Made by a program: the position numbers and the translations under genes. Shown one piece after another: positions 1 to 64,000 of a stretch of DNA of 64,000 nt. The DNA is taken from contig CANOEC010000009.1 in the NCBI GenBank assembly GCA_947564735.1, positions 50,328 through 114,327 of the forward strand. The letters are read 5' to 3'. This stretch comes from an uncultured Lachnospiraceae bacterium. GTDB taxonomy: Bacteria > Bacillota > Clostridia > Lachnospirales > Lachnospiraceae. How positions within the stretch are numbered: the first letter of the stretch is position 1; the number at the start of each line of letters is the position of its first letter. A model generated the notes under the pieces. It saw only the letters and a program-made list of their open reading frames with translations. It was not told the origin of the DNA and did not search any database.

Positions 1-536
1 GGCAGAAAATTGATGGTCGTTCCCGTTTCTTTTGTTTTCCCTACCACCGGAAGCAGTCCTTTGTCAAGTTCCATCGTCGGGATGCCTCTCTCATAGTGGT
101 CTTCGTAGATAAACCCTCCTGTCTTCACCGTCACATGCATGTATGTAGATAATGCATTGACGACGGAAGAACCAACGCCATGCAGTCCGCCGCTCGTCTT
201 ATACGCCTCATTATCAAATTTGCCGCCTGCGTGAAGCGTCGTAAATACAAGCCGCTCCGCGCTCATACCTTTCTCATGCATTCCCACCGGAATTCCCCGT
301 CCGTTATCCGTTACAGTTGCCGAACCGTCCGCCTCCAGCGTTACCCGTATGGTAGAACAATATCCCGCAAGGTGCTCATCTACCGCATTGTCCACAATCT
401 CATATATCAGATGATTCAGTCCCTTGGTAGATACACTGCCAATATACATTCCCGGTCTTACACGAACCGCCTCTAGTCCTTCCAGCACCGTGATGCTGGA
501 CGCATCATAATTATTTGCCGCATTTATCTTCGCCAT
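1..536 (-). CDS. parE: Type II DNA topoisomerase B subunit (ParE/GyrB), N-terminal part
   Basis: ATP-binding subunit of a type IIA topoisomerase, which drives strand passage with ParC/GyrA. About 178 residues are visible and the frame stays open off the left edge, so the gene is partial. The GHKL ATPase motifs are clear: [13 protein letters not shown] carries the catalytic Glu and Mg-binding Asn, DNGRGIP follows, and then [15 protein letters not shown]. The RPGMYIG motif lies near residue 28. The start is ATG 534-536, preceded by GAGGTG seven bases upstream. The motif set fits both ParE and GyrB. The [22 protein letters not shown] spelling is closer to the clostridial ParE-like paralogue, so the symbol is a preference only. 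Confidence 0.9.
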
Positions 537-616
537 TTATCTGCACCTCATATTTTCGATTATCGGGATTTTTTTTACGCAAAAAGAACATGATTCCAGA
601 ATTTCTCACGAATCAT

Positions 617-644
617 ATTTTATCATACATTTTGTACTTTGCAA
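617..644 (-). promoter_or_regulatory. Candidate sigma-A promoter of the topoisomerase gene
   Basis: On the minus strand, TTGCAA (639-644) and TAAAAT (617-622) are separated by 16 bases, about 80 bases upstream of the ATG at 536. The -10 box is good and the -35 box is moderate. Inferred from sequence only. Confidence 0.45.
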
Positions 645-668
645 AGCCAAATTACTACATATAGTATT

Positions 669-2870
669 TTAATATTCTGTATACTCTATCAACTCCGGCG
701 CAAGATAACGACTGACCAGTTCCTCCAAGCGCGCAGAATCAATCGGTTTCGATAGATAATCCACGAATCCGGCATTCAGATAGTCCTCTTTAACTCCCAC
801 AATCGCATTTGCCGTAAGTGCAATCACAACCGGCGGATTCTGCATATACTCCTCCATGCGGCGCATATTCTGTAATGTTTCCATTCCATCCATCTCCGGC
901 ATCATATGATCCAGAAAAATAATATCATAGTGTTTCTGTCTGACCTTATCCAGACATTCCTGACCGCTGAGCGCCGAGTCAAACTGAACTTTCAGACGCT
1001 TCAAAAGCCCCTTTACTACTGTAATATTGACACGGTTATCGTCAACTGCCAGTATGTTCGCCTGTGGGGCAACAAAGTGCTTTTGTATCACGGTATTTTG
1101 TACATCGGCGTCATCCGCCGCCTTCCTGTAATCTCCCAGCATTTCCGTTCCTGCTATCCGCTGCGGAATCACGAAGGAAAACGCACTTCCCCGTCCATAT
1201 TCACTCTCCACCGACAGCTCACCATGCATCATTTCAACCAGCCGCTTTGTAATACTTAACCCTAAACCAGTTCCCTCCACACTCCTGTTGCGCATCAGAT
1301 CGAGTCTTGTAAAGGGGTCAAAGAGCATATGCAGTTCCTCCTCCTTAATCCCAATCCCCGTATCAGACACGATTACCCGAAGCCAGACGGTCTCCTCTTT
1401 CCTATCTTCACATTTTACTTCCAACAATACCGTTCCTTCATGGGTGTACTTGACCGAATTAGTCAACAGGTTGACAATGCTCTGCTTTATCCGTTTCTCA
1501 TCCCCATAGAGTACCCTCGGAAGTTTCCTATCTGCGATAATTCTTAGGTTAAGATTTTTCTCCTCTGCTCTCATCGAAATCATATTTTCAATATCAACAA
1601 GCAGACTACCAAGATGATACTCGCTTTCCGTAATCTCCATTTTGCTTGATTCAATCTTGGACAAGTCAAGGATATCATTAATGATTGATAATAATGTCTT
1701 ACCTGCGCTCTGTATATGGAAAGCATACTCTCTGATCGTGTCGGATTTCTCCTCACGCAGAATCATTTCGTTCATACCAAGCACCGCATTGATTGGCGTT
1801 CTGATTTCATGGGACATTCGTGCAAGAAAGGAGCTTTTCGCCTCATTGGCGCGTTCTGCATCTTCCTTTAATTCTATCAACTGACGTGTATAAAGATACC
1901 TGTCTGTTATATCAAAGATACGGTATAATATGCCAGCTCTACGCTGATAATCATCAAATATTTCGCTTCTCTGCCATTCATAAAAGCGATCCCTTTTCAT
2001 AAAACCATCGGCATTTTTCTCCATAAATTCAAAAATCTGCTCTCTGACCTCTTCCTTATTATTCCAGTCAATATCTGAAAATATCTTACTGCTTTCCGCA
2101 TTAAAATAAATGACACTGCCAAGTTCATCCGTCACAAGAATTCCTTCTTTAATTTCATCGACAATCCGATCTTTAGCGCCTCCTACCGTATCAAACAAAC
2201 GATAACGGTACATTACAAACACAAGAAACAGCTCTGTAAGTATCATGGAGAACGGATAAGAATCATAATGTCCCCATATTCCTGCAAGACGCAGTATCCA
2301 GAATCCGATTGGAAGCAGGGACGCTCCAAAAATCAATAATAATTCCGGACGCTTCTCCCCCTTATGCTCCACTACAGTCTGTATCATTATCAAAGCAATC
2401 ACCACGCCCAGAACCGCCGTAGTAAAAGCCCACCAGTAATAAAAGATTCCGGGTTCATATATCCATAAGCACAGACCATTTTCCATTGTGTAATCAATGC
2501 TTTTATAATACAGCGTGTGATAGTCTATAGTGAACACGACAAACAAAATAAAAAGATGGTCAACCGTATAAAATCCCTTGACGATTTTCATCCACTTATC
2601 ATTCCGGTGATTGCTGTATAAACAGGCAAAATACAAGAAACTGAGCAATCCCATTGTAGTGCCGATATACTGCATTTTTACCGCAAGACGCGTCACATCC
2701 AAGCTTCTGCTTTGAAGTTCAAAAAAGTACCCTGCTACATCCATAAGGGTAAATAGTGCTCCGGCAAACAAAATTTTCTGTTGTTCTGAGGGCTTTGCCA
2801 CATAAATTAACGTAATCATAAGAAAACACACTATGATTCCCACGCCATGCAGTACCAACATTACATTCAT
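669..2870 (-). CDS. Hybrid sensor histidine kinase with 7TM sensor and receiver domain
   Basis: Membrane-bound hybrid two-component kinase, 733 residues. Residues about 1-225 hold seven hydrophobic segments resembling the 7TM histidine-kinase sensor region. A short PAS-like stretch follows (ILVTDELGSVIYFNAE). The HisKA H-box is SFLARMSHEIRTPINA, the phosphoacceptor His being in MSHEIRTP. The HATPase domain has N (LLTNSVKYTH), G1 (SDTGIGI) and G2 (GTGLGL) boxes. A C-terminal receiver domain carries the DD pair (ILAVDDNR), the phospho-acceptor Asp (IFLDHMMPEMDG) and a conserved Lys (LSKPID). There is no HPt domain, so phosphate must pass to a separate protein. AGAGG lies nine bases before the ATG. 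No cognate regulator is adjacent and the signal is unknown. Confidence 0.93.
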   Translation of the reverse strand: MNVMLVLHGVGIIVCFLMITLIYVAKPSEQQKILFAGALFTLMDVAGYFFELQSRSLDVTRLAVKMQYIGTTMGLLSFLYFACLYSNHRNDKWMKIVKGFYTVDHLFILFVVFTIDYHTLYYKSIDYTMENGLCLWIYEPGIFYYWWAFTTAVLGVVIALIMIQTVVEHKGEKRPELLLIFGASLLPIGFWILRLAGIWGHYDSYPFSMILTELFLVFVMYRYRLFDTVGGAKDRIVDEIKEGILVTDELGSVIYFNAESSKIFSDIDWNNKEEVREQIFEFMEKNADGFMKRDRFYEWQRSEIFDDYQRRAGILYRIFDITDRYLYTRQLIELKEDAERANEAKSSFLARMSHEIRTPINAVLGMNEMILREEKSDTIREYAFHIQSAGKTLLSIINDILDLSKIESSKMEITESEYHLGSLLVDIENMISMRAEEKNLNLRIIADRKLPRVLYGDEKRIKQSIVNLLTNSVKYTHEGTVLLEVKCEDRKEETVWLRVIVSDTGIGIKEEELHMLFDPFTRLDLMRNRSVEGTGLGLSITKRLVEMMHGELSVESEYGRGSAFSFVIPQRIAGTEMLGDYRKAADDADVQNTVIQKHFVAPQANILAVDDNRVNITVVKGLLKRLKVQFDSALSGQECLDKVRQKHYDIIFLDHMMPEMDGMETLQNMRRMEEYMQNPPVVIALTANAIVGVKEDYLNAGFVDYLSKPIDSARLEELVSRYLAPELIEYTEY

Positions 2871-2895
2871 TGTAAGACCTCTTTCATCTCTGTTC

Positions 2896-2971
2896 TATAA
2901 TAGGAAATTCCTCCAAAGCGTGGAAGAATGCTCTGCATTCTTCCCAAGATAATCGCGAAGCGATTTTCTTG
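2896..2971. repeat. Dispersed stem-loop repeat, element B copy 1 (76 bp)
   Basis: This 76-bp stretch is identical to 42932-43007. It contains a perfect 10-bp hairpin (GGAAGAATGC, loop tct, GCATTCTTCC) and a second hairpin AATCGC-GAA-GCGATT with outer arms CAAGA and TCTTG. It sits between the histidine kinase start and the stop of the unknown gene at 2974. It has no coding potential. It looks like a small mobile or REP/MITE-like palindromic element. Confidence 0.85.
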
Positions 2972-2973
2972 TC

Positions 2974-3729
2974 TCATCTGTAGGCTTCTGTCATCTCATA
3001 CAGATACTCCCTGCCACGCTTGCCGTTGCGCTCAAGAATCCCCATATGCACAAGAAGCGGCAGTATCACACCTGCCAGATCCCTGTGAATCCCTGCTGTC
3101 TGTGCAAACTCCTTGGTTGTAAACGGCTCTGCAAGCTCATAGGGCACAAATTGTATAAAATCTTCTGTCCGTTCAATCAACACCTCATCAAAAAGCGTAA
3201 GAGGCATTCTGTCATAGCGGCTGGAACCGCGTTTCTTATTCTTACTCCATCCGTTTAACAGACGGTATTCATCCATATCCACTAATGGAAATGCAAAGGA
3301 CAGATTCGGATGTCCTAAATATTGTTTGATTTTATACAATTCCGGAAAGGCATGGTACGCCGTGCCGGTTATCGGAGATTTATGTTTCTTTGATAATTCC
3401 CCCGACTCCTCATCCATCCAGATGACCCATTTATGATGCGGGATAGGCAGCACCACTGTGACCGGGTATGACGGTAAAAAAACCGCTAATTTTGGCCGCA
3501 GCTTGTTAAAATTACCGTTCTGTATCTCTATGATACGCTCCCCGGTATAAATATCAGCAATGTATCCCTCAATCGGCACTTCGTGATAATCTTCATCCGG
3601 TTCATAATACAGCTTCATTACCGCATGAACGGTCTTTTCCCGGAGCGTCCCAAAACCATGCGGATCATTCTGTTTTAAAAGAACTTTCAGTTTTGCCTGC
3701 TCAAAGGCATCTTTATCCATACATCTCAA
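2974..3729 (-). CDS. Conserved hypothetical protein, possible nuclease-like fold
   Basis: I do not recognise a named family in this 251-residue soluble protein. Residues about 50-75 read EGYIADIYTGERIIEIQNGNF, an Asp followed by Glu-x-Gln spaced as in the core of PD-(D/E)XK-type folds. The catalytic Lys is not obvious, so nuclease activity is speculative. The C-terminus (FTTKEFAQTAGIHRDLAGVILPLLVHMGILERNGKRGREYLY) looks like a winged helix. The start is TTG 3729, because GAGGG lies seven bases upstream of it. The ATG three codons later (3720) has no better site. It is divergent from the GGDEF gene and separated from the kinase by repeat B. Confidence 0.7.
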   Translation of the reverse strand: MRCMDKDAFEQAKLKVLLKQNDPHGFGTLREKTVHAVMKLYYEPDEDYHEVPIEGYIADIYTGERIIEIQNGNFNKLRPKLAVFLPSYPVTVVLPIPHHKWVIWMDEESGELSKKHKSPITGTAYHAFPELYKIKQYLGHPNLSFAFPLVDMDEYRLLNGWSKNKKRGSSRYDRMPLTLFDEVLIERTEDFIQFVPYELAEPFTTKEFAQTAGIHRDLAGVILPLLVHMGILERNGKRGREYLYEMTEAYR

Positions 3730-3805
3730 AATGCATCCCTCAACAATCTGCGTAAGATAACCTTAATTATCCATCCGCCGGATTCGTTTAAAATATGTGA
3801 AAAGA

Positions 3806-3834
3806 TTTACTTTTATATGCTTATATTATATAAT
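3806..3834 (+). promoter_or_regulatory. Promoter of the diguanylate cyclase gene
   Basis: TTTACT (3806-3811), a 17-base spacer and a consensus TATAAT (3829-3834) lie 62 bases before the ATG at 3897, in a strongly AT-rich divergent intergenic region. Confidence 0.6.
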
Positions 3835-3896
3835 AATATAGAATATTAAGCTATTTGCATCTTACAGGAAAGAAAATCATTGATAGGATAACTACC

Positions 3897-4982
3897 ATGA
3901 AACACGATACCACATATATCAAAAAAATACTGACGGGCAAAGCCCGCATCACAGATAAACAAAAGTTCAGCTGTATTATTTTTTCAGTGGCTTTTGTCCA
4001 TCTTTTTTTGTCCATCACCTTTGGATACTTTAAAGTTGTTCCGCTGTTTATTTTTAACGTCATCAGTATGCTTACCTATCTGTCCTGCACACAGCTCATC
4101 CGCCGGGAACACTTCTGGTCCGTATACTGTATCACATATTTTGAAATTATTCTGCACTCTTTTGTTACAACCATCTGTATCGGCTGGAAATTCGGCTTCG
4201 CCCAATATATTATTGCACTGATTCCCGTAGGATTCTATATCTGTTATACCATGAACACCGGACATCGTAAAATAGTGATTGCCACCGCTTCTGCTCTCGT
4301 TGCCACGGCGTCTTTTTTAAGCTGCAAAGTACTGTCGTTTTTCACTACGCCGGCATATGAGCATCGGATTCATACTTGGGAGTTAAGATTATACATCTTT
4401 AATTCAATATGTACCTTTTTGTTCCTGATTGTATTTTCACTGATTTTTATCTCTGAAATAAGGCTGTCCAATGCGCAGCTGCGTCACCAGAATGAGATAC
4501 TGGACAAACTTGCAAGCACCGATCCGCTGACTGGTCTGTATAACCGCAGAAGCATGGAAGTATTTTTGAATCAGGCGCTGAAGTCTGAATCCGGTTTCTC
4601 TCTGATTATGTGTGATATTGACAATTTCAAGCATATAAACGATACTTACGGACATGATTTCGGTGATGTTGTACTGAAAGAAATCTCACACATCACCATA
4701 AAGCAAGTCGGTTCCAATGGCTATGTCTGCCGCTGGGGTGGTGAGGAAATCTTAATCCTTGTCAGCAGCTCTGCTAAGGAAACCGCCGGACGTATCGCCG
4801 AGAATATCCGCCGCAACGTCGCCAACCATGTCTTTGAGTTGAATAATAAATGGATTCACTGCACCCTGACCCTCGGCATTTCCGCATACAAAGATGGAGA
4901 TACCGCCGAAGAAACAATAACCAATGCCGATTACAATCTCTATCAAGGAAAACGAAGCGGAAAAAACAAAGTTGTCGCGTAA
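3897..4982 (+). CDS. Membrane diguanylate cyclase (GGDEF domain)
   Basis: Makes cyclic di-GMP from two GTP at the membrane. The N-terminal half (about 190 residues) has six or so hydrophobic segments in an MASE-like sensor arrangement, followed by a short helix and a GGDEF domain: ASTDPLTGLYNRRSM, CDIDNFKHINDTYGHDFGD and the active-site loop GGEEI. Glu at the third position is compatible with activity. The RxxD product-inhibition site expected five residues before GGEEI is absent (SNGY instead). I chose ATG 3897 because AGGA lies eight bases upstream. A TTG at 3855 is also in frame but lacks a ribosome site. It is a single gene on plus with its own promoter, convergent with 5009-5818. Confidence 0.9.
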   Translation: MKHDTTYIKKILTGKARITDKQKFSCIIFSVAFVHLFLSITFGYFKVVPLFIFNVISMLTYLSCTQLIRREHFWSVYCITYFEIILHSFVTTICIGWKFGFAQYIIALIPVGFYICYTMNTGHRKIVIATASALVATASFLSCKVLSFFTTPAYEHRIHTWELRLYIFNSICTFLFLIVFSLIFISEIRLSNAQLRHQNEILDKLASTDPLTGLYNRRSMEVFLNQALKSESGFSLIMCDIDNFKHINDTYGHDFGDVVLKEISHITIKQVGSNGYVCRWGGEEILILVSSSAKETAGRIAENIRRNVANHVFELNNKWIHCTLTLGISAYKDGDTAEETITNADYNLYQGKRSGKNKVVA

Positions 4983-5008
4983 TACATTTCTTAACACAAA
5001 ACATATGG

Positions 5009-5818
5009 CTATAATTTCTTGACGTTTCTATCTCCGTGCAGGATACGCTCCTGATCGGATGCGCTGAGCGGTATAATCCTGCCGGTTCTGTCATAATATG
5101 TCAAAAGCGTTGAGTTCTTCGCCATCGTTTTTTGACCATTCTGTGTAACAAGATTCATCACCTGTTCCAGATTCCCCGTTCGTAAATACTGCCGTATTTC
5201 TTTATCCTGCTCTGCACGGCGCTGCATCTGCTGTCTTGCGGCATCCTCCGGATTCCTGAGACTTTCCAACCGGTTCAATGTAAGATATTCTTCAGTCAGC
5301 CTCTCCGGCGCTCTCGCATCATCACCCGTCTCTTCAACAGTTACCGGCGTTTGCTCCTGCCTCGCATCAGCATCCCCTGCCCCGACGGGATTCTGCATTC
5401 CATCATCGTTTTCCACAGATTCGACATCCTGTTTTGAAGTGTCATCATTCCATATTTTATAGAAAACATCTTTCACTGCCTGCACAAATGCAGTCACCCA
5501 CGAACGGAACACATCAAAAATTCCCGCACCCGTCTCCTGCGCCTGTATTTTACTCTTTTCTGTCAGGGAAGCCGGGGCGTTGCCGGATAACTCCAGCCTG
5601 ACACCGCTTTGCAGCATTGTGCGCCCTTTGCCGATACCGGCTGCAGTTATCTCTTTGCCTTCCCCGGTCTTTTCTTTCTTATCCTTATCCTCTTCTTCCC
5701 CCTGCGCACGCTGATAATTCAGGCTGAACTTTTCGCCGTTTCCCATCTTATCCGCCGCATCGGGCATTTTCAGTTTTGAATAATCATAATAATCATTTCC
5801 GTTTACTTTATTGACCAT
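5009..5818 (-). CDS. Hypothetical protein, charged and partly disordered
   Basis: Unrecognised 269-residue protein. The N-terminus is tyrosine/lysine rich (DYYDYSKLKMPDAADKMG). A highly charged linker (EEEDKDKKEK) and a short amphipathic segment (DVFRSWVTAFVQAVKDVFYKIW, about 102-123) follow, then an acidic low-complexity stretch. The C-terminal 70 residues, with ARQQMQRRAEQDKEIRQYLRTGNLEQVMNLV and LLTYYDRTGRIIPLS, look folded and may be the conserved part. There is no signal peptide. It starts 13 bases after the leuD stop, so it is probably the last gene of the ilv-leu operon. No function can be assigned. Confidence 0.7.
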   Translation of the reverse strand: MVNKVNGNDYYDYSKLKMPDAADKMGNGEKFSLNYQRAQGEEEDKDKKEKTGEGKEITAAGIGKGRTMLQSGVRLELSGNAPASLTEKSKIQAQETGAGIFDVFRSWVTAFVQAVKDVFYKIWNDDTSKQDVESVENDDGMQNPVGAGDADARQEQTPVTVEETGDDARAPERLTEEYLTLNRLESLRNPEDAARQQMQRRAEQDKEIRQYLRTGNLEQVMNLVTQNGQKTMAKNSTLLTYYDRTGRIIPLSASDQERILHGDRNVKKL

Positions 5819-5831
5819 ACCGCCTCAAATA

Positions 5832-6320
5832 TTACTTCTGGTTAATATAATTTACAAGACCTTCCGCCGCGATAATTTTCTGCATAAATTCCGGAAAAGC
5901 CTGCCCTGTATACGTTGTATTCTTCGTCACATCGGTGATCACGCCCGTATCAAAGTTAACTTCCACAACATCACCTTCTTCTATCTCCTGCGCCGCCTTC
6001 GGGCACTCGATAATCGGAAGTCCGATATTGATTGCGTTGCGATAAAAAATCCTAGCGAACGTCTCGGCGATTACGCAGCTCACCCCCGCCGCCTTAATGG
6101 CAATCGGAGCATGTTCTCTGGAGGAACCGCATCCAAAATTCTTTGCCGCCACAATAATATCACCTTTGTTCACTCTGTGTATAAACTCCTTATCAATATC
6201 CTCCATACAGTGTGTCGCCAGTTCTGCAGGGTCTGATGAATTTAAGTAACGCGCCGGAATAATCACATCCGTATCTACATTATCTCCATATTTAAAAACA
6301 ATTCCCTTTGCTGATTGCAT
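5832..6320 (-). CDS. leuD: 3-isopropylmalate dehydratase small subunit
   Basis: Small (swivel-domain) subunit of isopropylmalate isomerase, which converts 2- to 3-isopropylmalate in leucine synthesis with LeuC. It has 162 residues, a normal length for the clostridial/archaeal-type small subunit. Visible motifs are [15 protein letters not shown] near the N-terminus and the substrate-binding [11 protein letters not shown] loop. AGGAGG lies before the ATG. It lies 18 bases downstream of leuC. Confidence 0.96.
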
Positions 6321-6338
6321 GATATATCCTCCTATCTT

Positions 6339-7607
6339 TTATGATACAAGCTGACATGGGCAGGAAATCTTCCCTGTTACTGCACTCGCCGCCGCCACTG
6401 CCGGACTGGCAAGATATATTTCCGAATTTACATGTCCCATACGCCCTACAAAATTACGGTTTGTCGTGGACACGCACCTTTCCCCTTCTGCAAGAATACC
6501 CATATAGCCGCCAAGACAAGGTCCGCAGGTAGGTGTGCTGACAATCGCACCCGCTTCAATAAACGTCTTTAACAGTCCCTCTTCCATTGCCTGCAGATAG
6601 ATTGCCTGTGTTGCCGGAATGACAATACATCTCATTCCTTCCGCCACATGTCTTCCCTCCAATACTTTTGCTGCCGTCCTAAGGTCATCCAGTCTGCCGT
6701 TTGTACAGGAGCCAATCACGACCTGATCGATTTTGATATCCTCTTTAATTTCATCAATGGTTTTTGTATTCTCCGGCAGATGCGGGAACGCCACCGTTGG
6801 TCTTAAGCTTGCCAGATCGATGGTATATTCCTCATCGTACACGGCATCTTCATCCGCCTCGTAAATCTGATACGCCCGTGTGGAATGCTCTTTCATATAT
6901 GCCACTGCCAAATCGTCTACCGGGAAAATACCGTTCTTGCCGCCCGCCTCAATCGCCATATTTGCTATCGTAAAGCGGTCGTCCATAGACAGATTCTGAA
7001 TACCGTCCCCCACAAACTCCATCGACTTGTACAAGGCGCCATCTACGCCAATCATACCGATAATATGCAAAATTACATCCTTACCGCTCACCCACTCTGC
7101 CGGTTTCCCCGTCAGGTTAAATCTGATTGCGGAAGGAACCTTAAACCATGCCTTGCCGGTTGCCATTCCAGCAGCCATGTCCGTGCTTCCCACACCTGTG
7201 GAAAATGCCCCCAGCGCACCATAAGTACATGTATGGGAATCTGCGCCGATAATCACGTCACCGGCTACCGTGAGTCCTTTTTCCGGTAAGAGCGCATGTT
7301 CAATTCCCATCTGTCCTACCTCGAAATAATTGGTAATTTCATTACGGCGGGCAAACTCACGCACACATTTGCAGTGCTCTGCCGATTTAATATCTTTATT
7401 CGGCACAAAATGATCCGGAACCAGCGCAATTTTATCCTTATCAAATACGCCATCCACTTTCATTTTTTCCATTTCCTTGATTGCAACCGGACTCGTAATA
7501 TCATTTCCCAATACCAAATCCAAATCCGCCTCAATCAACTGACCGGCTTCCACATAGTCAAGACCGGCATGTGCCGCCAGAATTTTCTGTGTCATTGTCA
7601 TTCCCAT
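6339..7607 (-). CDS. leuC: 3-isopropylmalate dehydratase large subunit
   Basis: Catalytic [4Fe-4S] subunit of isopropylmalate isomerase, 422 residues, of the shorter aconitase-family type. The cluster ligands are in GSCTNGR and [36 protein letters not shown] is also typical of the family. GGAGG lies seven bases before the ATG. It sits between the TetR gene (83-base gap holding a stable hairpin) and leuD. leuA, leuB and ilvD are not in this window. Confidence 0.96.
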
Positions 7608-7653
7608 ATATATTCCTCCTTTATGACGCTGCCATCCTATCTTCTACAAGCAA

Positions 7654-7686
7654 CAGGGTCTGTCCCAAAAATCCGGACAAACCCTG
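7654..7686 (-). promoter_or_regulatory. Stable RNA hairpin between tetR and leuC
   Basis: On the minus-strand transcript, CAGGGUUUGUCC pairs with GGACAGACCCUG around a nine-base loop: 12 pairs including one G-U. It lies immediately after the TetR stop and about 47 bases before the leuC start. No long U-tract follows, so it could be a partial terminator, an attenuator or an mRNA-stabilising hairpin. Confidence 0.55.
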
Positions 7687-7690
7687 CCAA

Positions 7691-8254
7691 TCACTTCATT
7701 TCAACGATTACCTCGTCCATGGAATGCGTCGTAATATATTCAAAAAGCTCCGCCATCTGTTCCGGTGCGATACTCATATCCAGCTTTATCCACTGTATCA
7801 CAAGAAACGCAACGGACTGGGCATAATACTCCGCCATCAGGCTCGTTGTCAATCCTCTCTTCGCCAATTTCTTTTCACTGGTCTGTTCATTGATAAAAGT
7901 GTACAATATTTCTTTAATAAACTGCCTTGCAATATTCTCACAGGAATGCTGTCCTTCCAGTCTGACAACTTTTTTATAAAATTTCTTATTCTCCTGCAGC
8001 CTTTCAAAAATCCGAAGCAGGCTCTCTTTAATCTGTCCTTTCATCATCAAAGGAATAATCGGTTCCAGAATCTCTCGGTGAATCACCCATTCCAGCAGTT
8101 CATACTTATCTCTGAAATGATTATAAAAGGTCGGACGTATCACTCCCGCACCGTCAGTAATTTCTTTGATTGTAATCTTATCAATCGGCATCTTGAGCGC
8201 GAGCGCCTTAAAGCTCTCAGCCAGCATCTCATCTATATTGGTTTTGGATTGCAT
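7691..8254 (-). CDS. TetR-family transcriptional regulator
   Basis: DNA-binding repressor of 187 residues. The N-terminal helix-turn-helix reads PIDKITIKEITDGAGVIRPTFYNHFRDKYELLEWV, typical of TetR/AcrR proteins. The C-terminal half resembles the TetR_C domain of DhaS-like regulators, and the ligand is unknown. GGAGT precedes the ATG. It lies 12 bases after the ilvC stop and upstream of leuC, which suggests co-transcription with the branched-chain genes. Whether it regulates them is inference. No obvious operator was found in the operon gaps. Confidence 0.88.
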   Translation of the reverse strand: MQSKTNIDEMLAESFKALALKMPIDKITIKEITDGAGVIRPTFYNHFRDKYELLEWVIHREILEPIIPLMMKGQIKESLLRIFERLQENKKFYKKVVRLEGQHSCENIARQFIKEILYTFINEQTSEKKLAKRGLTTSLMAEYYAQSVAFLVIQWIKLDMSIAPEQMAELFEYITTHSMDEVIVEMK

Positions 8255-8266
8255 AACGACTCCATA

Positions 8267-9358
<1,092 letters not shown>

Positions 9359-9437
9359 TCATTACCGTTACCATTTCCAGACATGAGAAAGCAGCCTGCA
9401 GACATCACTCTTCGTTGCCTCTGCAAAGCTTCACGTC

Positions 9438-9938
9438 TTATTCAAGATACGTGACATTCTCAATGCCCCGCCCAAGACCTGCAATACCCGTTCTGGCAAG
9501 CTCCAGTATCTCATAACCGTCCAGCATTCTGATGAACGCCTCAATTTTATCCTGATCACCGGTAAGTTCAATCATCAAGCTCTCCGGTGTTACATCTATG
9601 ACGTTGGCACGGAACAGATTTGCAACCGCAATAACGTCCTGCCGCTGTGCCATGGAAACTCTGACCTTAATCATGGCAAGTTCCCGATACACGCTTTCCC
9701 CCGGACGAAGCTCCTTTAAGTCCCTGACGTCAATCAGCTTTGCCACCTGCTTCTCTATCTGATCCAGAATCTCATCGTCTCCCGAAGTCACAATGGTAAT
9801 TCGTGTAAATCTCGGGTCGGCAGTCACACCTGCCGTAATACTGTCAATATTGTAGCCGCGTCTGGAAAAAAGTCCCGCAATACGACTCAATACACCCGAT
9901 GTATTATCTACTAATAACTGCAATACTTTCTTCTGCAT
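9438..9938 (-). CDS. ilvN: Acetolactate synthase small (regulatory) subunit
   Basis: Regulatory subunit that activates the ALS catalytic subunit and confers valine feedback. It has 166 residues. The ACT domain (LQLLVDNTSGVLSRIAGLFSRRGYNIDSITAG) is followed by the ALS_ss C-terminal domain ending GLGRGIENVTYLE. ATG 9938 is chosen because conservation begins at MQKKVLQL and AAAGG precedes it. Upstream residues of the open frame look non-coding. It lies directly downstream of a second small-subunit paralogue (10054-10542). Confidence 0.93.
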   Translation of the reverse strand: MQKKVLQLLVDNTSGVLSRIAGLFSRRGYNIDSITAGVTADPRFTRITIVTSGDDEILDQIEKQVAKLIDVRDLKELRPGESVYRELAMIKVRVSMAQRQDVIAVANLFRANVIDVTPESLMIELTGDQDKIEAFIRMLDGYEILELARTGIAGLGRGIENVTYLE

Positions 9939-10053
9939 ATGACAACCTTTCTGCATCCGGCGCTTTCCGCACCACACACCGACAATTATTGTATCAATTC
10001 AACTAACAAAAGTCAACCTCACCTGTCGTTATCCGGCATATCAAAAAACAGTT

Positions 10054-10542
10054 CTAAACGTCTGTCTCCATGCATTTTTGTAACGCGAGTGTTCCTGTCC
10101 TCGCGACTTCCACGATACTAATCGACTGCATCATACCGATAAAAAGCTGTATTTTTTCCGGCACATCGCATATCTGGATAATCATCGTTTTCTTCGACAT
10201 ATCTACGATTTGCGCCTTCATGATCTCGCAAGTTTCCATGATATCTCTTCTGTTTCCTTTGTTATACTTCACTTTCATTAGCATCAATTCTCTGCTGATG
10301 CTGGCTGTCTCGTCAAATGTCTTCACCTTGATAACATCCAGCTTCTTATTGAGCTGTTTCTCAATCTGCTCTATGGTACGCTCATCTCCGCTGCTGACAA
10401 TCGTCATACAGGAGGTCGCCGCATCGTCCGTCTCCCCCACTGCAAGGCTGTCTATATTAAAGCATCTTCTGGAGAAAAGCCCCGCAACCTTACACAGCAC
10501 ACCAGATCTGTTTTCCACCAAAACCGAATATATCCTTTTCAT
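10054..10542 (-). CDS. Second acetolactate synthase small-subunit paralogue
   Basis: 162-residue homologue of IlvN. The N-terminus MKRIYSVLVENRSGVLCKVAGLFSRRCFNIDSLAVGE is a clear ACT domain, and the C-terminal part (EVARTGTLALQKC) matches the ALS_ss family but is more divergent than the neighbouring copy. GGGG lies six bases before the ATG. It is in tandem with ilvN in the same operon, 122 bases after ilvB. Either it pairs with IlvB under a different effector or it is an evolving duplicate. Which small subunit binds IlvB cannot be told from sequence. Confidence 0.85.
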   Translation of the reverse strand: MKRIYSVLVENRSGVLCKVAGLFSRRCFNIDSLAVGETDDAATSCMTIVSSGDERTIEQIEKQLNKKLDVIKVKTFDETASISRELMLMKVKYNKGNRRDIMETCEIMKAQIVDMSKKTMIIQICDVPEKIQLFIGMMQSISIVEVARTGTLALQKCMETDV

Positions 10543-10664
10543 CTTAAACCCCGTTTCTGCGCCTGCTATCTATCACCGTTCACTGCGCATGTTTCTGCAT
10601 GCACCATTACTGGCACATCTTATACTGAATCGAAATATCCGCCTGTCATGGGCGGTTTATCTGT

Positions 10665-12281
10665 TTACTTTACCAGATCCATCGGGTCTATGAGACATTC
10701 CAGCAAAACTGACTCATTTCCCATAAGAAATTCATCAATGGTCTCCTGCGCCCGCTCCATCGTGCAAAGTCTCATAAACTTCATATCATAAGCCGACGAC
10801 AGTTTCTCTAAATCGGGACTGCCCGACAAATCGACCACCGAATAATTGTCTTTATAAGTGTAATGCTGGTATTCTCTTACCATGCCCAGATAATTGTTTT
10901 TGAGTACGATAATTTTCACCGGAATATCAAACTGCCGCATAGTTGCAAGCTCCATCATGGACATCTGGAAGGAACCATCGCCGCACACGGCAACCACCTG
11001 CCTGTTCTTGTCCGCAAGCTTTGCACCCATCGCCGCCGGAATGGAATATCCCATCGTCCCCATACCGCCCGTCGTCAAAAACCTTCCGTCCTTAACAATA
11101 TGATAGTTACACGACCATATCTGGTTTTGTCCGACGTCCGCCACATAAACGGCATTCTCCGCCATGGCTTCGGACAACATACGTATAAATTCTGCCGGAT
11201 CCACAAAATCCGGATTGGGCTTTCTGATGCGTCCCATCGTCTCACGGTAGCCGTTCAACGTCTGAATCCATTCTTCATGCTCACAGACGAACTCTTCTTC
11301 CATAAAGTCCGCAATGATATGCTTTGCATCCCCCACAAGCGGAATCGTCGGTCCCACATTCTTACCGATTTCCGCCGGATCCACGTCAATATGTACCAGT
11401 ACCTTGTTCTCCGTAATCAGGTCCGGCTGGCTCACCGCACGGTCCGCCACTCTGGCACCCACCATGATGAGCAGATCCGATTCGTTCATCGCCCGGTTTG
11501 CATACGGATTGCCGTTATTCCCGACCATACCGTAGTACATCGGATGCCTGGTGGGCATCACGCCGATTCCCATCATCGTTGATACCACAGGCACACGATG
11601 TTTTTGCGCAAAAGCACGAAGCTCCTGCTCCGCATCGCTTAAAAGCACACCGCCTCCGGCACATATGATAGGACGTTTCGCCTTCGACAGTTCCTTGACT
11701 ACTTTCTTAATCTGCACTGCATGACCCTTCACCGTAGGCTTATAAGTCCGCATCGTAACCTCTTCGGGATATTTGAATCTATTTATCACAGCATTCTGGA
11801 TATCAATCGGCACATCAATCAATACCGGACCCTTTCTCCCGGAATTTGCAATATAAAAGGCTTCCTTGAAGATTCTTGGAATTTCATCCGCATTCCTTAC
11901 CAGATAGCTATACTTCACGAAGGACTCCACTGCCCCGGTAATATCTGCTTCCTGAAAGACATCCGACCCTAACAGCTCACTATTCACCTGTCCTGTAATA
12001 CATACAAGCGGTATACTGTCCGCAAAAGCCGTTGCAATCCCGGTAATCACATTGGTTGCGCCGGGACCGGACGTCACCGCGCACACTCCCACCTGCCCCG
12101 TCACACGCGCAAGACCACTCGCTGCGTGTGCTGCATTCTGCTCCGTCCGAATCAATATCGTATGAATATCGGAATCCAGAATACTGTTGTAAAAGGGGCA
12201 TATTGCCACTCCGGGATAACCGAATACATATTTTACGCCTTCTTCTTCAAGGCATTTTACCATAGCGTCCGCACCTAACAT
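10665..12281 (-). CDS. ilvB: Acetolactate synthase large (catalytic) subunit
   Basis: ThDP- and FAD-dependent enzyme that condenses pyruvate to acetolactate, 538 residues. The catalytic Glu is in IRTEQNAAHAASG, the FAD/Rossmann middle domain is at about 190-330, and the ThDP motif GDGSFQMS...KNNYLGM lies near residue 435. Its start lies two bases after the metH stop and its ribosome site (GGGAG) is inside the metH 3' end, so the two are probably translationally coupled. A weak CCGCC/GGCGG hairpin follows the stop (10639-10655). Confidence 0.96.
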   Translation of the reverse strand: MLGADAMVKCLEEEGVKYVFGYPGVAICPFYNSILDSDIHTILIRTEQNAAHAASGLARVTGQVGVCAVTSGPGATNVITGIATAFADSIPLVCITGQVNSELLGSDVFQEADITGAVESFVKYSYLVRNADEIPRIFKEAFYIANSGRKGPVLIDVPIDIQNAVINRFKYPEEVTMRTYKPTVKGHAVQIKKVVKELSKAKRPIICAGGGVLLSDAEQELRAFAQKHRVPVVSTMMGIGVMPTRHPMYYGMVGNNGNPYANRAMNESDLLIMVGARVADRAVSQPDLITENKVLVHIDVDPAEIGKNVGPTIPLVGDAKHIIADFMEEEFVCEHEEWIQTLNGYRETMGRIRKPNPDFVDPAEFIRMLSEAMAENAVYVADVGQNQIWSCNYHIVKDGRFLTTGGMGTMGYSIPAAMGAKLADKNRQVVAVCGDGSFQMSMMELATMRQFDIPVKIIVLKNNYLGMVREYQHYTYKDNYSVVDLSGSPDLEKLSSAYDMKFMRLCTMERAQETIDEFLMGNESVLLECLIDPMDLVK

Positions 12282-12283
12282 CG

Positions 12284-14752
12284 TTATTCTCCCTCTATAT
12301 TTAAAATTCTTTTCGTCAGCTTCACCGCATCCGCCGCATCCTTGGAATAACCGTCTGCGCCGATTTCATCTGCGTATTCCTGTGTGATAACCGCTCCGCC
12401 GATAATAACTTTGGCGGATACATCACTTTCTTTTGCATAAGCAATCACTTGCCGCATCTGCTGCATTGTGGTGGTCATGAGCGCAGACAATGCAATCACC
12501 TGCGCATGATGCTCCTTTGCCGCCTGTATGATTTTTTCTTTGGGCACATCTTTGCCAAGGTCAATGACTTTAAATCCGTAATTTTTCAACATGAGCGCCA
12601 CCAGATTCTTGCCGATATCATGGATGTCCCCCTCTACCGTGGCAATCACCACCGTCGGCATCTCCCGGACAGACTGCCCGGAAGCAAGCAGGGGTTCCAG
12701 ATACTCGATGGAGGCTTTCATTGCCTCCGCACTGGCAATAAGCTGCGGCAGGAAATATTTTCCTTTATCAAATAGTTCGCCCACTTCGTTGATTGCAGGC
12801 AGCAGAACGTTATCCAGAAGCTCCTTCGCATCATGTCCTTCTTCGAGCGCCTTCTTCGTATCTTCCACGATTACAGCGCCATTTCCCTTAAGCACGTCCG
12901 CGTGGAGCTTTCCCGTCGCGGTCACATCTTTGCTGTCCGCCTTCTTAGACTGTGCTTGAATGTGAATGCCGGTGTTTGCCACCGGTACATTTCCTGTCTC
13001 TTCCCGCTTTGCTTTCACCGCGTCCATCAGCTCAATATACCTTAAGTCCGCACCATCTTTATTCAAAAGCAGATCCGATGCAAAAGCACAGCTGACCAAT
13101 AGTTCCTGTGAAGGATTCGCAATCGCCATCGTAAGTCCCGCTTGGATTGCCATCGTAAGAAATGCAGCGTTGACAAAACTTCTCTCCGGTAACCCAAAGG
13201 AAATATTGGACAGCCCGCAGATGGTCGCAAGCCCCTTTTCTTTACAATAACGGATTGTCTGCAGCGTCTCCATCGCTGCAGTTTTATTTGCCCCAACGGT
13301 CGTCACCAGACCATCCACGATAATATCTTCCCTGCGCATACCAATTGCATAGGCACGCGCCTGTACTTTCTCAATGATATCTATCTTTTCTTCCAGACTG
13401 TCGGGCAGTCCCTTGTCCGACAGCGGAAGGAGAACAAACATCGCGCCGTATTTCTTGGCAATTGGCAGTAAATTATCAATTTTTTCTTTTTCGTAAGAAA
13501 TGGAATTGATGAGCGCCCTGCCCGGATATCTGCGCAAAGCCTCCTCCAGCACATCCACATGACTGGAATCCAAGGACAGCGGCAGACTCGTGATTCCTCC
13601 CACCGTCTCAATCGCTTTTAGCATCATTGCCTTCTCGTCAATACCGCTCATGCCCATATTGACATCCAGAATACCTGCACCGCACGCTTCCTGCTCCTCG
13701 GCAAAATCCGCTACCATTTCCATTGACCCTGCACGAAGCTGCTCCTGCAGTTTCTTTTTTCCGGTCGGATTAATACGCTCGCCGACAATCATGAAATTAT
13801 CATTAAGCCCGAAGGCAACCGTCTTTCTCTCACTGGTCAGAAAACGCTTATCCGACGCTTTCCTGTGTACAACCTGTATCTTTCCTACGGCTTCTTTCGT
13901 CCTGCGGATATGCTCCGGCGTCGTACCACAGCAGCCTCCAACAATCGACGCACCTGCTTCCACCAATGCCTTCATATATGTCCCGAATGTTTCCGCTCCC
14001 ATATCATAAACCGTATTGCCGTCAGCATCTAAAGACGGCAGCCCGGCATTCGGCTTGGCGATAATCGGCACACTCGTCACTTCCGCCATACGTCGTATCA
14101 CATCACCCATCTTGTCCGGACCCGTAGAACAGTTGGCGCCTATGGCATCCGCCCCAAGGCTTTCTAAGACGACCGCCGCTGTAACTGCATCTGTTCCGTA
14201 CAACGTTCTTCCATCCGCCTCAAAGGTCATAGTGACCATCACCGGCAGTTCGCACGTTTCCTTGGCTGCAATCAGCGCTGCCCTCGCCTCTTGGAGACTC
14301 ATCATCGTCTCCACTATAAGAAGGTCTGTGCCAGCTTCTGTAAGATATCCAATCTGCTCTTTATATATCTCGATCAATTCCTCGAAATCCAGCCGTCCCA
14401 TCGGTGCAAGCTGCTCGCCGGTCATCGACAAGTCGCCTGCCACGTATGCCCTGTCTCCGGCGGCTTCTTTGGACAACGCTACCAGTTCCAGATTCATCTG
14501 ACGAATCTTATCTTCCAGCCCGTATTCTTTTAATTTGATGCGGTTTGCCGTAAACGTAGGAGCATAGACAATATCGGAACCGGCATCTATAAACGCACGC
14601 TGTAATGCAATCATAATCTCTCTGTTGTCCAAAATCCACTGTTCCGGACACACGCCCGGAGGCATTCCTTTTTTTTGCAGATTCGATCCTGTAGCGCCAT
14701 CCAAAAATATCGGATGTTCTTTGAACAGCGCTTGAAATTCCTGTTTTTTCAT
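12284..14752 (-). CDS. metH: Cobalamin-dependent methionine synthase, short form without reactivation domain
   Basis: Transfers methyl from methyl-THF to homocysteine through B12. It has 822 residues. Domains in order: homocysteine-binding barrel (about 1-290; zinc ligands in GANCSTGPD and GGCCGTTPEH), pterin-binding barrel (about 320-570; FMIVGERINPTGKKK), B12 cap (about 600-690) and B12-binding domain (about 700-822; EGDIHDIGKN with the cobalt-ligating His). The C-terminal SAM-dependent reactivation domain of the roughly 1200-residue enzymes is absent, as in many anaerobes. ATG 14752 is chosen because homology begins there. It starts one base after the lipoprotein stop. Confidence 0.95.
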   Translation of the reverse strand: MKKQEFQALFKEHPIFLDGATGSNLQKKGMPPGVCPEQWILDNREIMIALQRAFIDAGSDIVYAPTFTANRIKLKEYGLEDKIRQMNLELVALSKEAAGDRAYVAGDLSMTGEQLAPMGRLDFEELIEIYKEQIGYLTEAGTDLLIVETMMSLQEARAALIAAKETCELPVMVTMTFEADGRTLYGTDAVTAAVVLESLGADAIGANCSTGPDKMGDVIRRMAEVTSVPIIAKPNAGLPSLDADGNTVYDMGAETFGTYMKALVEAGASIVGGCCGTTPEHIRRTKEAVGKIQVVHRKASDKRFLTSERKTVAFGLNDNFMIVGERINPTGKKKLQEQLRAGSMEMVADFAEEQEACGAGILDVNMGMSGIDEKAMMLKAIETVGGITSLPLSLDSSHVDVLEEALRRYPGRALINSISYEKEKIDNLLPIAKKYGAMFVLLPLSDKGLPDSLEEKIDIIEKVQARAYAIGMRREDIIVDGLVTTVGANKTAAMETLQTIRYCKEKGLATICGLSNISFGLPERSFVNAAFLTMAIQAGLTMAIANPSQELLVSCAFASDLLLNKDGADLRYIELMDAVKAKREETGNVPVANTGIHIQAQSKKADSKDVTATGKLHADVLKGNGAVIVEDTKKALEEGHDAKELLDNVLLPAINEVGELFDKGKYFLPQLIASAEAMKASIEYLEPLLASGQSVREMPTVVIATVEGDIHDIGKNLVALMLKNYGFKVIDLGKDVPKEKIIQAAKEHHAQVIALSALMTTTMQQMRQVIAYAKESDVSAKVIIGGAVITQEYADEIGADGYSKDAADAVKLTKRILNIEGE

Positions 14753-14753
14753 T

Positions 14754-15413
14754 CTAATTTGTACTCTCCTGTGTCGGTTCTTCGTAGAACACTGTATCGT
14801 CCGTATCGAAGTTGTCTTCTCCCTCATTCGGCTGTTCCTCCGTCGGCTGCGAATCTTCCGCAGAACCTTCGGGTGTCTCTGTTTCTTCCGTTTCATCGTC
14901 CGTCTTATTCAGATAACCGCCGCCTAAGATGCTGCTTTCCTCCGTATAAGTTACCCCTTCTCCCTCCGGAATCTCTCCGTGCAGAATCTGGATAATATAT
15001 TGAATACGGATGTTTGCCCTGTCATAGTATTCCTTTGCAGCCTGTGCAACCGCCTCGTCAAAGGGATTGGATTCGTATGCCGTATGATACAACGCAACCG
15101 CCTGCCGCATATTTTCATCTGCTTCATCCGCCAGACTATCCACTGCCGAGAAGCGATCCGGCACGGTCAGTTCCGCCATCCATGTAAATTCCGCCTGCAG
15201 CTGGTCAAGATACGAAAGCAGCTGGCTCGTTGCGTCCGGCGCAGAGGCATCAATGGAATTCATTCCGTCATGAAAAGCCGCAATATGTTCAAAAAATGTG
15301 TTCATATCTTCCTGATATGCAGTCAGTTCTTCGTCGTTCTTACCGCACGCTGTAAGCAGTACCCCGCATAGCAGACACACGCATAAGATGACTGTTCTTT
15401 TTATGTTCTTCAA
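14754..15413 (-). CDS. Putative lipoprotein
   Basis: 219-residue secreted lipoprotein of unknown role. The signal peptide ends in the lipobox LLTAC (Cys 23). The mature part is mostly helical and acidic (residues about 30-150), and the last 50 residues are a disordered Glu/Thr/Asp-rich tail. The start is TTG 15413 with GGAGGAGA five bases upstream. It is the first gene of the metH-ilv-leu transcription unit and is almost fused to metH, so the tight packing suggests co-expression, but a role in methionine or B12 metabolism is only a guess. Confidence 0.8.
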   Translation of the reverse strand: MKNIKRTVILCVCLLCGVLLTACGKNDEELTAYQEDMNTFFEHIAAFHDGMNSIDASAPDATSQLLSYLDQLQAEFTWMAELTVPDRFSAVDSLADEADENMRQAVALYHTAYESNPFDEAVAQAAKEYYDRANIRIQYIIQILHGEIPEGEGVTYTEESSILGGGYLNKTDDETEETETPEGSAEDSQPTEEQPNEGEDNFDTDDTVFYEEPTQESTN

Positions 15414-15566
15414 AACGTTCTCCTCCGGAAGTATACTTCATAAATGATTTCTTATTGTATTACAAAATAATCCCTATCTATAAATACTACTGATTTCCAT
15501 CCTTTTCGTCAACTATTTTGTGCTATCCTGCTTAAACTTCCTGCATAAAATACTGTCCAAACACGC

Positions 15567-15609
15567 AAAAAGCCTTACGCCGGCTTTCCATACCGTCATA
15601 AGGCTTTTT
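15567..15609 (-). terminator. Rho-independent terminator of the arsR-HMA operon
   Basis: AAAAAGCCTTA and TAAGGCTTTTT form an 11-bp stem that ends in a T-run on both strands, 57 bases after the HMA stop. It could also serve transcription arriving on the plus strand. Confidence 0.85.
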
Positions 15610-15665
15610 GTTCAATTTATCATCCGGCTGCCTTCCACAACCGATATTCTTTTGTACGTCCATGG

Positions 15666-15884
15666 TCAGATTTCAATCTCGCAGTCCGGCTCTACTTTCT
15701 TACATGCTTTCAGCACTTTCTTCATAACCGCCTTCTCATCGGCACCCTCCGAAAATTCCACCTTCATCTTCTGCGTCATAAAGCTGACTACGGCTTCTGC
15801 AACACCTTCCGTTTTATTCGCGGCGTCCTGCATCTTCTCCGCACAATTGGCGCAATCCACTTCAATCTTGTAGGTTTTGGTCAT
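15666..15884 (-). CDS. Stand-alone heavy-metal-associated (HMA) domain protein
   Basis: Small cytosolic metal-binding protein, 72 residues, with a single ferredoxin-like HMA domain. The metal-binding motif is DCANCAEKM (CxxC, residues 11-14). The C-terminal sequence KACKKVEPDCEIEI carries a further two Cys. The start is ATG 15884, with GGAGG eight bases upstream. In related genomes such proteins often precede a zinc/cadmium P-type ATPase. Here a terminator follows instead, so the operon is arsR-HMA only. Confidence 0.9.
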   Translation of the reverse strand: MTKTYKIEVDCANCAEKMQDAANKTEGVAEAVVSFMTQKMKVEFSEGADEKAVMKKVLKACKKVEPDCEIEI

Positions 15885-15955
15885 CTTCATTTCCTCCCTC
15901 TTACACTTCATCTTTTTTTACATGCAGGAAAATAACCTGCACACAGCCTCATGTC

Positions 15956-16330
15956 CTACTCCTCGACATGTTCCATTCCCATACTGATAATCGAGCGCAC
16001 ATGCTCATCGTCGAGTGAATAGTAAATCGACTTGCCTTCCCTGCGGAACTTCACCAGTTTGGATGTCTTAAGGATTCGCAGTTGGTGACTCACGGAAGAC
16101 TGGCTTAGGTTCAACAAGCCGGCAATGTCATTCACACAGAGTTCATGCTCGAACATGGCGTATAATATCTTGATTCTCGTAGAATCCCCGAACACCTTAA
16201 AAAGCTCCGCCAAATCGTATAAAATCTCATCATCAGGCTGTTGCTCCTGCACTTTATGAAGCAGTTCATTTCGTTCCGTCTGCGAATCTTTTAACACATT
16301 CTCTACCATGTCCATACTTTCTTCCGACAA
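15956..16330 (-). CDS. ArsR/SmtB-family metal-sensing repressor
   Basis: Winged-helix repressor released from DNA by metal, about 124 residues. The recognition helix region is LLNLSQSSVSHQLRILKTSKLVKFRREGKSIYYSL. The C-terminal helix DDEHVRSIISMGMEHVEE places Asp, His, His and Glu with the spacing of the SmtB/CzrA alpha-5 zinc site (D-x-H, 11 residues, H-x-x-E). ELCV, also seen in cadmium/lead sensors, is present. TTG 16330 is chosen because GGAGGG lies six bases upstream. ATG 16315 and GTG 16348 are alternatives. It probably represses itself and the HMA gene through the operator at 16361-16382. Zn(II)/Co(II) sensing is inferred. Confidence 0.9.
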   Translation of the reverse strand: MSEESMDMVENVLKDSQTERNELLHKVQEQQPDDEILYDLAELFKVFGDSTRIKILYAMFEHELCVNDIAGLLNLSQSSVSHQLRILKTSKLVKFRREGKSIYYSLDDEHVRSIISMGMEHVEE

Positions 16331-16360
16331 AACAATCCCTCCGTGCACGCTACAAATTTA

Positions 16361-16382
16361 CATATGATTAAATGTTCATATG
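16361..16382 (-). promoter_or_regulatory. ArsR/SmtB-type operator
   Basis: Perfect 7-bp inverted repeat CATATGA and TCATATG around eight bases. The half TGTTCATAT matches the half-site known for SmtB/CzrA/CadC-type operators. It begins two bases downstream of the -10 box, over the expected transcription start, as needed for autorepression. Confidence 0.75.
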
Positions 16383-16383
16383 T

Positions 16384-16412
16384 ATAATAATATAAGAAAG
16401 TGAAAATGTCAA
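16384..16412 (-). promoter_or_regulatory. Promoter of the arsR-HMA operon
   Basis: Consensus TTGACA (16407-16412), a 17-base spacer and TATTAT (16384-16389) on the minus strand. It runs directly into the operator. Confidence 0.8.
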
Positions 16413-16452
16413 TCCATTTTTCAAATTTCATCCTGTGAAAAGCAACAGTAAA

Positions 16453-16481
16453 GGCAACACTCAACGTATCTGCCCGTTGCC
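16453..16481 (-). terminator. Weak hairpin overlapping the proA stop
   Basis: GGCAAC and GTTGCC pair across the last codons of proA, with TTTACTG after the 3' arm on the minus strand. The long loop and poor T-run make this a weak terminator candidate for the proline operon. Confidence 0.35.
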
Positions 16482-17705
16482 CCGTATCATATATTTATAT
16501 GTGGTCAGCTCTTTCAATCCCATCGGTCCTCTGGCGTGCAGCTTCTGGGTGCTGATGCCGATTTCCGCACCGAACCCAAATTCAAAACCGTCAGTAAACC
16601 GGGTGGACGCATTGACATAGACACATGCGGAATCCACCCCCCGCAGAAACTTCTCGGCGTGCTCTGCATTTTCCGTCAATATGGCGTCGGAATGTTTCGT
16701 GTTATACTGGTTGATATGTGCCACCGCTTCCTCCACGGAAGATACTGTTTTCATGGAAATAATATAATCCAAATATTCCGTGCCGTAATCCTCCTGCGTC
16801 GCCTCTGCCGCCCCGGGTATCAGAGCTCTTACTTTCTCATCTCCCCGTATCTCCACGTTCTTTTCCTGTAATGCCGCACCAAGTGCAGGCAGAAAACGAC
16901 TGGCTATCTTTTCGTGTACTAGCAGCGATTCACATGCATTACACACACCGATTCTCTGTGTCTTGGCATTGATGATGATTGGAATCGCCTGCTGTAAATC
17001 GGCGTCTTCATCTATATAGATATGACAATTTCCCGTTCCCGTCTCAATCACGGGTATCGTACTGTTCTCCACTACGGCGCGGATTAACCCGGCGCCGCCC
17101 CTCGGAATCAGTACGTCCACATATTTTTTAAGCTGCATGAACGCCGTCGTAACCGCCCTGTCGTTGTCGGTAATAAGCTGCAGCGCATCGGCGCATATGC
17201 AGTTTTCAGCCAGTGTCTCCCTGATGACCTCCGTGATTGCCTGATTAGAGTAAAAGGCGTCCTTTCCGCCCTTTAGAATCACAGCATTTCCGGTCTTAAA
17301 GCATAAACCGAAGGCATCAGCCGTCACATTAGGTCTCGCCTCATAGATAATGCCGATGACTCCCATCGGTACTCTGACTTTCTCAATATGAAGTCCGTTC
17401 GGTCTGTCGAAGGCTTCCATCACTTCACCCACCGGGTCTTCTAAATCCACAATCTGGCGCAATCCTCCCGCCATGCCCTCAATGCGCTCCGCCGTCAGTT
17501 TCAGACGATCCAGCAACCCCTCTGACATGCCGCCCTGCACAGCTATTTCATAATCCTTGTCGTTCGCAGCAAGAATGCGTGCGGTTTCTTTCACTAACGC
17601 ATCTGCGGCTTTTTGCAGCACATCATTTTTGACTGTGCAAGTCAACTCTTGCAATACAAATTTTGCCTCTACGGCTTTTCGCCCTAATCTCTCCAAATAT
17701 TCCAT
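16461..17705 (-). CDS. proA: Glutamate-5-semialdehyde dehydrogenase (gamma-glutamyl phosphate reductase)
   Basis: Second step of proline synthesis: NADPH reduction of glutamyl-5-phosphate. It has 414 residues, normal length. [21 protein letters not shown] is the family signature, and the catalytic Cys lies in [38 protein letters not shown] near the C-terminus is also diagnostic. The start is ATG 17705 with GGAGT just upstream. It starts two bases after the cyclo-ligase stop. The order proB, DUF896, 5-FCL, proA indicates one operon. Confidence 0.96.
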
Positions 17706-17707
17706 AT

Positions 17708-18421
17708 TTACTCCATTCCTGCGCTGCTTTTTGCGCAATAAATTTCCTGTTCCGTAATCAGCATATCCGGTCTGATATCATGCGGCTCTCCCGGAATCTG
17801 CTCGAATACCTGACAGTGGTAAGCAAGCGCCGCCGTCGTCAGACGAATTTCCGTATCTGTACGACATTGATGGTTCTCCTGCAGCCAACGGTACATACGA
17901 CTCAAATACCTGTCATAGAATCCCTTTCCGTATCCGATACGGTGTCTATCCTTGTCGAAAGCGGCTCCGGGCATCCACATCATCACATGGAGCACTTTCC
18001 TGCCGTCTTCCATGTACATCCCACCGGCATCCTTCATTTTACAAGCATTCACAGCATCTGTCTGCCCTTCAACCCATTCCGGAAAAGAAATGCCTTCCTC
18101 CGGCTCCGGTATGCCCCGGTATCCTTCCGACAGCTTCTCCGATGCCATAATCTTAAAAAACACCATCTCATCCCCGGAAACTTTCGGCAAAAACACCTCT
18201 TTTCCATCCTCGAACGCACGCGCGATAAGCGCCGATGTACCGACCTCGCTTTGATAACTTGCATAGGCGAGAATCACCTGTGCCTTCTGATATTCATCTC
18301 TGTCCGCAACGGCTGTCCCAATCTGTGCGTCATACCTCATTCTATCCGGTAAGGGGATGGTATTTCGCACAGTCAATGCATTTTTGCGAACAACTTTTTT
18401 TTGCATGACATCATTCGGCAT
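17708..18421 (-). CDS. 5-formyltetrahydrofolate cyclo-ligase
   Basis: Converts 5-formyl-THF to 5,10-methenyl-THF using ATP. It has about 237 residues. The family motif [20 protein letters not shown] lies at about 155-175, and FLPKV and GIPEPEEG are also typical. The start is ATG 18421, since GGGGAG lies about ten bases before it; this makes an 11-base overlap with the DUF896 stop. ATG 18406 is possible but poorly supported. Its position between the proline genes is odd functionally, but it links to the folate genes elsewhere in the window (folD, fhs, metH). Confidence 0.93.
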
Positions 18422-18641
18422 CCTGTTTACGCTCCCCAAACTTTTTTCCTAAATCGGTAATGGAACCATCCTTCTCCACAATAGAGATATTGTCAAGCTG
18501 TCCTCTCAAGTTTGCACGCACATTGGCGACATAAGCCTGTCTGAGTTGTTTCTGCTCCTCTTTCTCCTCCCCGGTCAGTCCCTCCGCCTGCGATTTATGA
18601 TACAATTCATTGATTCGTCTCGTCATCTGCTCTACGTTCAT
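18411..18641 (-). CDS. DUF896 family protein (YnzC-like)
   Basis: Small 76-residue helical protein of the DUF896 family: MTRRINELYHKSQAEGLTGEEKEEQKQLRQAYV, followed by VRANLRGQLDNISI. Members form a two-helix hairpin and have no established biochemical role. The start is ATG 18641, with GAGGAG eight bases upstream. Inside the pro operon, overlapping the cyclo-ligase by 11 bases. Confidence 0.9.
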   Translation of the reverse strand: MNVEQMTRRINELYHKSQAEGLTGEEKEEQKQLRQAYVANVRANLRGQLDNISIVEKDGSITDLGKKFGERKQDAE

Positions 18642-18675
18642 CCAGCATACTCCTCTTTCCATCTACATCTTCACG

Positions 18676-19533
18676 CTAGTCATGCATCTGCTGCACATAT
18701 AACGGCAGGTCAAATCCTTCCTCCCTGTGCGCCAAAAACAGCGTGCCGATATTTTGTCCGGCAAGAATGCGGTGAATCACCTTGATATCCGCGCTGTTGG
18801 CAATCACCATATCAACCCCCATATTGTTCGCAATCTTAGCCGCCTGCAGTTTCGTATTCATGCCGCCGGTTCCCGCACTGCTTCCCGTCGTGCTTTTCCC
18901 CATCTCCATCAGTTCGTCCGTCAGCCGCTCAACGACTTCGATATATTGTGCCTCTGGATTTTGCCTTGGGTCATCCGTATATAATCCGTCGATATCGGAC
19001 AATAACAGCAGCATATCCGCATCAATCAAAGACGCAACGATTGCCGAAAGCCTGTCGTTATCGCCGATTCCCAGTTCGTAAGTCGCTATCGTGTCATTCT
19101 CGTTTACAATAGGGACAACTCCCATTTTAAAAAGCTCTTCAAAGGTATTGTGCGCATTAAAACGATTCAAATTATCAATAATCGTGTTTTTCGTCATAAG
19201 AATCTGCGCCGCCACTTGATTGTATTCCGCAAAAATCTTCTGATAAATCATCATCAGCCGCGCCTGTCCAATCGCCGCACATGCCTGTTTGACCGCCGTT
19301 GAATTATCACCCTCGATATCCTGCATCATGACCGCCTTCCTGCCAACAGCCACGGCGCCCGATGTGACAAGCACCACGTCCTTACCACGGTTTCTTAAGT
19401 CACATAACTCTCTCACGAGTACATCCAGCTTCGTGTAATCCAAATCTCCCGTCTGCTCATGCTGTAACGACGAGGAACCAATTTTAATCACAATCCTCTT
19501 TTTATCTTTCATCATCTCTCTGATATCTGACAT
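18676..19533 (-). CDS. proB: Glutamate 5-kinase without PUA domain
   Basis: Phosphorylates glutamate in the first step of proline synthesis. It has 285 residues and consists of the amino-acid-kinase domain only; the C-terminal PUA domain of the roughly 367-residue enzymes is missing, as in several Firmicutes. Motifs are IVIKIGSSSL, VTSGAVAVGR, VPIVNENDTIAT and GTGGMNTKLQAAKIA. GGAG lies seven bases before the ATG. First gene of the proline operon. Confidence 0.95.
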   Translation of the reverse strand: MSDIREMMKDKKRIVIKIGSSSLQHEQTGDLDYTKLDVLVRELCDLRNRGKDVVLVTSGAVAVGRKAVMMQDIEGDNSTAVKQACAAIGQARLMMIYQKIFAEYNQVAAQILMTKNTIIDNLNRFNAHNTFEELFKMGVVPIVNENDTIATYELGIGDNDRLSAIVASLIDADMLLLLSDIDGLYTDDPRQNPEAQYIEVVERLTDELMEMGKSTTGSSAGTGGMNTKLQAAKIANNMGVDMVIANSADIKVIHRILAGQNIGTLFLAHREEGFDLPLYVQQMHD

Positions 19534-19614
19534 GATTCATCTCCATCCTTCCAATTCTACTCCATTATCGCGCTGCCTTCTGCATTCAACAGGGTATCTT
19601 TTCTGCATACTCTG

Positions 19615-21234
19615 TCACGCAAATCTTCGATAGCGGGCAGCAATTTTTTCCGCAATCACCATACCGTCCATCGCCGCCGAGGTAATTCCGCCCGCATAGC
19701 CTGCTCCTTCCCCGCACGGATATAACCCGCGTATCACAGACTGTCCCGTCTCGTCCCGCATGATTCTGACCGGAGAAGACGTCCTGCTCTCAATGCCAGA
19801 CAAGTACGCCCCCGTATCCGCAAATCCATGCATCGTTTGACCAATTAAGTCAATCCCTTCGACAAGCGCCTCGTTCAATGCCTGCGGAAGAATCTCATGC
19901 ACCTGCGCCATGCGATAGGCGCCCTTCACTGCAGGCAAAAAACCGGGATATTCCTTCTGAATGGTTGACGGCTCTCCTCTTTGTCCCGTCACGGCATACC
20001 GGTAATCGCCATAGGTTTCCACAGGCACCGCTCCCCTTCCAATACGGTAAGCCCGCTCCTCTAATTCTCTCTGAAAAGCAACGCCAGCCAGCGGAGAATC
20101 ATTCTCATAATCCTTGGGCGTCACCGTAACAATCATGGCGCTGTTGCTGTTTGCGCCCTTTCGTCCGCTATAGCTCATGCCGTTCACTGCAAGCTTTCCC
20201 TGCTCCGACGACGCGTTCACGACATATCCGCCGGGACACATGCAGAACGAATAGACGCCTCTGCCGGAAGAAGTCTGCGCCGTCACCTTATAGCTTGCTG
20301 CCGGAAGTAGCGGATGTTCCTCATGTCCGTACTGCATCTTATTTATCATTCTGCGCGGATGTTCCATGCGAAGCCCCACTGCGAAAGCTTTTGCTTCCAT
20401 AGGAATCCGCCGCTTATCAAGCATCTCAAAGGTATCTCTTGCGCTGTGTCCAATGGCAATGACCACCGCCTCGCAGGGAATCGTTTCCGCATCATTGACT
20501 CGCACGCCTGTCACACGCTCACCCTCTATGCACAAATCTGTCATCTGTGCACCGAACCTGATTTCACCACCCCATGAGATAATCTGTCTCCTCAGATTAC
20601 TTACAACCTTACACAAAATATCCGTACCGATATGGGGTTTGGCTTCGTACAATATCTCTTCCGGCGCGCCTGCCTCCACGAAAATCCTGAGAACCTCTCT
20701 ATTCCTGCCAAACTTGTCTTTCACGAGTGTGTTTAACTTTCCATCCGAAAAGGTTCCGGCGCCGCCCTCCCCGAACTGTACGTTCGACATGGGATTTAAC
20801 ACACCCTCCTGCCAGAACTTCTCCACATCCGCCATCCGCTCCTCCACACACCTTCCCCGCTCTAACAGAAGCGGTTCATAGCCGTTCTTGGCAAGCAGAT
20901 AACCACAGAATAAGCCTGCCGGTCCCGTTCCGACAATCACAGGACGGAATGCAGGCTTCTCCCCGCCCTCCCCGGGAAAAACATAGGGCTTTACCGTCAC
21001 TTTCTGCACCCTTGCGCTCTTACATGCGGCAAGCACTTTCTGCTCGGACTCCACACATACGTCCACCGTATAACTCATCAGAATCTCCGGCTTTTTTCTG
21101 GCATCAACAGATTTCTTTACAATCTGCCACGACCGGATTTTTTCAGGCGCAATCCGCAATATTTTTGTCACTTTATCTATAATATCCTGCCGTCCATGAA
21201 CTAACGGAAGTTTAACCTGATTTACACGAATCAT
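19615..21234 (-). CDS. FAD-dependent dehydrogenase of the COG2509 type
   Basis: Flavoprotein of 539 residues, substrate unknown. A 90-residue N-terminal domain (RVNQVKLPLVHGRQDIIDKVTKILRI) precedes the FAD-binding site PVIVGTGPAGLFCGYLLAKNGYEPLLLERG. NVQFGEGGAGTFSDGKLNT and the C-terminal YPCGEGAGYAGGITSAAMDGM are typical of this uncharacterised family. It is monocistronic, 81 bases before proB's start and divergent from the DUF2971 gene. Confidence 0.88.
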   Translation of the reverse strand: MIRVNQVKLPLVHGRQDIIDKVTKILRIAPEKIRSWQIVKKSVDARKKPEILMSYTVDVCVESEQKVLAACKSARVQKVTVKPYVFPGEGGEKPAFRPVIVGTGPAGLFCGYLLAKNGYEPLLLERGRCVEERMADVEKFWQEGVLNPMSNVQFGEGGAGTFSDGKLNTLVKDKFGRNREVLRIFVEAGAPEEILYEAKPHIGTDILCKVVSNLRRQIISWGGEIRFGAQMTDLCIEGERVTGVRVNDAETIPCEAVVIAIGHSARDTFEMLDKRRIPMEAKAFAVGLRMEHPRRMINKMQYGHEEHPLLPAASYKVTAQTSSGRGVYSFCMCPGGYVVNASSEQGKLAVNGMSYSGRKGANSNSAMIVTVTPKDYENDSPLAGVAFQRELEERAYRIGRGAVPVETYGDYRYAVTGQRGEPSTIQKEYPGFLPAVKGAYRMAQVHEILPQALNEALVEGIDLIGQTMHGFADTGAYLSGIESRTSSPVRIMRDETGQSVIRGLYPCGEGAGYAGGITSAAMDGMVIAEKIAARYRRFA

Positions 21235-21283
21235 CCTAAATTAACCTTTTCCATTGTTTTCGTAATCGGTTGCTATCCTTACC

Positions 21284-21312
21284 ATCATACTTCACTATGC
21301 AGTGTAAAACAA
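21284..21312 (-). promoter_or_regulatory. Candidate promoter of the COG2509 gene
   Basis: TTGTTT (21307-21312), a 17-base spacer and TATGAT (21284-21289) on the minus strand, 50 bases upstream of the ATG at 21234. The -10 is good and the -35 matches in only part. Confidence 0.45.
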
Positions 21313-21342
21313 GCATTCTTTGTGTTATACTAAATAAAAATC

Positions 21343-21365
21343 GTATCATATGAATATCATGATAC
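21343..21365. promoter_or_regulatory. Palindrome upstream of the DUF2971 gene, candidate operator
   Basis: GTATCAT and ATGATAC form a perfect 7-bp inverted repeat around nine bases, between a TATACT-like -10 box (21336-21341) and the GGGAGG ribosome site of the plus-strand gene. No regulator is assigned. Confidence 0.4.
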
Positions 21366-21396
21366 CCTGTTATCATGACTCGACGGGAGGACGCCT

Positions 21397-22218
21397 ATGC
21401 TGTACCATTATACCGACTTTGCCGCCTTCGACGGCATTATCCGCTGTGGAGAACTGCGGCTCAACAATATTTTAAACATGAATGACACATCTGAAATGAC
21501 GCTTTTTATCAATGGCATCTGCAAAGCCGTCATCGAAAAACTCCGGCTGGATAAAGATACCGAAAAGCTCCGCAGCGCACAGAATTTCTTTATCGAGCAG
21601 TTAGAGCAGGAATTCCATTATTCTGCTTATGCAGCATGTTTCTCCAGATACCGGGACGATGCCGCCCAGTGGGAACGTTACGGGCATTTAGGACAGGGCG
21701 TATGTATTGCATTCCATGAAACGCTTCTTAAGAAAATGGTCGGCGGCGTCGTTTCTTTGCAGGAAGTATATTATCAGGCTGATATGCGTGAACATCACCT
21801 TGTTGATGAATTTTATCATATTTTTAAAGAAGACGGTCAATCACCCGGACATCTTTCACGCCTGCAGAATCTCATGTGCGACGCATGGGTGGAGTCCGCC
21901 GCGTTTAAGCATCCATCTTTTACAAATGAAAGAGAATTTCGTCTGGTCGTTTCACCGTTTATTTCCAACGATTTTGCTGTGGAGCCAAAATATCATGTCG
22001 CACGGGGAAGAATCAAAAAATATTATCCTCTCGATTTAAACAGAATGTGCGGCAAACTCAATCTGCACATGTCCGACCTTGTCGGCGAAATTATTATTGG
22101 TCCCACTTCCTCCCAGTCCCTTCCAATCCTGCAGGATTATCTGGACGACTGCGGACTAAATATCCTCAAGAACAAAATCAGTCTGTCAGACTGTCCGCTG
22201 CGCAAACCGACCACCTAG
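21397..22218 (+). CDS. DUF2971 family protein
   Basis: 273-residue soluble protein of the DUF2971 family. The N-terminus LYHYTDFAAFDGIIRCGELRLNNILNMNDTSEM and the central CFSRYRDDAAQWERYGHLGQGVCIAF are the conserved blocks; the C-terminus IIIGPTSSQS is also conserved. The biochemical role of the family is not established. GGGAGG lies six bases before the ATG. It is a lone plus-strand gene among minus-strand neighbours, with its own promoter region and a hairpin downstream, which suggests an accessory gene. Confidence 0.85.
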   Translation: MLYHYTDFAAFDGIIRCGELRLNNILNMNDTSEMTLFINGICKAVIEKLRLDKDTEKLRSAQNFFIEQLEQEFHYSAYAACFSRYRDDAAQWERYGHLGQGVCIAFHETLLKKMVGGVVSLQEVYYQADMREHHLVDEFYHIFKEDGQSPGHLSRLQNLMCDAWVESAAFKHPSFTNEREFRLVVSPFISNDFAVEPKYHVARGRIKKYYPLDLNRMCGKLNLHMSDLVGEIIIGPTSSQSLPILQDYLDDCGLNILKNKISLSDCPLRKPTT

Positions 22219-22284
22219 GCAGTTTCTCCGTAATTTCCCTCACCGGATTGTGCCAACGTAAAAGAACACAAAAACAGCATATAT

Positions 22285-22343
22285 CATCAAACATAAAACC
22301 CCGGATACCATATAACTGTAATCCGGGGTTCTTGTGTTTGATG
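22285..22343. terminator. Long two-tier hairpin between convergent genes
   Basis: Inner stem AACCCCGGAT with ATCCGGGGTT (10 bp) and outer stem CATCAAACA with TGTTTGATG (9 bp), separated by a small internal loop (three bases on one side, four on the other). It sits between the convergent DUF2971 and lipoprotein genes and probably terminates in both directions, although T-runs are short. Confidence 0.6.
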
Positions 22344-22363
22344 TATTCTTTATGTCATTCTTA

Positions 22364-23107
22364 CTATTTTGCTGCTTTTACAGAAGTAATATGAGGATTA
22401 ACGCCCTCATACCAGTACAGGAATCCTTCCATATCAATTTTGTCACCGATATTCAGATTCTTGACTGCAGCATACACATCCGTCGTATTGTCACACAGGT
22501 ATGATTCCACCGTGAAGGTATAAGTGTTTCCGTCCAGAGATACGTTGAAATATAAATCGTCTCCGTCCTGACCAGAACCATCCCAGTTATACAGGAACGC
22601 AACATCATTTCCATTGTCATCCTGCCCGGCAGCTTCTACGGTCATTCCCTTAAAGGATACGAATTTGTTCTGGTGATTAATCAACTCATCCGAAGCAAGC
22701 AGAGAAGTAACATCCATAGCCTCTGCCACGTAGCTTCCGTCCTCGATCTCAAAGGTTGCACCCTCTGCAATCTCAACCTCTCCCGACCATTCCGCCTTAT
22801 AGCCGGTAACTTTAATCTTAGTTCCCGGTTTTAACTTGTCATAATCTGCCTCTGAACAGGTCATATTATAAACAAAATATGCACCGTCCTTATCCTGCGT
22901 ATACACCGTAGCTTTGTCTTCCCACCATGACTGTTTCGCCTGCACATAAGTTTCAATCACGACCTCCGACTCCAAAGGGGCTGCCATATACTCGTCATAG
23001 GTCATGACGCCTTCCGATTTTGCATCCGTATCTCCGCCCTTTGAACCACAGCCTGCACACGCTAACACAAGCGTTGAGGCTAACAATACTGCTGTAAACT
23101 TTTTCAT
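22364..23107 (-). CDS. Putative lipoprotein with OB-fold-like modules
   Basis: 247-residue secreted lipoprotein. The signal peptide ends at LACAGC. The mature region has two similar segments (about 45-110 and 140-240) with alternating beta strands: KIKVTGYKAEWSGEVEIAEGATFEIEDGSY and KIDMEGFLYWYEGVNPHITSV. These look like OB-fold modules, possibly binding nucleic acid or sugar; this is inference. The start is ATG 23107. An in-frame ATG at 23119 would add four acidic residues before the signal peptide, which is less likely. The promoter at 23188-23215 makes it a single-gene unit. Confidence 0.8.
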   Translation of the reverse strand: MKKFTAVLLASTLVLACAGCGSKGGDTDAKSEGVMTYDEYMAAPLESEVVIETYVQAKQSWWEDKATVYTQDKDGAYFVYNMTCSEADYDKLKPGTKIKVTGYKAEWSGEVEIAEGATFEIEDGSYVAEAMDVTSLLASDELINHQNKFVSFKGMTVEAAGQDDNGNDVAFLYNWDGSGQDGDDLYFNVSLDGNTYTFTVESYLCDNTTDVYAAVKNLNIGDKIDMEGFLYWYEGVNPHITSVKAAK

Positions 23108-23187
23108 TTCCTCCTCCATTCTGAAAGCTTCCTTTTACCGCCTTCACTATGTAGTTTATAAACATGCTGTTACGCAACAACAAACTA

Positions 23188-23215
23188 AGTATACATGAAT
23201 TTTCCAATAAGTCAA
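23188..23215 (-). promoter_or_regulatory. Promoter of the OB-like lipoprotein gene
   Basis: TTGACT (23210-23215), a 16-base spacer and TATACT (23188-23193) on the minus strand, about 80 bases upstream of the start. Confidence 0.65.
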
Positions 23216-23254
23216 TAACCGACAGGCTTATATCGTCCGCTTCCCATCAACGGC

Positions 23255-24886
23255 TTATCGCCGAACGCTTCTGCGTTTCTTCACTGCCTGTATGAACAGA
23301 TAAACCAAAATCAGAATCCAGACACCTGCCAAAGAAGCAAGCAAAATCACCGACGTAGCCGACAGCTTTCCAAGTTCCGTTTTTTCGGAAGATATGTGGC
23401 TGCCTGACATGCCGATCTGATCCAGCCGGTACAATGCCCTCATGTCATCATAGAGCTTATCTATATATTCCCTGTCAACTGTCTGTCCCCTTCTGACAGA
23501 CTTCACAGTATTTTCTATCAGCTGTCCGGCAGCATCCCTAAGAGACGCAGAGCCCACGAATACCGGAGTAACAAAGGTATGGTCCACATTGTCAAGAAGC
23601 AGCTTTGCCGCTTGGATTTTCACATCATAATACAATGCATCATCTTCTCCTTCTCTTGACAAGTAGTTTTGATACTCCGCCGATTCCTGCGCCTTTACAG
23701 TCACCGGCACGTATCCTTCGGTTCCGGAATACGCAATCTGCACATCGTTCGTCAGTAAATATTGTGTGAACAGCCACGATGCCAGCACCTCCTGAGGGTC
23801 TTCTTTGTTAAAAATACAGACGGACGGTCCCTGCGATATCATCTTGGGATTCTGTGTATCAAACTGTGGTATCATCATGACAGCCGTCTCAAACCGCACC
23901 AGCTTGTCTTCGCTGATATCGGAAAGCGGCGCATCCGTCCCCATCCATGTGGCGCCCGCAGTGGAATCAATGGCAAAGATACACTGTCCCGCATTGAGAA
24001 AATTAGCGGGATAACTGGAAATCTTAAAGGTCGAAAACGCACCGCTGCCGGCATGTTCTGCTATCGTATACAGCAGATTTTCCGTGGTGTCATGAAACAG
24101 CAGTATTTCTCCGGCATCAGTTGAATATCCGGCATCTTGCTGTCTTAGCATCTGTATCATCATATTATCCGTTGATTTATAGATAAAGGGAATCATCACC
24201 TTCTGTCCGTTCACAGCAAAATAACCATCTGCGTCCTGTTTCATAGCCGCCTCGGACACCTCCCACACAAAATCCCATGTAAGCGTGTCAGGAAGCGTAT
24301 AACCTAATGCCTCCACATATGTCCTGTTGACATAGCATGCTTCTGTAGAACGCATATAGGGAAGCGCATAATAATGTCCGTCAATGGCGCATTCTTCCAA
24401 AAACTGCGGGACAATCTCGCCCAGCTTTGGCGAATCAAAACGCACCTTGCTGCCGCCCAGACCATAATCTGCATCAACAAACAAGTCTTCCAGAGGGAGC
24501 ACAAGATTTGTTCCCGTCAGATAGGTTGCAATATGATCCGGATAGGTAATACAGACATTCGGTGTCGTATTCGTCGCAATATTCGTAATGACATCATTAT
24601 ATATTTTGCCGTAATCCGTATACAGCCGCAGATTCACCGTAACGTTTGGATACAGCGTCTCAAAATCAGCGATTGCTTTCTCGTAAATTGCCGTCTGCGT
24701 TTTATTGGTATCATTTTTCGCCCAGAATGTGATTTCATACTCCTGCGACGTATCAAATTCTTCCGGCATTTCAAAGGCGTTAAGCCCTACTCTGCCATGA
24801 CATCCAGTCAGCAGCGCAATGACAAGAAGCCCGGCGGAAACTGTCAGATATTTTAATCTCTTTTTGAAAAATGTCGTTCTTTTCAT
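23255..24886 (-). CDS. ABC transporter solute-binding lipoprotein with C-terminal membrane anchor
   Basis: Family 1 (sugar or glycerol-phosphate type) solute-binding protein, 543 residues. The N-terminal signal ends in the lipobox LLTGC (Cys 29). The ligand-binding domain starts at YEITFWAKNDTNKTQTAIYEKAIADFETLYPNV. Unusually, the C-terminus (about 510-532, SVILLASLAGVWILILVYLFI) is a transmembrane helix followed by a basic cytosolic tail (KKRRSVRR), so the protein appears anchored at both ends. It is last in the operon after the two permeases, 35 bases downstream. The substrate is unknown. Confidence 0.9.
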   Translation of the reverse strand: MKRTTFFKKRLKYLTVSAGLLVIALLTGCHGRVGLNAFEMPEEFDTSQEYEITFWAKNDTNKTQTAIYEKAIADFETLYPNVTVNLRLYTDYGKIYNDVITNIATNTTPNVCITYPDHIATYLTGTNLVLPLEDLFVDADYGLGGSKVRFDSPKLGEIVPQFLEECAIDGHYYALPYMRSTEACYVNRTYVEALGYTLPDTLTWDFVWEVSEAAMKQDADGYFAVNGQKVMIPFIYKSTDNMMIQMLRQQDAGYSTDAGEILLFHDTTENLLYTIAEHAGSGAFSTFKISSYPANFLNAGQCIFAIDSTAGATWMGTDAPLSDISEDKLVRFETAVMMIPQFDTQNPKMISQGPSVCIFNKEDPQEVLASWLFTQYLLTNDVQIAYSGTEGYVPVTVKAQESAEYQNYLSREGEDDALYYDVKIQAAKLLLDNVDHTFVTPVFVGSASLRDAAGQLIENTVKSVRRGQTVDREYIDKLYDDMRALYRLDQIGMSGSHISSEKTELGKLSATSVILLASLAGVWILILVYLFIQAVKKRRSVRR

Positions 24887-24921
24887 CTTTTCTCATTCCC
24901 CTTTTCCAAACGCTGACTGCT

Positions 24922-25893
24922 TTACCCTTTCATGCCTCCTCTGGCTACCCCTTCCATTATCTTTTTGCGGAATATCAGAAACAACACAATCAGCGGAAGC
25001 GAAATCACTACTACTGCCGCCATCATCGCCGGAATATTTTCACGCCCGAACCCATTTTCCCGAATCTCCTGAATTCCATTTGACACAAGAAAGTAATTCT
25101 CATCATCCGTGATGAGTCTCGGCCAAACATAGGAATTCCAGCACTCAATCACCTTCAAAATCGTCACCGTAACAAGCGTAGGCTTTGAAATCGGTATCAT
25201 CACTTTGAGCAGATACTTGAAATCAGATGTCCCGTCCACTTTCGCCGCATAATAAAGTGCGTCCGGTATCTGTTCAAAGTTCTCTTTCAGCAGATAAATA
25301 TAAAAGACAGACGTGACAGACGGCAGAATCAGTCCTGAAAACGAATTGCGCATATCCAGATTCGTGACCGTCATATAGTTCGTGATAATGACCAGTTCAT
25401 TTGGTATCATCATCAGTGAGAGAAAAATGACAAACACAATATTCTTACCCCTAAAATCAAGGCGTGCAAACGCAAATGCCGCAAGCGTAATCACAACCAG
25501 CATAAGAAGTGTGGTTGCCAGCGTAAAAATCACCGTATTGAGCAAATATTTGCCAAGCGGCACAGCCGTAAATACATCCGCATAATTCTGCAAGGTAGGT
25601 GACAACGTAAAAAATTTAGGGATGTATTCTGAATTATACGCGCCATAACTTTTTACCGACGTCAGAACCATCCAGTAAAAGGGAAACAGCACAATCACCG
25701 CCCACACAGACAATAAAATATAAGTAATGGCGCCCGCTGTCTTCTTTCGTCTGCGGGCTGTTTTCTCTATTTTGATGTAATCCGCCCTTACGGCGGTATT
25801 TTTATTGTATAGGAAATTCCTACGTTTATGCACGAGTTTGCGAAGCAAATCTCGCAAACGAGCTGCGCTCGTTTTTTTATTGTTTTCCTGCAT
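24922..25893 (-). CDS. ABC sugar-type permease (MalG/UgpE-like) with repeat-derived N-terminus
   Basis: Inner-membrane permease, 323 residues, with six transmembrane segments and the EAA-loop sequence DALYYAAKVDGTSDFKYLLKVMIPISKP. The first 50 or so residues are not typical: residues 7-31 are encoded by an inserted stem-loop repeat (25808-25882). Removing it would give a plain short N-terminus beginning MQENNKNTAV. ATG 25893 has AGAGGTT upstream, and no alternative start exists before the first membrane helix. Paired with the permease at 25946. Confidence 0.92.
   Translation of the reverse strand: MQENNKKTSAARLRDLLRKLVHKRRNFLYNKNTAVRADYIKIEKTARRRKKTAGAITYILLSVWAVIVLFPFYWMVLTSVKSYGAYNSEYIPKFFTLSPTLQNYADVFTAVPLGKYLLNTVIFTLATTLLMLVVITLAAFAFARLDFRGKNIVFVIFLSLMMIPNELVIITNYMTVTNLDMRNSFSGLILPSVTSVFYIYLLKENFEQIPDALYYAAKVDGTSDFKYLLKVMIPISKPTLVTVTILKVIECWNSYVWPRLITDDENYFLVSNGIQEIRENGFGRENIPAMMAAVVVISLPLIVLFLIFRKKIMEGVARGGMKG
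25808..25882. repeat. Stem-loop repeat (element A type) inserted in the permease gene
   Basis: A 75-bp insertion. The 9-bp sequence TTTTTATTG is present at both 25799-25807 and 25874-25882, as expected for a target duplication. It contains AGGAAATTCCT, the nested hairpin CGAG-TTTGC-GAA-GCAAA-T-CTCG (25833-25854) and AAACGAGC-tgc-GCTCGTTT plus a T-run (25856-25878). It is related to 42881-42929. It is an exact multiple of three and stop-free in the permease frame. Confidence 0.85.
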
Positions 25894-25945
25894 ACTATGA
25901 ACCTCTTTGCTTCCCGATTCGATTGAAATCCAGACCTTAGTAAAG

Positions 25946-26854
25946 TCAGCTGTCAGGCTGATTTTTCAACCTAATCAGCAGATTAATGCATGTAATCGTC
26001 AGAATAATCGCAAATAAAATGATTGCCGCCGCCGAAGCATAGGACGGATAACCACCGCTGTCACCATACAACATATCGTAGACATAACCTACCATTGTAT
26101 TCATCTGCGCGGCGTTCAGATTCGTGCCAAACAACGCAACCACATCGCTGTACGCCTTAAATGCACCGATAAATCCTGTGATGACCAGATAAAAAATCAT
26201 GGGAGAAATCATGGGCAGCGTAATCCGCATGAAAATCCTGAATTTCGATGTCCCATCTACTCTTGCCGCATGATAATACTGCCTGTCTACCCCTGCAAGC
26301 GCGCCTGTCAAAATCAGAATCTTAAAGGGCATCACTACCCACACTGTATAGAAACAAAGCACAAACATCTTCGCCCAGTATGGTCCGTCGATAAAATCCA
26401 CTCCCGTCCCGCCAAGCCATGTGATAAGCAGATTGATCAAGCCCTCCGAATACGCCGTTTTTTTGAACAAAATCATAAAAACCATGCCGACAGCAAGGGT
26501 ATTTGTCACATATGGTAAAAAATAAATTGTCTGCAGCAGTTCCCGCAAGGGTTTGACTGCCTGAAGTCCTATGGAAATAAGGAGCGCAATCCCTGTCGAT
26601 AAGGGCACCGTAATAATCACCAGAATAAACGTATTCTTTACTGCCTGCAAAAAATAGGGATCATGCAGCACATAGGAATAATTGTAAAAGCCGGTGCCAA
26701 AATAAGTCTGAGACGCCGAATTGTATCCTTCCTCAAAAGAATAAACAAACACGTCTATCAAAGGATATACCATAAAAATCCCTAGAAAAAGAATTGCCGG
26801 CAAAAGATACAGCCATCCCTTCAGACTGTTAATGTGAACTGTTTTCTTCCTCAT
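25946..26854 (-). CDS. ABC sugar-type permease (MalF/UgpA-like)
   Basis: 302-residue inner-membrane permease with six transmembrane segments. The first one is at about 12-32, and the EAA loop reads YYHAARVDGTSKFRIFMRITLPMISPM. It forms a heterodimer with the permease downstream. Its ATG overlaps the stop of the ATPase gene by four bases (ATGA), so translation is coupled. Confidence 0.94.
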   Translation of the reverse strand: MRKKTVHINSLKGWLYLLPAILFLGIFMVYPLIDVFVYSFEEGYNSASQTYFGTGFYNYSYVLHDPYFLQAVKNTFILVIITVPLSTGIALLISIGLQAVKPLRELLQTIYFLPYVTNTLAVGMVFMILFKKTAYSEGLINLLITWLGGTGVDFIDGPYWAKMFVLCFYTVWVVMPFKILILTGALAGVDRQYYHAARVDGTSKFRIFMRITLPMISPMIFYLVITGFIGAFKAYSDVVALFGTNLNAAQMNTMVGYVYDMLYGDSGGYPSYASAAAIILFAIILTITCINLLIRLKNQPDS

Positions 26855-27978
26855 AGCGAACGCACCTCTGCTTCTATCCGTTCTTCCGTCTCCCGGTCAA
26901 ACAAAAATACCTTATGTGGTATCAGACTGAATCTGACAATTCCATCCTGCACCGCATGGTCAATCCCGATATCTGACCTCGTCTCCGTACCAATTATGGA
27001 ACGCACCGTCTCATTGAAACATTCCTTGTGCGCAGAGACCACACTGATATCCCGTCCCATCACTTCCACACGGTTTAAATGGCAGCCGAATGCGCCTTCC
27101 TTTTGTAAAACAAATCCCTCTGGTCTTACGCCTACATAGACTTCTTTGTCGCATACGCCGTCTACGGAAAGAACCGCATCCCCTCCTATATAAAGCCTGT
27201 CTCCCCGAATCGTACCCTGAAAGACATTAATCGGCGGCGTTCCCAGAAACTTCGCCACAAACAGATTCACTGGCGAGTCGTACACCTCCTGCGGTCTGCC
27301 AATCTGATGCACAACGCCCTCCTTCATCACAACGATCATATCGGATATGCTCATCGCCTCCTCTTGGTCATGCGTGACAAAAATCGTGGTAATCTTCGTC
27401 TCCTGCTGGATTCTGCGGATTTCTTCCCTCGTCTTCAGCCGCAATCTGGCATCAAGATTGGAGAGCGGTTCGTCTAACAGAAGTACCTTCGGCATCTTGA
27501 CCATCGCGCGGGCAATCGCGACGCGCTGCTGCTGTCCGCCGGACAACTCCCGCGGCCTGCGCTCCATCAATTCGTCTATCTGCACAAGCTTCGCCGCTTC
27601 CATCACTTTCCTGTCCATCTCTTCTTTGGACAATTTATCTTTTCCTTTCAGATTCTGTAGTGGAAATAATATGTTCTGACGAACCGTCAGATGGGGATAT
27701 AATGCATAATTTTGAAACACAAGTCCGATTCCCCTGTTTTCCGGCGGAAGCTCCGTCACATCATCCTCTCCAAAAAAAATTCTGCCCTCAGTCGGTTTGA
27801 CAAGCCCGCTAATCAGATTAAGCGTCGTACTCTTGCCACACCCGGAAGGCCCTAACAATCCGATTAACTTGCCGTCGGGAATCTCAAAGTTAAAATGGCT
27901 GACCGCAACTACCTTTTCCCCCTTTTTCCTGTCCCGACCCGGAAATATTTTTGTCAGATTCTCTAAGACAACTTTCAT
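26851..27978 (-). CDS. ABC transporter ATPase (UgpC/MalK/MsmK type)
   Basis: Energises the sugar-type importer, 375 residues. Walker A is GPSGCGKST, the Q-loop VFQNYALYPHLTV, the signature LSGGQQQRVAIARAM, Walker B VLLLDEP and the H-loop FVTHDQEEAM. The C-terminal 130 residues are the regulatory TOBE/OB domain (VGVRPEGFVL). ATG 27978 is chosen because homology starts at MKVVLENLTKIF; it overlaps the preceding flavoprotein stop by four bases. The order ATPase, permease, permease, binding protein supports one importer. Confidence 0.94.
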   Translation of the reverse strand: MKVVLENLTKIFPGRDRKKGEKVVAVSHFNFEIPDGKLIGLLGPSGCGKSTTLNLISGLVKPTEGRIFFGEDDVTELPPENRGIGLVFQNYALYPHLTVRQNILFPLQNLKGKDKLSKEEMDRKVMEAAKLVQIDELMERRPRELSGGQQQRVAIARAMVKMPKVLLLDEPLSNLDARLRLKTREEIRRIQQETKITTIFVTHDQEEAMSISDMIVVMKEGVVHQIGRPQEVYDSPVNLFVAKFLGTPPINVFQGTIRGDRLYIGGDAVLSVDGVCDKEVYVGVRPEGFVLQKEGAFGCHLNRVEVMGRDISVVSAHKECFNETVRSIIGTETRSDIGIDHAVQDGIVRFSLIPHKVFLFDRETEERIEAEVRSL

Positions 27979-29252
27979 ACTCGTACCGTACCTTTCTCCC
28001 CTACCGCCGCAGCACGCCCGGCAACGCTCCCGCTGCTCCACGCCCACTGCAGATTATATCCCCCGCATTTTCCATCCACATCCAATAATTCTCCCGCAAA
28101 AAACAACCCCGGAACCAGACGCGATTCCATACTTCCCGATACTTCCGCACAGTCTATGCCTCCTGCACATACTTGTGCCTGCTCGTAAGAATTGGTTGCC
28201 TTAACCGTCACCGTAAAACGGTAAAACAAATTCTCCAATTTCCTGCGAAGCGGCGCCGGAACCTGTTCTGCCACCTCTGTCTCCCTGATTCCCGCCAGTT
28301 TCAGCAGCAACAGACCAATTTTCTTATTGACTACTCCGGTCACAAATTGTTCCATCGTCTGGTAAGCCTGCCTGTCCCATCTGTCCGCCCAGAACGACTC
28401 ATGCCTTTCGTCCTTCTCTTGGCTGCTTTTAAGACCGCCTGCTGATTCCGCATCAGGCAGCAGGGAAATCTCAACTGTCACATATTTTCCGTCGCCCAGC
28501 CCATATGCCGCATCCCTGCATAACTGAAACACCGGAATACCGGAAATACCGTAATCCGTCCATTGCAGTTCACCCCGCTCGTAACGTATAGGCTGTCCGT
28601 CTATCCGCAATGTAAGTCCGGCATCACACCGCACGCCTGCCACGCGCTTGAAATAATCTTCTTTGCAGCGCAGCGCGGCAAGCGCCGGCGCCGTCGGCAC
28701 GATCCGATGTCCCAGTTCCTGCGCCAGAAGATAGCCAGACCCGTCCGACCCGGTCTTAGGCGCCGCCCTGCCGCCGCAGGCAAGTATCACCGCATCATAT
28801 ACTTTCCTCTCATGTCCTGCCGTCTCCACAAGCAGTCCGGCATCACAGCGCACAATACCGCCAACCTGCCGGTTTGTATGTATGGTTATCTTTAAGCGGT
28901 CCATTTCATATCTTAGGACGTCCAGCACGGTGGACGCCTGCTCGCTCGCCGGATACAGATAACCGTTCCGATTCTTAATCCGCATACCAAGTCCTGCAAA
29001 GAACTCTTTCGTCTGACTTACGCCAAAAACCGAATATACAGTATCTATCAGTTCCTTTCCACTTCCGTAATAATCGTCGGCACTCATTCTCTCATTGGAA
29101 AAATTACACTTGCCGTTACCTGTAGACAGAATCTTTTTTCCCACTCTGTCATTTCTCTCATAGACCGTCACCCGTGCACCTGCCCGCGCTGCGTGCACTG
29201 CCGCCATCATTCCCGCCGCACCGCCGCCGACTACGGCTATTCTTCTGCCCAT
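27975..29252 (-). CDS. HI0933/BaiN-like NAD(P)/FAD-dependent oxidoreductase
   Basis: 425-residue flavoprotein. The N-terminal dinucleotide motif is VVGGGAAGMMAAVHAARAGARVTVYERNDRVGKKILSTGNGKCNFSN, and the C-terminal GLFFAGELLDVDGKCGGYNLQWAWSSG is the family signature. Members are annotated as aminoacetone oxidases or flavoproteins of uncertain substrate. GGGAGG precedes the ATG. It is coupled to the ABC ATPase by an ATGA overlap and lies 18 bases after the BofC-like gene. Confidence 0.9.
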   Translation of the reverse strand: MGRRIAVVGGGAAGMMAAVHAARAGARVTVYERNDRVGKKILSTGNGKCNFSNERMSADDYYGSGKELIDTVYSVFGVSQTKEFFAGLGMRIKNRNGYLYPASEQASTVLDVLRYEMDRLKITIHTNRQVGGIVRCDAGLLVETAGHERKVYDAVILACGGRAAPKTGSDGSGYLLAQELGHRIVPTAPALAALRCKEDYFKRVAGVRCDAGLTLRIDGQPIRYERGELQWTDYGISGIPVFQLCRDAAYGLGDGKYVTVEISLLPDAESAGGLKSSQEKDERHESFWADRWDRQAYQTMEQFVTGVVNKKIGLLLLKLAGIRETEVAEQVPAPLRRKLENLFYRFTVTVKATNSYEQAQVCAGGIDCAEVSGSMESRLVPGLFFAGELLDVDGKCGGYNLQWAWSSGSVAGRAAAVGEKGTVRV

Positions 29253-29270
29253 ACTGCCTCCCTGTAATCC

Positions 29271-29930
29271 TCAACTCGAATAGGACTCGAGAAAATGATA
29301 CAATTCTTCCTCTGTTTCCACATATTTTCCCTGCATGATTTCTGTCTGCAGCTTTTCATTCAAGCTTTCCAGCAAAATATCCGTGTTCATATACAGTGTC
29401 TGCTTGTCTTCCCGATACACCACAATGAAATGATCCGCCACCATCAGATAAAAGCCCTTATCCTCTTCCGGCTGCTTATAATATTTGCAGATGACTACCC
29501 TGTCCTTGGAAAATGCGGTCAGTTCTATTGTCTCAAAGCCCCGCTCCAACTCCGTCAGCGGAGGATTCCTGTCATAAGAATCCAGTTCTTCAAGCAGTCC
29601 TTCCCTATCCAGTCCAATGTATTTGACCGGTACGCTTTCCTGTGTCTCATGCACCGTACCGTTTATCAAATCCACCTCTTCGACAAGATACGTCGTGTCG
29701 GCATTTACCACGGGAATACTGCCCACCGCCGTTTCTATTACCTGCTCTTTCATCTCGCCGTCTATGGCGCTTTGCTGCTGTTTTTCCTGAATACGAGTCT
29801 CCTTCGTCTGGTATCTGTTTGGATAGAAAAACCGCTCCGCTTTGAGCGCTGTATAGCCCCCTGCTAAAAGCATAATCCCCGACAGAACAAGAAAAAGACT
29901 GATACGTCTTATAAGTTTCATCCTTTTCAT
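29271..29930 (-). CDS. BofC C-terminal-domain-like membrane-anchored protein
   Basis: 219 residues: one N-terminal membrane helix (10-29), a basic/Gln-rich linker, and an exported domain. The last 70 residues (GFYLMVADHFIVVYREDKQTLYMNTDILLESLNEKLQTEI, then YVETEEELYHFLESYSS) resemble the BofC C-terminal domain, which in Bacillus tunes the SpoIVB signal across the inner spore membrane. The similarity is by eye. The position in a cluster with yqfC, yqfD and a SpoVB-like gene fits a sporulation role. The first ATG (29930) is kept; ATG 29921 is an alternative. Confidence 0.65.
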   Translation of the reverse strand: MKRMKLIRRISLFLVLSGIMLLAGGYTALKAERFFYPNRYQTKETRIQEKQQQSAIDGEMKEQVIETAVGSIPVVNADTTYLVEEVDLINGTVHETQESVPVKYIGLDREGLLEELDSYDRNPPLTELERGFETIELTAFSKDRVVICKYYKQPEEDKGFYLMVADHFIVVYREDKQTLYMNTDILLESLNEKLQTEIMQGKYVETEEELYHFLESYSS

Positions 29931-30030
29931 AACCCTTCTTACCGGATTTCCTGTAATCAGTATCAGTCATTTTGAAAATTTTATGCAGACAATGCCGCTA
30001 ATTTTGTTCTACTTTGAAAAACATATGGTT

Positions 30031-31695
30031 CTATCTCAACACTCCGAGGTTTTTTCCAAGCATAATAAAGAAAAATCCAAGCGGCACTCTGGACAACTCC
30101 GCCTCTCCTATTACTTTAAAAATCATAAGAAACGTGATATAGAAGAACACCCCTGCAAGAATGCCTATAAGCATCGTCAGAGCACCGCCCACCGGCTCAA
30201 GCAGCAGTTTGCTGATAATCATCACGACTACGCCGGATACACCTGCCGCTGCCGCCGGAAATACGATTCCGCCAAACCAGTCCTGCCGATATTTTAAGTT
30301 CCTGCTGATAAAAAAGAAATTTAGTCCTCCATACAATGCTGCAAATACAAGCAGTGCATACAAAATGCCGTCTACACCCAGCAATGCCTTCTGTACAAAC
30401 AGATATGCAATAAGAACATGTACCAGCAAAGACACCGCCGTTGCTAAAAGCAGTTCCCTAATCATATGCATCCGGTACAGAAGCTGTCCAAAGAAGAAAC
30501 AAAAGCCGTACAGAACTACCACTGCCGCACCTTTTTGTATCCACCCGGCAACTGTATCCGCTTCTCCTTCATACAAACATGCAACTACCGCCTTCGCCAA
30601 TGCCGCCAGATAAATCGCAATCGGAAATGCCGTCATCGACAATCTGCGGACTGCCTTACCGATTCGATCGCGCATCAGACGATATTCTTCCCGCTCATAT
30701 GCATTGCTGATTTTACTTATCATCGCATAGACGCTGAGAATGACAAACACAGCACATATGCCTGCAAGAGGCGCGAACTTCCCGTAATAGGAACCCCATA
30801 AGGCGGTCCGCACTTCCCCCATTTCCTTCTTATTCATACAGTAATTAAACATACGCTGGTCAACCAGCATAAACAAGTTGGCGAGAATCGCAATGACAGC
30901 TAACGGCAGACTATTGGCAAGCGTCATCCACTGTAATGAATACTGCGTTTCCATTCGTTTGCTGTTGTCCAAGCCGAATTTACCGCGAAGCGTCCCCGAA
31001 TAGATCACATAAATCACCAGCAGATGAATCAATGTGATCAACTGTGATACCATGACGCCCAGCATGGCGCCAAATGCGCCATAAGCATAACTGTACGCCT
31101 CATTCTGCTTCAGCGCAGAGACTTTCAGACCGTAAGTAAAACACATGTTACCACATACTACCGCCCCGATAATCATGGAAATACTCTCTATATACTGGGA
31201 ATGCGCCGTCAGCATTCCCAGACCGAAGCCGCTGAAATATCCCCTGAATGTCCCGATAAACGCCGCCAAAATCACCACAGGAGCCGCCGCAAGCACCGCC
31301 ATACGGCTAAGCGTCTCCAACACCAGAATATCCGAGACAAATGAGGATGCCGCCACAAGCGCTGCCGCTGCTGCTATGCTGATGAATAAATCCATGACAA
31401 ACGCCGCACGGAAGGCTTTCCGTGCACTCTTATACTGCTCCCGTTTTACCCTGTATCTGATGATCGCCGCCATAGCACCCGTCATACTGTAGGACGTAAA
31501 CAAGGTAATTAAAAAAAAGATTTCAAACGCAGGCGCTAACAAACCAATCCCCGCATCGCCGATCACCTTCAGTAAGGGAATTCTCATCACCAGAAGAATG
31601 GCATATGATAAAATCCCCGCATACTGCACCAACGGATTCTTAATCGTTCTATTGAATAACCCACTCTGAGTTTTTTCTCTCTTTCGTAACTTCAT
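30031..31695 (-). CDS. SpoVB/MurJ-like polysaccharide flippase
   Basis: 554-residue polytopic protein of the MOP superfamily, with about fourteen hydrophobic segments. The N-terminal NPLVQYAGILSYAILLVMRIPLLKVIGDAGIGLLAPAFEIF and the central SLPLAVIAILANLFMLVDQRMFNYCM are typical of the polysaccharide-biosynthesis branch that includes SpoVB. It likely flips a lipid-linked envelope precursor, and the spore cortex is a guess from context. It starts 20 bases after the ybeY stop. Confidence 0.85.
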   Translation of the reverse strand: MKLRKREKTQSGLFNRTIKNPLVQYAGILSYAILLVMRIPLLKVIGDAGIGLLAPAFEIFFLITLFTSYSMTGAMAAIIRYRVKREQYKSARKAFRAAFVMDLFISIAAAAALVAASSFVSDILVLETLSRMAVLAAAPVVILAAFIGTFRGYFSGFGLGMLTAHSQYIESISMIIGAVVCGNMCFTYGLKVSALKQNEAYSYAYGAFGAMLGVMVSQLITLIHLLVIYVIYSGTLRGKFGLDNSKRMETQYSLQWMTLANSLPLAVIAILANLFMLVDQRMFNYCMNKKEMGEVRTALWGSYYGKFAPLAGICAVFVILSVYAMISKISNAYEREEYRLMRDRIGKAVRRLSMTAFPIAIYLAALAKAVVACLYEGEADTVAGWIQKGAAVVVLYGFCFFFGQLLYRMHMIRELLLATAVSLLVHVLIAYLFVQKALLGVDGILYALLVFAALYGGLNFFFISRNLKYRQDWFGGIVFPAAAAGVSGVVVMIISKLLLEPVGGALTMLIGILAGVFFYITFLMIFKVIGEAELSRVPLGFFFIMLGKNLGVLR

Positions 31696-31715
31696 ACCTG
31701 TACCAATCCTTTATC

Positions 31716-32219
31716 TCAAGGCTGCCGTAAAATCCCAAGCCCGGCAAGAATTTCCTCCTGCTTCCGCTCCATGACAGCCGCCTCTTCTACTTCCATATGA
31801 TCGTAACCGCACAGATGAAACATGCTATGTGCGGTCAGAAAGGCAAATTCACGTAACAGACTGTGTCCGTACTCCTGTGCCTGTGACAATACACGCTCTA
31901 CGGAAAGAATAATATCCCCTAATATCAGCTCTCCGCTGTCCGGGTCAAAACAATCCGCGCCCGCTGTCTCTGCCACGGCAAAATCACTCTCCTTCTCAAA
32001 CGGTATATTTGGAAAAGACAGCACATCCGTCTCCCGGTCTATCCCCCGGTACTCCCTATTGTACTCGCGAATCCCGGCATTATCCGTCAATAGAAGATTC
32101 ACCGTCGTCTCATAAGGGCAGCCTTCCATCTCCATCACCGCATCCATAATGCGTTCAAGTATCTTCTGAACCTCAAACGGAAACGCTGTTCCCGTTTCAT
32201 TCTCAACGTAAGAAGTCAT
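31716..32219 (-). CDS. ybeY: Endoribonuclease YbeY
   Basis: Zinc endoribonuclease for 16S rRNA 3'-end maturation and ribosome quality control, 167 residues. The zinc motif is HSMFHLCGYDH (H-x3-H-x5-H). DVLSFP is also conserved. The start is ATG 32219 with GAGGAG ten bases upstream, overlapping the HD gene's stop by 17 bases. It belongs to the conserved phoH-HD-ybeY cluster. Confidence 0.94.
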   Translation of the reverse strand: MTSYVENETGTAFPFEVQKILERIMDAVMEMEGCPYETTVNLLLTDNAGIREYNREYRGIDRETDVLSFPNIPFEKESDFAVAETAGADCFDPDSGELILGDIILSVERVLSQAQEYGHSLLREFAFLTAHSMFHLCGYDHMEVEEAAVMERKQEEILAGLGILRQP

Positions 32220-33402
32220 AATATAATTTCTCCTCAACGAATATCCTCTTCATCTCACAAAGCTGACCAAGCGAGATTTCACTGCCCCACAGCTCGTCCG
32301 TCTCAAGCTTCTTTTGAAAAATCGTCTCTACAATCTGCTCATAATCTAACTTCGATGTGGGGTCTTTCTCGAAAAGGTAGCCGATGGATGATACAATACA
32401 GTCGGCAAACAGTACAACGATAGTCTCTTTTGACACAATCTTCTCCGAATCATCCACATACTCCTTCAGAATCTTCTTGGTATTTGGCGGAAAATGGTAT
32501 TCATTGCAGATTGATGAAACATTCTCCCATGTATTCTCACCCTTAAGCCTGCCGATTCTGTGATAATAAGCGCACGCTTTCGCCGCTGCATCGTCAAACC
32601 CCAGACGCCTTGCTATCCGATCGCTTAAATATGCCGTATGTATCGCATGATAATATTCATCCTTCGACATATTTTTAAGCTGAACCAAAAGCGGAAATTC
32701 CGGGTCGTTTATGTCCATATACTTTTCTCTGTTTTTATGAATCACCGCAGAACTAAACATCTTAAGACTGACTAGCAGTAAAATACAGCATACCATCAGG
32801 TTGACCAACGGAATCAGAAACTGTCCCAATGACAATTGTTCCTGTGAAAACAAAATGACATTAGCCGTCAGACAAACTGTCAGAATCGATAAGGCGATGA
32901 ACAAAGGCAGCCCCACATGGAACTCATCATCAATCAAGCTGAACACGAGCACGCCCACCACTCCGCTGATAAAATACAACCAGAAAATATCAAAGGCACT
33001 GCCGGAAAAATTCACAGCCATCAGCAGACAGGCGCTCCCTGCTGCGATACCGGTCACTCCGTTGCTAAACACACCAAGAAGAACAAAGATTACCAGAAAG
33101 GGCCATCCCTTAACCGGCAGATACGGCAGAAACACCGAAGCAGTCAGACTGAACAGATACATAAATGTAAATCTGCCATACCTTCCTTCATTTCGGTAAA
33201 TAAAAAAACCATTCAATTCACTCATGGTAAATGCAAATATCACGACGCCTGTTCCGGTTAAAACCATGACCGTATTGCGCATTGCTTCCGCCGTATGATT
33301 TCCGTACAAAAGACTTCCCGCCAGTGCGATGACGCCCGACATGATGAACATGATTCCAAATACCAGTATTCTTTTCCAAAGAGGTGCTTTACTTTTTTCC
33401 AC
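32203..33402 (-). CDS. PgpH/YqfF-like membrane HD-domain protein, degenerate
   Basis: 399 residues. Residues 1-220 hold about seven membrane helices; residues about 232-390 are an HD-type domain. The position between phoH and ybeY is that of PgpH (YqfF), the c-di-AMP phosphodiesterase. Two things differ. The large extracellular sensor domain that brings PgpH to about 700 residues is missing. The HD motif YYHDIGK is replaced by YYHRIGR (His281-Arg282), and the HHGT motif that should follow is also missing, although the first His (252) and a late Asp (LFADCI) remain. It may bind but not hydrolyse the nucleotide. The start is GTG 33402, overlapping phoH. Confidence 0.82.
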   Translation of the reverse strand: MEKSKAPLWKRILVFGIMFIMSGVIALAGSLLYGNHTAEAMRNTVMVLTGTGVVIFAFTMSELNGFFIYRNEGRYGRFTFMYLFSLTASVFLPYLPVKGWPFLVIFVLLGVFSNGVTGIAAGSACLLMAVNFSGSAFDIFWLYFISGVVGVLVFSLIDDEFHVGLPLFIALSILTVCLTANVILFSQEQLSLGQFLIPLVNLMVCCILLLVSLKMFSSAVIHKNREKYMDINDPEFPLLVQLKNMSKDEYYHAIHTAYLSDRIARRLGFDDAAAKACAYYHRIGRLKGENTWENVSSICNEYHFPPNTKKILKEYVDDSEKIVSKETIVVLFADCIVSSIGYLFEKDPTSKLDYEQIVETIFQKKLETDELWGSEISLGQLCEMKRIFVEEKLYYDFLR

Positions 33403-34408
33403 GATTATAATTCCTATTTCTCTGTTTTATTTCGATGTGCTTTTTTTCTTTTGCTTCATAATCATCATAGGCTCTGACAATCTTCTGTACGAGAGGGTGT
33501 CGGACCACATCCTTACTCGACAGCATACAAAAAGAAATTCCTTCAATCTTCGACAATACTTTCGCCGCAATGTCAAGCCCCGATTTCATATCCGGCGCCA
33601 AATCCTTCTGCGAGGCATCACCCGTCACCACTACCTTGGAACCAAATCCGATACGGGTCAGAAACATCTTCATCTGCGCCGGTGTGGTATTCTGCGCCTC
33701 ATCCAGAATAATATAAGCGTTATCCAGTGTCCGCCCTCTCATGTAGGCAAGCGGCGCAACTTCAATCAAGCCCTTCTCCATATTCTTCGTGAAACTCTCC
33801 GCCCCCATAATCTGATATAAGGCGTCATAGAGCGGTCTTAAATACGGATCCACCTTACTTTGCAAATCGCCGGGCAGAAATCCCAGCTTCTCGCCAGCCT
33901 CAATCGCTGGTCTTGTCAATATGATCCGACCAACTTCGTTGTTCTTAAATGCCGTGATTGCCATCGCCATCGCCAGATAAGTCTTGCCGGTTCCAGCGGG
34001 TCCGATTCCGAATACAATCATATTGTCCCTGATTGCATCTACATATTTTTTCTGTCCGAGCGTCTTAGGTTTAATCGGCTTACCGCTTATCGTGTGGCAG
34101 ATACAGTCGCCGTCTATCTCTAAAAGCACACTGTCCTGCCCTTGATTTTCATGCTCCAGCTCTATCGCATAATTCACATTCTGTTCTTCCAACGTATTGC
34201 CTCTCTCTGATAGCGTCAGCAATTCCTTTACGATATGGGAAGCCTTTGTAACATTTTCCTTCTCACCGCTTATCCGCACGGCGCCGTCCCGGTCCACGAT
34301 CATCACCTGCAGATCGTCCTCTATTTTTCTGATATAAGAATCACATCTGCCGAACAAATTCTGCATATGTTCCACCGGCACATCCATACTGACTGTAAAT
34401 TCTCCCAT
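33389..34408 (-). CDS. phoH: PhoH-like ATPase (PhoH family)
   Basis: 339-residue cytosolic ATPase. An N-terminal KH-like segment (residues about 25-80, VMIVDRDGAVRISGEKENVTKA) precedes the ATPase: Walker A GPAGTGKTYLAMAMA and Walker B AYIILDEAQN. QMKMFLTRIGFGSKVVVTGD is also typical. The family is linked to RNA metabolism, and the neighbour YbeY supports this. It overlaps the HD gene by 14 bases. Confidence 0.94.
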   Translation of the reverse strand: MGEFTVSMDVPVEHMQNLFGRCDSYIRKIEDDLQVMIVDRDGAVRISGEKENVTKASHIVKELLTLSERGNTLEEQNVNYAIELEHENQGQDSVLLEIDGDCICHTISGKPIKPKTLGQKKYVDAIRDNMIVFGIGPAGTGKTYLAMAMAITAFKNNEVGRIILTRPAIEAGEKLGFLPGDLQSKVDPYLRPLYDALYQIMGAESFTKNMEKGLIEVAPLAYMRGRTLDNAYIILDEAQNTTPAQMKMFLTRIGFGSKVVVTGDASQKDLAPDMKSGLDIAAKVLSKIEGISFCMLSSKDVVRHPLVQKIVRAYDDYEAKEKKHIEIKQRNRNYNRGKK

Positions 34409-34441
34409 GTATTTATATACTGCCTCTCTATCCGTTATTAT

Positions 34442-35740
34442 TTATTCGTTGACATCTGTATTCTGATGTTCTGTCTGTTCCACACCTTCCGTTGTTTCCT
34501 GTGGCGCTTCCGGTATCGGATCGGTCGCCGTCGGCACAAGTTCCACCGCCGACTCTTCAAGCTGCATCCGGGCATTTAACACCCAGTTCCTTTCGTTCTT
34601 TTTTATTGTAACATTTTTTTTCGTAATTTGTACCCCTTTTTCCTCTAAACTTGAGATTATTTTATTCCACTCCTCCTGCATAATCTCTTCCATCTCATCC
34701 TCGGTATACTTCTGCCGTATCATTTCATACTCACAAACGGTTTTTCCGCCATAATAAACCGGCAGATAGAGACGATCTAACAGTTTCACCTGCTTTTTTT
34801 CACCGCTCACATCATATTCCTCGTACGGGATTCCTCCGAGTCTTAAATCCCACTCCTTATCTTTGATTCCAACCATCGCCACCTTCTTCTGCCGCCCGGT
34901 ATACATCTTCTCCTCATATAAAATATCCTTTTTCACGGTAACTGATTCCGTATACTGCAAAGTAATATCCGCATCAGATATCACATATTGATATTTTCTG
35001 ATAGTAGTGTCTTCATTATAGACCGGAACGGCGCCGCTAACCAGCACGTCTCCCCTTTCTACCGTATCCCCGACAGCAACCTGCGGTACGCCGCTGCGGG
35101 TAATGATATAAGACACGGTTCCGGATTTGGTCGCAATCAGATCCATGCCCTTCGTCTGCTCAATACTATCCGCATTTTTTTGTTGACTCATCTGGTCATA
35201 GTCCGGCATTTCATTTTCCTTAATAAAAATGAGCAGTGTGGTGCCCTTTACCTGCACGGAAGTCCACGTGATTACATCGTAATCTTCTCGCAGTGCCTTC
35301 TCCACTTCCTCAATTTGCAGTCGGCTCTTTTTCATGGCGACATGGACGCCTTTTTCTTCCAGATAATCCAACAGAATATCTTCCGTCAGGACATAGTTGC
35401 CCTCGATTCTGATATCCCATATAAATCCGGCCGTCACTATCCAAAAAATCATGCAGCAGATAAATCCGGCGACAAAAATCTTACGCCGTCCCATTTTTGA
35501 CGCAAAAAAAGGCAGTCCATATCTTTTTAAGACGGATGCCTTCGTTCCGGTCTTTTTTAACAGGGGTTTTAATGCAAAAAAACCCTGCACGCTGATGTTC
35601 ATCGTATCATAATCGCCGTGATTGACGATATCCCACACAAGGATATCGTGATTTGCGCACAAATTAAGCAGTCTCTCCGTAGAATATCCCCATACCTTAA
35701 TCGTCACATATCCTCTGATATATTGTATCCAATGAAGCAT
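34442..35740 (-). CDS. yqfD: Sporulation protein YqfD
   Basis: 432-residue membrane protein of the YqfD family, required for sporulation in Bacillus. The N-terminal part (LHWIQYIRGYVTIKVWGYSTERLLNLC) is cytosolic. One membrane helix (FVAGFICCMIFWIVTAGFIW) lies near residue 100, and the exported remainder contains IEGNYVLTEDILLDYL. The last 35 residues are acidic and variable. ATG 35740 is chosen because GAGAGG lies six bases upstream. It is coupled to yqfC, whose stop is 15 bases earlier. Confidence 0.92.
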   Translation of the reverse strand: MLHWIQYIRGYVTIKVWGYSTERLLNLCANHDILVWDIVNHGDYDTMNISVQGFFALKPLLKKTGTKASVLKRYGLPFFASKMGRRKIFVAGFICCMIFWIVTAGFIWDIRIEGNYVLTEDILLDYLEEKGVHVAMKKSRLQIEEVEKALREDYDVITWTSVQVKGTTLLIFIKENEMPDYDQMSQQKNADSIEQTKGMDLIATKSGTVSYIITRSGVPQVAVGDTVERGDVLVSGAVPVYNEDTTIRKYQYVISDADITLQYTESVTVKKDILYEEKMYTGRQKKVAMVGIKDKEWDLRLGGIPYEEYDVSGEKKQVKLLDRLYLPVYYGGKTVCEYEMIRQKYTEDEMEEIMQEEWNKIISSLEEKGVQITKKNVTIKKNERNWVLNARMQLEESAVELVPTATDPIPEAPQETTEGVEQTEHQNTDVNE

Positions 35741-35754
35741 CCTTTCCCTCTCCG

Positions 35755-36054
35755 TCAAATATATCGGACAGTATCAATACTGCCGCTTATTTTCATGTCT
35801 TCATTGGTATAATAATCAATGGACAGTCTCTTGCCCTCAAAGCATATTTTACAGTTCTTGCCCTGCAGCACGATAGACTCCGTGGTATATTCTATTATCC
35901 CTTTATAATTTTCTATAAAGGCTTCCCTGTTTCCGGTAATTGTGACAATCGCCGCCCCCAGCATCGTATCCTTCGGAAGCTTTAACGACTCCACAATCAA
36001 TTCCTTAGAATTTGACAAAGCCGATATCGGCAGTTTTTTATTCTTTCTTCTCAT
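35755..36054 (-). CDS. yqfC: Sporulation protein YqfC
   Basis: 99-residue protein of the YqfC/YabP family, typically sigma-E dependent and partnered with YqfD. GAAIVTITGNREAFIENYKGIIEYTTESIVLQGKNCKICFEGKRLSIDYYTNEDMKISG is the characteristic beta-rich core. The ribosome site before the ATG is poor. It lies 88 bases after the pdp stop, so an internal sporulation promoter is possible, but none was identified. Confidence 0.92.
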   Translation of the reverse strand: MRRKNKKLPISALSNSKELIVESLKLPKDTMLGAAIVTITGNREAFIENYKGIIEYTTESIVLQGKNCKICFEGKRLSIDYYTNEDMKISGSIDTVRYI

Positions 36055-36142
36055 AGTTCACTATATGTCTTCTATAAGAAATTCATGACTGATTCCCTGC
36101 TTTGCCATACATCGTTTTATCGTTTTTACAGTTTACTTCCGC

Positions 36143-37450
36143 CTACGCCTGCACGACACCTTTGATCAACTGCGCCGGTAAAACCGGCTGCGCTTTAAAA
36201 TGATATGCCTTCAAAAACCGTTCCTTCACCTCCGCCAGTTTCTTACTGTCGTTCGCATAAACCGTTGCCAATGATTCCCCGGCAGCAACATAATCACCAA
36301 CTTTCTTATGCAAAAGAAGTCCCACCGACAAATCAATGACACTGTCCTTCGTTTCCCTGCCGCCGCCGAGCATCAAAGAACAGATACCGATTTCATCACA
36401 GTCAATCTTTGCCACATAACCATCCTGTATGGAGGTAATTTCTTCGGCAACGGATGCCTTCGGCAAAAGCGTCGTATCATAAACCGCCTTGGCGTCACCG
36501 CCCTGCGCCTGCACAAATCTGGCAAGCTTCTTTAACGCACTGCCATCCTCGATCACACGCTGCAGCTTCTTTGCCGCATCTTCCTCGTCGGCTGCCGCAC
36601 CGCCTGCAAGCAGCATATATGTTCCCAGCGTCATGCACAGCTTGGTAAAATCCTCCGGTCCTTCTCCGCGGAGGGTTGCGATTGCTTCCTCCACCTCCAG
36701 CGCATTTCCCACCGCACATCCAAGAGGCTGATCCATATCGGATATCACGGCAATCGTCTTTCTGCCTGCCATGTTACCGAGTGTAACCATCTCCCGTGCC
36801 AGTGCAAAGGAATCCTCCTCTTCTTTCATGAAAGCGCCGCTCCCGGTCTTAACGTCCAGCACGATCGCATCGGCGCCGGAAGCAAGCTTCTTGCTCATAA
36901 TGGAACTTGCAATGAGCGACATATTGTCCACCGTCGCCGTCACATCCCGAAGCGCATACAATTTCTTATCCGCCGGAGCGATATCCGCCGTCTGTCCCAT
37001 GATCGACACACCAATTTCATTGACCTGCCTGACAAAATGCTCTGCCGTAATCCCTGTTGTAAATCCGGCAAAACTTTCCAATTTATCGATTGTCCCACCG
37101 GTATGTCCAAGTCCCCTGCCGCTCATCTTCGCAATTTTCACGCCACATGCGGCAACCATCGGCGTCAGCGCAATGGATGTCTTATCCCCTACACCTCCGG
37201 TAGAGTGTTTATCGACCTTTGTGCCTGCAATCGCACTCAAATCCATCCTATCGCCGCTATGTGCCATCGCCATTGTAAGCGCCACAGTCTCCTGTGCATT
37301 CATGCCCCTAAAATAAATCGCCATCATCATGGCGGACATCTGATAGTCGGGAATACGACCAGCTGCGTATTCCGCAATCATATACTCTATTTCTTCTTTG
37401 CTTAAGATTCCGCCGTTTCTCTTTTTCATGATAAGGTCATACATTCTCAT
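36143..37450 (-). CDS. pdp: Pyrimidine-nucleoside phosphorylase
   Basis: Phosphorolysis of uridine, thymidine and deoxyuridine to base and (deoxy)ribose-1-phosphate. It has 435 residues, normal length. DKHSTGGVGDKTSIALTPMVAACGVKIAKMSGRGLGHTGGTIDKLES is the diagnostic phosphate and substrate loop, and the C-terminal domain has GVGLLLHKKVGDYV-type residues. AGGAGG lies seven bases before the ATG. It lies between rlmH and yqfC and may share their transcript. Confidence 0.94.
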   Translation of the reverse strand: MRMYDLIMKKRNGGILSKEEIEYMIAEYAAGRIPDYQMSAMMMAIYFRGMNAQETVALTMAMAHSGDRMDLSAIAGTKVDKHSTGGVGDKTSIALTPMVAACGVKIAKMSGRGLGHTGGTIDKLESFAGFTTGITAEHFVRQVNEIGVSIMGQTADIAPADKKLYALRDVTATVDNMSLIASSIMSKKLASGADAIVLDVKTGSGAFMKEEEDSFALAREMVTLGNMAGRKTIAVISDMDQPLGCAVGNALEVEEAIATLRGEGPEDFTKLCMTLGTYMLLAGGAAADEEDAAKKLQRVIEDGSALKKLARFVQAQGGDAKAVYDTTLLPKASVAEEITSIQDGYVAKIDCDEIGICSLMLGGGRETKDSVIDLSVGLLLHKKVGDYVAAGESLATVYANDSKKLAEVKERFLKAYHFKAQPVLPAQLIKGVVQA

Positions 37451-37466
37451 ATCCTGTCCTCCTATT

Positions 37467-37946
37467 TTACTTATGATACGGCTCCCCGTTCATAATGCGG
37501 TAGGCGCGGTAAATCTGCTCAAGCAAAATCACACGCATCAACTGGTGCGGATAGGTCATTTTAGAAAAGCTGACCGCACGTTCAGCCCTCTTACATATCT
37601 CTTCATGCAGTCCGAGAGAACCGCCTATCACAAACTGGATATGACTGGTTCCCTGTATGGCAAGCTGCTCTATTTCATGTGAAAATTCTTCGGAATCATA
37701 CATTCTCCCTTGAATCTCCAAAGTCACAACGCAGGCGTCATCCTTAAGATGCTTCATAATGCGGTCCGCTTCCCTGCGCTTAATCTCCCTCTCTATAGCG
37801 TCCCCCGCCCTATCCGGAGTCCTCTCATCCTCCACCTGTATGATCTCCAGCTTACAGTAACGGCTAAGTCGCTTTTCATACTCCGCGACAGCCTCCCTGT
37901 AAAACTTCTCCTTTATCTTTCCGACCGCAATGACCGTTATCTTCAT
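37467..37946 (-). CDS. rlmH: 23S rRNA pseudouridine-1915 N3-methyltransferase
   Basis: SPOUT methyltransferase that modifies 23S rRNA pseudouridine 1915, 159 residues. MKITVIAVGKIKEKFYREAVAEYEKRLSRYCKLEIIQV at the N-terminus, the SAM-binding FVIGGSLGLHEEI and the C-terminal MTYPHQLMRVILLEQIYRAYRIMNGEPYHK are diagnostic. Its start overlaps the upstream zinc-ribbon gene's stop by four bases. Confidence 0.96.
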   Translation of the reverse strand: MKITVIAVGKIKEKFYREAVAEYEKRLSRYCKLEIIQVEDERTPDRAGDAIEREIKRREADRIMKHLKDDACVVTLEIQGRMYDSEEFSHEIEQLAIQGTSHIQFVIGGSLGLHEEICKRAERAVSFSKMTYPHQLMRVILLEQIYRAYRIMNGEPYHK

Positions 37947-38629
37947 CTTCTCTCAAACAGCTCCTGATAATACTCGTCCACGAAATGTTCCAAAAAAGCT
38001 TCATCCAGATTCATAAAGTTCTCGTTGATAATTTCCTTCATCCGTTCAATCCGCTTAAAATATTTCTGCTCCTCCGGCAATGCTAAAGCTTCCTCTTCTT
38101 CAAATAAGCCGCTGTCAATCTGTCCGCCGTCCAGATTCTTCTCGCACCATTTCGTAAGTTCCGACAACAGAGAGTCCTCTGATTTCGCTTTGACAAGCAG
38201 AATCTTGGAGTTACGCATAGACACGACTCCGAACACGATGAACAGGATAAACATTGTGCCCATCACACCACACAGAAAATATCTGGTAGTCGCCGCATTC
38301 TGATAAAACGGAATCACTCCTGTAAAAATAAGCAATACCAGAATAAATCCTAAAATACCGACAAACAGCAACGTATATGCGGACGAGCGATTGTCCTGCG
38401 CCTTCGACGCGCTGTCCTGATAGGCATGGTACACCGCTCTTTCGTCCTCTTCCTCCGAAATTTCTTCTGCTGCAATCATCGCCTGTACTCTCGCCATCTT
38501 CTCCTGCTCGTACCGCTTAATGTCTTCTACTTTCTCATCCTCCAGATGTTCTACCAACTCCACTTTACATTCCGCACAAAGTTTTATTCCTTCTCTGTAT
38601 TCGTTCTTACATACCGGACACCAAGGCAT
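37943..38629 (-). CDS. Zinc-ribbon membrane protein of unknown function
   Basis: 228 residues. An N-terminal zinc ribbon (CPVCKNEYREGIKLCAEC) is followed by an acidic helical segment, two membrane helices (about 85-105 and 117-140) and a cytosolic helical C-terminus. No enzyme motif is visible. ATG 38629 is supported by GGAG ten bases upstream. It is coupled to rlmH by a four-base overlap and has its own promoter at 38710-38738. Confidence 0.78.
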   Translation of the reverse strand: MPWCPVCKNEYREGIKLCAECKVELVEHLEDEKVEDIKRYEQEKMARVQAMIAAEEISEEEDERAVYHAYQDSASKAQDNRSSAYTLLFVGILGFILVLLIFTGVIPFYQNAATTRYFLCGVMGTMFILFIVFGVVSMRNSKILLVKAKSEDSLLSELTKWCEKNLDGGQIDSGLFEEEEALALPEEQKYFKRIERMKEIINENFMNLDEAFLEHFVDEYYQELFERR

Positions 38630-38709
38630 ATATGTCACGCTCCTTATCGCATTTTATGCATCGTACAAAAAACTTAAAATATTGCCCAAAAATTCCCACA
38701 CACAGCTAT

Positions 38710-38738
38710 ATTTTATAATCATTTTGCATAAATTGCAA
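38710..38738 (-). promoter_or_regulatory. Promoter of the zinc-ribbon/rlmH unit
   Basis: TTGCAA (38733-38738), a 17-base spacer and TAAAAT (38710-38715) on the minus strand, about 80 bases upstream of the start. Confidence 0.55.
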
Positions 38739-38760
38739 TACCCTCTCCTCTGATTGTCAC

Positions 38761-39969
38761 TTATTTCATATCGACCTTAAGAAGTTCTCTCATTCCCTGA
38801 TTCTTATTTTGCGATTTGTCAATATCCAGACAGAGTGACGTATCATCATTTTTACGCCATACCGAACATTCGCCGATAGCGCTCATATCCCTCCACAAAT
38901 CAAAGACGCCCTTGTTGGCAATGCCGCTCCATTCCTCCACGCTGCCTGTATAGTCTACCGTATTCATATACAACTCACCGTCATACAGCCCATCTGTAAA
39001 ATTACCCACAACGTTTTGCAGTATTCTTTCACGTACCGCCAGTTTGGTAATATCCACTTCATAATGCTCTGCACCCTGTCCGTTGGGTAAATCATCCGCC
39101 CATGTTCCGGCATAACTGTGCGCGATGTATTTTCCCATGGAATTGGTCTTATTGATTTTACCGATATAAAACCGATACCACGTACCCGTACCGCTCCTTA
39201 TGCCGTTTGACCATTCGCCATAGTAATAACTGTTATTCTCGTAGATTGCCAGTCCCTGTCCGTCCGGTATTCCGTCACTGTTGACATCTCCCTTATAGTA
39301 ATACTGGTCTGTTCCTTTTAATCCTTCGGACAGTTTCACATACCTTTTTAAATGCGCCAAATCCCAGATTGCTTCCTGATTGTTATCCGCAAAATACGGA
39401 AGCGCTTCATTTAAAATAAATTCTTTGCTGTAGGACACGTCATTTTCATCTTCTATGTCAACGACCACCGCCATCTTATCGCTGTCCGCCGCCGCAATGG
39501 ATATTTCCTCTTCGGTCTGTTCCTGCTGTGGAATTTCGTCCACGGCTTCTGTCTCCTCCTGTTCTTTATCCGCCGGTTCAATATCAACCGTCTCCCCGGA
39601 AAGCCCTGAAACATAATCGTTCTGCTTCTGCTCCTGCGCGTACTGCGTGATGCTCTGTTGAAGATTATCATTCGATGTCACCGTCTGTCTGCGGTTCGGC
39701 AAAAAAAGCAGCAAAATAATAATGCAGATTAAGAGTATCAGAATCACGGTTAACAGCACCGTAGTCATATATGGCTTATGCAGAAATCCCTGTACGTCAT
39801 CTTCGCCGTCATCCGGCTCCCTGTCCAAATCCTCTATCGAAAATCCGTCGTCTTCCATTTTATCGTCTTCTATGATATCTTCTTCAAACCTTTTTTTCTC
39901 CAAATCCGGTCTCAAGTCATCCCGCCAGCTCTGGTCTTTTGAATGACGATTTCCCTCCATCAGATTCAT
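38761..39969 (-). CDS. MORN-repeat protein with one membrane anchor
   Basis: 402 residues. A 65-residue acidic cytosolic segment precedes one membrane helix (about 69-90, TTVLLTVILILLICIIILLLFL). The exported part has a disordered Glu/Gln linker and then MORN repeats: YYYKGDVNSDGIPDGQGLAIYE, YYYGEWSNGIRSGTGTWY and YAGTWADDLPNGQGAEHYE. MORN repeats commonly mediate membrane or protein contacts. The substrate or partner is unknown. A GGCGGGT site precedes the ATG. Confidence 0.82.
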   Translation of the reverse strand: MNLMEGNRHSKDQSWRDDLRPDLEKKRFEEDIIEDDKMEDDGFSIEDLDREPDDGEDDVQGFLHKPYMTTVLLTVILILLICIIILLLFLPNRRQTVTSNDNLQQSITQYAQEQKQNDYVSGLSGETVDIEPADKEQEETEAVDEIPQQEQTEEEISIAAADSDKMAVVVDIEDENDVSYSKEFILNEALPYFADNNQEAIWDLAHLKRYVKLSEGLKGTDQYYYKGDVNSDGIPDGQGLAIYENNSYYYGEWSNGIRSGTGTWYRFYIGKINKTNSMGKYIAHSYAGTWADDLPNGQGAEHYEVDITKLAVRERILQNVVGNFTDGLYDGELYMNTVDYTGSVEEWSGIANKGVFDLWRDMSAIGECSVWRKNDDTSLCLDIDKSQNKNQGMRELLKVDMK

Positions 39970-40054
39970 ACATCACACCCGCCTTTCCCGTTTCCAAACA
40001 AACGGCATCTTCCTCAAATACCTTCCCCATTTACTGCGGCACGTCTCATACTTT

Positions 40055-40354
40055 CTATTCTTCATAGTCCAGACATGTCCTGTTCTCTGTCACCGTCTTA
40101 ATGAAACCGCCTGCCGCCACATGCGCCGGATGCACCTGATAGTTCTGCAGGGCTTGTGCACTCTCAAATACGGAAATCAGACCGATATCCCTGTTGCTTG
40201 AAGTAAGCGGCTTAGTCACCACCTTCAACGAAACCACCCCGGATACCTGCTCTTTGACTGCTTCCAGCTCCTTCGCAATACGCTGAGCCGCTTCATTTCT
40301 CTCCTGCTTGGTCAATTCTTCTTTAAAATTCCACATCACGATATGATTTACCAT
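40055..40354 (-). CDS. Dabb (stress-responsive A/B barrel) domain protein
   Basis: 99-residue ferredoxin-like barrel protein: VNHIVMWNFKEELTKQERNEAAQRIAKELEAVKEQVSGVVSLKV, then a central VFESAQALQNYQVHPAHVAAGGFI. Members form dimers; some are small cyclases or monooxygenases and others have no known activity. GGGAGG lies before the ATG. Its neighbours give no substrate clue. Confidence 0.88.
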   Translation of the reverse strand: MVNHIVMWNFKEELTKQERNEAAQRIAKELEAVKEQVSGVVSLKVVTKPLTSSNRDIGLISVFESAQALQNYQVHPAHVAAGGFIKTVTENRTCLDYEE

Positions 40355-40475
40355 GTTTTCCTCCCTTGTCAGACCTTACAAGTCTGCTCTTTATATTTTT
40401 ATTGTAACTGCTATTCCTTAATAAACTACTGTATAATTTATTAAGATTTTATGTAATATCGATATGATTTAAGAA

Positions 40476-40504
40476 GAAGAGCCCGCCATTCGGACAGACT
40501 CTTC
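40476..40504 (-). terminator. Probable terminator of the nfnAB operon
   Basis: GAAGAG and CTCTTC, with an inner CCG/CGG pairing, form a hairpin 33 bases after the nfnB stop. TTCTT follows on the minus strand. Confidence 0.5.
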
Positions 40505-40537
40505 CCTAAAAACTATCGCATCGAAAAACTAATTCCC

Positions 40538-41926
40538 TCACTTGCTCAGATACTCATCAATACCCTTTGCCGCAGCTTTGCCGGCGCCCATTGCAAGAAT
40601 TACGGTTGCCGCTCCCGTCACCGCATCACCGCCCGCGTAAACTCCTTCCTTGGATGTCTTGCCGAACTCCTCCTCTGCAATGATACATTGATACTTATTG
40701 ACCTCAAGCCCCTTGGTCGTGGAAGAAATCAAAGGATTCGGCGACGTGCCAAGAGACATAATGACCGTATCTACTTCCATCGTAAATTCCGATCCTTCAA
40801 TGACCACCGGGCGTCTTCTGCCGGAGGCATCGGGTTCGCCAAGCTCCATGCGCACACATTTGATGCCGCACACCCATCCGTTCTCGTCCTCAAGGATTTC
40901 CGTAGGATTCGTCAAAAGGTCAAAAATGATTCCTTCTTCTTTTGCGTGATGCACTTCCTCCACACGCGCAGGAAGCTCCTCTTCGCTTCTGCGGTATACG
41001 ATGTGCACCTCCGCGCCGAGACGCAGCGCAGTTCTTGCGGCATCCATCGCCACGTTACCGCCTCCGACTACCGCTACTTTCCTGCCTCTCATGATGGGTG
41101 TATTGGACTCTTCATGAAACGCTTTCATCAAATTACTTCTTGTCAGATATTCGTTTGCAGAGAACACACCGTTTGCCTGTTCTCCGGGAATCCCCATGAA
41201 TTTAGGAAGCCCTGCGCCGGAGCCGATAAACACTGCGTCAAATCCCTCTTCCTCCAACAGTTCGTCTATCGTAACCGACTTTCCTACCACCACATTTGTC
41301 TCAATCTTAACACCCAGAGACTGCACATTCTCAATCTCCTTGGCAACCACATCCTGCTTCGGAAGACGGAACTCCGGAATACCATATACGAGTACGCCGC
41401 CCGGCTCGTGCAGCGCCTCAAAAATCGTGACGTCATATCCCATCTTGGCAAGATCGCCCGCACAGGTCAATCCGGACGGACCGGAACCGATAACCGCAAC
41501 TTTCTTCCCTTTCTTTTCCTTTGCGCCTTCCGGCTTCACATTGTTTTCTCTTGCCCAATCAGCCACAAACCGCTCCAATTTACCGATAGAAATCGGCTCG
41601 CCCTTAATCCCACGGATACATTTTCCCTCACACTGGCTTTCCTGCGGACAGACACGCCCGCACACTGCCGGAAGCGCGGAAGCTTCACTGATAATCTGAT
41701 AAGCCGCCTCGATATCGCCTTCTTTTACTTTCTCGATAAATCCGGGAATATTGATTGCCACCGGACATCCCTTGATACACTGTGCATTCTTACAGTTGAT
41801 ACAGCGGGATGCCTCGCACATCGCCTCTTCTTTGTCATATCCCAGACATACTTCTTCAAAATTCGTTGCACGCACCTTAGCGTCCTGTTCACGGACGGGC
41901 ACTTTCTTTAATACATCTGTTTCCAT
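40538..41926 (-). CDS. nfnB: NADPH-binding subunit of NfnAB-type transhydrogenase (GltD-like)
   Basis: 462-residue flavoprotein. The N-terminal domain carries two [4Fe-4S] sites (CINCKNAQCIKGCPV and CGRVCPQESQCEGKC). The FAD site is VIGSGPSGLTCAGDLAKMGYDVTIFEA and the NADPH site VVGGGNVAMDAARTALRLGAEVHIVYRR. Such proteins are often annotated as glutamate synthase small subunit. Because the upstream partner is a 2Fe-2S PyrK-like protein and no large glutamate synthase subunit is present, an electron-bifurcating NADH-dependent ferredoxin:NADP oxidoreductase is more likely. Its ATG overlaps the nfnA stop by one base (TAATG), with GGAGG inside nfnA. Confidence 0.85.
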   Translation of the reverse strand: METDVLKKVPVREQDAKVRATNFEEVCLGYDKEEAMCEASRCINCKNAQCIKGCPVAINIPGFIEKVKEGDIEAAYQIISEASALPAVCGRVCPQESQCEGKCIRGIKGEPISIGKLERFVADWARENNVKPEGAKEKKGKKVAVIGSGPSGLTCAGDLAKMGYDVTIFEALHEPGGVLVYGIPEFRLPKQDVVAKEIENVQSLGVKIETNVVVGKSVTIDELLEEEGFDAVFIGSGAGLPKFMGIPGEQANGVFSANEYLTRSNLMKAFHEESNTPIMRGRKVAVVGGGNVAMDAARTALRLGAEVHIVYRRSEEELPARVEEVHHAKEEGIIFDLLTNPTEILEDENGWVCGIKCVRMELGEPDASGRRRPVVIEGSEFTMEVDTVIMSLGTSPNPLISSTTKGLEVNKYQCIIAEEEFGKTSKEGVYAGGDAVTGAATVILAMGAGKAAAKGIDEYLSK

Positions 41927-42816
41927 TAGTCATTACCTCCACAATTTCCGCATCCGCCGTGATGGGTATCTCCCTCCTGCGCCTTCAAAAATGCTCTTCC
42001 TTCCTTCGTCTTGTAAATCTGCTGTCTCTTCATCGCTTGGTCAAAATCGACCTTATGCCCGTCAAACTCCGGGCCATCCACACATGCAAACTTCACCTCT
42101 CCGTCTACGGTCAGACGGCACGCACCGCACATACCGGTTCCGTCTACCATAATCGGATTCATGCTGACAACCGTCGGCAAATCATATTTCTTTGTTGTCA
42201 GGCAGACAAATTTCATCATGATCATCGGACCAATGGCAACGCACACATCATAGCTCTTACCTTCCTCGGTAATCAAATCGTCGATAACTTTCGTCACCAT
42301 ACCGCTTCGTCCATATGAGCCGTCGTCCGTCGTAACAAACAGATTGCCGGCTACCGCCTTCATCTCTTCCTCCATAATGAGCAATTCTTTCGTCTTTGCT
42401 CCGATAATCACATCCGCGCTGATGCCATGCTCGTGCAGCCATTTCACTTGCGGATAAACCGGCGCCGTTCCGAGTCCTCCGGCTACAAAAAGAATTTTCT
42501 TTTTGCGAAGACTCTCCAGTTCCTCATTGACAAATTCAGACGGACAGCCCAGCGGTCCCACAAAATCATGGAAATAATCGCCTGTTTTTAAATTGCGCAT
42601 CATCTCCGTCGCCGCACCGACTACCTGCACTACAATGGTAACGGTTCCAGCCGTCCTGTTATAATCACATATCGTCAGCGGAATACGCTCGCTGTCCTCA
42701 TCCATTCTTACGATTACGAACTGCCCCGGCTGACAGGATTTTGCAACCCTTTTCGCCTCCACATCCATCAGGTAGATGTTCGTTGCAAGTTCCTTTGCAT
42801 TTACTATTTTGTACAT
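41926..42816 (-). CDS. nfnA: NfnA-type FAD/NAD(H)- and 2Fe-2S-binding subunit
   Basis: 296-residue ferredoxin-reductase-like protein, related to the sulfide/dihydroorotate dehydrogenase electron-transfer subunit. The FAD motif is RIPLTICDYN, the NAD motif FVAGGLGTAPVYPQVKWL, and the [2Fe-2S] ligands are in GTGMCGACRLTVDGEVKFACVDGPEFDG. With NfnB it is expected to couple NADH and ferredoxin oxidation to NADP reduction. ATG 42816 is chosen because homology begins at MYKIVNAKEL. The upstream region holds two repeats. Confidence 0.85.
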   Translation of the reverse strand: MYKIVNAKELATNIYLMDVEAKRVAKSCQPGQFVIVRMDEDSERIPLTICDYNRTAGTVTIVVQVVGAATEMMRNLKTGDYFHDFVGPLGCPSEFVNEELESLRKKKILFVAGGLGTAPVYPQVKWLHEHGISADVIIGAKTKELLIMEEEMKAVAGNLFVTTDDGSYGRSGMVTKVIDDLITEEGKSYDVCVAIGPMIMMKFVCLTTKKYDLPTVVSMNPIMVDGTGMCGACRLTVDGEVKFACVDGPEFDGHKVDFDQAMKRQQIYKTKEGRAFLKAQEGDTHHGGCGNCGGND

Positions 42817-42880
42817 TGTCTCCTTATCCTCCTCAACTGACATCCCTTGCTATAACAGATAATATCGTTGCCCCGTATAC

Positions 42881-42929
42881 TTCGAGTTCGCGAAGCGAAT
42901 CTCGCAAACGAGCGCAGCTCGTTTTTTTT
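42881..42929. repeat. Stem-loop repeat, element A
   Basis: Hairpin CGAG-TTCGC-GAA-GCGAA-T-CTCG (42883-42904), followed by AAACGAGC-gca-GCTCGTTT (42906-42924) and a run of T, which is a rho-independent terminator on the plus strand. It is related to the copy at 25831-25878 inside the permease gene and lies directly next to element B. The rest of the 306-base gap 42817-43122 shows nothing else recognisable. Confidence 0.8.
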
Positions 42930-42931
42930 CA

Positions 42932-43007
42932 TATAATAGGAAATTCCTCCAAAGCGTGGAAGAATGCTCTGCATTCTTCCCAAGATAATCGCGAAGCGAT
43001 TTTCTTG
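42932..43007. repeat. Stem-loop repeat, element B copy 2 (76 bp)
   Basis: Identical over 76 bp to 2896-2971. It contains GGAAGAATGC-tct-GCATTCTTCC (42958-42980) and CAAGA-t-AATCGC-gaa-GCGATT-t-TCTTG (42981-43007). It shares AGGAAATTCCT with the insertion at 25808-25882. Confidence 0.85.
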
Positions 43008-43122
43008 CAGTCTCCGTGCAACATCATGTCTTATCATATAGGAACTGATTCTTTTTTGCAACCTTTTCTTATTCCAGTGCCATCAAATTCCAGCGTCATC
43101 AAAATTTTATAAGATAAACATC

Positions 43123-44574
43123 TTACAGGATAACCGCTGTAAACTCGCCCTGCTCATCATATCCAAGCTGCGCAGCCTCGCCCGTATGTACCTGTACCAG
43201 AAACACCTTATCTGTGCGGCTGAGCATCCCCGTTCCGTCGTCATAGTACTCGTAAATGGTATAATAATCGTCTGCCCCTCCAATTCTCAACACGGAACTG
43301 AACTGATAGCTTAACATACCGCTCTGCCGTTTGTTATGTCCCTCAGCATCTTCCAGATATCCGATTTCAACAAGACGCTCTACCAGACGGTTGACCGCCT
43401 GCGCGGTCGGAATGGCATCCCGCAGAGTCAATGTATACGTTCTTGTCGTCACTTCGCTTGGTACACCCTCCTCACTGATATTGACAAACTTAAACAATGT
43501 CCTGCCAAGCGGCATCGGAATCGGTCCCGTATAGGGAACGCTGTCCTGCGTCGGCTCTGACTCATCCGTGGTATAGTAAATCTTACACCCTTCTATCCCT
43601 TCCACGGCAATCATCGTCGGCTCCGTATACTCTCCGCTGTACAAATCAACCTCCGGTGCATTCGGCACCGATAAGTTAATGATATAGGTCTTGCTGACAA
43701 TTTCACTTTCTATCCCATAATCATTTACAAAAAAAGCGCTGATGGTATATTCACCGGCCTCAAGAAAAAGAGGCGCCGTATACACCTGACTGTTGCGGGT
43801 CGGTTTACTGCCATCCATCGTATAATATATTGTTCCTGCGGTATTGGAACTGAGTTTTAAGGGAATAACCTCCGCATAACTTCCTTCCACATAACTGAAC
43901 TCCGGTTCCATCGCAAGATAGCTCTGGAACATATTGACAATACTGCTCTCTTTACAACTCCGCAGCAGTTCGTTAATCTGTCCGTACATCCCTTGATTGG
44001 CATAAATCGTAATAATTTTATTATATGCCTCCTCAAGAGCTTCATAAGAAAAGTCTCCTCTGTCTATCACACGGTACAGCACGTTAACCGCCGATTCGTT
44101 ATCCTGCTGTAAATAGTAATAATCCGCCTCCAGAAAAAGCAAATCCGCCTCATAGGGATAACTTTCATACGCCGCTTCCAGACAGGCAATCGCCTCGTCA
44201 TAAGACTCATTCGCAGCATATTCTTTCGCCTTTGAAATCTGGTAATCCACAGTTCTGATATGATAAGCATAGGTACTGTAAGTCACAAGCACCACCACAA
44301 AAATGGCGACAAGACTGACAATCATCCATATCTTTCTTCCGTCCTCAAAGGGTTCGTCCTGCTCTTGTACATCCTCCTCTTTTGTCTCCTCGTCAGTCTG
44401 TGATATCTCCTGCGCAGCGCTCCCCTCCTGCAGTGCTGCAAGTGTGGACAAAGTCTCTGTTATGCTGTTTTCTATTTCCGGTTCAAAATCCGGCACTATC
44501 TGAATCTCTTCTCCGCACTTCTCACAAATCAGATATCCGTCCTTCAACTCGTTACCACAATGAGGGCACTTCAT
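43123..44574 (-). CDS. Zinc-ribbon membrane protein with TPR and chitobiase C-terminal-like domains
   Basis: 483 residues. An N-terminal zinc ribbon (CPHCGNELKDGYLICEKC) is followed by an acidic linker, one membrane helix (about 84-104, IWMIVSLVAIFVVVLVTYSTY) and then exported TPR-like repeats (YDEAIACLEAAYESYPYEADLLFLEADYYYLQQDNESAV). Two beta-sandwich modules of the chitobiase/hexosaminidase C-terminal type follow (TAGTIYYTMDGSKPT and EGCKIYYTTDESEPT). The C-terminal 100 residues look like a separate folded unit. An envelope or cell-wall role is likely, but no catalytic residues are visible. Confidence 0.82.
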   Translation of the reverse strand: MKCPHCGNELKDGYLICEKCGEEIQIVPDFEPEIENSITETLSTLAALQEGSAAQEISQTDEETKEEDVQEQDEPFEDGRKIWMIVSLVAIFVVVLVTYSTYAYHIRTVDYQISKAKEYAANESYDEAIACLEAAYESYPYEADLLFLEADYYYLQQDNESAVNVLYRVIDRGDFSYEALEEAYNKIITIYANQGMYGQINELLRSCKESSIVNMFQSYLAMEPEFSYVEGSYAEVIPLKLSSNTAGTIYYTMDGSKPTRNSQVYTAPLFLEAGEYTISAFFVNDYGIESEIVSKTYIINLSVPNAPEVDLYSGEYTEPTMIAVEGIEGCKIYYTTDESEPTQDSVPYTGPIPMPLGRTLFKFVNISEEGVPSEVTTRTYTLTLRDAIPTAQAVNRLVERLVEIGYLEDAEGHNKRQSGMLSYQFSSVLRIGGADDYYTIYEYYDDGTGMLSRTDKVFLVQVHTGEAAQLGYDEQGEFTAVIL

Positions 44575-44608
44575 AAGTTGTCCCCTTTCTCTCCCGATTC
44601 CTTACAGG

Positions 44609-45451
44609 TTACCGCTTCGTCAAAGCCTCCACACAATTGTGCATCAGCATCGCTATCGTCATAGGTCCCACGCCGCCCGGTACAGGCGTAATTGCACTAC
44701 AGATTGGCGCAACATCATCATAATCCACATCACCGCACAGCTTGTTGTTCTCGTTGCGGTGAATTCCAACGTCAATCACAACCGCCCCTTCTTTCACATA
44801 CTCTCTGGTAATCATCTTCGGTCTGCCCACTGCCACAATGAGAATATCCGCTCTTTTCGTCACTTCCTGCAGATTTTTTGTCTTAGAATGCGCAATCGTC
44901 ACGGTGCCGTTTTCCCGCAGAAGCAGAAGCGCCATCGGTTTGCCGACAATATTGCTTCTCCCGACAACCACGCACTCCTTTCCGGCAATTTCGATACCTG
45001 ATCGCTTGAGCAGCTGGATAATACCCGCCGGTGTACAAGATACAAATCTGGGTTGTCCGATGCATAAGGCGCCCACGCTCTGCGGGTGAAAACCATCCAC
45101 GTCCTTACCGGGGTCGATTGCCCGGATAATCTTATCCTCATCTATATGCGCCGGCAGCGGAAGCTGTACCAGTATTCCGCTTACTTCCTCTTTACCGTTT
45201 AATTCCTCTATCAGATTAATAAGCTCATCCTGCGTAGTCTCTTCAGGAAGTTCATAGGAGAGCGAATCAATGCCGATATAGGCACATGCCTTCTTTTTGT
45301 TGCCCACATACACACTGGACGCCGGATCGTCTCCCACCTGAATCACGGCAAGACATATCTGTATTCCTTCCTGCTTTAATTGCGCTGCTTTCCCTTTCAA
45401 TTCTTCTTTGATGGCAGCCGAAACCGCTTTGCCGTCTATTATCTGTGCCAT
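44609..45451 (-). CDS. folD: Methylene-THF dehydrogenase / methenyl-THF cyclohydrolase
   Basis: Bifunctional folate enzyme, 280 residues. The N-terminal GDDPASSVYVGNKKKACAYIGI contains the catalytic Lys (in NKKKA) and Tyr (VYV). The Rossmann site is VVGRSNIVGKP, and the C-terminal TPVPGGVGPMTIAMLMHN is diagnostic. GGAGGG precedes the ATG. It lies 59 bases after fhs, with which it forms the one-carbon module used with metH and the cyclo-ligase. Confidence 0.97.
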   Translation of the reverse strand: MAQIIDGKAVSAAIKEELKGKAAQLKQEGIQICLAVIQVGDDPASSVYVGNKKKACAYIGIDSLSYELPEETTQDELINLIEELNGKEEVSGILVQLPLPAHIDEDKIIRAIDPGKDVDGFHPQSVGALCIGQPRFVSCTPAGIIQLLKRSGIEIAGKECVVVGRSNIVGKPMALLLLRENGTVTIAHSKTKNLQEVTKRADILIVAVGRPKMITREYVKEGAVVIDVGIHRNENNKLCGDVDYDDVAPICSAITPVPGGVGPMTIAMLMHNCVEALTKR

Positions 45452-45510
45452 GAATCACCCTCCGTTCTCATAAATATCTATCTGCACGTCCTGCTATCTG
45501 CCAGATTTTT

Positions 45511-47181
45511 TTAGAACAATCCGGTAATCATACCGTTCTCATTCACGTCAATCTGATACGCCGCCGGTTTTTTCGGCAGTCCCGGCATGGTCATGACCGC
45601 GCCGGTCAATACCACCACAAATCCGGCGCCCGCAGAGACATAGACTTCCCTCACATTCATCATAAAGCCTACCGGTCTGCCGAGCAGCGCCGGATCGTCA
45701 GACAGTGAATACTGCGTTTTTGCCATACATACCGGCAGACTGCCAAATCCGAGTTCTTCTAATCTGCCAAGCTGTCTCTCCGCAGCCGGAGTATAAGATA
45801 CACCACCCGCGCCGTATATTTTTGCTGCGACTGTCTCAATCTTTTCCTTGAGGGAAAGCGCATCCTCGTACAGCACCTTGAAATGACTCTCTTTCTTCTC
45901 AAGCGTCTCAAGCACCTTACCGGCAAGCTCCACGCCGCCCGCACCGCCTTTTTCCCATACTTCGGATATCGAGAACTCACATTCCCTGTCTTCACAGAAT
46001 TTCTTTACATATTCGATTTCCGCCTCTGTATCGGATACGAATGAATTTAACGTAACAACAATCGGCACGCCATACTCGTGAAGATTCTCGATATGCTTCT
46101 CCAGATTGACGATTCCCGCCTGCAGCGCAGCCAGATTCTCCACAGATAAGTCGCTCTTTGCCACACCGCCATTATATTTAAGCGCACGAATCGTTGCAAC
46201 CAGCACGACCGCATCCGGCTTGAGTCCCGCCATACGGCATTTGATATCAAAAAATTTCTCCGCGCCCAAATCGGCGCCAAAGCCTGCCTCCGTGATAACA
46301 TAATCCGCCATTTTGAGCGCTGTCTTCGTGGCACGGACAGAGTTACATCCATGCGCGATGTTAGCAAAAGGTCCCCCGTGCACCAGAGCCGGTGTATGCT
46401 CCAGTGTCTGAATCAGATTGGGTTTCATGGCGTCCTTTAACAACGCCGTCATGGCGCCCACCGCATTCAAATCGGAAGCCGTCACGGGCTTTCCCTCATA
46501 GCTATATGCAACAATAATCCGTCCAAGCCGCTCTTTTAAATCGGCAATGTCTGTAGAAAGACAAAGGATTGCCATAATCTCGGAGGCAACCGTAATTACA
46601 AAGTGGTCTTCCCGCACAACGCCGTCCGTCCTGCCGCCAAGTCCCACTACCACATTGCGAAGCGCCCTGTCATTCATATCCAGACATCTCTTCCAGACCA
46701 CTTGTCTTGGGTCAATATTCAGCTCGTTCCCCTGCTGGAGATGATTATCAAGGATTGCCGCCAGCAGATTATTGGCAGAAGTAATCGCATGAAAATCTCC
46801 GGTAAAATGCAGATTCAAATCCTCCATTGGAACCACCTGCGCATAACCGCCGCCGGCTGCGCCTCCCTTGACACCGAAGCATGGTCCAAGGGATGGCTCC
46901 CTGAGCGCAATGATCGCCTTCTTTCCCATGATGCCAAACGCCTGTCCGAGACCCACACTCGTGGTTGTCTTGCCTTCACCGGCTGGTGTGGGATTGATTG
47001 CCGTCACAAGAATCAGTCTGCCATCAGGATTGCCTTGAATCCGCTCAATATATTCATCCGATATTTTCGCCTTATACTTGCCGTATAATTCCAAGTCATC
47101 CGGCAATATTCCTATTTTTCCGGCAACATCCACAATATTCTCAAGTACCGCTTCCTGCGCAATTTCAATATCAGTCTTCAA
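45511..47181 (-). CDS. fhs: Formate-tetrahydrofolate ligase
   Basis: ATP-dependent synthesis of 10-formyl-THF, 556 residues, normal length. The P-loop is [60 protein letters not shown] is the conserved core. The start is TTG 47181 with AGGAAGG eight bases upstream. It lies 31 bases after the ftsK stop. Common in acetogens and other anaerobes; on its own it does not show acetogenesis. Confidence 0.97.
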
Positions 47182-47212
47182 ATCTGCGCCCTTCCTTTCC
47201 GTTAATCATATC

Positions 47213-49966
47213 TTACAACGTTTCCTCAATAAACTGTTCAAATTCCTCGGCGCTCATCAAAACCTTACGGGGCTTTGTTCCCTCTTCCTCCCCGACAACG
47301 CCTGCCTCGCACAGCTGATCCATAATCCGAGCCGCCCTGTTAAAACCAATTTTAAACATTCTCTGCAGCATCCCGATAGATGCCTTATCTTTGTCGATAA
47401 TAAATCTTCCGGCTTCTGCAAAATACTGGTCGTACTCGGAGCCGCCCTCACCGGCAGATGTGCCTCCGCCGGAGGTGCTGCCCATGCTCTTAATCTGTTC
47501 CTCCACGTCGTCGCTGTAGACATTTCCGATTGCCTGATTCTTCAGAAAATCAACGACATCTCCCACTTCTTTATCCGATACGAACGCCCCCTGAACACGC
47601 GCCGGCTTCGGATATCCCTGCGGATAAAACAGCATGTCCCCTTTCCCAAGAAGCTTCTCCGCACCTACCATATCAAGAATCGTCCTGGAATCAACACCGC
47701 TTGATACTGCAAAGGCAACCCTGCTTGGCATGTTCGCTTTAATCAGACCCGTAATAACGTCAACTGACGGTCTCTGCGTCGCTATGATCAGATGAATCCC
47801 ACACGCTCTTGCAAGCTGCGCCAGACGGCAGATAGACTCCTCAACCTCTCCCGGCGATACCATCATCAAATCAGCCAGCTCGTCTACGATAATGAGAATC
47901 TGCGGAAGCCGCTGTGGCGCTTCCGGATCTCCTGCCTCGCGCATTCCCTCCACTTTCTTATTATAGCCCTTTAAGTCACGCACGTTATAGTCCGCAAACT
48001 TCTTGTAACGGTCTGTCATCTCTGCAACACCCCAATGGAGCGCGGCGGCAGCTTTCTTCGGATCCGTGACAACCGGAATCAACAGATGGGGAATCCCGTT
48101 ATAAACACTCAGTTCCACCACCTTCGGGTCAACCATAATCATCTTCACGTCTTCCGGCTTCGCTTTATACAAAATACCCATGATAATCGTATTGATGCAG
48201 ACCGACTTACCCGAACCGGTCGCTCCCGCTATCAGCATATGCGGCATCTTGGCAATGTCTGTAACCACAATCTTGCCCCCGATATCCTTTCCCACCGCAA
48301 ATGCAAGATTGGACGGGAACTCCTTAAACTCTTTTGACTCCACCAAGTCTCTGAACGCCACGGCGGTATTTTCTTTATTGGGCACCTCGATGCCCACTGC
48401 CGCCTTCCCCGGAATCGGCGCTTCGATACGGATATCCGTAGCCGCCAGATTCAATTTGATATCATCCGCAAGTCCGACAATCTTGCTGACCTTGACCCCC
48501 TGTTCCGGCTGTAACTCGTACCGGGTCACGGAAGGTCCCTGACTGATGTCCGTAACCGTCACCTTCACGCCAAAAGTTGCAAGTGTCTGCTGCAGGCGTG
48601 CCGCTGTCTCCTTAAGCTCCCTGGCGGAATCCCCGCCATTTTTACTGTTTCCTTTTGCTAACAGACTGGTGGACGGGAATTTGTACGGTCTTGCCGTTTT
48701 CTGCCCGCTTTCGGGAATCTCCCGCTCCACCGGCGCCGTGACAGGTGCAGCTTCCTTCACTGCAGGACGTTTTACATTCTCTTTCAGCGGTTCTCTCTCC
48801 GGTGTTGTTTCCATATGTATCACGGGTTCTGCTTCCCTCTCGGATTCCGGCATCTGCACCGGAATCTCATCCGCCGCTCCATGTATACGAATTTCATCCA
48901 ATTCGTCAGACTCATTCTCTATGTAGTGATAAGAATGGGCATCCCGCACCGGTTCGTATTCAACCACTGCATCTGCCTCATCATTTGCCGGATGCAGCGT
49001 AATCTCATGAATATCATCCCGCACCCGTTCTACCGCTTCACTCTCCTTTTCTTTTTCCCTGCCAAGTGCCGTATCAATCATGACTCCGGTCACTTTTTTA
49101 TCCATACGCAGAATCTTCTCGTTCTCAATCTCCTCAAGCCGCTGTCTGCGCTCTTCCTCTTTTTGCCTGCGTTCTTCCTCTCTATGTCTGCGTCTCTCCT
49201 CATCTCTTAACCTGCGTTTTTCTTCATCTCTGGCACGTTTTTCTTCCATTGATGCACGCTTCTCTTCCATCATTACACGCCGCTGCTTTGCACGTTCCCT
49301 GCGATATGCCGCATCCTCCACAGACCGCTCGTACACTTTGCGCCCCTGTCTGGTCACTCCTCCGATAAATGACTTCTCCGTCACGACCACCATACAGATA
49401 ATGCCCAGCACAAGAACCGCCAGCACAGTACCTACCATGCCGAGGAATTTGTATGACAGATAGGCTAAGGAACCGGCAATGATACCCCCACCGCTGCGGT
49501 TCTCACTGCATCTTAGGTAAATCTCTTTGACCTGATAGCTTTCCGTCTGCGCAAGCTCCGCACCAAACAGTTCGCAGACAATGCTGATAAGTACAAATAG
49601 AATGATGCCTGCGGCGAGTTTTCTGCCTGCCACATAATTGCCCGTATTGGACATTGCAAAGGCAATTGCTAAAAAAATCACAATCGGCGCAATATACGCG
49701 GTCAGACCGAAAATTCCGAACATCACGTTGCTCACGATGTCTCCTACTTTTCCAACTATACCAAAATTGCAAAGGAATATTATCACTGCAAGGGCAAAAA
49801 ATACAATCAGCAGTATCTCGTTTCGGATTGCCACATCCATCGGCTGTGCCTGCGCCTGACGGCTGCTTCTCTGTCTTTCTGATTGTGTCTTTCTGCCCGC
49901 GCTTCTATTTGAAGTTGTCGTCTTTTTGTTCCCGGAAGAACGTTTTCCTCCTTGGTTAGATGCCAT
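47213..49966 (-). CDS. ftsK: DNA translocase FtsK/SpoIIIE
   Basis: Septum-located DNA pump for chromosome segregation, 917 residues. The N-terminus has four membrane helices (about 45-200). A long charged Arg/Glu-rich coiled linker is at about 240-310 (RRRHREEERRQKEEERRQR), followed by an acidic linker to about 440. The RecA-like motor has Walker A GATGSGKSVCINTI and Walker B ILIIVDELADLMM. The C-terminal gamma domain (DKASIGMLQRMFKIGFNRAARIMDQLCEAG) reads DNA polarity. Whether it serves vegetative division, spore filling or both cannot be told. Own promoter at 50015-50043. Confidence 0.95.
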   Translation of the reverse strand: MASNQGGKRSSGNKKTTTSNRSAGRKTQSERQRSSRQAQAQPMDVAIRNEILLIVFFALAVIIFLCNFGIVGKVGDIVSNVMFGIFGLTAYIAPIVIFLAIAFAMSNTGNYVAGRKLAAGIILFVLISIVCELFGAELAQTESYQVKEIYLRCSENRSGGGIIAGSLAYLSYKFLGMVGTVLAVLVLGIICMVVVTEKSFIGGVTRQGRKVYERSVEDAAYRRERAKQRRVMMEEKRASMEEKRARDEEKRRLRDEERRRHREEERRQKEEERRQRLEEIENEKILRMDKKVTGVMIDTALGREKEKESEAVERVRDDIHEITLHPANDEADAVVEYEPVRDAHSYHYIENESDELDEIRIHGAADEIPVQMPESEREAEPVIHMETTPEREPLKENVKRPAVKEAAPVTAPVEREIPESGQKTARPYKFPSTSLLAKGNSKNGGDSARELKETAARLQQTLATFGVKVTVTDISQGPSVTRYELQPEQGVKVSKIVGLADDIKLNLAATDIRIEAPIPGKAAVGIEVPNKENTAVAFRDLVESKEFKEFPSNLAFAVGKDIGGKIVVTDIAKMPHMLIAGATGSGKSVCINTIIMGILYKAKPEDVKMIMVDPKVVELSVYNGIPHLLIPVVTDPKKAAAALHWGVAEMTDRYKKFADYNVRDLKGYNKKVEGMREAGDPEAPQRLPQILIIVDELADLMMVSPGEVEESICRLAQLARACGIHLIIATQRPSVDVITGLIKANMPSRVAFAVSSGVDSRTILDMVGAEKLLGKGDMLFYPQGYPKPARVQGAFVSDKEVGDVVDFLKNQAIGNVYSDDVEEQIKSMGSTSGGGTSAGEGGSEYDQYFAEAGRFIIDKDKASIGMLQRMFKIGFNRAARIMDQLCEAGVVGEEEGTKPRKVLMSAEEFEQFIEETL

Positions 49967-50014
49967 GTCAAATGCCTCCTGAGCATACTCTCATCTGATA
50001 ATATGACTCAATAT

Positions 50015-50043
50015 AGTATAGCATTTTCATTTTCGCTTGTCAT
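50015..50043 (-). promoter_or_regulatory. Promoter of ftsK
   Basis: ATGACA (50038-50043), a 17-base spacer and TATACT (50015-50020) on the minus strand, about 50 bases before the ATG and just after the tepA stop. Confidence 0.65.
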
Positions 50044-50046
50044 CCT

Positions 50047-50829
50047 TTAATTTGTATCCGCTTTTTTCTTATCTACCATATCGTGGAGATGCTTCACGGC
50101 GTCCTTAATGCCTCCAACCTGACAGATAATACCTTCTTCCACCGCTTCATTCCCGACGAGTATGGTGCCTACGTCCTTTGTCAGCACGCCCGTTTCCATC
50201 ATCAGCTCTTCCAGCCTTGTCTTCGATATCTTGCAGTGATCACATACAAACCCTGTGATACGGTTCTGTATCTGCCTAAAATAATCGAATGTCTGCTGTA
50301 CGCCAATCACCATCCCGTTGAGCCTTACCGGATGAATCACCATCGTCCCTGTAGGCACAATATAGGAATAATCCGTACTGACGGCAATTGGTACGCCGAT
50401 GGAATGACTTCCTCCAAGCACAAGCGACACGGTCGGTTTGCTTAAGGACGCAATCATCTCCGCGATGGCAAGCCCAGCCTCCACATCTCCGCCCATCGTA
50501 TTTAACAGAATCAACACACCGTCTATCTCTTTGCTGTCCTCTATTGCTGCAAGCTGTGGGAGCACATGCTCATACTTGGTCGTCTTGGAAGTGCTGCTCA
50601 AATTATCATGACCTTCGATCTCACCGATAATCGTAATCAAATGAATCTTGTGATGCGCTTCGTTTTCGTCTAACGTAATCTGGCCGACTTCCCCAATTCG
50701 TTCGTCACGATGCTTCTCCTTGTCCTGCTGCTTCTCCTGTGCCTCCTGTTTTTCTTCCTTTTCGCTCTTGCTTTCTTTGTGTTCTCTATGCTCTTTGTGT
50801 CCGTTCTTATTCGTATCTTTGTTTCCCAT
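50047..50829 (-). CDS. tepA: TepA-like ClpP-class serine protease
   Basis: 260 residues. The first 50 residues are a Lys/Glu/His/Gln low-complexity extension. The ClpP fold follows: NTMGGDVEAGLAIAEMIASLSKP, the catalytic Ser in GGSHSIGVPIA and His in MVIHPVRL. Asp is expected in the following helix. It matches the TepA/YmfB branch rather than true ClpP. The tepA-spoIIIE order is the same as in Bacillus, where TepA is linked to spore function. CGGAGG lies six bases before the ATG. Confidence 0.88.
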   Translation of the reverse strand: MGNKDTNKNGHKEHREHKESKSEKEEKQEAQEKQQDKEKHRDERIGEVGQITLDENEAHHKIHLITIIGEIEGHDNLSSTSKTTKYEHVLPQLAAIEDSKEIDGVLILLNTMGGDVEAGLAIAEMIASLSKPTVSLVLGGSHSIGVPIAVSTDYSYIVPTGTMVIHPVRLNGMVIGVQQTFDYFRQIQNRITGFVCDHCKISKTRLEELMMETGVLTKDVGTILVGNEAVEEGIICQVGGIKDAVKHLHDMVDKKKADTN

Positions 50830-50878
50830 CTCAAACCTCCGTTCTGCTTATCTGGCTGCTTTTAAGCATATATAATAA

Positions 50879-50911
50879 AAGAGAGAACCACGTTTTTTGC
50901 GATTCTCTCTT
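50879..50911 (-). terminator. Terminator of the polytopic membrane protein gene
   Basis: AAGAGAGAA and TTCTCTCTT form a 9-bp stem, with TTTTATT following on the minus strand, between the 51015 stop and tepA. Confidence 0.7.
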
Positions 50912-51014
50912 AGTTTACGTTATCTTTTCATATTTATACGTTCTGCGCGCACATGCGTACCAACAACGGCATTCTGCCAGTATCCGCCGGTTTTATGAAC
51001 GGCATACAAACATA

Positions 51015-52667
51015 TTAAATGTCAAAATCATCATTATCATCCACTTCTATATCGTAAAACATATCCTTTTCATCAATCTGATACTGATAATCCATCTCCT
51101 TTTTCACATGCTTCTTTGGAAGGGGCAGCGGATTCTCAAAGAAACGCGGTTTCTCCGGCGCGTCTGTTTCTGTTGTCTTCGTTCCCTCCTGCTGTGCGTC
51201 CGTCATGGGCACCTCCTTCGTCTGCTCCTGTCCTGTATGCGTTCCGCCGCCCACCGGCTGGTTTTCCTGCTCCTTTGTCTGTTCCTGCATTGCCTTTGCC
51301 TTGCCACCGAAAATACAATTCTGCAATCCCAGACCTGCCAAGACTGCCCACACGTACAAAGAAAAAATTCCGAAAAAATCTTCTCCGCCTCCCTGCCCCA
51401 ATACAAACATGGGCGCCGGTGCCGTCAGTACGCACAAAAACATCCACAACGTATAATTCTGCTCCTTGTCTTTTCTTAAATAATCAAAGACAAGAAAGGT
51501 CGCAAACACCACCGATATGCCCATCAGATAAATGTCCGCATAATACGGGTAAGAAGGAATCGGGGGAAGCATGTACTGAAGCAGCTTAAATTGTCCTGCG
51601 CACCGCGCAGTCATTCCGTAAAAATCAATTCCGTTCTCAAAAGATACGACAGCCGTCAGCCCGGCAAAACACAACACGGCAGCCAGAGACGCCGTAAGGA
51701 TAACCGCCGCGTTTACGCCTGCTCCATGACAGGGCGGTCGTCCTTCCTGCCGATGCTTTTTTCCTGCTATTAACGCCGCCGCCAGCAGAATCAAAAGCGT
51801 TAATGCTGTTGGATGCAGCCAGATTAGGAAACCAATCACAACACCCAGAAAGACAGCCAGAATAACCGCCGCCGGAATACGAAAACAGTTCTCACAATAG
51901 CGCCTGACATAACTTACAATAAAAAACATACCAAACAGATACAGATCAAAGAAAAACCATTCCGGACCGACACAGACAAGCATCTCCATGCAGCAGCACG
52001 AACATGCCAGATACAAAAGCGCCGCACATGCCGGTATACGACCTGCCATCTTTCGCGTCACAACATAAGCCAGTATCATACCGATGATTTGCAAAAAAAC
52101 CTGCATCACAATTGCCGAGGCAAACTTATTTCCCAGAAAAGACAAGACTACCGACAGACACAGGACGTATAGATTTCCAAGTCCGAGGATAGAAAAAGAC
52201 GGCGCCGAATGTTCCATAGTCACGACTGCCATATCATAATACTGCATTCCCTGTATCTTCCCATGCGAAAAAAGCAGACCGTTTTGTGCCATGAAAATAT
52301 CATATTTCGCATAATCAATCCGCAAAACAATGCCTGCCGCCATGATAAGCAGCGCCGCCATACACTCAAATCCAGTGATGACAGACGGTTTCCATATACA
52401 TTTCTTTCTGATTTGACCGGCAATTTTGCGAATCATCCAGTATAAGCCGATTGTACCCGGAACAACCAGAACGCCAATCACACTCAGCATACCGGCTGAC
52501 ATCCCCGCAAGCGGTGAAACAACACTGTCCGGAAAATTTTCTGCGTACGGCACTCCTGCAAAGTAGTACGCCCATATCATTCCTGCATATACCAACAGTG
52601 CAATACACAAAACCGCATACAAAATCCATACCACGCAGTCAAACCACGTTTTACGATAAGTCATCAT
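51015..52667 (-). CDS. Polytopic membrane protein with acidic C-terminal tail
   Basis: 550 residues with about eleven membrane helices in the first 430 residues, in a pattern like glycosyltransferase-C or mannosyltransferase-type membrane proteins. HSAPSFSILGLGNLYVLCLSVVLSFLGNKFASAIVMQVFLQIIGMILAY and an RKDKEQNYTLWM segment are visible, but no catalytic motif is certain. The last 110 residues are cytosolic: a Gln/Thr/Glu-rich linker, then PRFFENPLPLPKKHVKKEMDYQYQIDEKDMFYDIEVDDNDDFDI. I believe this last type of motif recurs in Lachnospiraceae proteins. The function is unknown. It has its own terminator. Confidence 0.75.
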   Translation of the reverse strand: MMTYRKTWFDCVVWILYAVLCIALLVYAGMIWAYYFAGVPYAENFPDSVVSPLAGMSAGMLSVIGVLVVPGTIGLYWMIRKIAGQIRKKCIWKPSVITGFECMAALLIMAAGIVLRIDYAKYDIFMAQNGLLFSHGKIQGMQYYDMAVVTMEHSAPSFSILGLGNLYVLCLSVVLSFLGNKFASAIVMQVFLQIIGMILAYVVTRKMAGRIPACAALLYLACSCCCMEMLVCVGPEWFFFDLYLFGMFFIVSYVRRYCENCFRIPAAVILAVFLGVVIGFLIWLHPTALTLLILLAAALIAGKKHRQEGRPPCHGAGVNAAVILTASLAAVLCFAGLTAVVSFENGIDFYGMTARCAGQFKLLQYMLPPIPSYPYYADIYLMGISVVFATFLVFDYLRKDKEQNYTLWMFLCVLTAPAPMFVLGQGGGEDFFGIFSLYVWAVLAGLGLQNCIFGGKAKAMQEQTKEQENQPVGGGTHTGQEQTKEVPMTDAQQEGTKTTETDAPEKPRFFENPLPLPKKHVKKEMDYQYQIDEKDMFYDIEVDDNDDFDI

Positions 52668-52680
52668 CTCTTATCCTTCT

Positions 52681-53971
52681 CTATTGTATTTTAGACAACG
52701 CCTGTTCCAAATCTGCAATGATATCATCCACATGTTCGATGCCAACAGACAATCTGATCAAATCCGGAGCGACGCCCGCTTCTTTTAACTGTTCGTCATT
52801 CATCTGTCTGTGCGTATGGCTTGCCGGGTGCAGCACACTCGTCCTTGCATCCGCCACATGCGTCACAATAGCAGCTAACTCCAAGCAGTCCATCATCTTA
52901 GCCGCTGCCTCCCTGCCGCCCTTTAACCCGAAGGAAATCACGCCGCAAGTACCATCCGGCATATACTTGAGAGCATTCGCGTAATACCGATTGCTCTTAA
53001 GCCCCGGATAATTCACCCACGCAACTTTCTCATGGGCTTCCAGATATTCTGCTACTTTCTGCGCATTGAAACAATGACGCTCCATACGAAGCGACAGCGT
53101 CTCCAATCCCACATTCAGCAAAAAAGCATTCTGCGGAGACTGCATGGACCCTAAATCTCTCATGAGCTGCGTTGTCGCTTTCGTAAGATAAGCCGCCTTA
53201 CCGAACTTCTCCGTATAGATGATGCCATGATAGGATTCATCCGACGTACAAAGTCCCGGAAACTTGTCCGGATATGCACTCCAGTCAAAATTACCGGAAT
53301 CCACAATACAGCCGCCCAACGCCATGGCATGTCCATCCATATACTTCGTTGTGGAATGTATAACAATATCCGCACCCCATTTGATTGGATTGCAATTGAT
53401 TGGAGTTGCAAAAGTATTATCGACAATCAACGGCACCTGATGATCGTGCGCCACCTTGGCAAATTTCTCGATATCCAGCACAACAAGCGCAGGATTGGCG
53501 ATTGTCTCCGCAAAAACACATTACGCCGTTCTGAATATCTGTGAGGCGGGAGACCATATTGTATTATCGTCTACCGTATATGGAGGTACATTCGATTCCC
53601 ATCTTTTTCATGGTACAGGTAATCAGATTGAATGTACCTCCATATACGGTAGACGATAATACAATATGGTCTCCCGCCTCACAGATATTCAGAACGGCGT
53701 AATGTGTCGCTGCCTGCCCGGAAGACGTTAACATTGCCGCCACGCCGCCTTCCAGCTCACATATCTTTGCCGCCACGCAGTCGTTCGTCGGATTTTGCAG
53801 TCTGCTGTAAAAATATCCGCTTTCCTCCAGATCAAACAGTCTGCCCATCTGCTCCGAAGATTCATATTTAAACGTCGTGCTCTGATAAATTGGCAATACG
53901 CGCGGTTCCCCGTTTTTCGGCTGCCATCCCGACTGGATGCAGATTGTCTCTTTCTTATATGGTCTGTTCAT
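52681..53971 (-). pseudogene. metY: O-acetylhomoserine aminocarboxypropyltransferase, disrupted
   Basis: PLP enzyme of the Cys/Met metabolism family (O-acetylhomoserine sulfhydrylase). The N-terminal part (53971 to about 53592, MNRPYKKETICIQSGWQPKNGEPRVLPIYQSTTFKYES to MKKMGIECT) and the C-terminal part (from VFAETIANPALVVLDIEKFAKVAHDH near 53519 down to 52681, with the PLP lysine in HSTTKYMDGHA) are each intact. They lie in different frames. The roughly 24-codon connecting segment has been replaced by an inverted copy of the upstream coding sequence, which brings in stop codon TAA at 53564-53566. The start is ATG 53971 with GAGGAG nine bases upstream, overlapping the CFI-box gene by 17 bases. 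It is non-functional as written, unless the rearrangement is an assembly artefact. Confidence 0.88.
53516..53707. repeat. Perfect 78-bp inverted repeat inside metY
   Basis: Arms 53516-53593 and 53630-53707 are exact reverse complements, separated by 36 bases. The right arm is the original metY coding sequence (THYAVLNICEAGDHIVLSSTVYGGTF). The left arm is the intruding copy, and read on plus it spells the same protein segment. Confidence 0.97.
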
Positions 53972-54779
53972 CCTTATGCGCTCCTCTCCTGTCATGCCAA
54001 TTCGTCACCATGTACTCATTTTTTAACTCCGTCATCATCTGCTGATATAACTGCCGGCACTGTTCGTTTTTCTGCTGCTTTACTAACGCAACGCATCTGC
54101 TGATATAATTGTTCCACAAATACATGTATTTTTCTTCCGGATCCGCCTCTTTGGCAATGCGCTTTACAATCGTCGGTGCAATATCGTAGTATTCCTGTAT
54201 CAGCGCCTCCCCGTCTGCCTGTCTGAACATATATTCGTCTCTGTACTGCTTCATCAGAGCTATTTCCCGACAATCCTGAGGTTTATGTATTCCACAGCAC
54301 ACTGCCGTCGTCACGAAGCATAGCTTCTGCTTGAATCCGCTTTGAATCGACTCATAATCCGCCGCCTGAATACGCTGTCCGAACCGTTCTTCCCACTTCA
54401 TGCCGATGGCATCGGTCAGCTTACGCATTTCCTCTTCCCCGCCGCCACAGCGTCTCTGATAGGCAATGATTGCCGGAAGAAAATAGGACACCATATACAG
54501 ATTGATATTCATCTGCGCGGCATTTCTTTTCGCTCTTCCTTTTTTAGCATCAAGTAGTTCACTGGCTCTGTCAGCCAGACAGTCAGCCACCTGCCTTCTG
54601 TCCTTTTCCCTGTCTGGCATACTTCCATTCCATGTGTCTGCCAGCGTGGACCACACATGCGCATTATCATCCACATACTTTCTGAATGACGCCTGATAGG
54701 TCTCCTTCTTAAACTCAGCAATCCTTGCCGGTGCCTGTTCCAGCAGATCGGCTATCTGATTCAGTTCCGGTTTCTCCAT
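53955..54779 (-). CDS. Hypothetical protein with CFI-box-like motif
   Basis: 274-residue helical protein. Residues about 165-220 (CFVTTAVCCGIHKPQDCREIALMKQYRDEYMFRQADGEALIQEYYDIAPTIVKRI) resemble the CFI-box domain: C-F-x-x-T-A, an Arg-Asp pair and YY...P. No signal or membrane segment. A REKDRRQVADCLADRA segment sits near the N-terminus. ATG 54779 is preferred over the TTG one codon earlier. It overlaps metY and follows yebC by 23 bases. The function is unknown. Confidence 0.72.
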   Translation of the reverse strand: MEKPELNQIADLLEQAPARIAEFKKETYQASFRKYVDDNAHVWSTLADTWNGSMPDREKDRRQVADCLADRASELLDAKKGRAKRNAAQMNINLYMVSYFLPAIIAYQRRCGGGEEEMRKLTDAIGMKWEERFGQRIQAADYESIQSGFKQKLCFVTTAVCCGIHKPQDCREIALMKQYRDEYMFRQADGEALIQEYYDIAPTIVKRIAKEADPEEKYMYLWNNYISRCVALVKQQKNEQCRQLYQQMMTELKNEYMVTNWHDRRGAHKDEQTI

Positions 54780-54802
54780 CAATCCTACCCTGCTTCCTGC
54801 CT

Positions 54803-55531
54803 TTATTCATCCCAATTATGGTACACAGCCTGCACATCATCGTCATCTTCCAGCAAATCCAGCGTTCTTTGTAGATTCTTCACCGCCGTCTCATCCGTAA
54901 GCTCTACCCAGTTCTGCGGAATCATCGTTACCTCGGAAGAAACCGCTGTTATGCCTGCATCCTTTAATGCATTGTCCACCTCGCTCCACTGATCCGGGTC
55001 GGTATATACCTCATAGCAGTCCTCTTCCTCTGAAAAGTCCTCCGCTCCCGCATCGAGCGCCAGCATCATCAAATCATCCGCTTCCATATCGCATTCTTCT
55101 TTGTCAATCATAATCAGTCCCTTTTTGTCAAACATAAAAGAGACACAGCCGGGCGTTCCCACATTACCCTGCCCTTTTGTAAAAGCGCTTCTTACATTAG
55201 CCGCCGTTCTGTTCGGATTGTCCGTGAGGGCGTCTACGATAATCGCAATACCGTTGGGACCGTACCCCTCATAGGTCACATATTTGTAGTTGACGCTGCC
55301 GCCTTCGCCCGCCGCCTTCTTAATGCCTCTGTCAATCGTATCGTTCGGCATATTGTTCGCCTTCGCCTTGGCAATCACCTGCGCCAGCTTGAAATTATTC
55401 GCCGGATCCGGTCCTCCTTCTTTCACCGCTACCGCAATCTCACGTCCGATAATGGTAAATATTTTGCCCTTTGCAGCATCATTTTTTTCTTTTTTATGCT
55501 TAATGTTTGCAAATTTGGAATGTCCTGACAT
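54803..55531 (-). CDS. yebC: YebC/PmpR-family translation or transcription factor
   Basis: 242 residues, usual length. MSGHSKFANIKHKKEKNDAAKGKIFTIIGREIAVAVKEGGPDPANNFKLAQVIAKAKANNMPNDTIDRGIKKAAG is the family signature, and the acidic domain 2 and C-terminal LLEDDDDVQAVYHNWDE are present. Members bind DNA in some species and recent work links others to resolving ribosome stalling at proline stretches. ATG 55531 with GGAG eight bases upstream is chosen; the open frame extends 14 codons further but is not conserved. Confidence 0.95.
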   Translation of the reverse strand: MSGHSKFANIKHKKEKNDAAKGKIFTIIGREIAVAVKEGGPDPANNFKLAQVIAKAKANNMPNDTIDRGIKKAAGEGGSVNYKYVTYEGYGPNGIAIIVDALTDNPNRTAANVRSAFTKGQGNVGTPGCVSFMFDKKGLIMIDKEECDMEADDLMMLALDAGAEDFSEEEDCYEVYTDPDQWSEVDNALKDAGITAVSSEVTMIPQNWVELTDETAVKNLQRTLDLLEDDDDVQAVYHNWDE

Positions 55532-55674
55532 GTCATACTCTCCTTTGTCTTCTATTGTTTCTTTTAATTCCAATTTCTTATCATATCATTTTTTGTGCCT
55601 TGATTCAACCACGACCTGTCTCGCACATATTTTCACCTAAGCGCTTCCGTCTTCCGCAGCAGCCACACCCGGTC

Positions 55675-57036
55675 TTAAGTTTCCTGCATGCTGCGTCGTG
55701 CAAGCACTGTCTGAATCATCCGGTCTTTCACTTCAAGAATCCTGAAGGTGTAGCCTGCATACTCAAACTCGAAATCTTCTCCCTCTTCCGGAATATGCTC
55801 AAGACGGGAAATGACAAATCCGTTGACAGTATCAAACGGTTCCTCCTCAAAACTGATTTGCAATTGTTCTTCAAGCTCCTCTAAAGGCATCTTGCCTTGA
55901 ATCACATAATCATCTGCACCGCTTTTGCTGATATAACTCGCCTCTTCGTCATACTCATCTTCAATATTTCCGACAATCTCTTCCAGAATATCCTCCAATG
56001 CCACAAGCCCCGCTGTCTGCCCGTACTCATCAATCACGATGACCATCTGTATCTTTTCAGTCTGCATGACGCGGAATAAATCGTCAATCTTGCGTTTCTC
56101 CGTAATAAATCTCGGTTCTCTGAGCAGTCCTTTAATCTTGCCTATGGGTTTATTCTTCATCCGTTCGTTCATCTGCATACGCATCACGTCTTTCAGATGC
56201 AGAATTCCAACAATATGGTCTATCGTACCATCATAGACAGGAAACCGGCTGTTATGCGCATCCACAATAAATGCTGCCGCCTCCTGCAGCGTCATGGTAC
56301 ACTCGATTCCTATCATATTGTTACGGTTGATCATAATATCCTTGGCTTCTTTATCACCGTATTCAAATATATTGCTTATCATCTCCGCTTCGTTCGCCTG
56401 AAGAATCCCCTGCTCGTGTCCTACATTAACCATCGACAGGATTTCTTCCTCCGTCACATCCGACTTATCTCCCATCACATTGATGCCAAGCAGACGCAGC
56501 AATCCGTTCGCCGTCGCGGATATAAGCGCTGTAAACGGCGCCGTCATTCTGACATAATAGTAAACCGGTGTAACAAAAATTCCCAGCCAGATGCCCGGAT
56601 TACGGGATGCAGCTTTCTTCGGTATAGACACTCCGAATGTCATCACTATGTACAGCATAAACAGCGTGACCAGTATTGCTGTCAGAATGGCAAACAAGGT
56701 AATATGCCATTCCACCAGATTACCGATATTGTGTACCGCCGCACGGTAAACGATGTAGCCCACATAACTGTTCAGCCGGTATAAATACAATGCTCCGAAT
56801 AAAAGATTAACTGTCACGGCTCCAAGCTGGATTGCGCCTGCATACTGTGCATGATGCTCCGCCAGATAGGAAAGCCGCTGCTGTTTCTTACTGCTCCTGC
56901 CTGTCTCCTGTGTATCATTTTCTTCCTTCTCCGTCCCTTTTACATTGCTAAAGGCAGATCCAAAACCATAAAACAACATTTCTAACAGCAGTAATATGAT
57001 AAACCATATCATACTGCCCGCGACACCATCGTCCAT
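55675..57036 (-). CDS. CNNM/CorC-type membrane protein (DUF21, CBS pair, CorC_HlyC)
   Basis: 453 residues. The DUF21 membrane domain is at about 10-175. A CBS pair follows at about 215-340 (DAHNSRFPVYDGTIDHIVGILHLKDVMRMQM and FRVMQTEKIQMVIVIDEYGQTAGLVALEDILEEIVG). The C-terminal CorC_HlyC domain is at about 365-445. The DEYGQTAGLVALEDILEEIVGNIEDE block is diagnostic. Members are linked to Mg efflux; older annotations call them hemolysins. Own promoter at 57103-57131, with AGGAAGG before the ATG. Confidence 0.93.
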   Translation of the reverse strand: MDDGVAGSMIWFIILLLLEMLFYGFGSAFSNVKGTEKEENDTQETGRSSKKQQRLSYLAEHHAQYAGAIQLGAVTVNLLFGALYLYRLNSYVGYIVYRAAVHNIGNLVEWHITLFAILTAILVTLFMLYIVMTFGVSIPKKAASRNPGIWLGIFVTPVYYYVRMTAPFTALISATANGLLRLLGINVMGDKSDVTEEEILSMVNVGHEQGILQANEAEMISNIFEYGDKEAKDIMINRNNMIGIECTMTLQEAAAFIVDAHNSRFPVYDGTIDHIVGILHLKDVMRMQMNERMKNKPIGKIKGLLREPRFITEKRKIDDLFRVMQTEKIQMVIVIDEYGQTAGLVALEDILEEIVGNIEDEYDEEASYISKSGADDYVIQGKMPLEELEEQLQISFEEEPFDTVNGFVISRLEHIPEEGEDFEFEYAGYTFRILEVKDRMIQTVLARRSMQET

Positions 57037-57102
57037 TTTGTAAAATCCCTTCCTTTTCTATTGATAGTCTCTGTCTTATGATAACAGGTCAATATACCAT
57101 CT

Positions 57103-57131
57103 AATATAACAAGGAATAGTTTGTGTGTCAA
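57103..57131 (-). promoter_or_regulatory. Promoter of the CNNM-type gene
   Basis: Consensus TTGACA (57126-57131), a 17-base spacer and TATATT (57103-57108) on the minus strand, in the 108-base gap after the mazF stop. Confidence 0.75.
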
Positions 57132-57144
57132 ATCCCGGTCCGTC

Positions 57145-57486
57145 TTATGTATTTAACTCCAGACTGACCATCAATCCATTATTGACTACCTGCATAATAT
57201 CCTGATCGAGATGGCATATTCTGTCCTTTAAGCGCTTCTTGTCAATTGTCCTAAGCTGCTCCAACAGGATTACAGAATCCTTGACCATATCATATTTGCT
57301 GGCATTCAGTTCAATATGCGTAGGCAGCTTCGCCTTATTCATCTTTGAGGTAATCGCCGCGCAGATTACCGTCGGACTATGCTTATTCCCGACATCATTC
57401 TGTATAATCAGAACCGGTCTGATACCGCCTTGTTCCGAACCGATTACCGGTCTTAAATCTGCGTAGTAGATATCTCCTCTTCTCAT
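57145..57486 (-). CDS. mazF: MazF/PemK-family endoribonuclease toxin (EndoA-like)
   Basis: 113-residue mRNA interferase. [47 protein letters not shown] is the EndoA signature, with the catalytic Arg in GGIRPVLI and Thr/Ser in AAITSK. The start is ATG 57486, with GGAAG nine bases upstream. It sits directly after alr, as in Bacillus, but the 52-base gap has no room for the ribbon-helix-helix antitoxin normally encoded between them. The antitoxin must lie elsewhere or has been lost. Confidence 0.93.
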
Positions 57487-57538
57487 TATCATACACTTCC
57501 TTATATTAATTTTTCCAACAATAGTATTGCCGGTTTCT

Positions 57539-58714
57539 CTAAGGGTATACATGATAATCTTTGCTTTCCGTGACTTGTCTGTTCTTAATATAAACCCTCG
57601 GAATCCTCTTGCCGAGGCCGCAGGCAAACTCATAATTAAATCTGCCGGATATATCGCCCAGCTCTTCCATCGTAATACAGTGTGCGCCGTCCGTGCCAAT
57701 CAACGTCACTTCGTCTCCCTCCGAAGCGTCCGGAATATCATCCACGCTGACCATAAACTGATCCATACAGACTCTGCCGATAATCGGCGCTTTCCTGCCC
57801 CGGATTAAAACATATCCTTTATTGGATAAGCTTCTTGGATAACCATCGCCGTATCCTACGGGAATGGTCGCGATACGCATCTTCTTAGGGGTCACGTAGG
57901 TTCCGCCGTAGCTGACCGGCACACCTGCATCCGTCTCTTTGATATATACGACATGACTCTTAAGTGACAAAACAGGCTTTAAATCCACGATATTTCTCGA
58001 CACCTCTGCAGACGGCCACAATCCGTAAATCGTAATTCCTGCTCTGACTGCATCCATATTGGCTTCCGGCAGTTCCACAATCCCCGCACTATTAGAACAA
58101 TGTTTGACCGGAATGTGAAAGCCAAGCTGCTCCTCTACGTCCGACACAAATTTTTTCATCCGCGCAAGCTGCATTCTGGCAGACGATTTATCCGTCTCAT
58201 CCGCTCTTGCAAAATGCGTAAATATCCCCTCTAATTCAATTCCCTTTGTATGCAGCACTTTTTCAACGAACGCCATGCCCGTTTTATCCGGTCTGATGCC
58301 GATACGCGACATTCCCGTGTCTACCTTTATGTGCACTTTGGCGGTCCTGCCCATTCTGACTGCACATTCCGCCAATTCCGCCACCATATCTTCCCTGAAT
58401 ACCGCCGGTCTGATATCATAATTTATCAGCTCTTCATAACAGTAAGAAAAGGTATAACCGAGAATCAGAATTGGTTTTTGTAATCCTGCCTTCCGCAAAA
58501 TTACCGCCTCCTCTGCAGTGGCGACCGCATAGCCGGACACATAATCCATCTGCTCCAGCTCACGGCCGATCGGCACCGCGCCGTGACCGTAACCGTCTGT
58601 CTTGATTACCCCGATTATTTTCGTTTTCTCTGACAGATTGCGGTGCATTTGTTCCATGTTATAACAGACCGCATCCAAATCAATCTCCGCACATACTCTT
58701 TGATATTTTTTCAT
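57539..58714 (-). CDS. alr: Alanine racemase
   Basis: PLP enzyme that makes D-alanine for peptidoglycan, 391 residues. The PLP lysine lies in [15 protein letters not shown], the second catalytic Tyr in the C-terminal domain near VSYGGTYV, and [12 protein letters not shown] is conserved. ATG 58714 is chosen because homology begins at [16 protein letters not shown] and GGGG lies six bases before it. The start overlaps no other gene, but the open frame reaches into the nnr 3' end. Upstream of mazF in the conserved order. Confidence 0.95.
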
Positions 58715-58769
58715 ATGAATCCCCATTCCTGCCGTAAGGCACAAATTTGCGGTTGAAACATGCAATTTT

Positions 58770-60338
58770 TCAACCCTTCTCCCTTTTATCTTCTTGTGCA
58801 TTCTCCTGCTGTCTGAAAATGACGTCTCTGATTTGTTCGATGATATCCGTTGCCGTCATCGCTGTCTGTGACTCCTTAAGCGCCGCCAGATCGCCCGCCA
58901 TTCCATGCAGATAAACGCCAGCCACCGCAGCATCCATCCCCTTCATCCCCTGCGCAAGTAATCCGGCAAGCATCCCGGCAAGTACGTCACCCGAACCGGC
59001 AGTCGCCATGCCCGCATTCCCCGTCGTGTTCAGATATCTCCATTTGCTGCCGGGACACGCCACCACACTGCGCGCGTCCTTGCAGACGATAATACACTGA
59101 AGTTCCTCACAAAGCCGTCCCGGATAATCTGTCAATCCTTTTTTTGCCTCCGACACGCTGCATCCATACAATCTCGCAAACTCTCCTAAATGCGGTGTGA
59201 GTATCACGACTCTGTCCTTTTCTTTTCTGTCTGCCAGCATCTGCCTCAGTTTTGCATGACCGGCTATCAGGTTGAGTCCGTCCGCATCAATTACTAACGG
59301 CAGACTGCTTTGTTCTATGCAGAAACTTAACAGCTCATAAGCCCTCTCATCCACCCCGATGCCCGGACCGACTAAGATACTGTCCGCCCAGTTTTGGGTC
59401 CCTTTCAGTTCCCTCATCCATTCTTCATCATCCTTTGCCATGCTTTCTTTATAGGTAAGCATCATCGCCTCCGGCACATATTGCAGCAGGCTTTCCCTGT
59501 TCTCTACAGCCGTGACCACTTTCACCATTCCGGCGCCGATGCGGAACGCACTCTTTGCCGCCATCATGGCAGCTCCGGCAGTCCGGGCGTCACCCACAAC
59601 CATCATGACCTTTCCGAAAGAGCCCTTATTTCCGTCCGGTCTGCGCAACGGCAGCAGTCTGCTGTCGTCTCCAACATGCGTAAACCAGACCGGCTCTGTT
59701 CCAAGAAAACTGCGTTCATCTATCCCCATCTTGCGGCAAATCAGTTCTCCGGTATATGCGCACCCCGGATACAGCATCTGTCCCAGCTTACGAAAGCCGT
59801 ATGTCACCGTCATGTCTGCACGGACGGCATCTGTCATCACCTCTCCCGTATCCGCATGGATGCCCGACGGAATATCTATGCTGCACACATGCGCCCGGCT
59901 ATGGTTTATCCACCGTATGGCATCCAGCCAGATACCCTCCAAGGCTCTCGACAACCCTACGCCGAAAACAGCATCTATCACTATATCATATTCACCATCC
60001 TGTATTGTGCTAAAAATCTGCGCTCCGTATTCCTTTAGAATCTCCATCTGTCTTCCCGTCTCGCCGGTGCACTTGTCTTTCTCTCCAAGCAATACAAAAG
60101 TAACCCGGCTGCCTTCTAACATCAAGAGACGCCCCACGGCAAGCCCGTCCCCTCCGTTATTGCCATTCCCGGCTACAATCAGCACATTCTTTAAATTCGT
60201 ACCCCATCTTTTCCTAATTTCTTCCACCGTCACTAACGCAGCCCGTTCCATCAGAATCAATGACGGTATCTTGAATCTTTCTATTGTATGACGGTCATAG
60301 CGCTTCATCTCTGAAGCCGTTACAAGGTATTGTTTCAT
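58770..60338 (-). CDS. nnr: Bifunctional NAD(P)H-hydrate epimerase/dehydratase
   Basis: Repairs damaged NAD(P)H hydrates, 522 residues. The N-terminal YjeF epimerase domain is at about 1-215 (GNGNNGGDGLAVGRLL). The C-terminal ADP-dependent dehydratase domain is at about 230-510, with the catalytic GNAGMATAGSGDVLAGMLAGLLAQG. GGAGA precedes the ATG. The linkage to alr is common in Firmicutes. Confidence 0.95.
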   Translation of the reverse strand: MKQYLVTASEMKRYDRHTIERFKIPSLILMERAALVTVEEIRKRWGTNLKNVLIVAGNGNNGGDGLAVGRLLMLEGSRVTFVLLGEKDKCTGETGRQMEILKEYGAQIFSTIQDGEYDIVIDAVFGVGLSRALEGIWLDAIRWINHSRAHVCSIDIPSGIHADTGEVMTDAVRADMTVTYGFRKLGQMLYPGCAYTGELICRKMGIDERSFLGTEPVWFTHVGDDSRLLPLRRPDGNKGSFGKVMMVVGDARTAGAAMMAAKSAFRIGAGMVKVVTAVENRESLLQYVPEAMMLTYKESMAKDDEEWMRELKGTQNWADSILVGPGIGVDERAYELLSFCIEQSSLPLVIDADGLNLIAGHAKLRQMLADRKEKDRVVILTPHLGEFARLYGCSVSEAKKGLTDYPGRLCEELQCIIVCKDARSVVACPGSKWRYLNTTGNAGMATAGSGDVLAGMLAGLLAQGMKGMDAAVAGVYLHGMAGDLAALKESQTAMTATDIIEQIRDVIFRQQENAQEDKREKG

Positions 60339-60402
60339 ATCTTCTCCACTTTATATGTCTTGTAAACTACCTGTTCCCCTGATGTAAAGAAGCGCTAAAA
60401 TC

Positions 60403-61098
60403 TCACGATTTCAACGCGTTCCCATCATTTTCCTTCGGTTTTTCTTCAGGCTCTGCACTCTTCTTAGCTGCCTCTTCGCCTTTTTTTTGATTTTCTTCCG
60501 GCTGAAATTTCATGTCAAAGATTTCGATAACATCCGCCCCAAAAATATCGTGCATGTAAGCATACAACTGGTTGTTCATCGCCTCTTTTTCCTGTTTGCG
60601 AACAACTTTCTTCTTTAATTCTCTCCGAATGCTGCCAATCCATTCATTGATTTCTTCCAGCTCTGCGGTGTTCTTCTGCAGTTTGCGGTAGCAGACTTCC
60701 ATCGTCGCAATCATCAGCTTGTTGTTGAGCTGGTTAATCTGCCTCGGCAGTTCCACCAGTTCCTCCTCACAGGCATCTATCTTCTCATTGCACTCGTTCA
60801 CCGTACTTTTGTGCCCTTCCATCTCTTTTTCCAATTTCTTGGACGGTGATTTCTCGATGGCATCCGCCAGAACAACGATTTCATCCATCATCTTTTTTTT
60901 CAGTTTTTTTAGTTCCTTACAATCTTCCTTCGCCTTCGCCTGCCGTTTGAGCAGGTTATTTAATTCATTCTCCATCCGCTTAATATCCGAAGAATACTCC
61001 TTCTGGGTAAAAAGCTTGTGCCATTTATTATCCAGTGTAAGAATCGGAATCTTTTTGCCGATTAACGCCGGTTCAAATACTTCATCCGCCCTTGACAT
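60403..61098 (-). CDS. Coiled-coil hypothetical protein
   Basis: 231 residues, mostly a long coiled coil at about 35-165 (KRMENELNNLLKRQAKAKEDCKELKKLKKKMMDEIVVLADAIEKSPSKK). The C-terminal tail is charged and Glu/Lys rich. The N-terminal 30 residues (FEPALIGKKIPILTLDNKWHKLF) are the likely conserved interaction segment. No signal or membrane helix is visible. ATG 61098 has GGAAAGG about 11 bases upstream; GTG 61110 is possible. It lies just after rex, so it is probably cotranscribed. Function unknown. Confidence 0.75.
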   Translation of the reverse strand: MSRADEVFEPALIGKKIPILTLDNKWHKLFTQKEYSSDIKRMENELNNLLKRQAKAKEDCKELKKLKKKMMDEIVVLADAIEKSPSKKLEKEMEGHKSTVNECNEKIDACEEELVELPRQINQLNNKLMIATMEVCYRKLQKNTAELEEINEWIGSIRRELKKKVVRKQEKEAMNNQLYAYMHDIFGADVIEIFDMKFQPEENQKKGEEAAKKSAEPEEKPKENDGNALKS

Positions 61099-61126
61099 AT
61101 CCTTACGCACCTTTCCATCTCAATAC

Positions 61127-61759
61127 CTATCCCTCATGTGAAACCAAATTGTATGACAGTTTCATCAAACTGTCTGACAAATGCACGTTTTCTACTTGGA
61201 TGCCTCTCGGAACATGCAAATCTACATGTGCAAAATTCCAAATACCTTTAATCCCGTACGAAACAAGCTGCTCTGCCACCTCCACTGCACTGTTCTTCGG
61301 TATGGTAAGCACCGCAATATCGATTTCATTCTCCAACACAAACCGCTCCATCTCCTGCATCGGCCGCACCGTAATCCCGCGAATCTGCGTGCCAAAAAGT
61401 TTCTCGTCAATATCGAAAATTCCCTTAAAAAGAAATCCCCGCCGCTCAAAATTCATATAATTGACAAGTGCCTGTCCCAAATGTCCGGCACCGATGATGA
61501 TCAGGCGATGCTCCTTATGAAGTCCCAGTATCTTCCCGATTTCATCATAAAGATACCCCACGTTATATCCGTACCCCTGCTGGCCAAATCCACCGAAGTT
61601 ATTTAAGTCCTGCCTAATCTGTGAAGCGGTCACTCTCATAATATCGCTCAGTTCCTGTGAAGAAACCCTCTCAATTCCGGCGTCCTTTAACTCGCCAAGA
61701 TATCTGAAATATCTCGGCAAACGACTCACAACAGCCTGTGAAATCTCCTTCTCTTCCAC
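61127..61759 (-). CDS. rex: Redox-sensing transcriptional repressor Rex
   Basis: Senses the NADH/NAD ratio and represses fermentation genes. It has 210 residues. The N-terminal winged helix contains VSSQELSDIMRVTASQIRQDLNNFGGFGQQGYGYNV, and the Rossmann site is IIGAGHLGQALVNYMNFERRGFLFKGIFDID. The start is GTG 61759, with GGGGGTGG seven bases upstream. The promoter overlaps that of the divergent ABC-F gene. No clean Rex operator (TTGTTAA with its inverted copy) was seen upstream, so autoregulation is not shown. Confidence 0.95.
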   Translation of the reverse strand: MEEKEISQAVVSRLPRYFRYLGELKDAGIERVSSQELSDIMRVTASQIRQDLNNFGGFGQQGYGYNVGYLYDEIGKILGLHKEHRLIIIGAGHLGQALVNYMNFERRGFLFKGIFDIDEKLFGTQIRGITVRPMQEMERFVLENEIDIAVLTIPKNSAVEVAEQLVSYGIKGIWNFAHVDLHVPRGIQVENVHLSDSLMKLSYNLVSHEG

Positions 61760-61790
61760 CTTGCTGCCACCCCCTATGCTATAATAGTTA

Positions 61791-61851
61791 AGTATACAAC
61801 TGTGTTAAAAAGCTGTCAAACATTGACAGTACCGATTAGAAACTGTAAACT
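61791..61851. promoter_or_regulatory. Divergent rex / ABC-F promoters with back-to-back -35 boxes
   Basis: Minus strand (rex): TTGACA 61814-61819, 17-base spacer, TATACT 61791-61796. Plus strand (ABC-F): TTGACA 61823-61828, 17-base spacer, TAAACT 61846-61851. The two -35 boxes are the arms of the palindrome CTGTCAAACATTGACAG (61813-61829). Confidence 0.75.
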
Positions 61852-61928
61852 AATTCTGTGTTGTCATTCTACACTGCGGCACAATTTTTCATGGCTTGTA
61901 CATATATTTAAGAAAGGTACTGTATATT

Positions 61929-63881
61929 ATGATACTTTCTGTCAGTAATATTGATAAATCATTTAATGAAGTTCCCATACTTAAGAATATTTCTTTTCAT
62001 ATTGAGGACTATGATAAAGCCGCCATCGTCGGTATCAACGGCGCTGGCAAAACCACGCTGCTGCGCATTATTATGGGTGAACTGTCCGCAGACAACGGTA
62101 TCGTAACCGTATCGCGCGATAAGACCATCGGTTATCTGGCGCAGCAGGAAGCTGTTTCCAGTGAAAACACCATCTACAACGAACTGCTCAGCGTAAAACA
62201 AGATATGATTGATCTGGAACAGAAAATTCGCTCTGTGGAATTGCAGATGAAAAATGCTTCTGACGACGCCCTACAGCGCCTGATGAAGAGCTATGCCGAT
62301 TTGACACATGCTTTTGAATCGGCAAACGGCTATGCCTATCAAAGCGAAGTCATCGGCGTATTGAAGGGACTCGGCTTTGAAGAATCAGAATTTAAACGTT
62401 CTGTCTCCACGCTTTCCGGCGGGCAGAAAACGCGCGTTGCCCTCGGTAAGCTTTTGCTGTTAAAGCCCGACCTGATTATTCTGGATGAGCCGACCAACCA
62501 TCTGGACATGTCCTCCATCACTTGGCTGGAAACTTATCTTAGAAGTTACAAAGGCGCCGTAATCATCGTATCCCACGACCGCTATTTTCTTGATAGAATC
62601 GCCAATAAAGTCATTGAAATTGACAATACGAAATCCACCGTCTTTACCGGTAACTATTCCGATTATGCGGCTAAAAAAGAAATTCTGCGCACAGCCGCAT
62701 ACAATGCTTATATGAAACAACAGCAGGAAATCAGACATCAAGAAGACGTCATTGAAAAACTGAAATCATTCAACCGTGAGAAATCCATCAAGCGCGCGGA
62801 AAGCCGTGAAAAAATGCTTGATAAGATCGAGGTGTTGGAAAAGCCCTCCGAAGTCCGCGCCGACATGCATCTTAAGCTGGAACCGAAATATGCCAGTGGC
62901 AACGACGTACTGCATGTAGAAGACCTCTCCAAATCCTTCGGTTCTCTCACGCTGTTTGAGCACCTTGGTTTTGACATCAAAAAAGGCGAACACGTTGCCA
63001 TCATCGGTGACAACGGCACCGGCAAGACCACAATTTTAAAACTAATCAACGAACTGCTCGTTCCCGATACCGGTCTGATTCGCCTCGGAACGAACGTTGC
63101 CATCGGATACTATGATCAGGAGCATCATGTGCTGCATATGGATAAAACCCTTTTTGAAGAAATATCTGATGATTATCCGACACTTACCAATACGGAAATA
63201 CGAAATACCCTTGCCGCTTTTCTCTTTACCGGCGAAGACGTGTTCAAACAGATTAAGGCGCTCAGCGGCGGAGAGCGCGGACGTGTCTCCCTCGCCAAGC
63301 TGATGCTTTCGGAAGCCAATTTCCTAATCTTGGACGAGCCGACCAACCATCTTGATATGATGTCGAAGGAAATTCTGGAGGACGCCATTAACGCTTATAC
63401 CGGCACGGTACTCTATGTGTCACACGACCGCTATTTTATCAACAGAACCGCCTCAAGGATTCTGGACTTAAACCGCAAAGTACTGACCAACTACTTAGGT
63501 AATTATGAATATTATCTTGAAAAGAAAGACGAACAGCTTGCCTTGATTGATCATCTGCACAAGAATGCCTCTTCTGCAGACATACAGCCGTCTGATAACG
63601 GCGCAGGTTCCGTCCCGGAAGCCGCTGCAGCGGACGCAAAATCGGACTGGCTTGCACGCAAAGAACAGCAGGCGGCACAGCGCAAAAAGGAAAATGAACT
63701 AAAAAAATGTGAGAACCGGATTGAACAATTAGAGACCCGCAACCAAGAGATTGATTCCCTGATGGCGTCACCGGAAATCTGCACCAATGTGGCAAAATTG
63801 CAGGAACTTAGCAAAGAAAAAGCCTCCAACGCCACAGAACTTACTGACTTATATGAAAAATGGGAACTGCTCTCAGAATAA
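61929..63881 (+). CDS. ABC-F family ATPase (ribosome-associated)
   Basis: 650-residue soluble twin-ABC protein without membrane domains. ABC1: Walker A GINGAGKTT, signature LSGGQKTRVALGKLLL, Walker B LIILDEPTNHLD. ABC2: GDNGTGKTT, LSGGERGRVSLAKLML, FLILDEPTNHLD. An inter-domain linker of about 75 residues (KQQQEIRHQEDVIEKLKSFNREKSIKRAESREKMLDKIEVL) and a C-terminal coiled coil (KCENRIEQLETRNQEIDSLMASPE) fit the YdiF/Uup-like branch, which acts on the ribosome. ATG 61929 is chosen because homology begins at MILSVSNIDKSFN. It is the only gene on plus in the right 40 kb. Confidence 0.93.
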   Translation: MILSVSNIDKSFNEVPILKNISFHIEDYDKAAIVGINGAGKTTLLRIIMGELSADNGIVTVSRDKTIGYLAQQEAVSSENTIYNELLSVKQDMIDLEQKIRSVELQMKNASDDALQRLMKSYADLTHAFESANGYAYQSEVIGVLKGLGFEESEFKRSVSTLSGGQKTRVALGKLLLLKPDLIILDEPTNHLDMSSITWLETYLRSYKGAVIIVSHDRYFLDRIANKVIEIDNTKSTVFTGNYSDYAAKKEILRTAAYNAYMKQQQEIRHQEDVIEKLKSFNREKSIKRAESREKMLDKIEVLEKPSEVRADMHLKLEPKYASGNDVLHVEDLSKSFGSLTLFEHLGFDIKKGEHVAIIGDNGTGKTTILKLINELLVPDTGLIRLGTNVAIGYYDQEHHVLHMDKTLFEEISDDYPTLTNTEIRNTLAAFLFTGEDVFKQIKALSGGERGRVSLAKLMLSEANFLILDEPTNHLDMMSKEILEDAINAYTGTVLYVSHDRYFINRTASRILDLNRKVLTNYLGNYEYYLEKKDEQLALIDHLHKNASSADIQPSDNGAGSVPEAAAADAKSDWLARKEQQAAQRKKENELKKCENRIEQLETRNQEIDSLMASPEICTNVAKLQELSKEKASNATELTDLYEKWELLSE

Positions 63882-63895
63882 AGAGCGGTTCCCAT
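63860..63895 (+). terminator. Terminator overlapping the ABC-F stop codon
   Basis: ATGGGAACTGCTCT and AGAGCGGTTCCCAT pair over 14 positions with one G-U, around a loop that contains the TAA stop. A short T-rich stretch follows. Confidence 0.7.
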
Positions 63896-63910
63896 TCTAT
63901 ATCATTAAAT

Positions 63911-64000
63911 TTAATCTCAAAGAGATTTACTCAAAGTTAATCTCAAAGAGATTTACTCAAAGTTAATCTCGAAGAGATTTACTCAAAGTTAATCTCGAAG
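63911..64000. repeat. Tandem 26-bp hairpin repeats running off the window
   Basis: Three full units (63911-63936, 63937-63962, 63963-63988) and 12 bases of a fourth. Each has the palindrome AATCTC-(A/G)AA-GAGATT, separated by TACTCAAAGTT. Units 1-2 have loop AAA and units 3-4 have loop GAA, and otherwise they are identical. The number of units beyond the edge is unknown. Confidence 0.92.

Follow-up and report, generated by a model that had tools for sequence, protein, structure and literature searches.

The Inverted Copy in metY

In the window, the whole 64-kb stretch of DNA that was analyzed, a metY gene is interrupted by a long inverted copy of a part of itself, and the question that the locus raises is whether metY has this form in the organism or whether the join was made in the course of library preparation or assembly. 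Positions 53516–53593 and 53630–53707 are exact reverse complements of 78 nt each, separated by 36 nt; the perfect arms and the 36-base spacing named in the preliminary description were borne out by an inverted-repeat scan, which, with a reach of 1.5 kb, found no other perfect inverted repeat of at least 15 nt in the window, the next longest being 14 nt. The folding energy of these 192 nt as single-stranded DNA is −99.1 kcal/mol, as compared with −18.5 kcal/mol (S.D. 3.1) for 200 shuffled sequences, and because the value lies so far below those of the shuffles, chance is excluded as an explanation. The disrupted gene is on the minus strand and both of its halves match TIGR01326, O-acetylhomoserine sulfhydrylase. 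Its 5′ part (53564–53995, minus strand) is an open reading frame of 143 amino acids with a stop inside the copy, and its 3′ part (52681–53481, minus strand) is open for 266 amino acids.

Alignment of the metY genes of relatives had been suggested as the way to the ancestral segment. Relative loci were given in two sets (19 and 80, 99 in all, with some genomes in both), and the same two anchors were located in each. Both anchors are present in 98 of the 99 loci, with a segment of 74 nt between them in every one of the 98, from which it follows that the left arm is the copy and the right arm its source. Judged from the frame, the inverted-repeat scan, and the relatives, the right arm (53630–53707, minus strand) is original, in-frame metY, and the left arm (53516–53593, plus strand) is its perfect reverse complement, standing where the 98 measurable relative loci have 74 nt of unrelated metY sequence of conserved length. 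The 36-nt loop (53594–53629, minus strand) is also original metY and aligns, in the relatives, directly before the replaced segment. The in-frame right arm and the substitution of the expected segment by the left arm had thus been recognized correctly; the size of the exchange, given earlier as 73 bases for about 66 expected, is corrected to a 78-nt copy for 74 nt. The copy therefore adds 4 nt, with the result that metY acquires the frameshift and stop that had been described, the upstream frame ending at its 143rd residue.

Inverted microhomology had been claimed for both junctions. In a comparison with 96 measured relative loci, the eight rows listed for the closest relatives represent five distinct genomes, as told by contig. 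Three of these rows, from two genomes, are identical with the copy over 7 nt at the outer junction (53516–53522, plus strand) and over 8 nt at the inner junction (53586–53593, minus strand, pairing with 53630–53637). The remaining five have 0–2 nt in common at the metY junctions (2 nt at the outer one), as expected at the divergence of these relatives, which are about 80% identical and none of which belongs to the same species. The claim accordingly stands for both ends against two of the five closest genomes, and the 9-mer proposed for the inner junction is supported for 8 nt. Matching positions between the copy and the replaced segment amount to 27–39% in the listed rows, and there was therefore no earlier palindrome across the arm.

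Recurrence of Fold-backs in the Same Assembly

Together with the window, 100 stretches of the same genome were scanned for perfect inverted repeats of at least 24 nt within 1.5 kb; these 101 loci, three of which are all N, contain 1.61 million distinct 31-mers and make up a nonrandom sample of about 36% of the genome. Six fold-backs were found, with arms of 78–110 nt, all perfect, and loops of 12–58 nt, and none of the 101 loci contains arms of 24–77 nt. Besides metY (arm 78 nt, loop 36 nt, 78 nt in place of 74 nt), they are located at the end of a trpD-like gene with the Glycos_transf_3 domain and its N-terminal domain (L116; arm 92 nt, loop 33 nt, 92 nt replacing 88 nt by seven relatives measured of 11); in carB, identified by carbamoyl-phosphate synthase domains (L118; arm 80 nt, loop 12 nt, 80 nt replacing 92 nt, with eight rows listed of 11 measured); between penicillinase-repressor and M56 peptidase genes, a blaI/blaR1-like pair (L132; arm 83 nt, loop 58 nt, 83 nt replacing 72 nt by the one relative measured of nine); in a gene with PAS and histidine-kinase domains, where the frame ends in the HisKA domain (L148; arm 88 nt, loop 38 nt, 88 nt replacing 82 nt, with eight rows listed of 11 measured); and in a gene with a frame of 301 amino acids and no Pfam match (L263; arm 110 nt, loop 33 nt, 110 nt replacing 100 nt by the one, diverged, relative measured of seven). 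The lengths of copy and replaced segment differ by 4–12 nt across the six loci.

Microhomology at the junctions is found at both ends in carB (6 and 5 nt, in part of the eight listed rows) and at one end in the trpD-like gene (5 nt, two of seven rows) and the histidine-kinase gene (4 nt, five of eight rows), and was not seen at L132 and L263, at each of which a single diverged relative was measurable. Inspection by eye revealed no junction sequence common to the six loci. A BLAST search of the same sample for aged fold-backs found none, the remaining inverted matches being only 67–85% identical. A strand bias was rejected, the orientation with respect to GC skew being leading at four loci and lagging at two, which is uninformative.

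The same scan found no fold-back in 177 loci from relatives (1.22 Mb) or in 295 loci from IMG/VR viral contigs (2.55 Mb); for the relatives distinct 31-mers were counted, because their sets of loci partly repeat the same genomes. With the relatives alone, which make a weak comparison, the share argument gives a value of 0.034, or 0.054 without the window's own event. Inclusion of the viral contigs lowers these values to 0.0007 and 0.002, respectively, but it should be noted that they come from other organisms and that their assemblers are not known. The presence of six fold-backs in one assembly and of none in the controls therefore makes an artefact likelier than a cellular mutation. The preliminary description had offered fold-back template switching as its main reading, and the geometry on which this was based holds (a copy in inverted orientation, the exchange of a segment of similar length, microhomology at the two junctions, and a frameshift), whereas the idea of a single replication accident in metY is weakened by the five sister fold-backs. 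Its alternative of an assembly error is favored by the recurrence in the same assembly and the zero in the controls and, failing that, the recurrence would favor a genome-wide process.

A Probable Assembly or Amplification Origin

The contigs carry a signature of the way in which they were assembled. The 97 contig ends (five all N) include nine pairs with an overlap of exactly 55 nt and one pair with the first 55 nt in common; overlaps of 27, 46, 52, and 53 nt are found in four further pairs. The 55-nt overlaps are presumably the residue of a SPAdes-type assembly with k = 55. In all six fold-backs the arms are longer than 55 nt, and the difference in length between the copy and the replaced segment is less than 10% of the replaced length plus 55. 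For rnaSPAdes it is described that chimeric hairpins, likened to those of single-cell multiple displacement amplification (MDA), connect an edge with its reverse complement and may leave palindromic sequence in the assembly, and that bulges are collapsed under a length rule of 10% (PMC6736328). If, as we infer, the 10% rule and the graph logic of k = 55 apply to the present assembly, the size floor above k, the match in length, and the perfection of the arms would all follow, because a route through the graph would reuse the arm's own edge.

It is moderately probable that the metY fold-back is an inverted chimeric junction put into the contig by the assembler, and that metY does not have this form in the organism. 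In such a sequence of events, strands in the amplification or library reactions would jump, at microhomologies of a few nucleotides, to the nearby opposite strand; through the resulting junctions, the de Bruijn graph (k = 55) would gain edges between a stretch and its reverse complement; and a reverse-complement route of nearly the true length would then be retained over the true segment, leaving a perfect inverted copy longer than k. The recurrence, the length rules, the perfect arms, the 55-nt overlaps, and the zero in the controls support this interpretation. Chimeras formed by phi29 in MDA are likewise reported to join opposite strands in about 70% of cases, mostly with overlaps of 5–8 nt (PMC4595205). 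However, according to the same source, one jump is found in more than 95% of the chimeric read pairs of MDA, and the distance between the joined segments peaks at 250–300 nt; the interpretation is weakened because each locus would need two read-supported junctions and because the loops of 12–58 nt are much shorter than this peak. It is also weakened by the small contigs, which have no hairpin ends: none of the 38 readable ones, taken whole, contains an inverted repeat of at least 24 nt. The metagenome-assembled relatives show no fold-backs in the loci scanned, and the assembler alone is therefore insufficient as a cause. A direct account in the literature of such assembly errors in metagenomes was not found.

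Template Switching and Other Possible Cellular Explanations

The strongest competitor of an assembly artefact, which we regard as possible rather than probable, is that fold-back template switching really took place in this lineage, in a recent burst across the genome. At a short inverted repeat with an interruption, a nascent strand would come off its template; it would then be extended backwards by 70–100 nt, with itself or the sister strand as template, and would rejoin the original template after a similar distance, at a second microhomology. Extrapolation from six events in 1.61 Mb gives about 17 fold-backs genome-wide, of which metY would be one. Such a process would yield microhomologies equally well, and for part of the relatives these are seen at the two junctions of metY and of carB and at a single junction of the trpD-like and histidine-kinase genes; the match in length could follow if both pairs of seeds held one hairpin. 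The return to the original template, the lack of terminal hairpins, and loops as short as those of polymerase fold-backs agree with it also. Several of the affected genes can be dispensed with if nutrients are provided, and the genome contains another carB-like match. Template switching of the nascent strand is known in Escherichia coli, where it is described as being raised by AZT and fluoroquinolones (PMC7202029). On the other hand, a mutational process should leave shorter and older traces, but there are neither fold-backs with arms of 24–77 nt nor aged ones, and none is present in the 1.22 Mb of relatives scanned. There is also no obvious mutator: loss of exonuclease VII, RecJ, or SbcD was rejected as a source, the genes for the exonuclease VII large subunit, RecJ, and SbcD, the only ones considered here, being open frames without stops. 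The division of four leading to two lagging orientations does not decide the matter.

A more specific version, a burst of double-switch fold-back replication with a size rule of its own (arms of 78–110 nt, loops of 12–58 nt), near conservation of length, and several genes broken at once, is somewhat more doubtful, and would be unlike the quasipalindrome correction of E. coli. Short-patch double illegitimate recombination is a further candidate, which was set aside.

It is improbable that metY underwent an isolated real mutation and that the other five loci are to be explained otherwise. The metY junctions do show the clearest microhomology of the set, and the loss could be without harm to the cell, given a second, intact O-acetylhomoserine sulfhydrylase, but five loci of the same size class, following the same rules, make a separate cause for metY unlikely. 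A programmed or reversible switch, to which the long perfect inverted repeat lends some plausibility and which the preliminary description had raised as a recurrent state, is scarcely credible, since recombination between the arms only turns the 36-nt loop and cannot restore the replaced 74 nt, a search of the genome at the DNA level, with the 5′ half of metY as query, finds only the metY place, so that no source from which the lost segment could be restored is seen in the assembly, the 74-nt form is present in all 98 measured relative loci, and the six loci have no junction sequence in common by eye. A terminator or other regulatory hairpin was rejected, because at the site of the copy the 98 measured relative loci have coding sequence, 74 nt in length.

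Comparison with Known Systems

The closest known counterparts are the hairpins of SPAdes-type graphs and the inverted chimeras of phi29 MDA, in which, as the sources describe them, a stretch is joined to its own reverse complement at a microhomology of about 5–8 nt and a palindrome can result (PMC6736328, PMC4595205, PMC6515389). The present fold-backs differ from these in their return to the original strand, with two junctions per locus and loops of 12–58 nt, and it should be recognized that amplification of the sample is only presumed. Bacterial quasipalindrome template switching, as described, is similar in that the nascent strand is copied, the template is regained, and a more perfect inverted repeat is produced (PMC7202029), but in the present case short seeds give rise to long perfect arms, with no prior quasipalindrome of arm length (27–39% matching), and many loci fall in one size class. 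The mitochondrial genomes of Nematomorpha are reported to contain many perfect inverted repeats in coding genes, at a mean distance of 37 bp (PMC6649704); there, however, the genes are functional and conserved protein is encoded by both arms, whereas in the present loci the reading frame or a conserved segment is lost through the copy. Chimeric reads induced by microhomology during end repair are also alike, in that they arise in the library by extension of single strands that have folded back at inverted microhomologies lying close together, but in the account of them they are single-switch reads from formalin-fixed samples and not the consensus of a contig (PMC8674242).

Consequences and Additional Observations

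If the metY fold-back is an artefact, genes have been broken with clean, biological-looking junctions inside long and otherwise normal contigs, and false calls of auxotrophy or pseudogenes would follow in a genome with a listed completeness of 99.49%. Such fold-backs are detected in seconds if the sequence is scanned for perfect inverted repeats that exceed the assembly k-mer in length. If the fold-backs are real, they represent a genome-wide signature of template switching with a size rule, and the cell would retain an O-acetylhomoserine sulfhydrylase, since a second gene on another contig (L123) is intact, with 427 amino acids and a score above the TIGR01326 cut-off.

With regard to carB, a match of 70% over 218 nt is located at G000:C6:37595–37812, besides the carB that bears the fold-back, and on the basis of this similarity the genome probably has a second carB. 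A search against plasmids returned six records, of 60–80% identity.

The repeats of this genome also include a dispersed element in three copies (L134:16906–17223, L139:4371–4678, and L267:10366–10674) that are 94–96% identical over about 310 nt and have inverted ends with the motif CAGATTGCACAAATTGCTC. Each copy holds a full TwoAYGGAY RNA (RF01731, 105–109 bits), and in this genome the RNA seems to be carried by a small mobile element of MITE-like type. Five further single ends of the CAGATTGCACAAATTGCTC element are present elsewhere in the sample, and a cluster of diverged direct and inverted repeats, 73–90% identical, at L147:9475–11457 includes one copy of the end motif.
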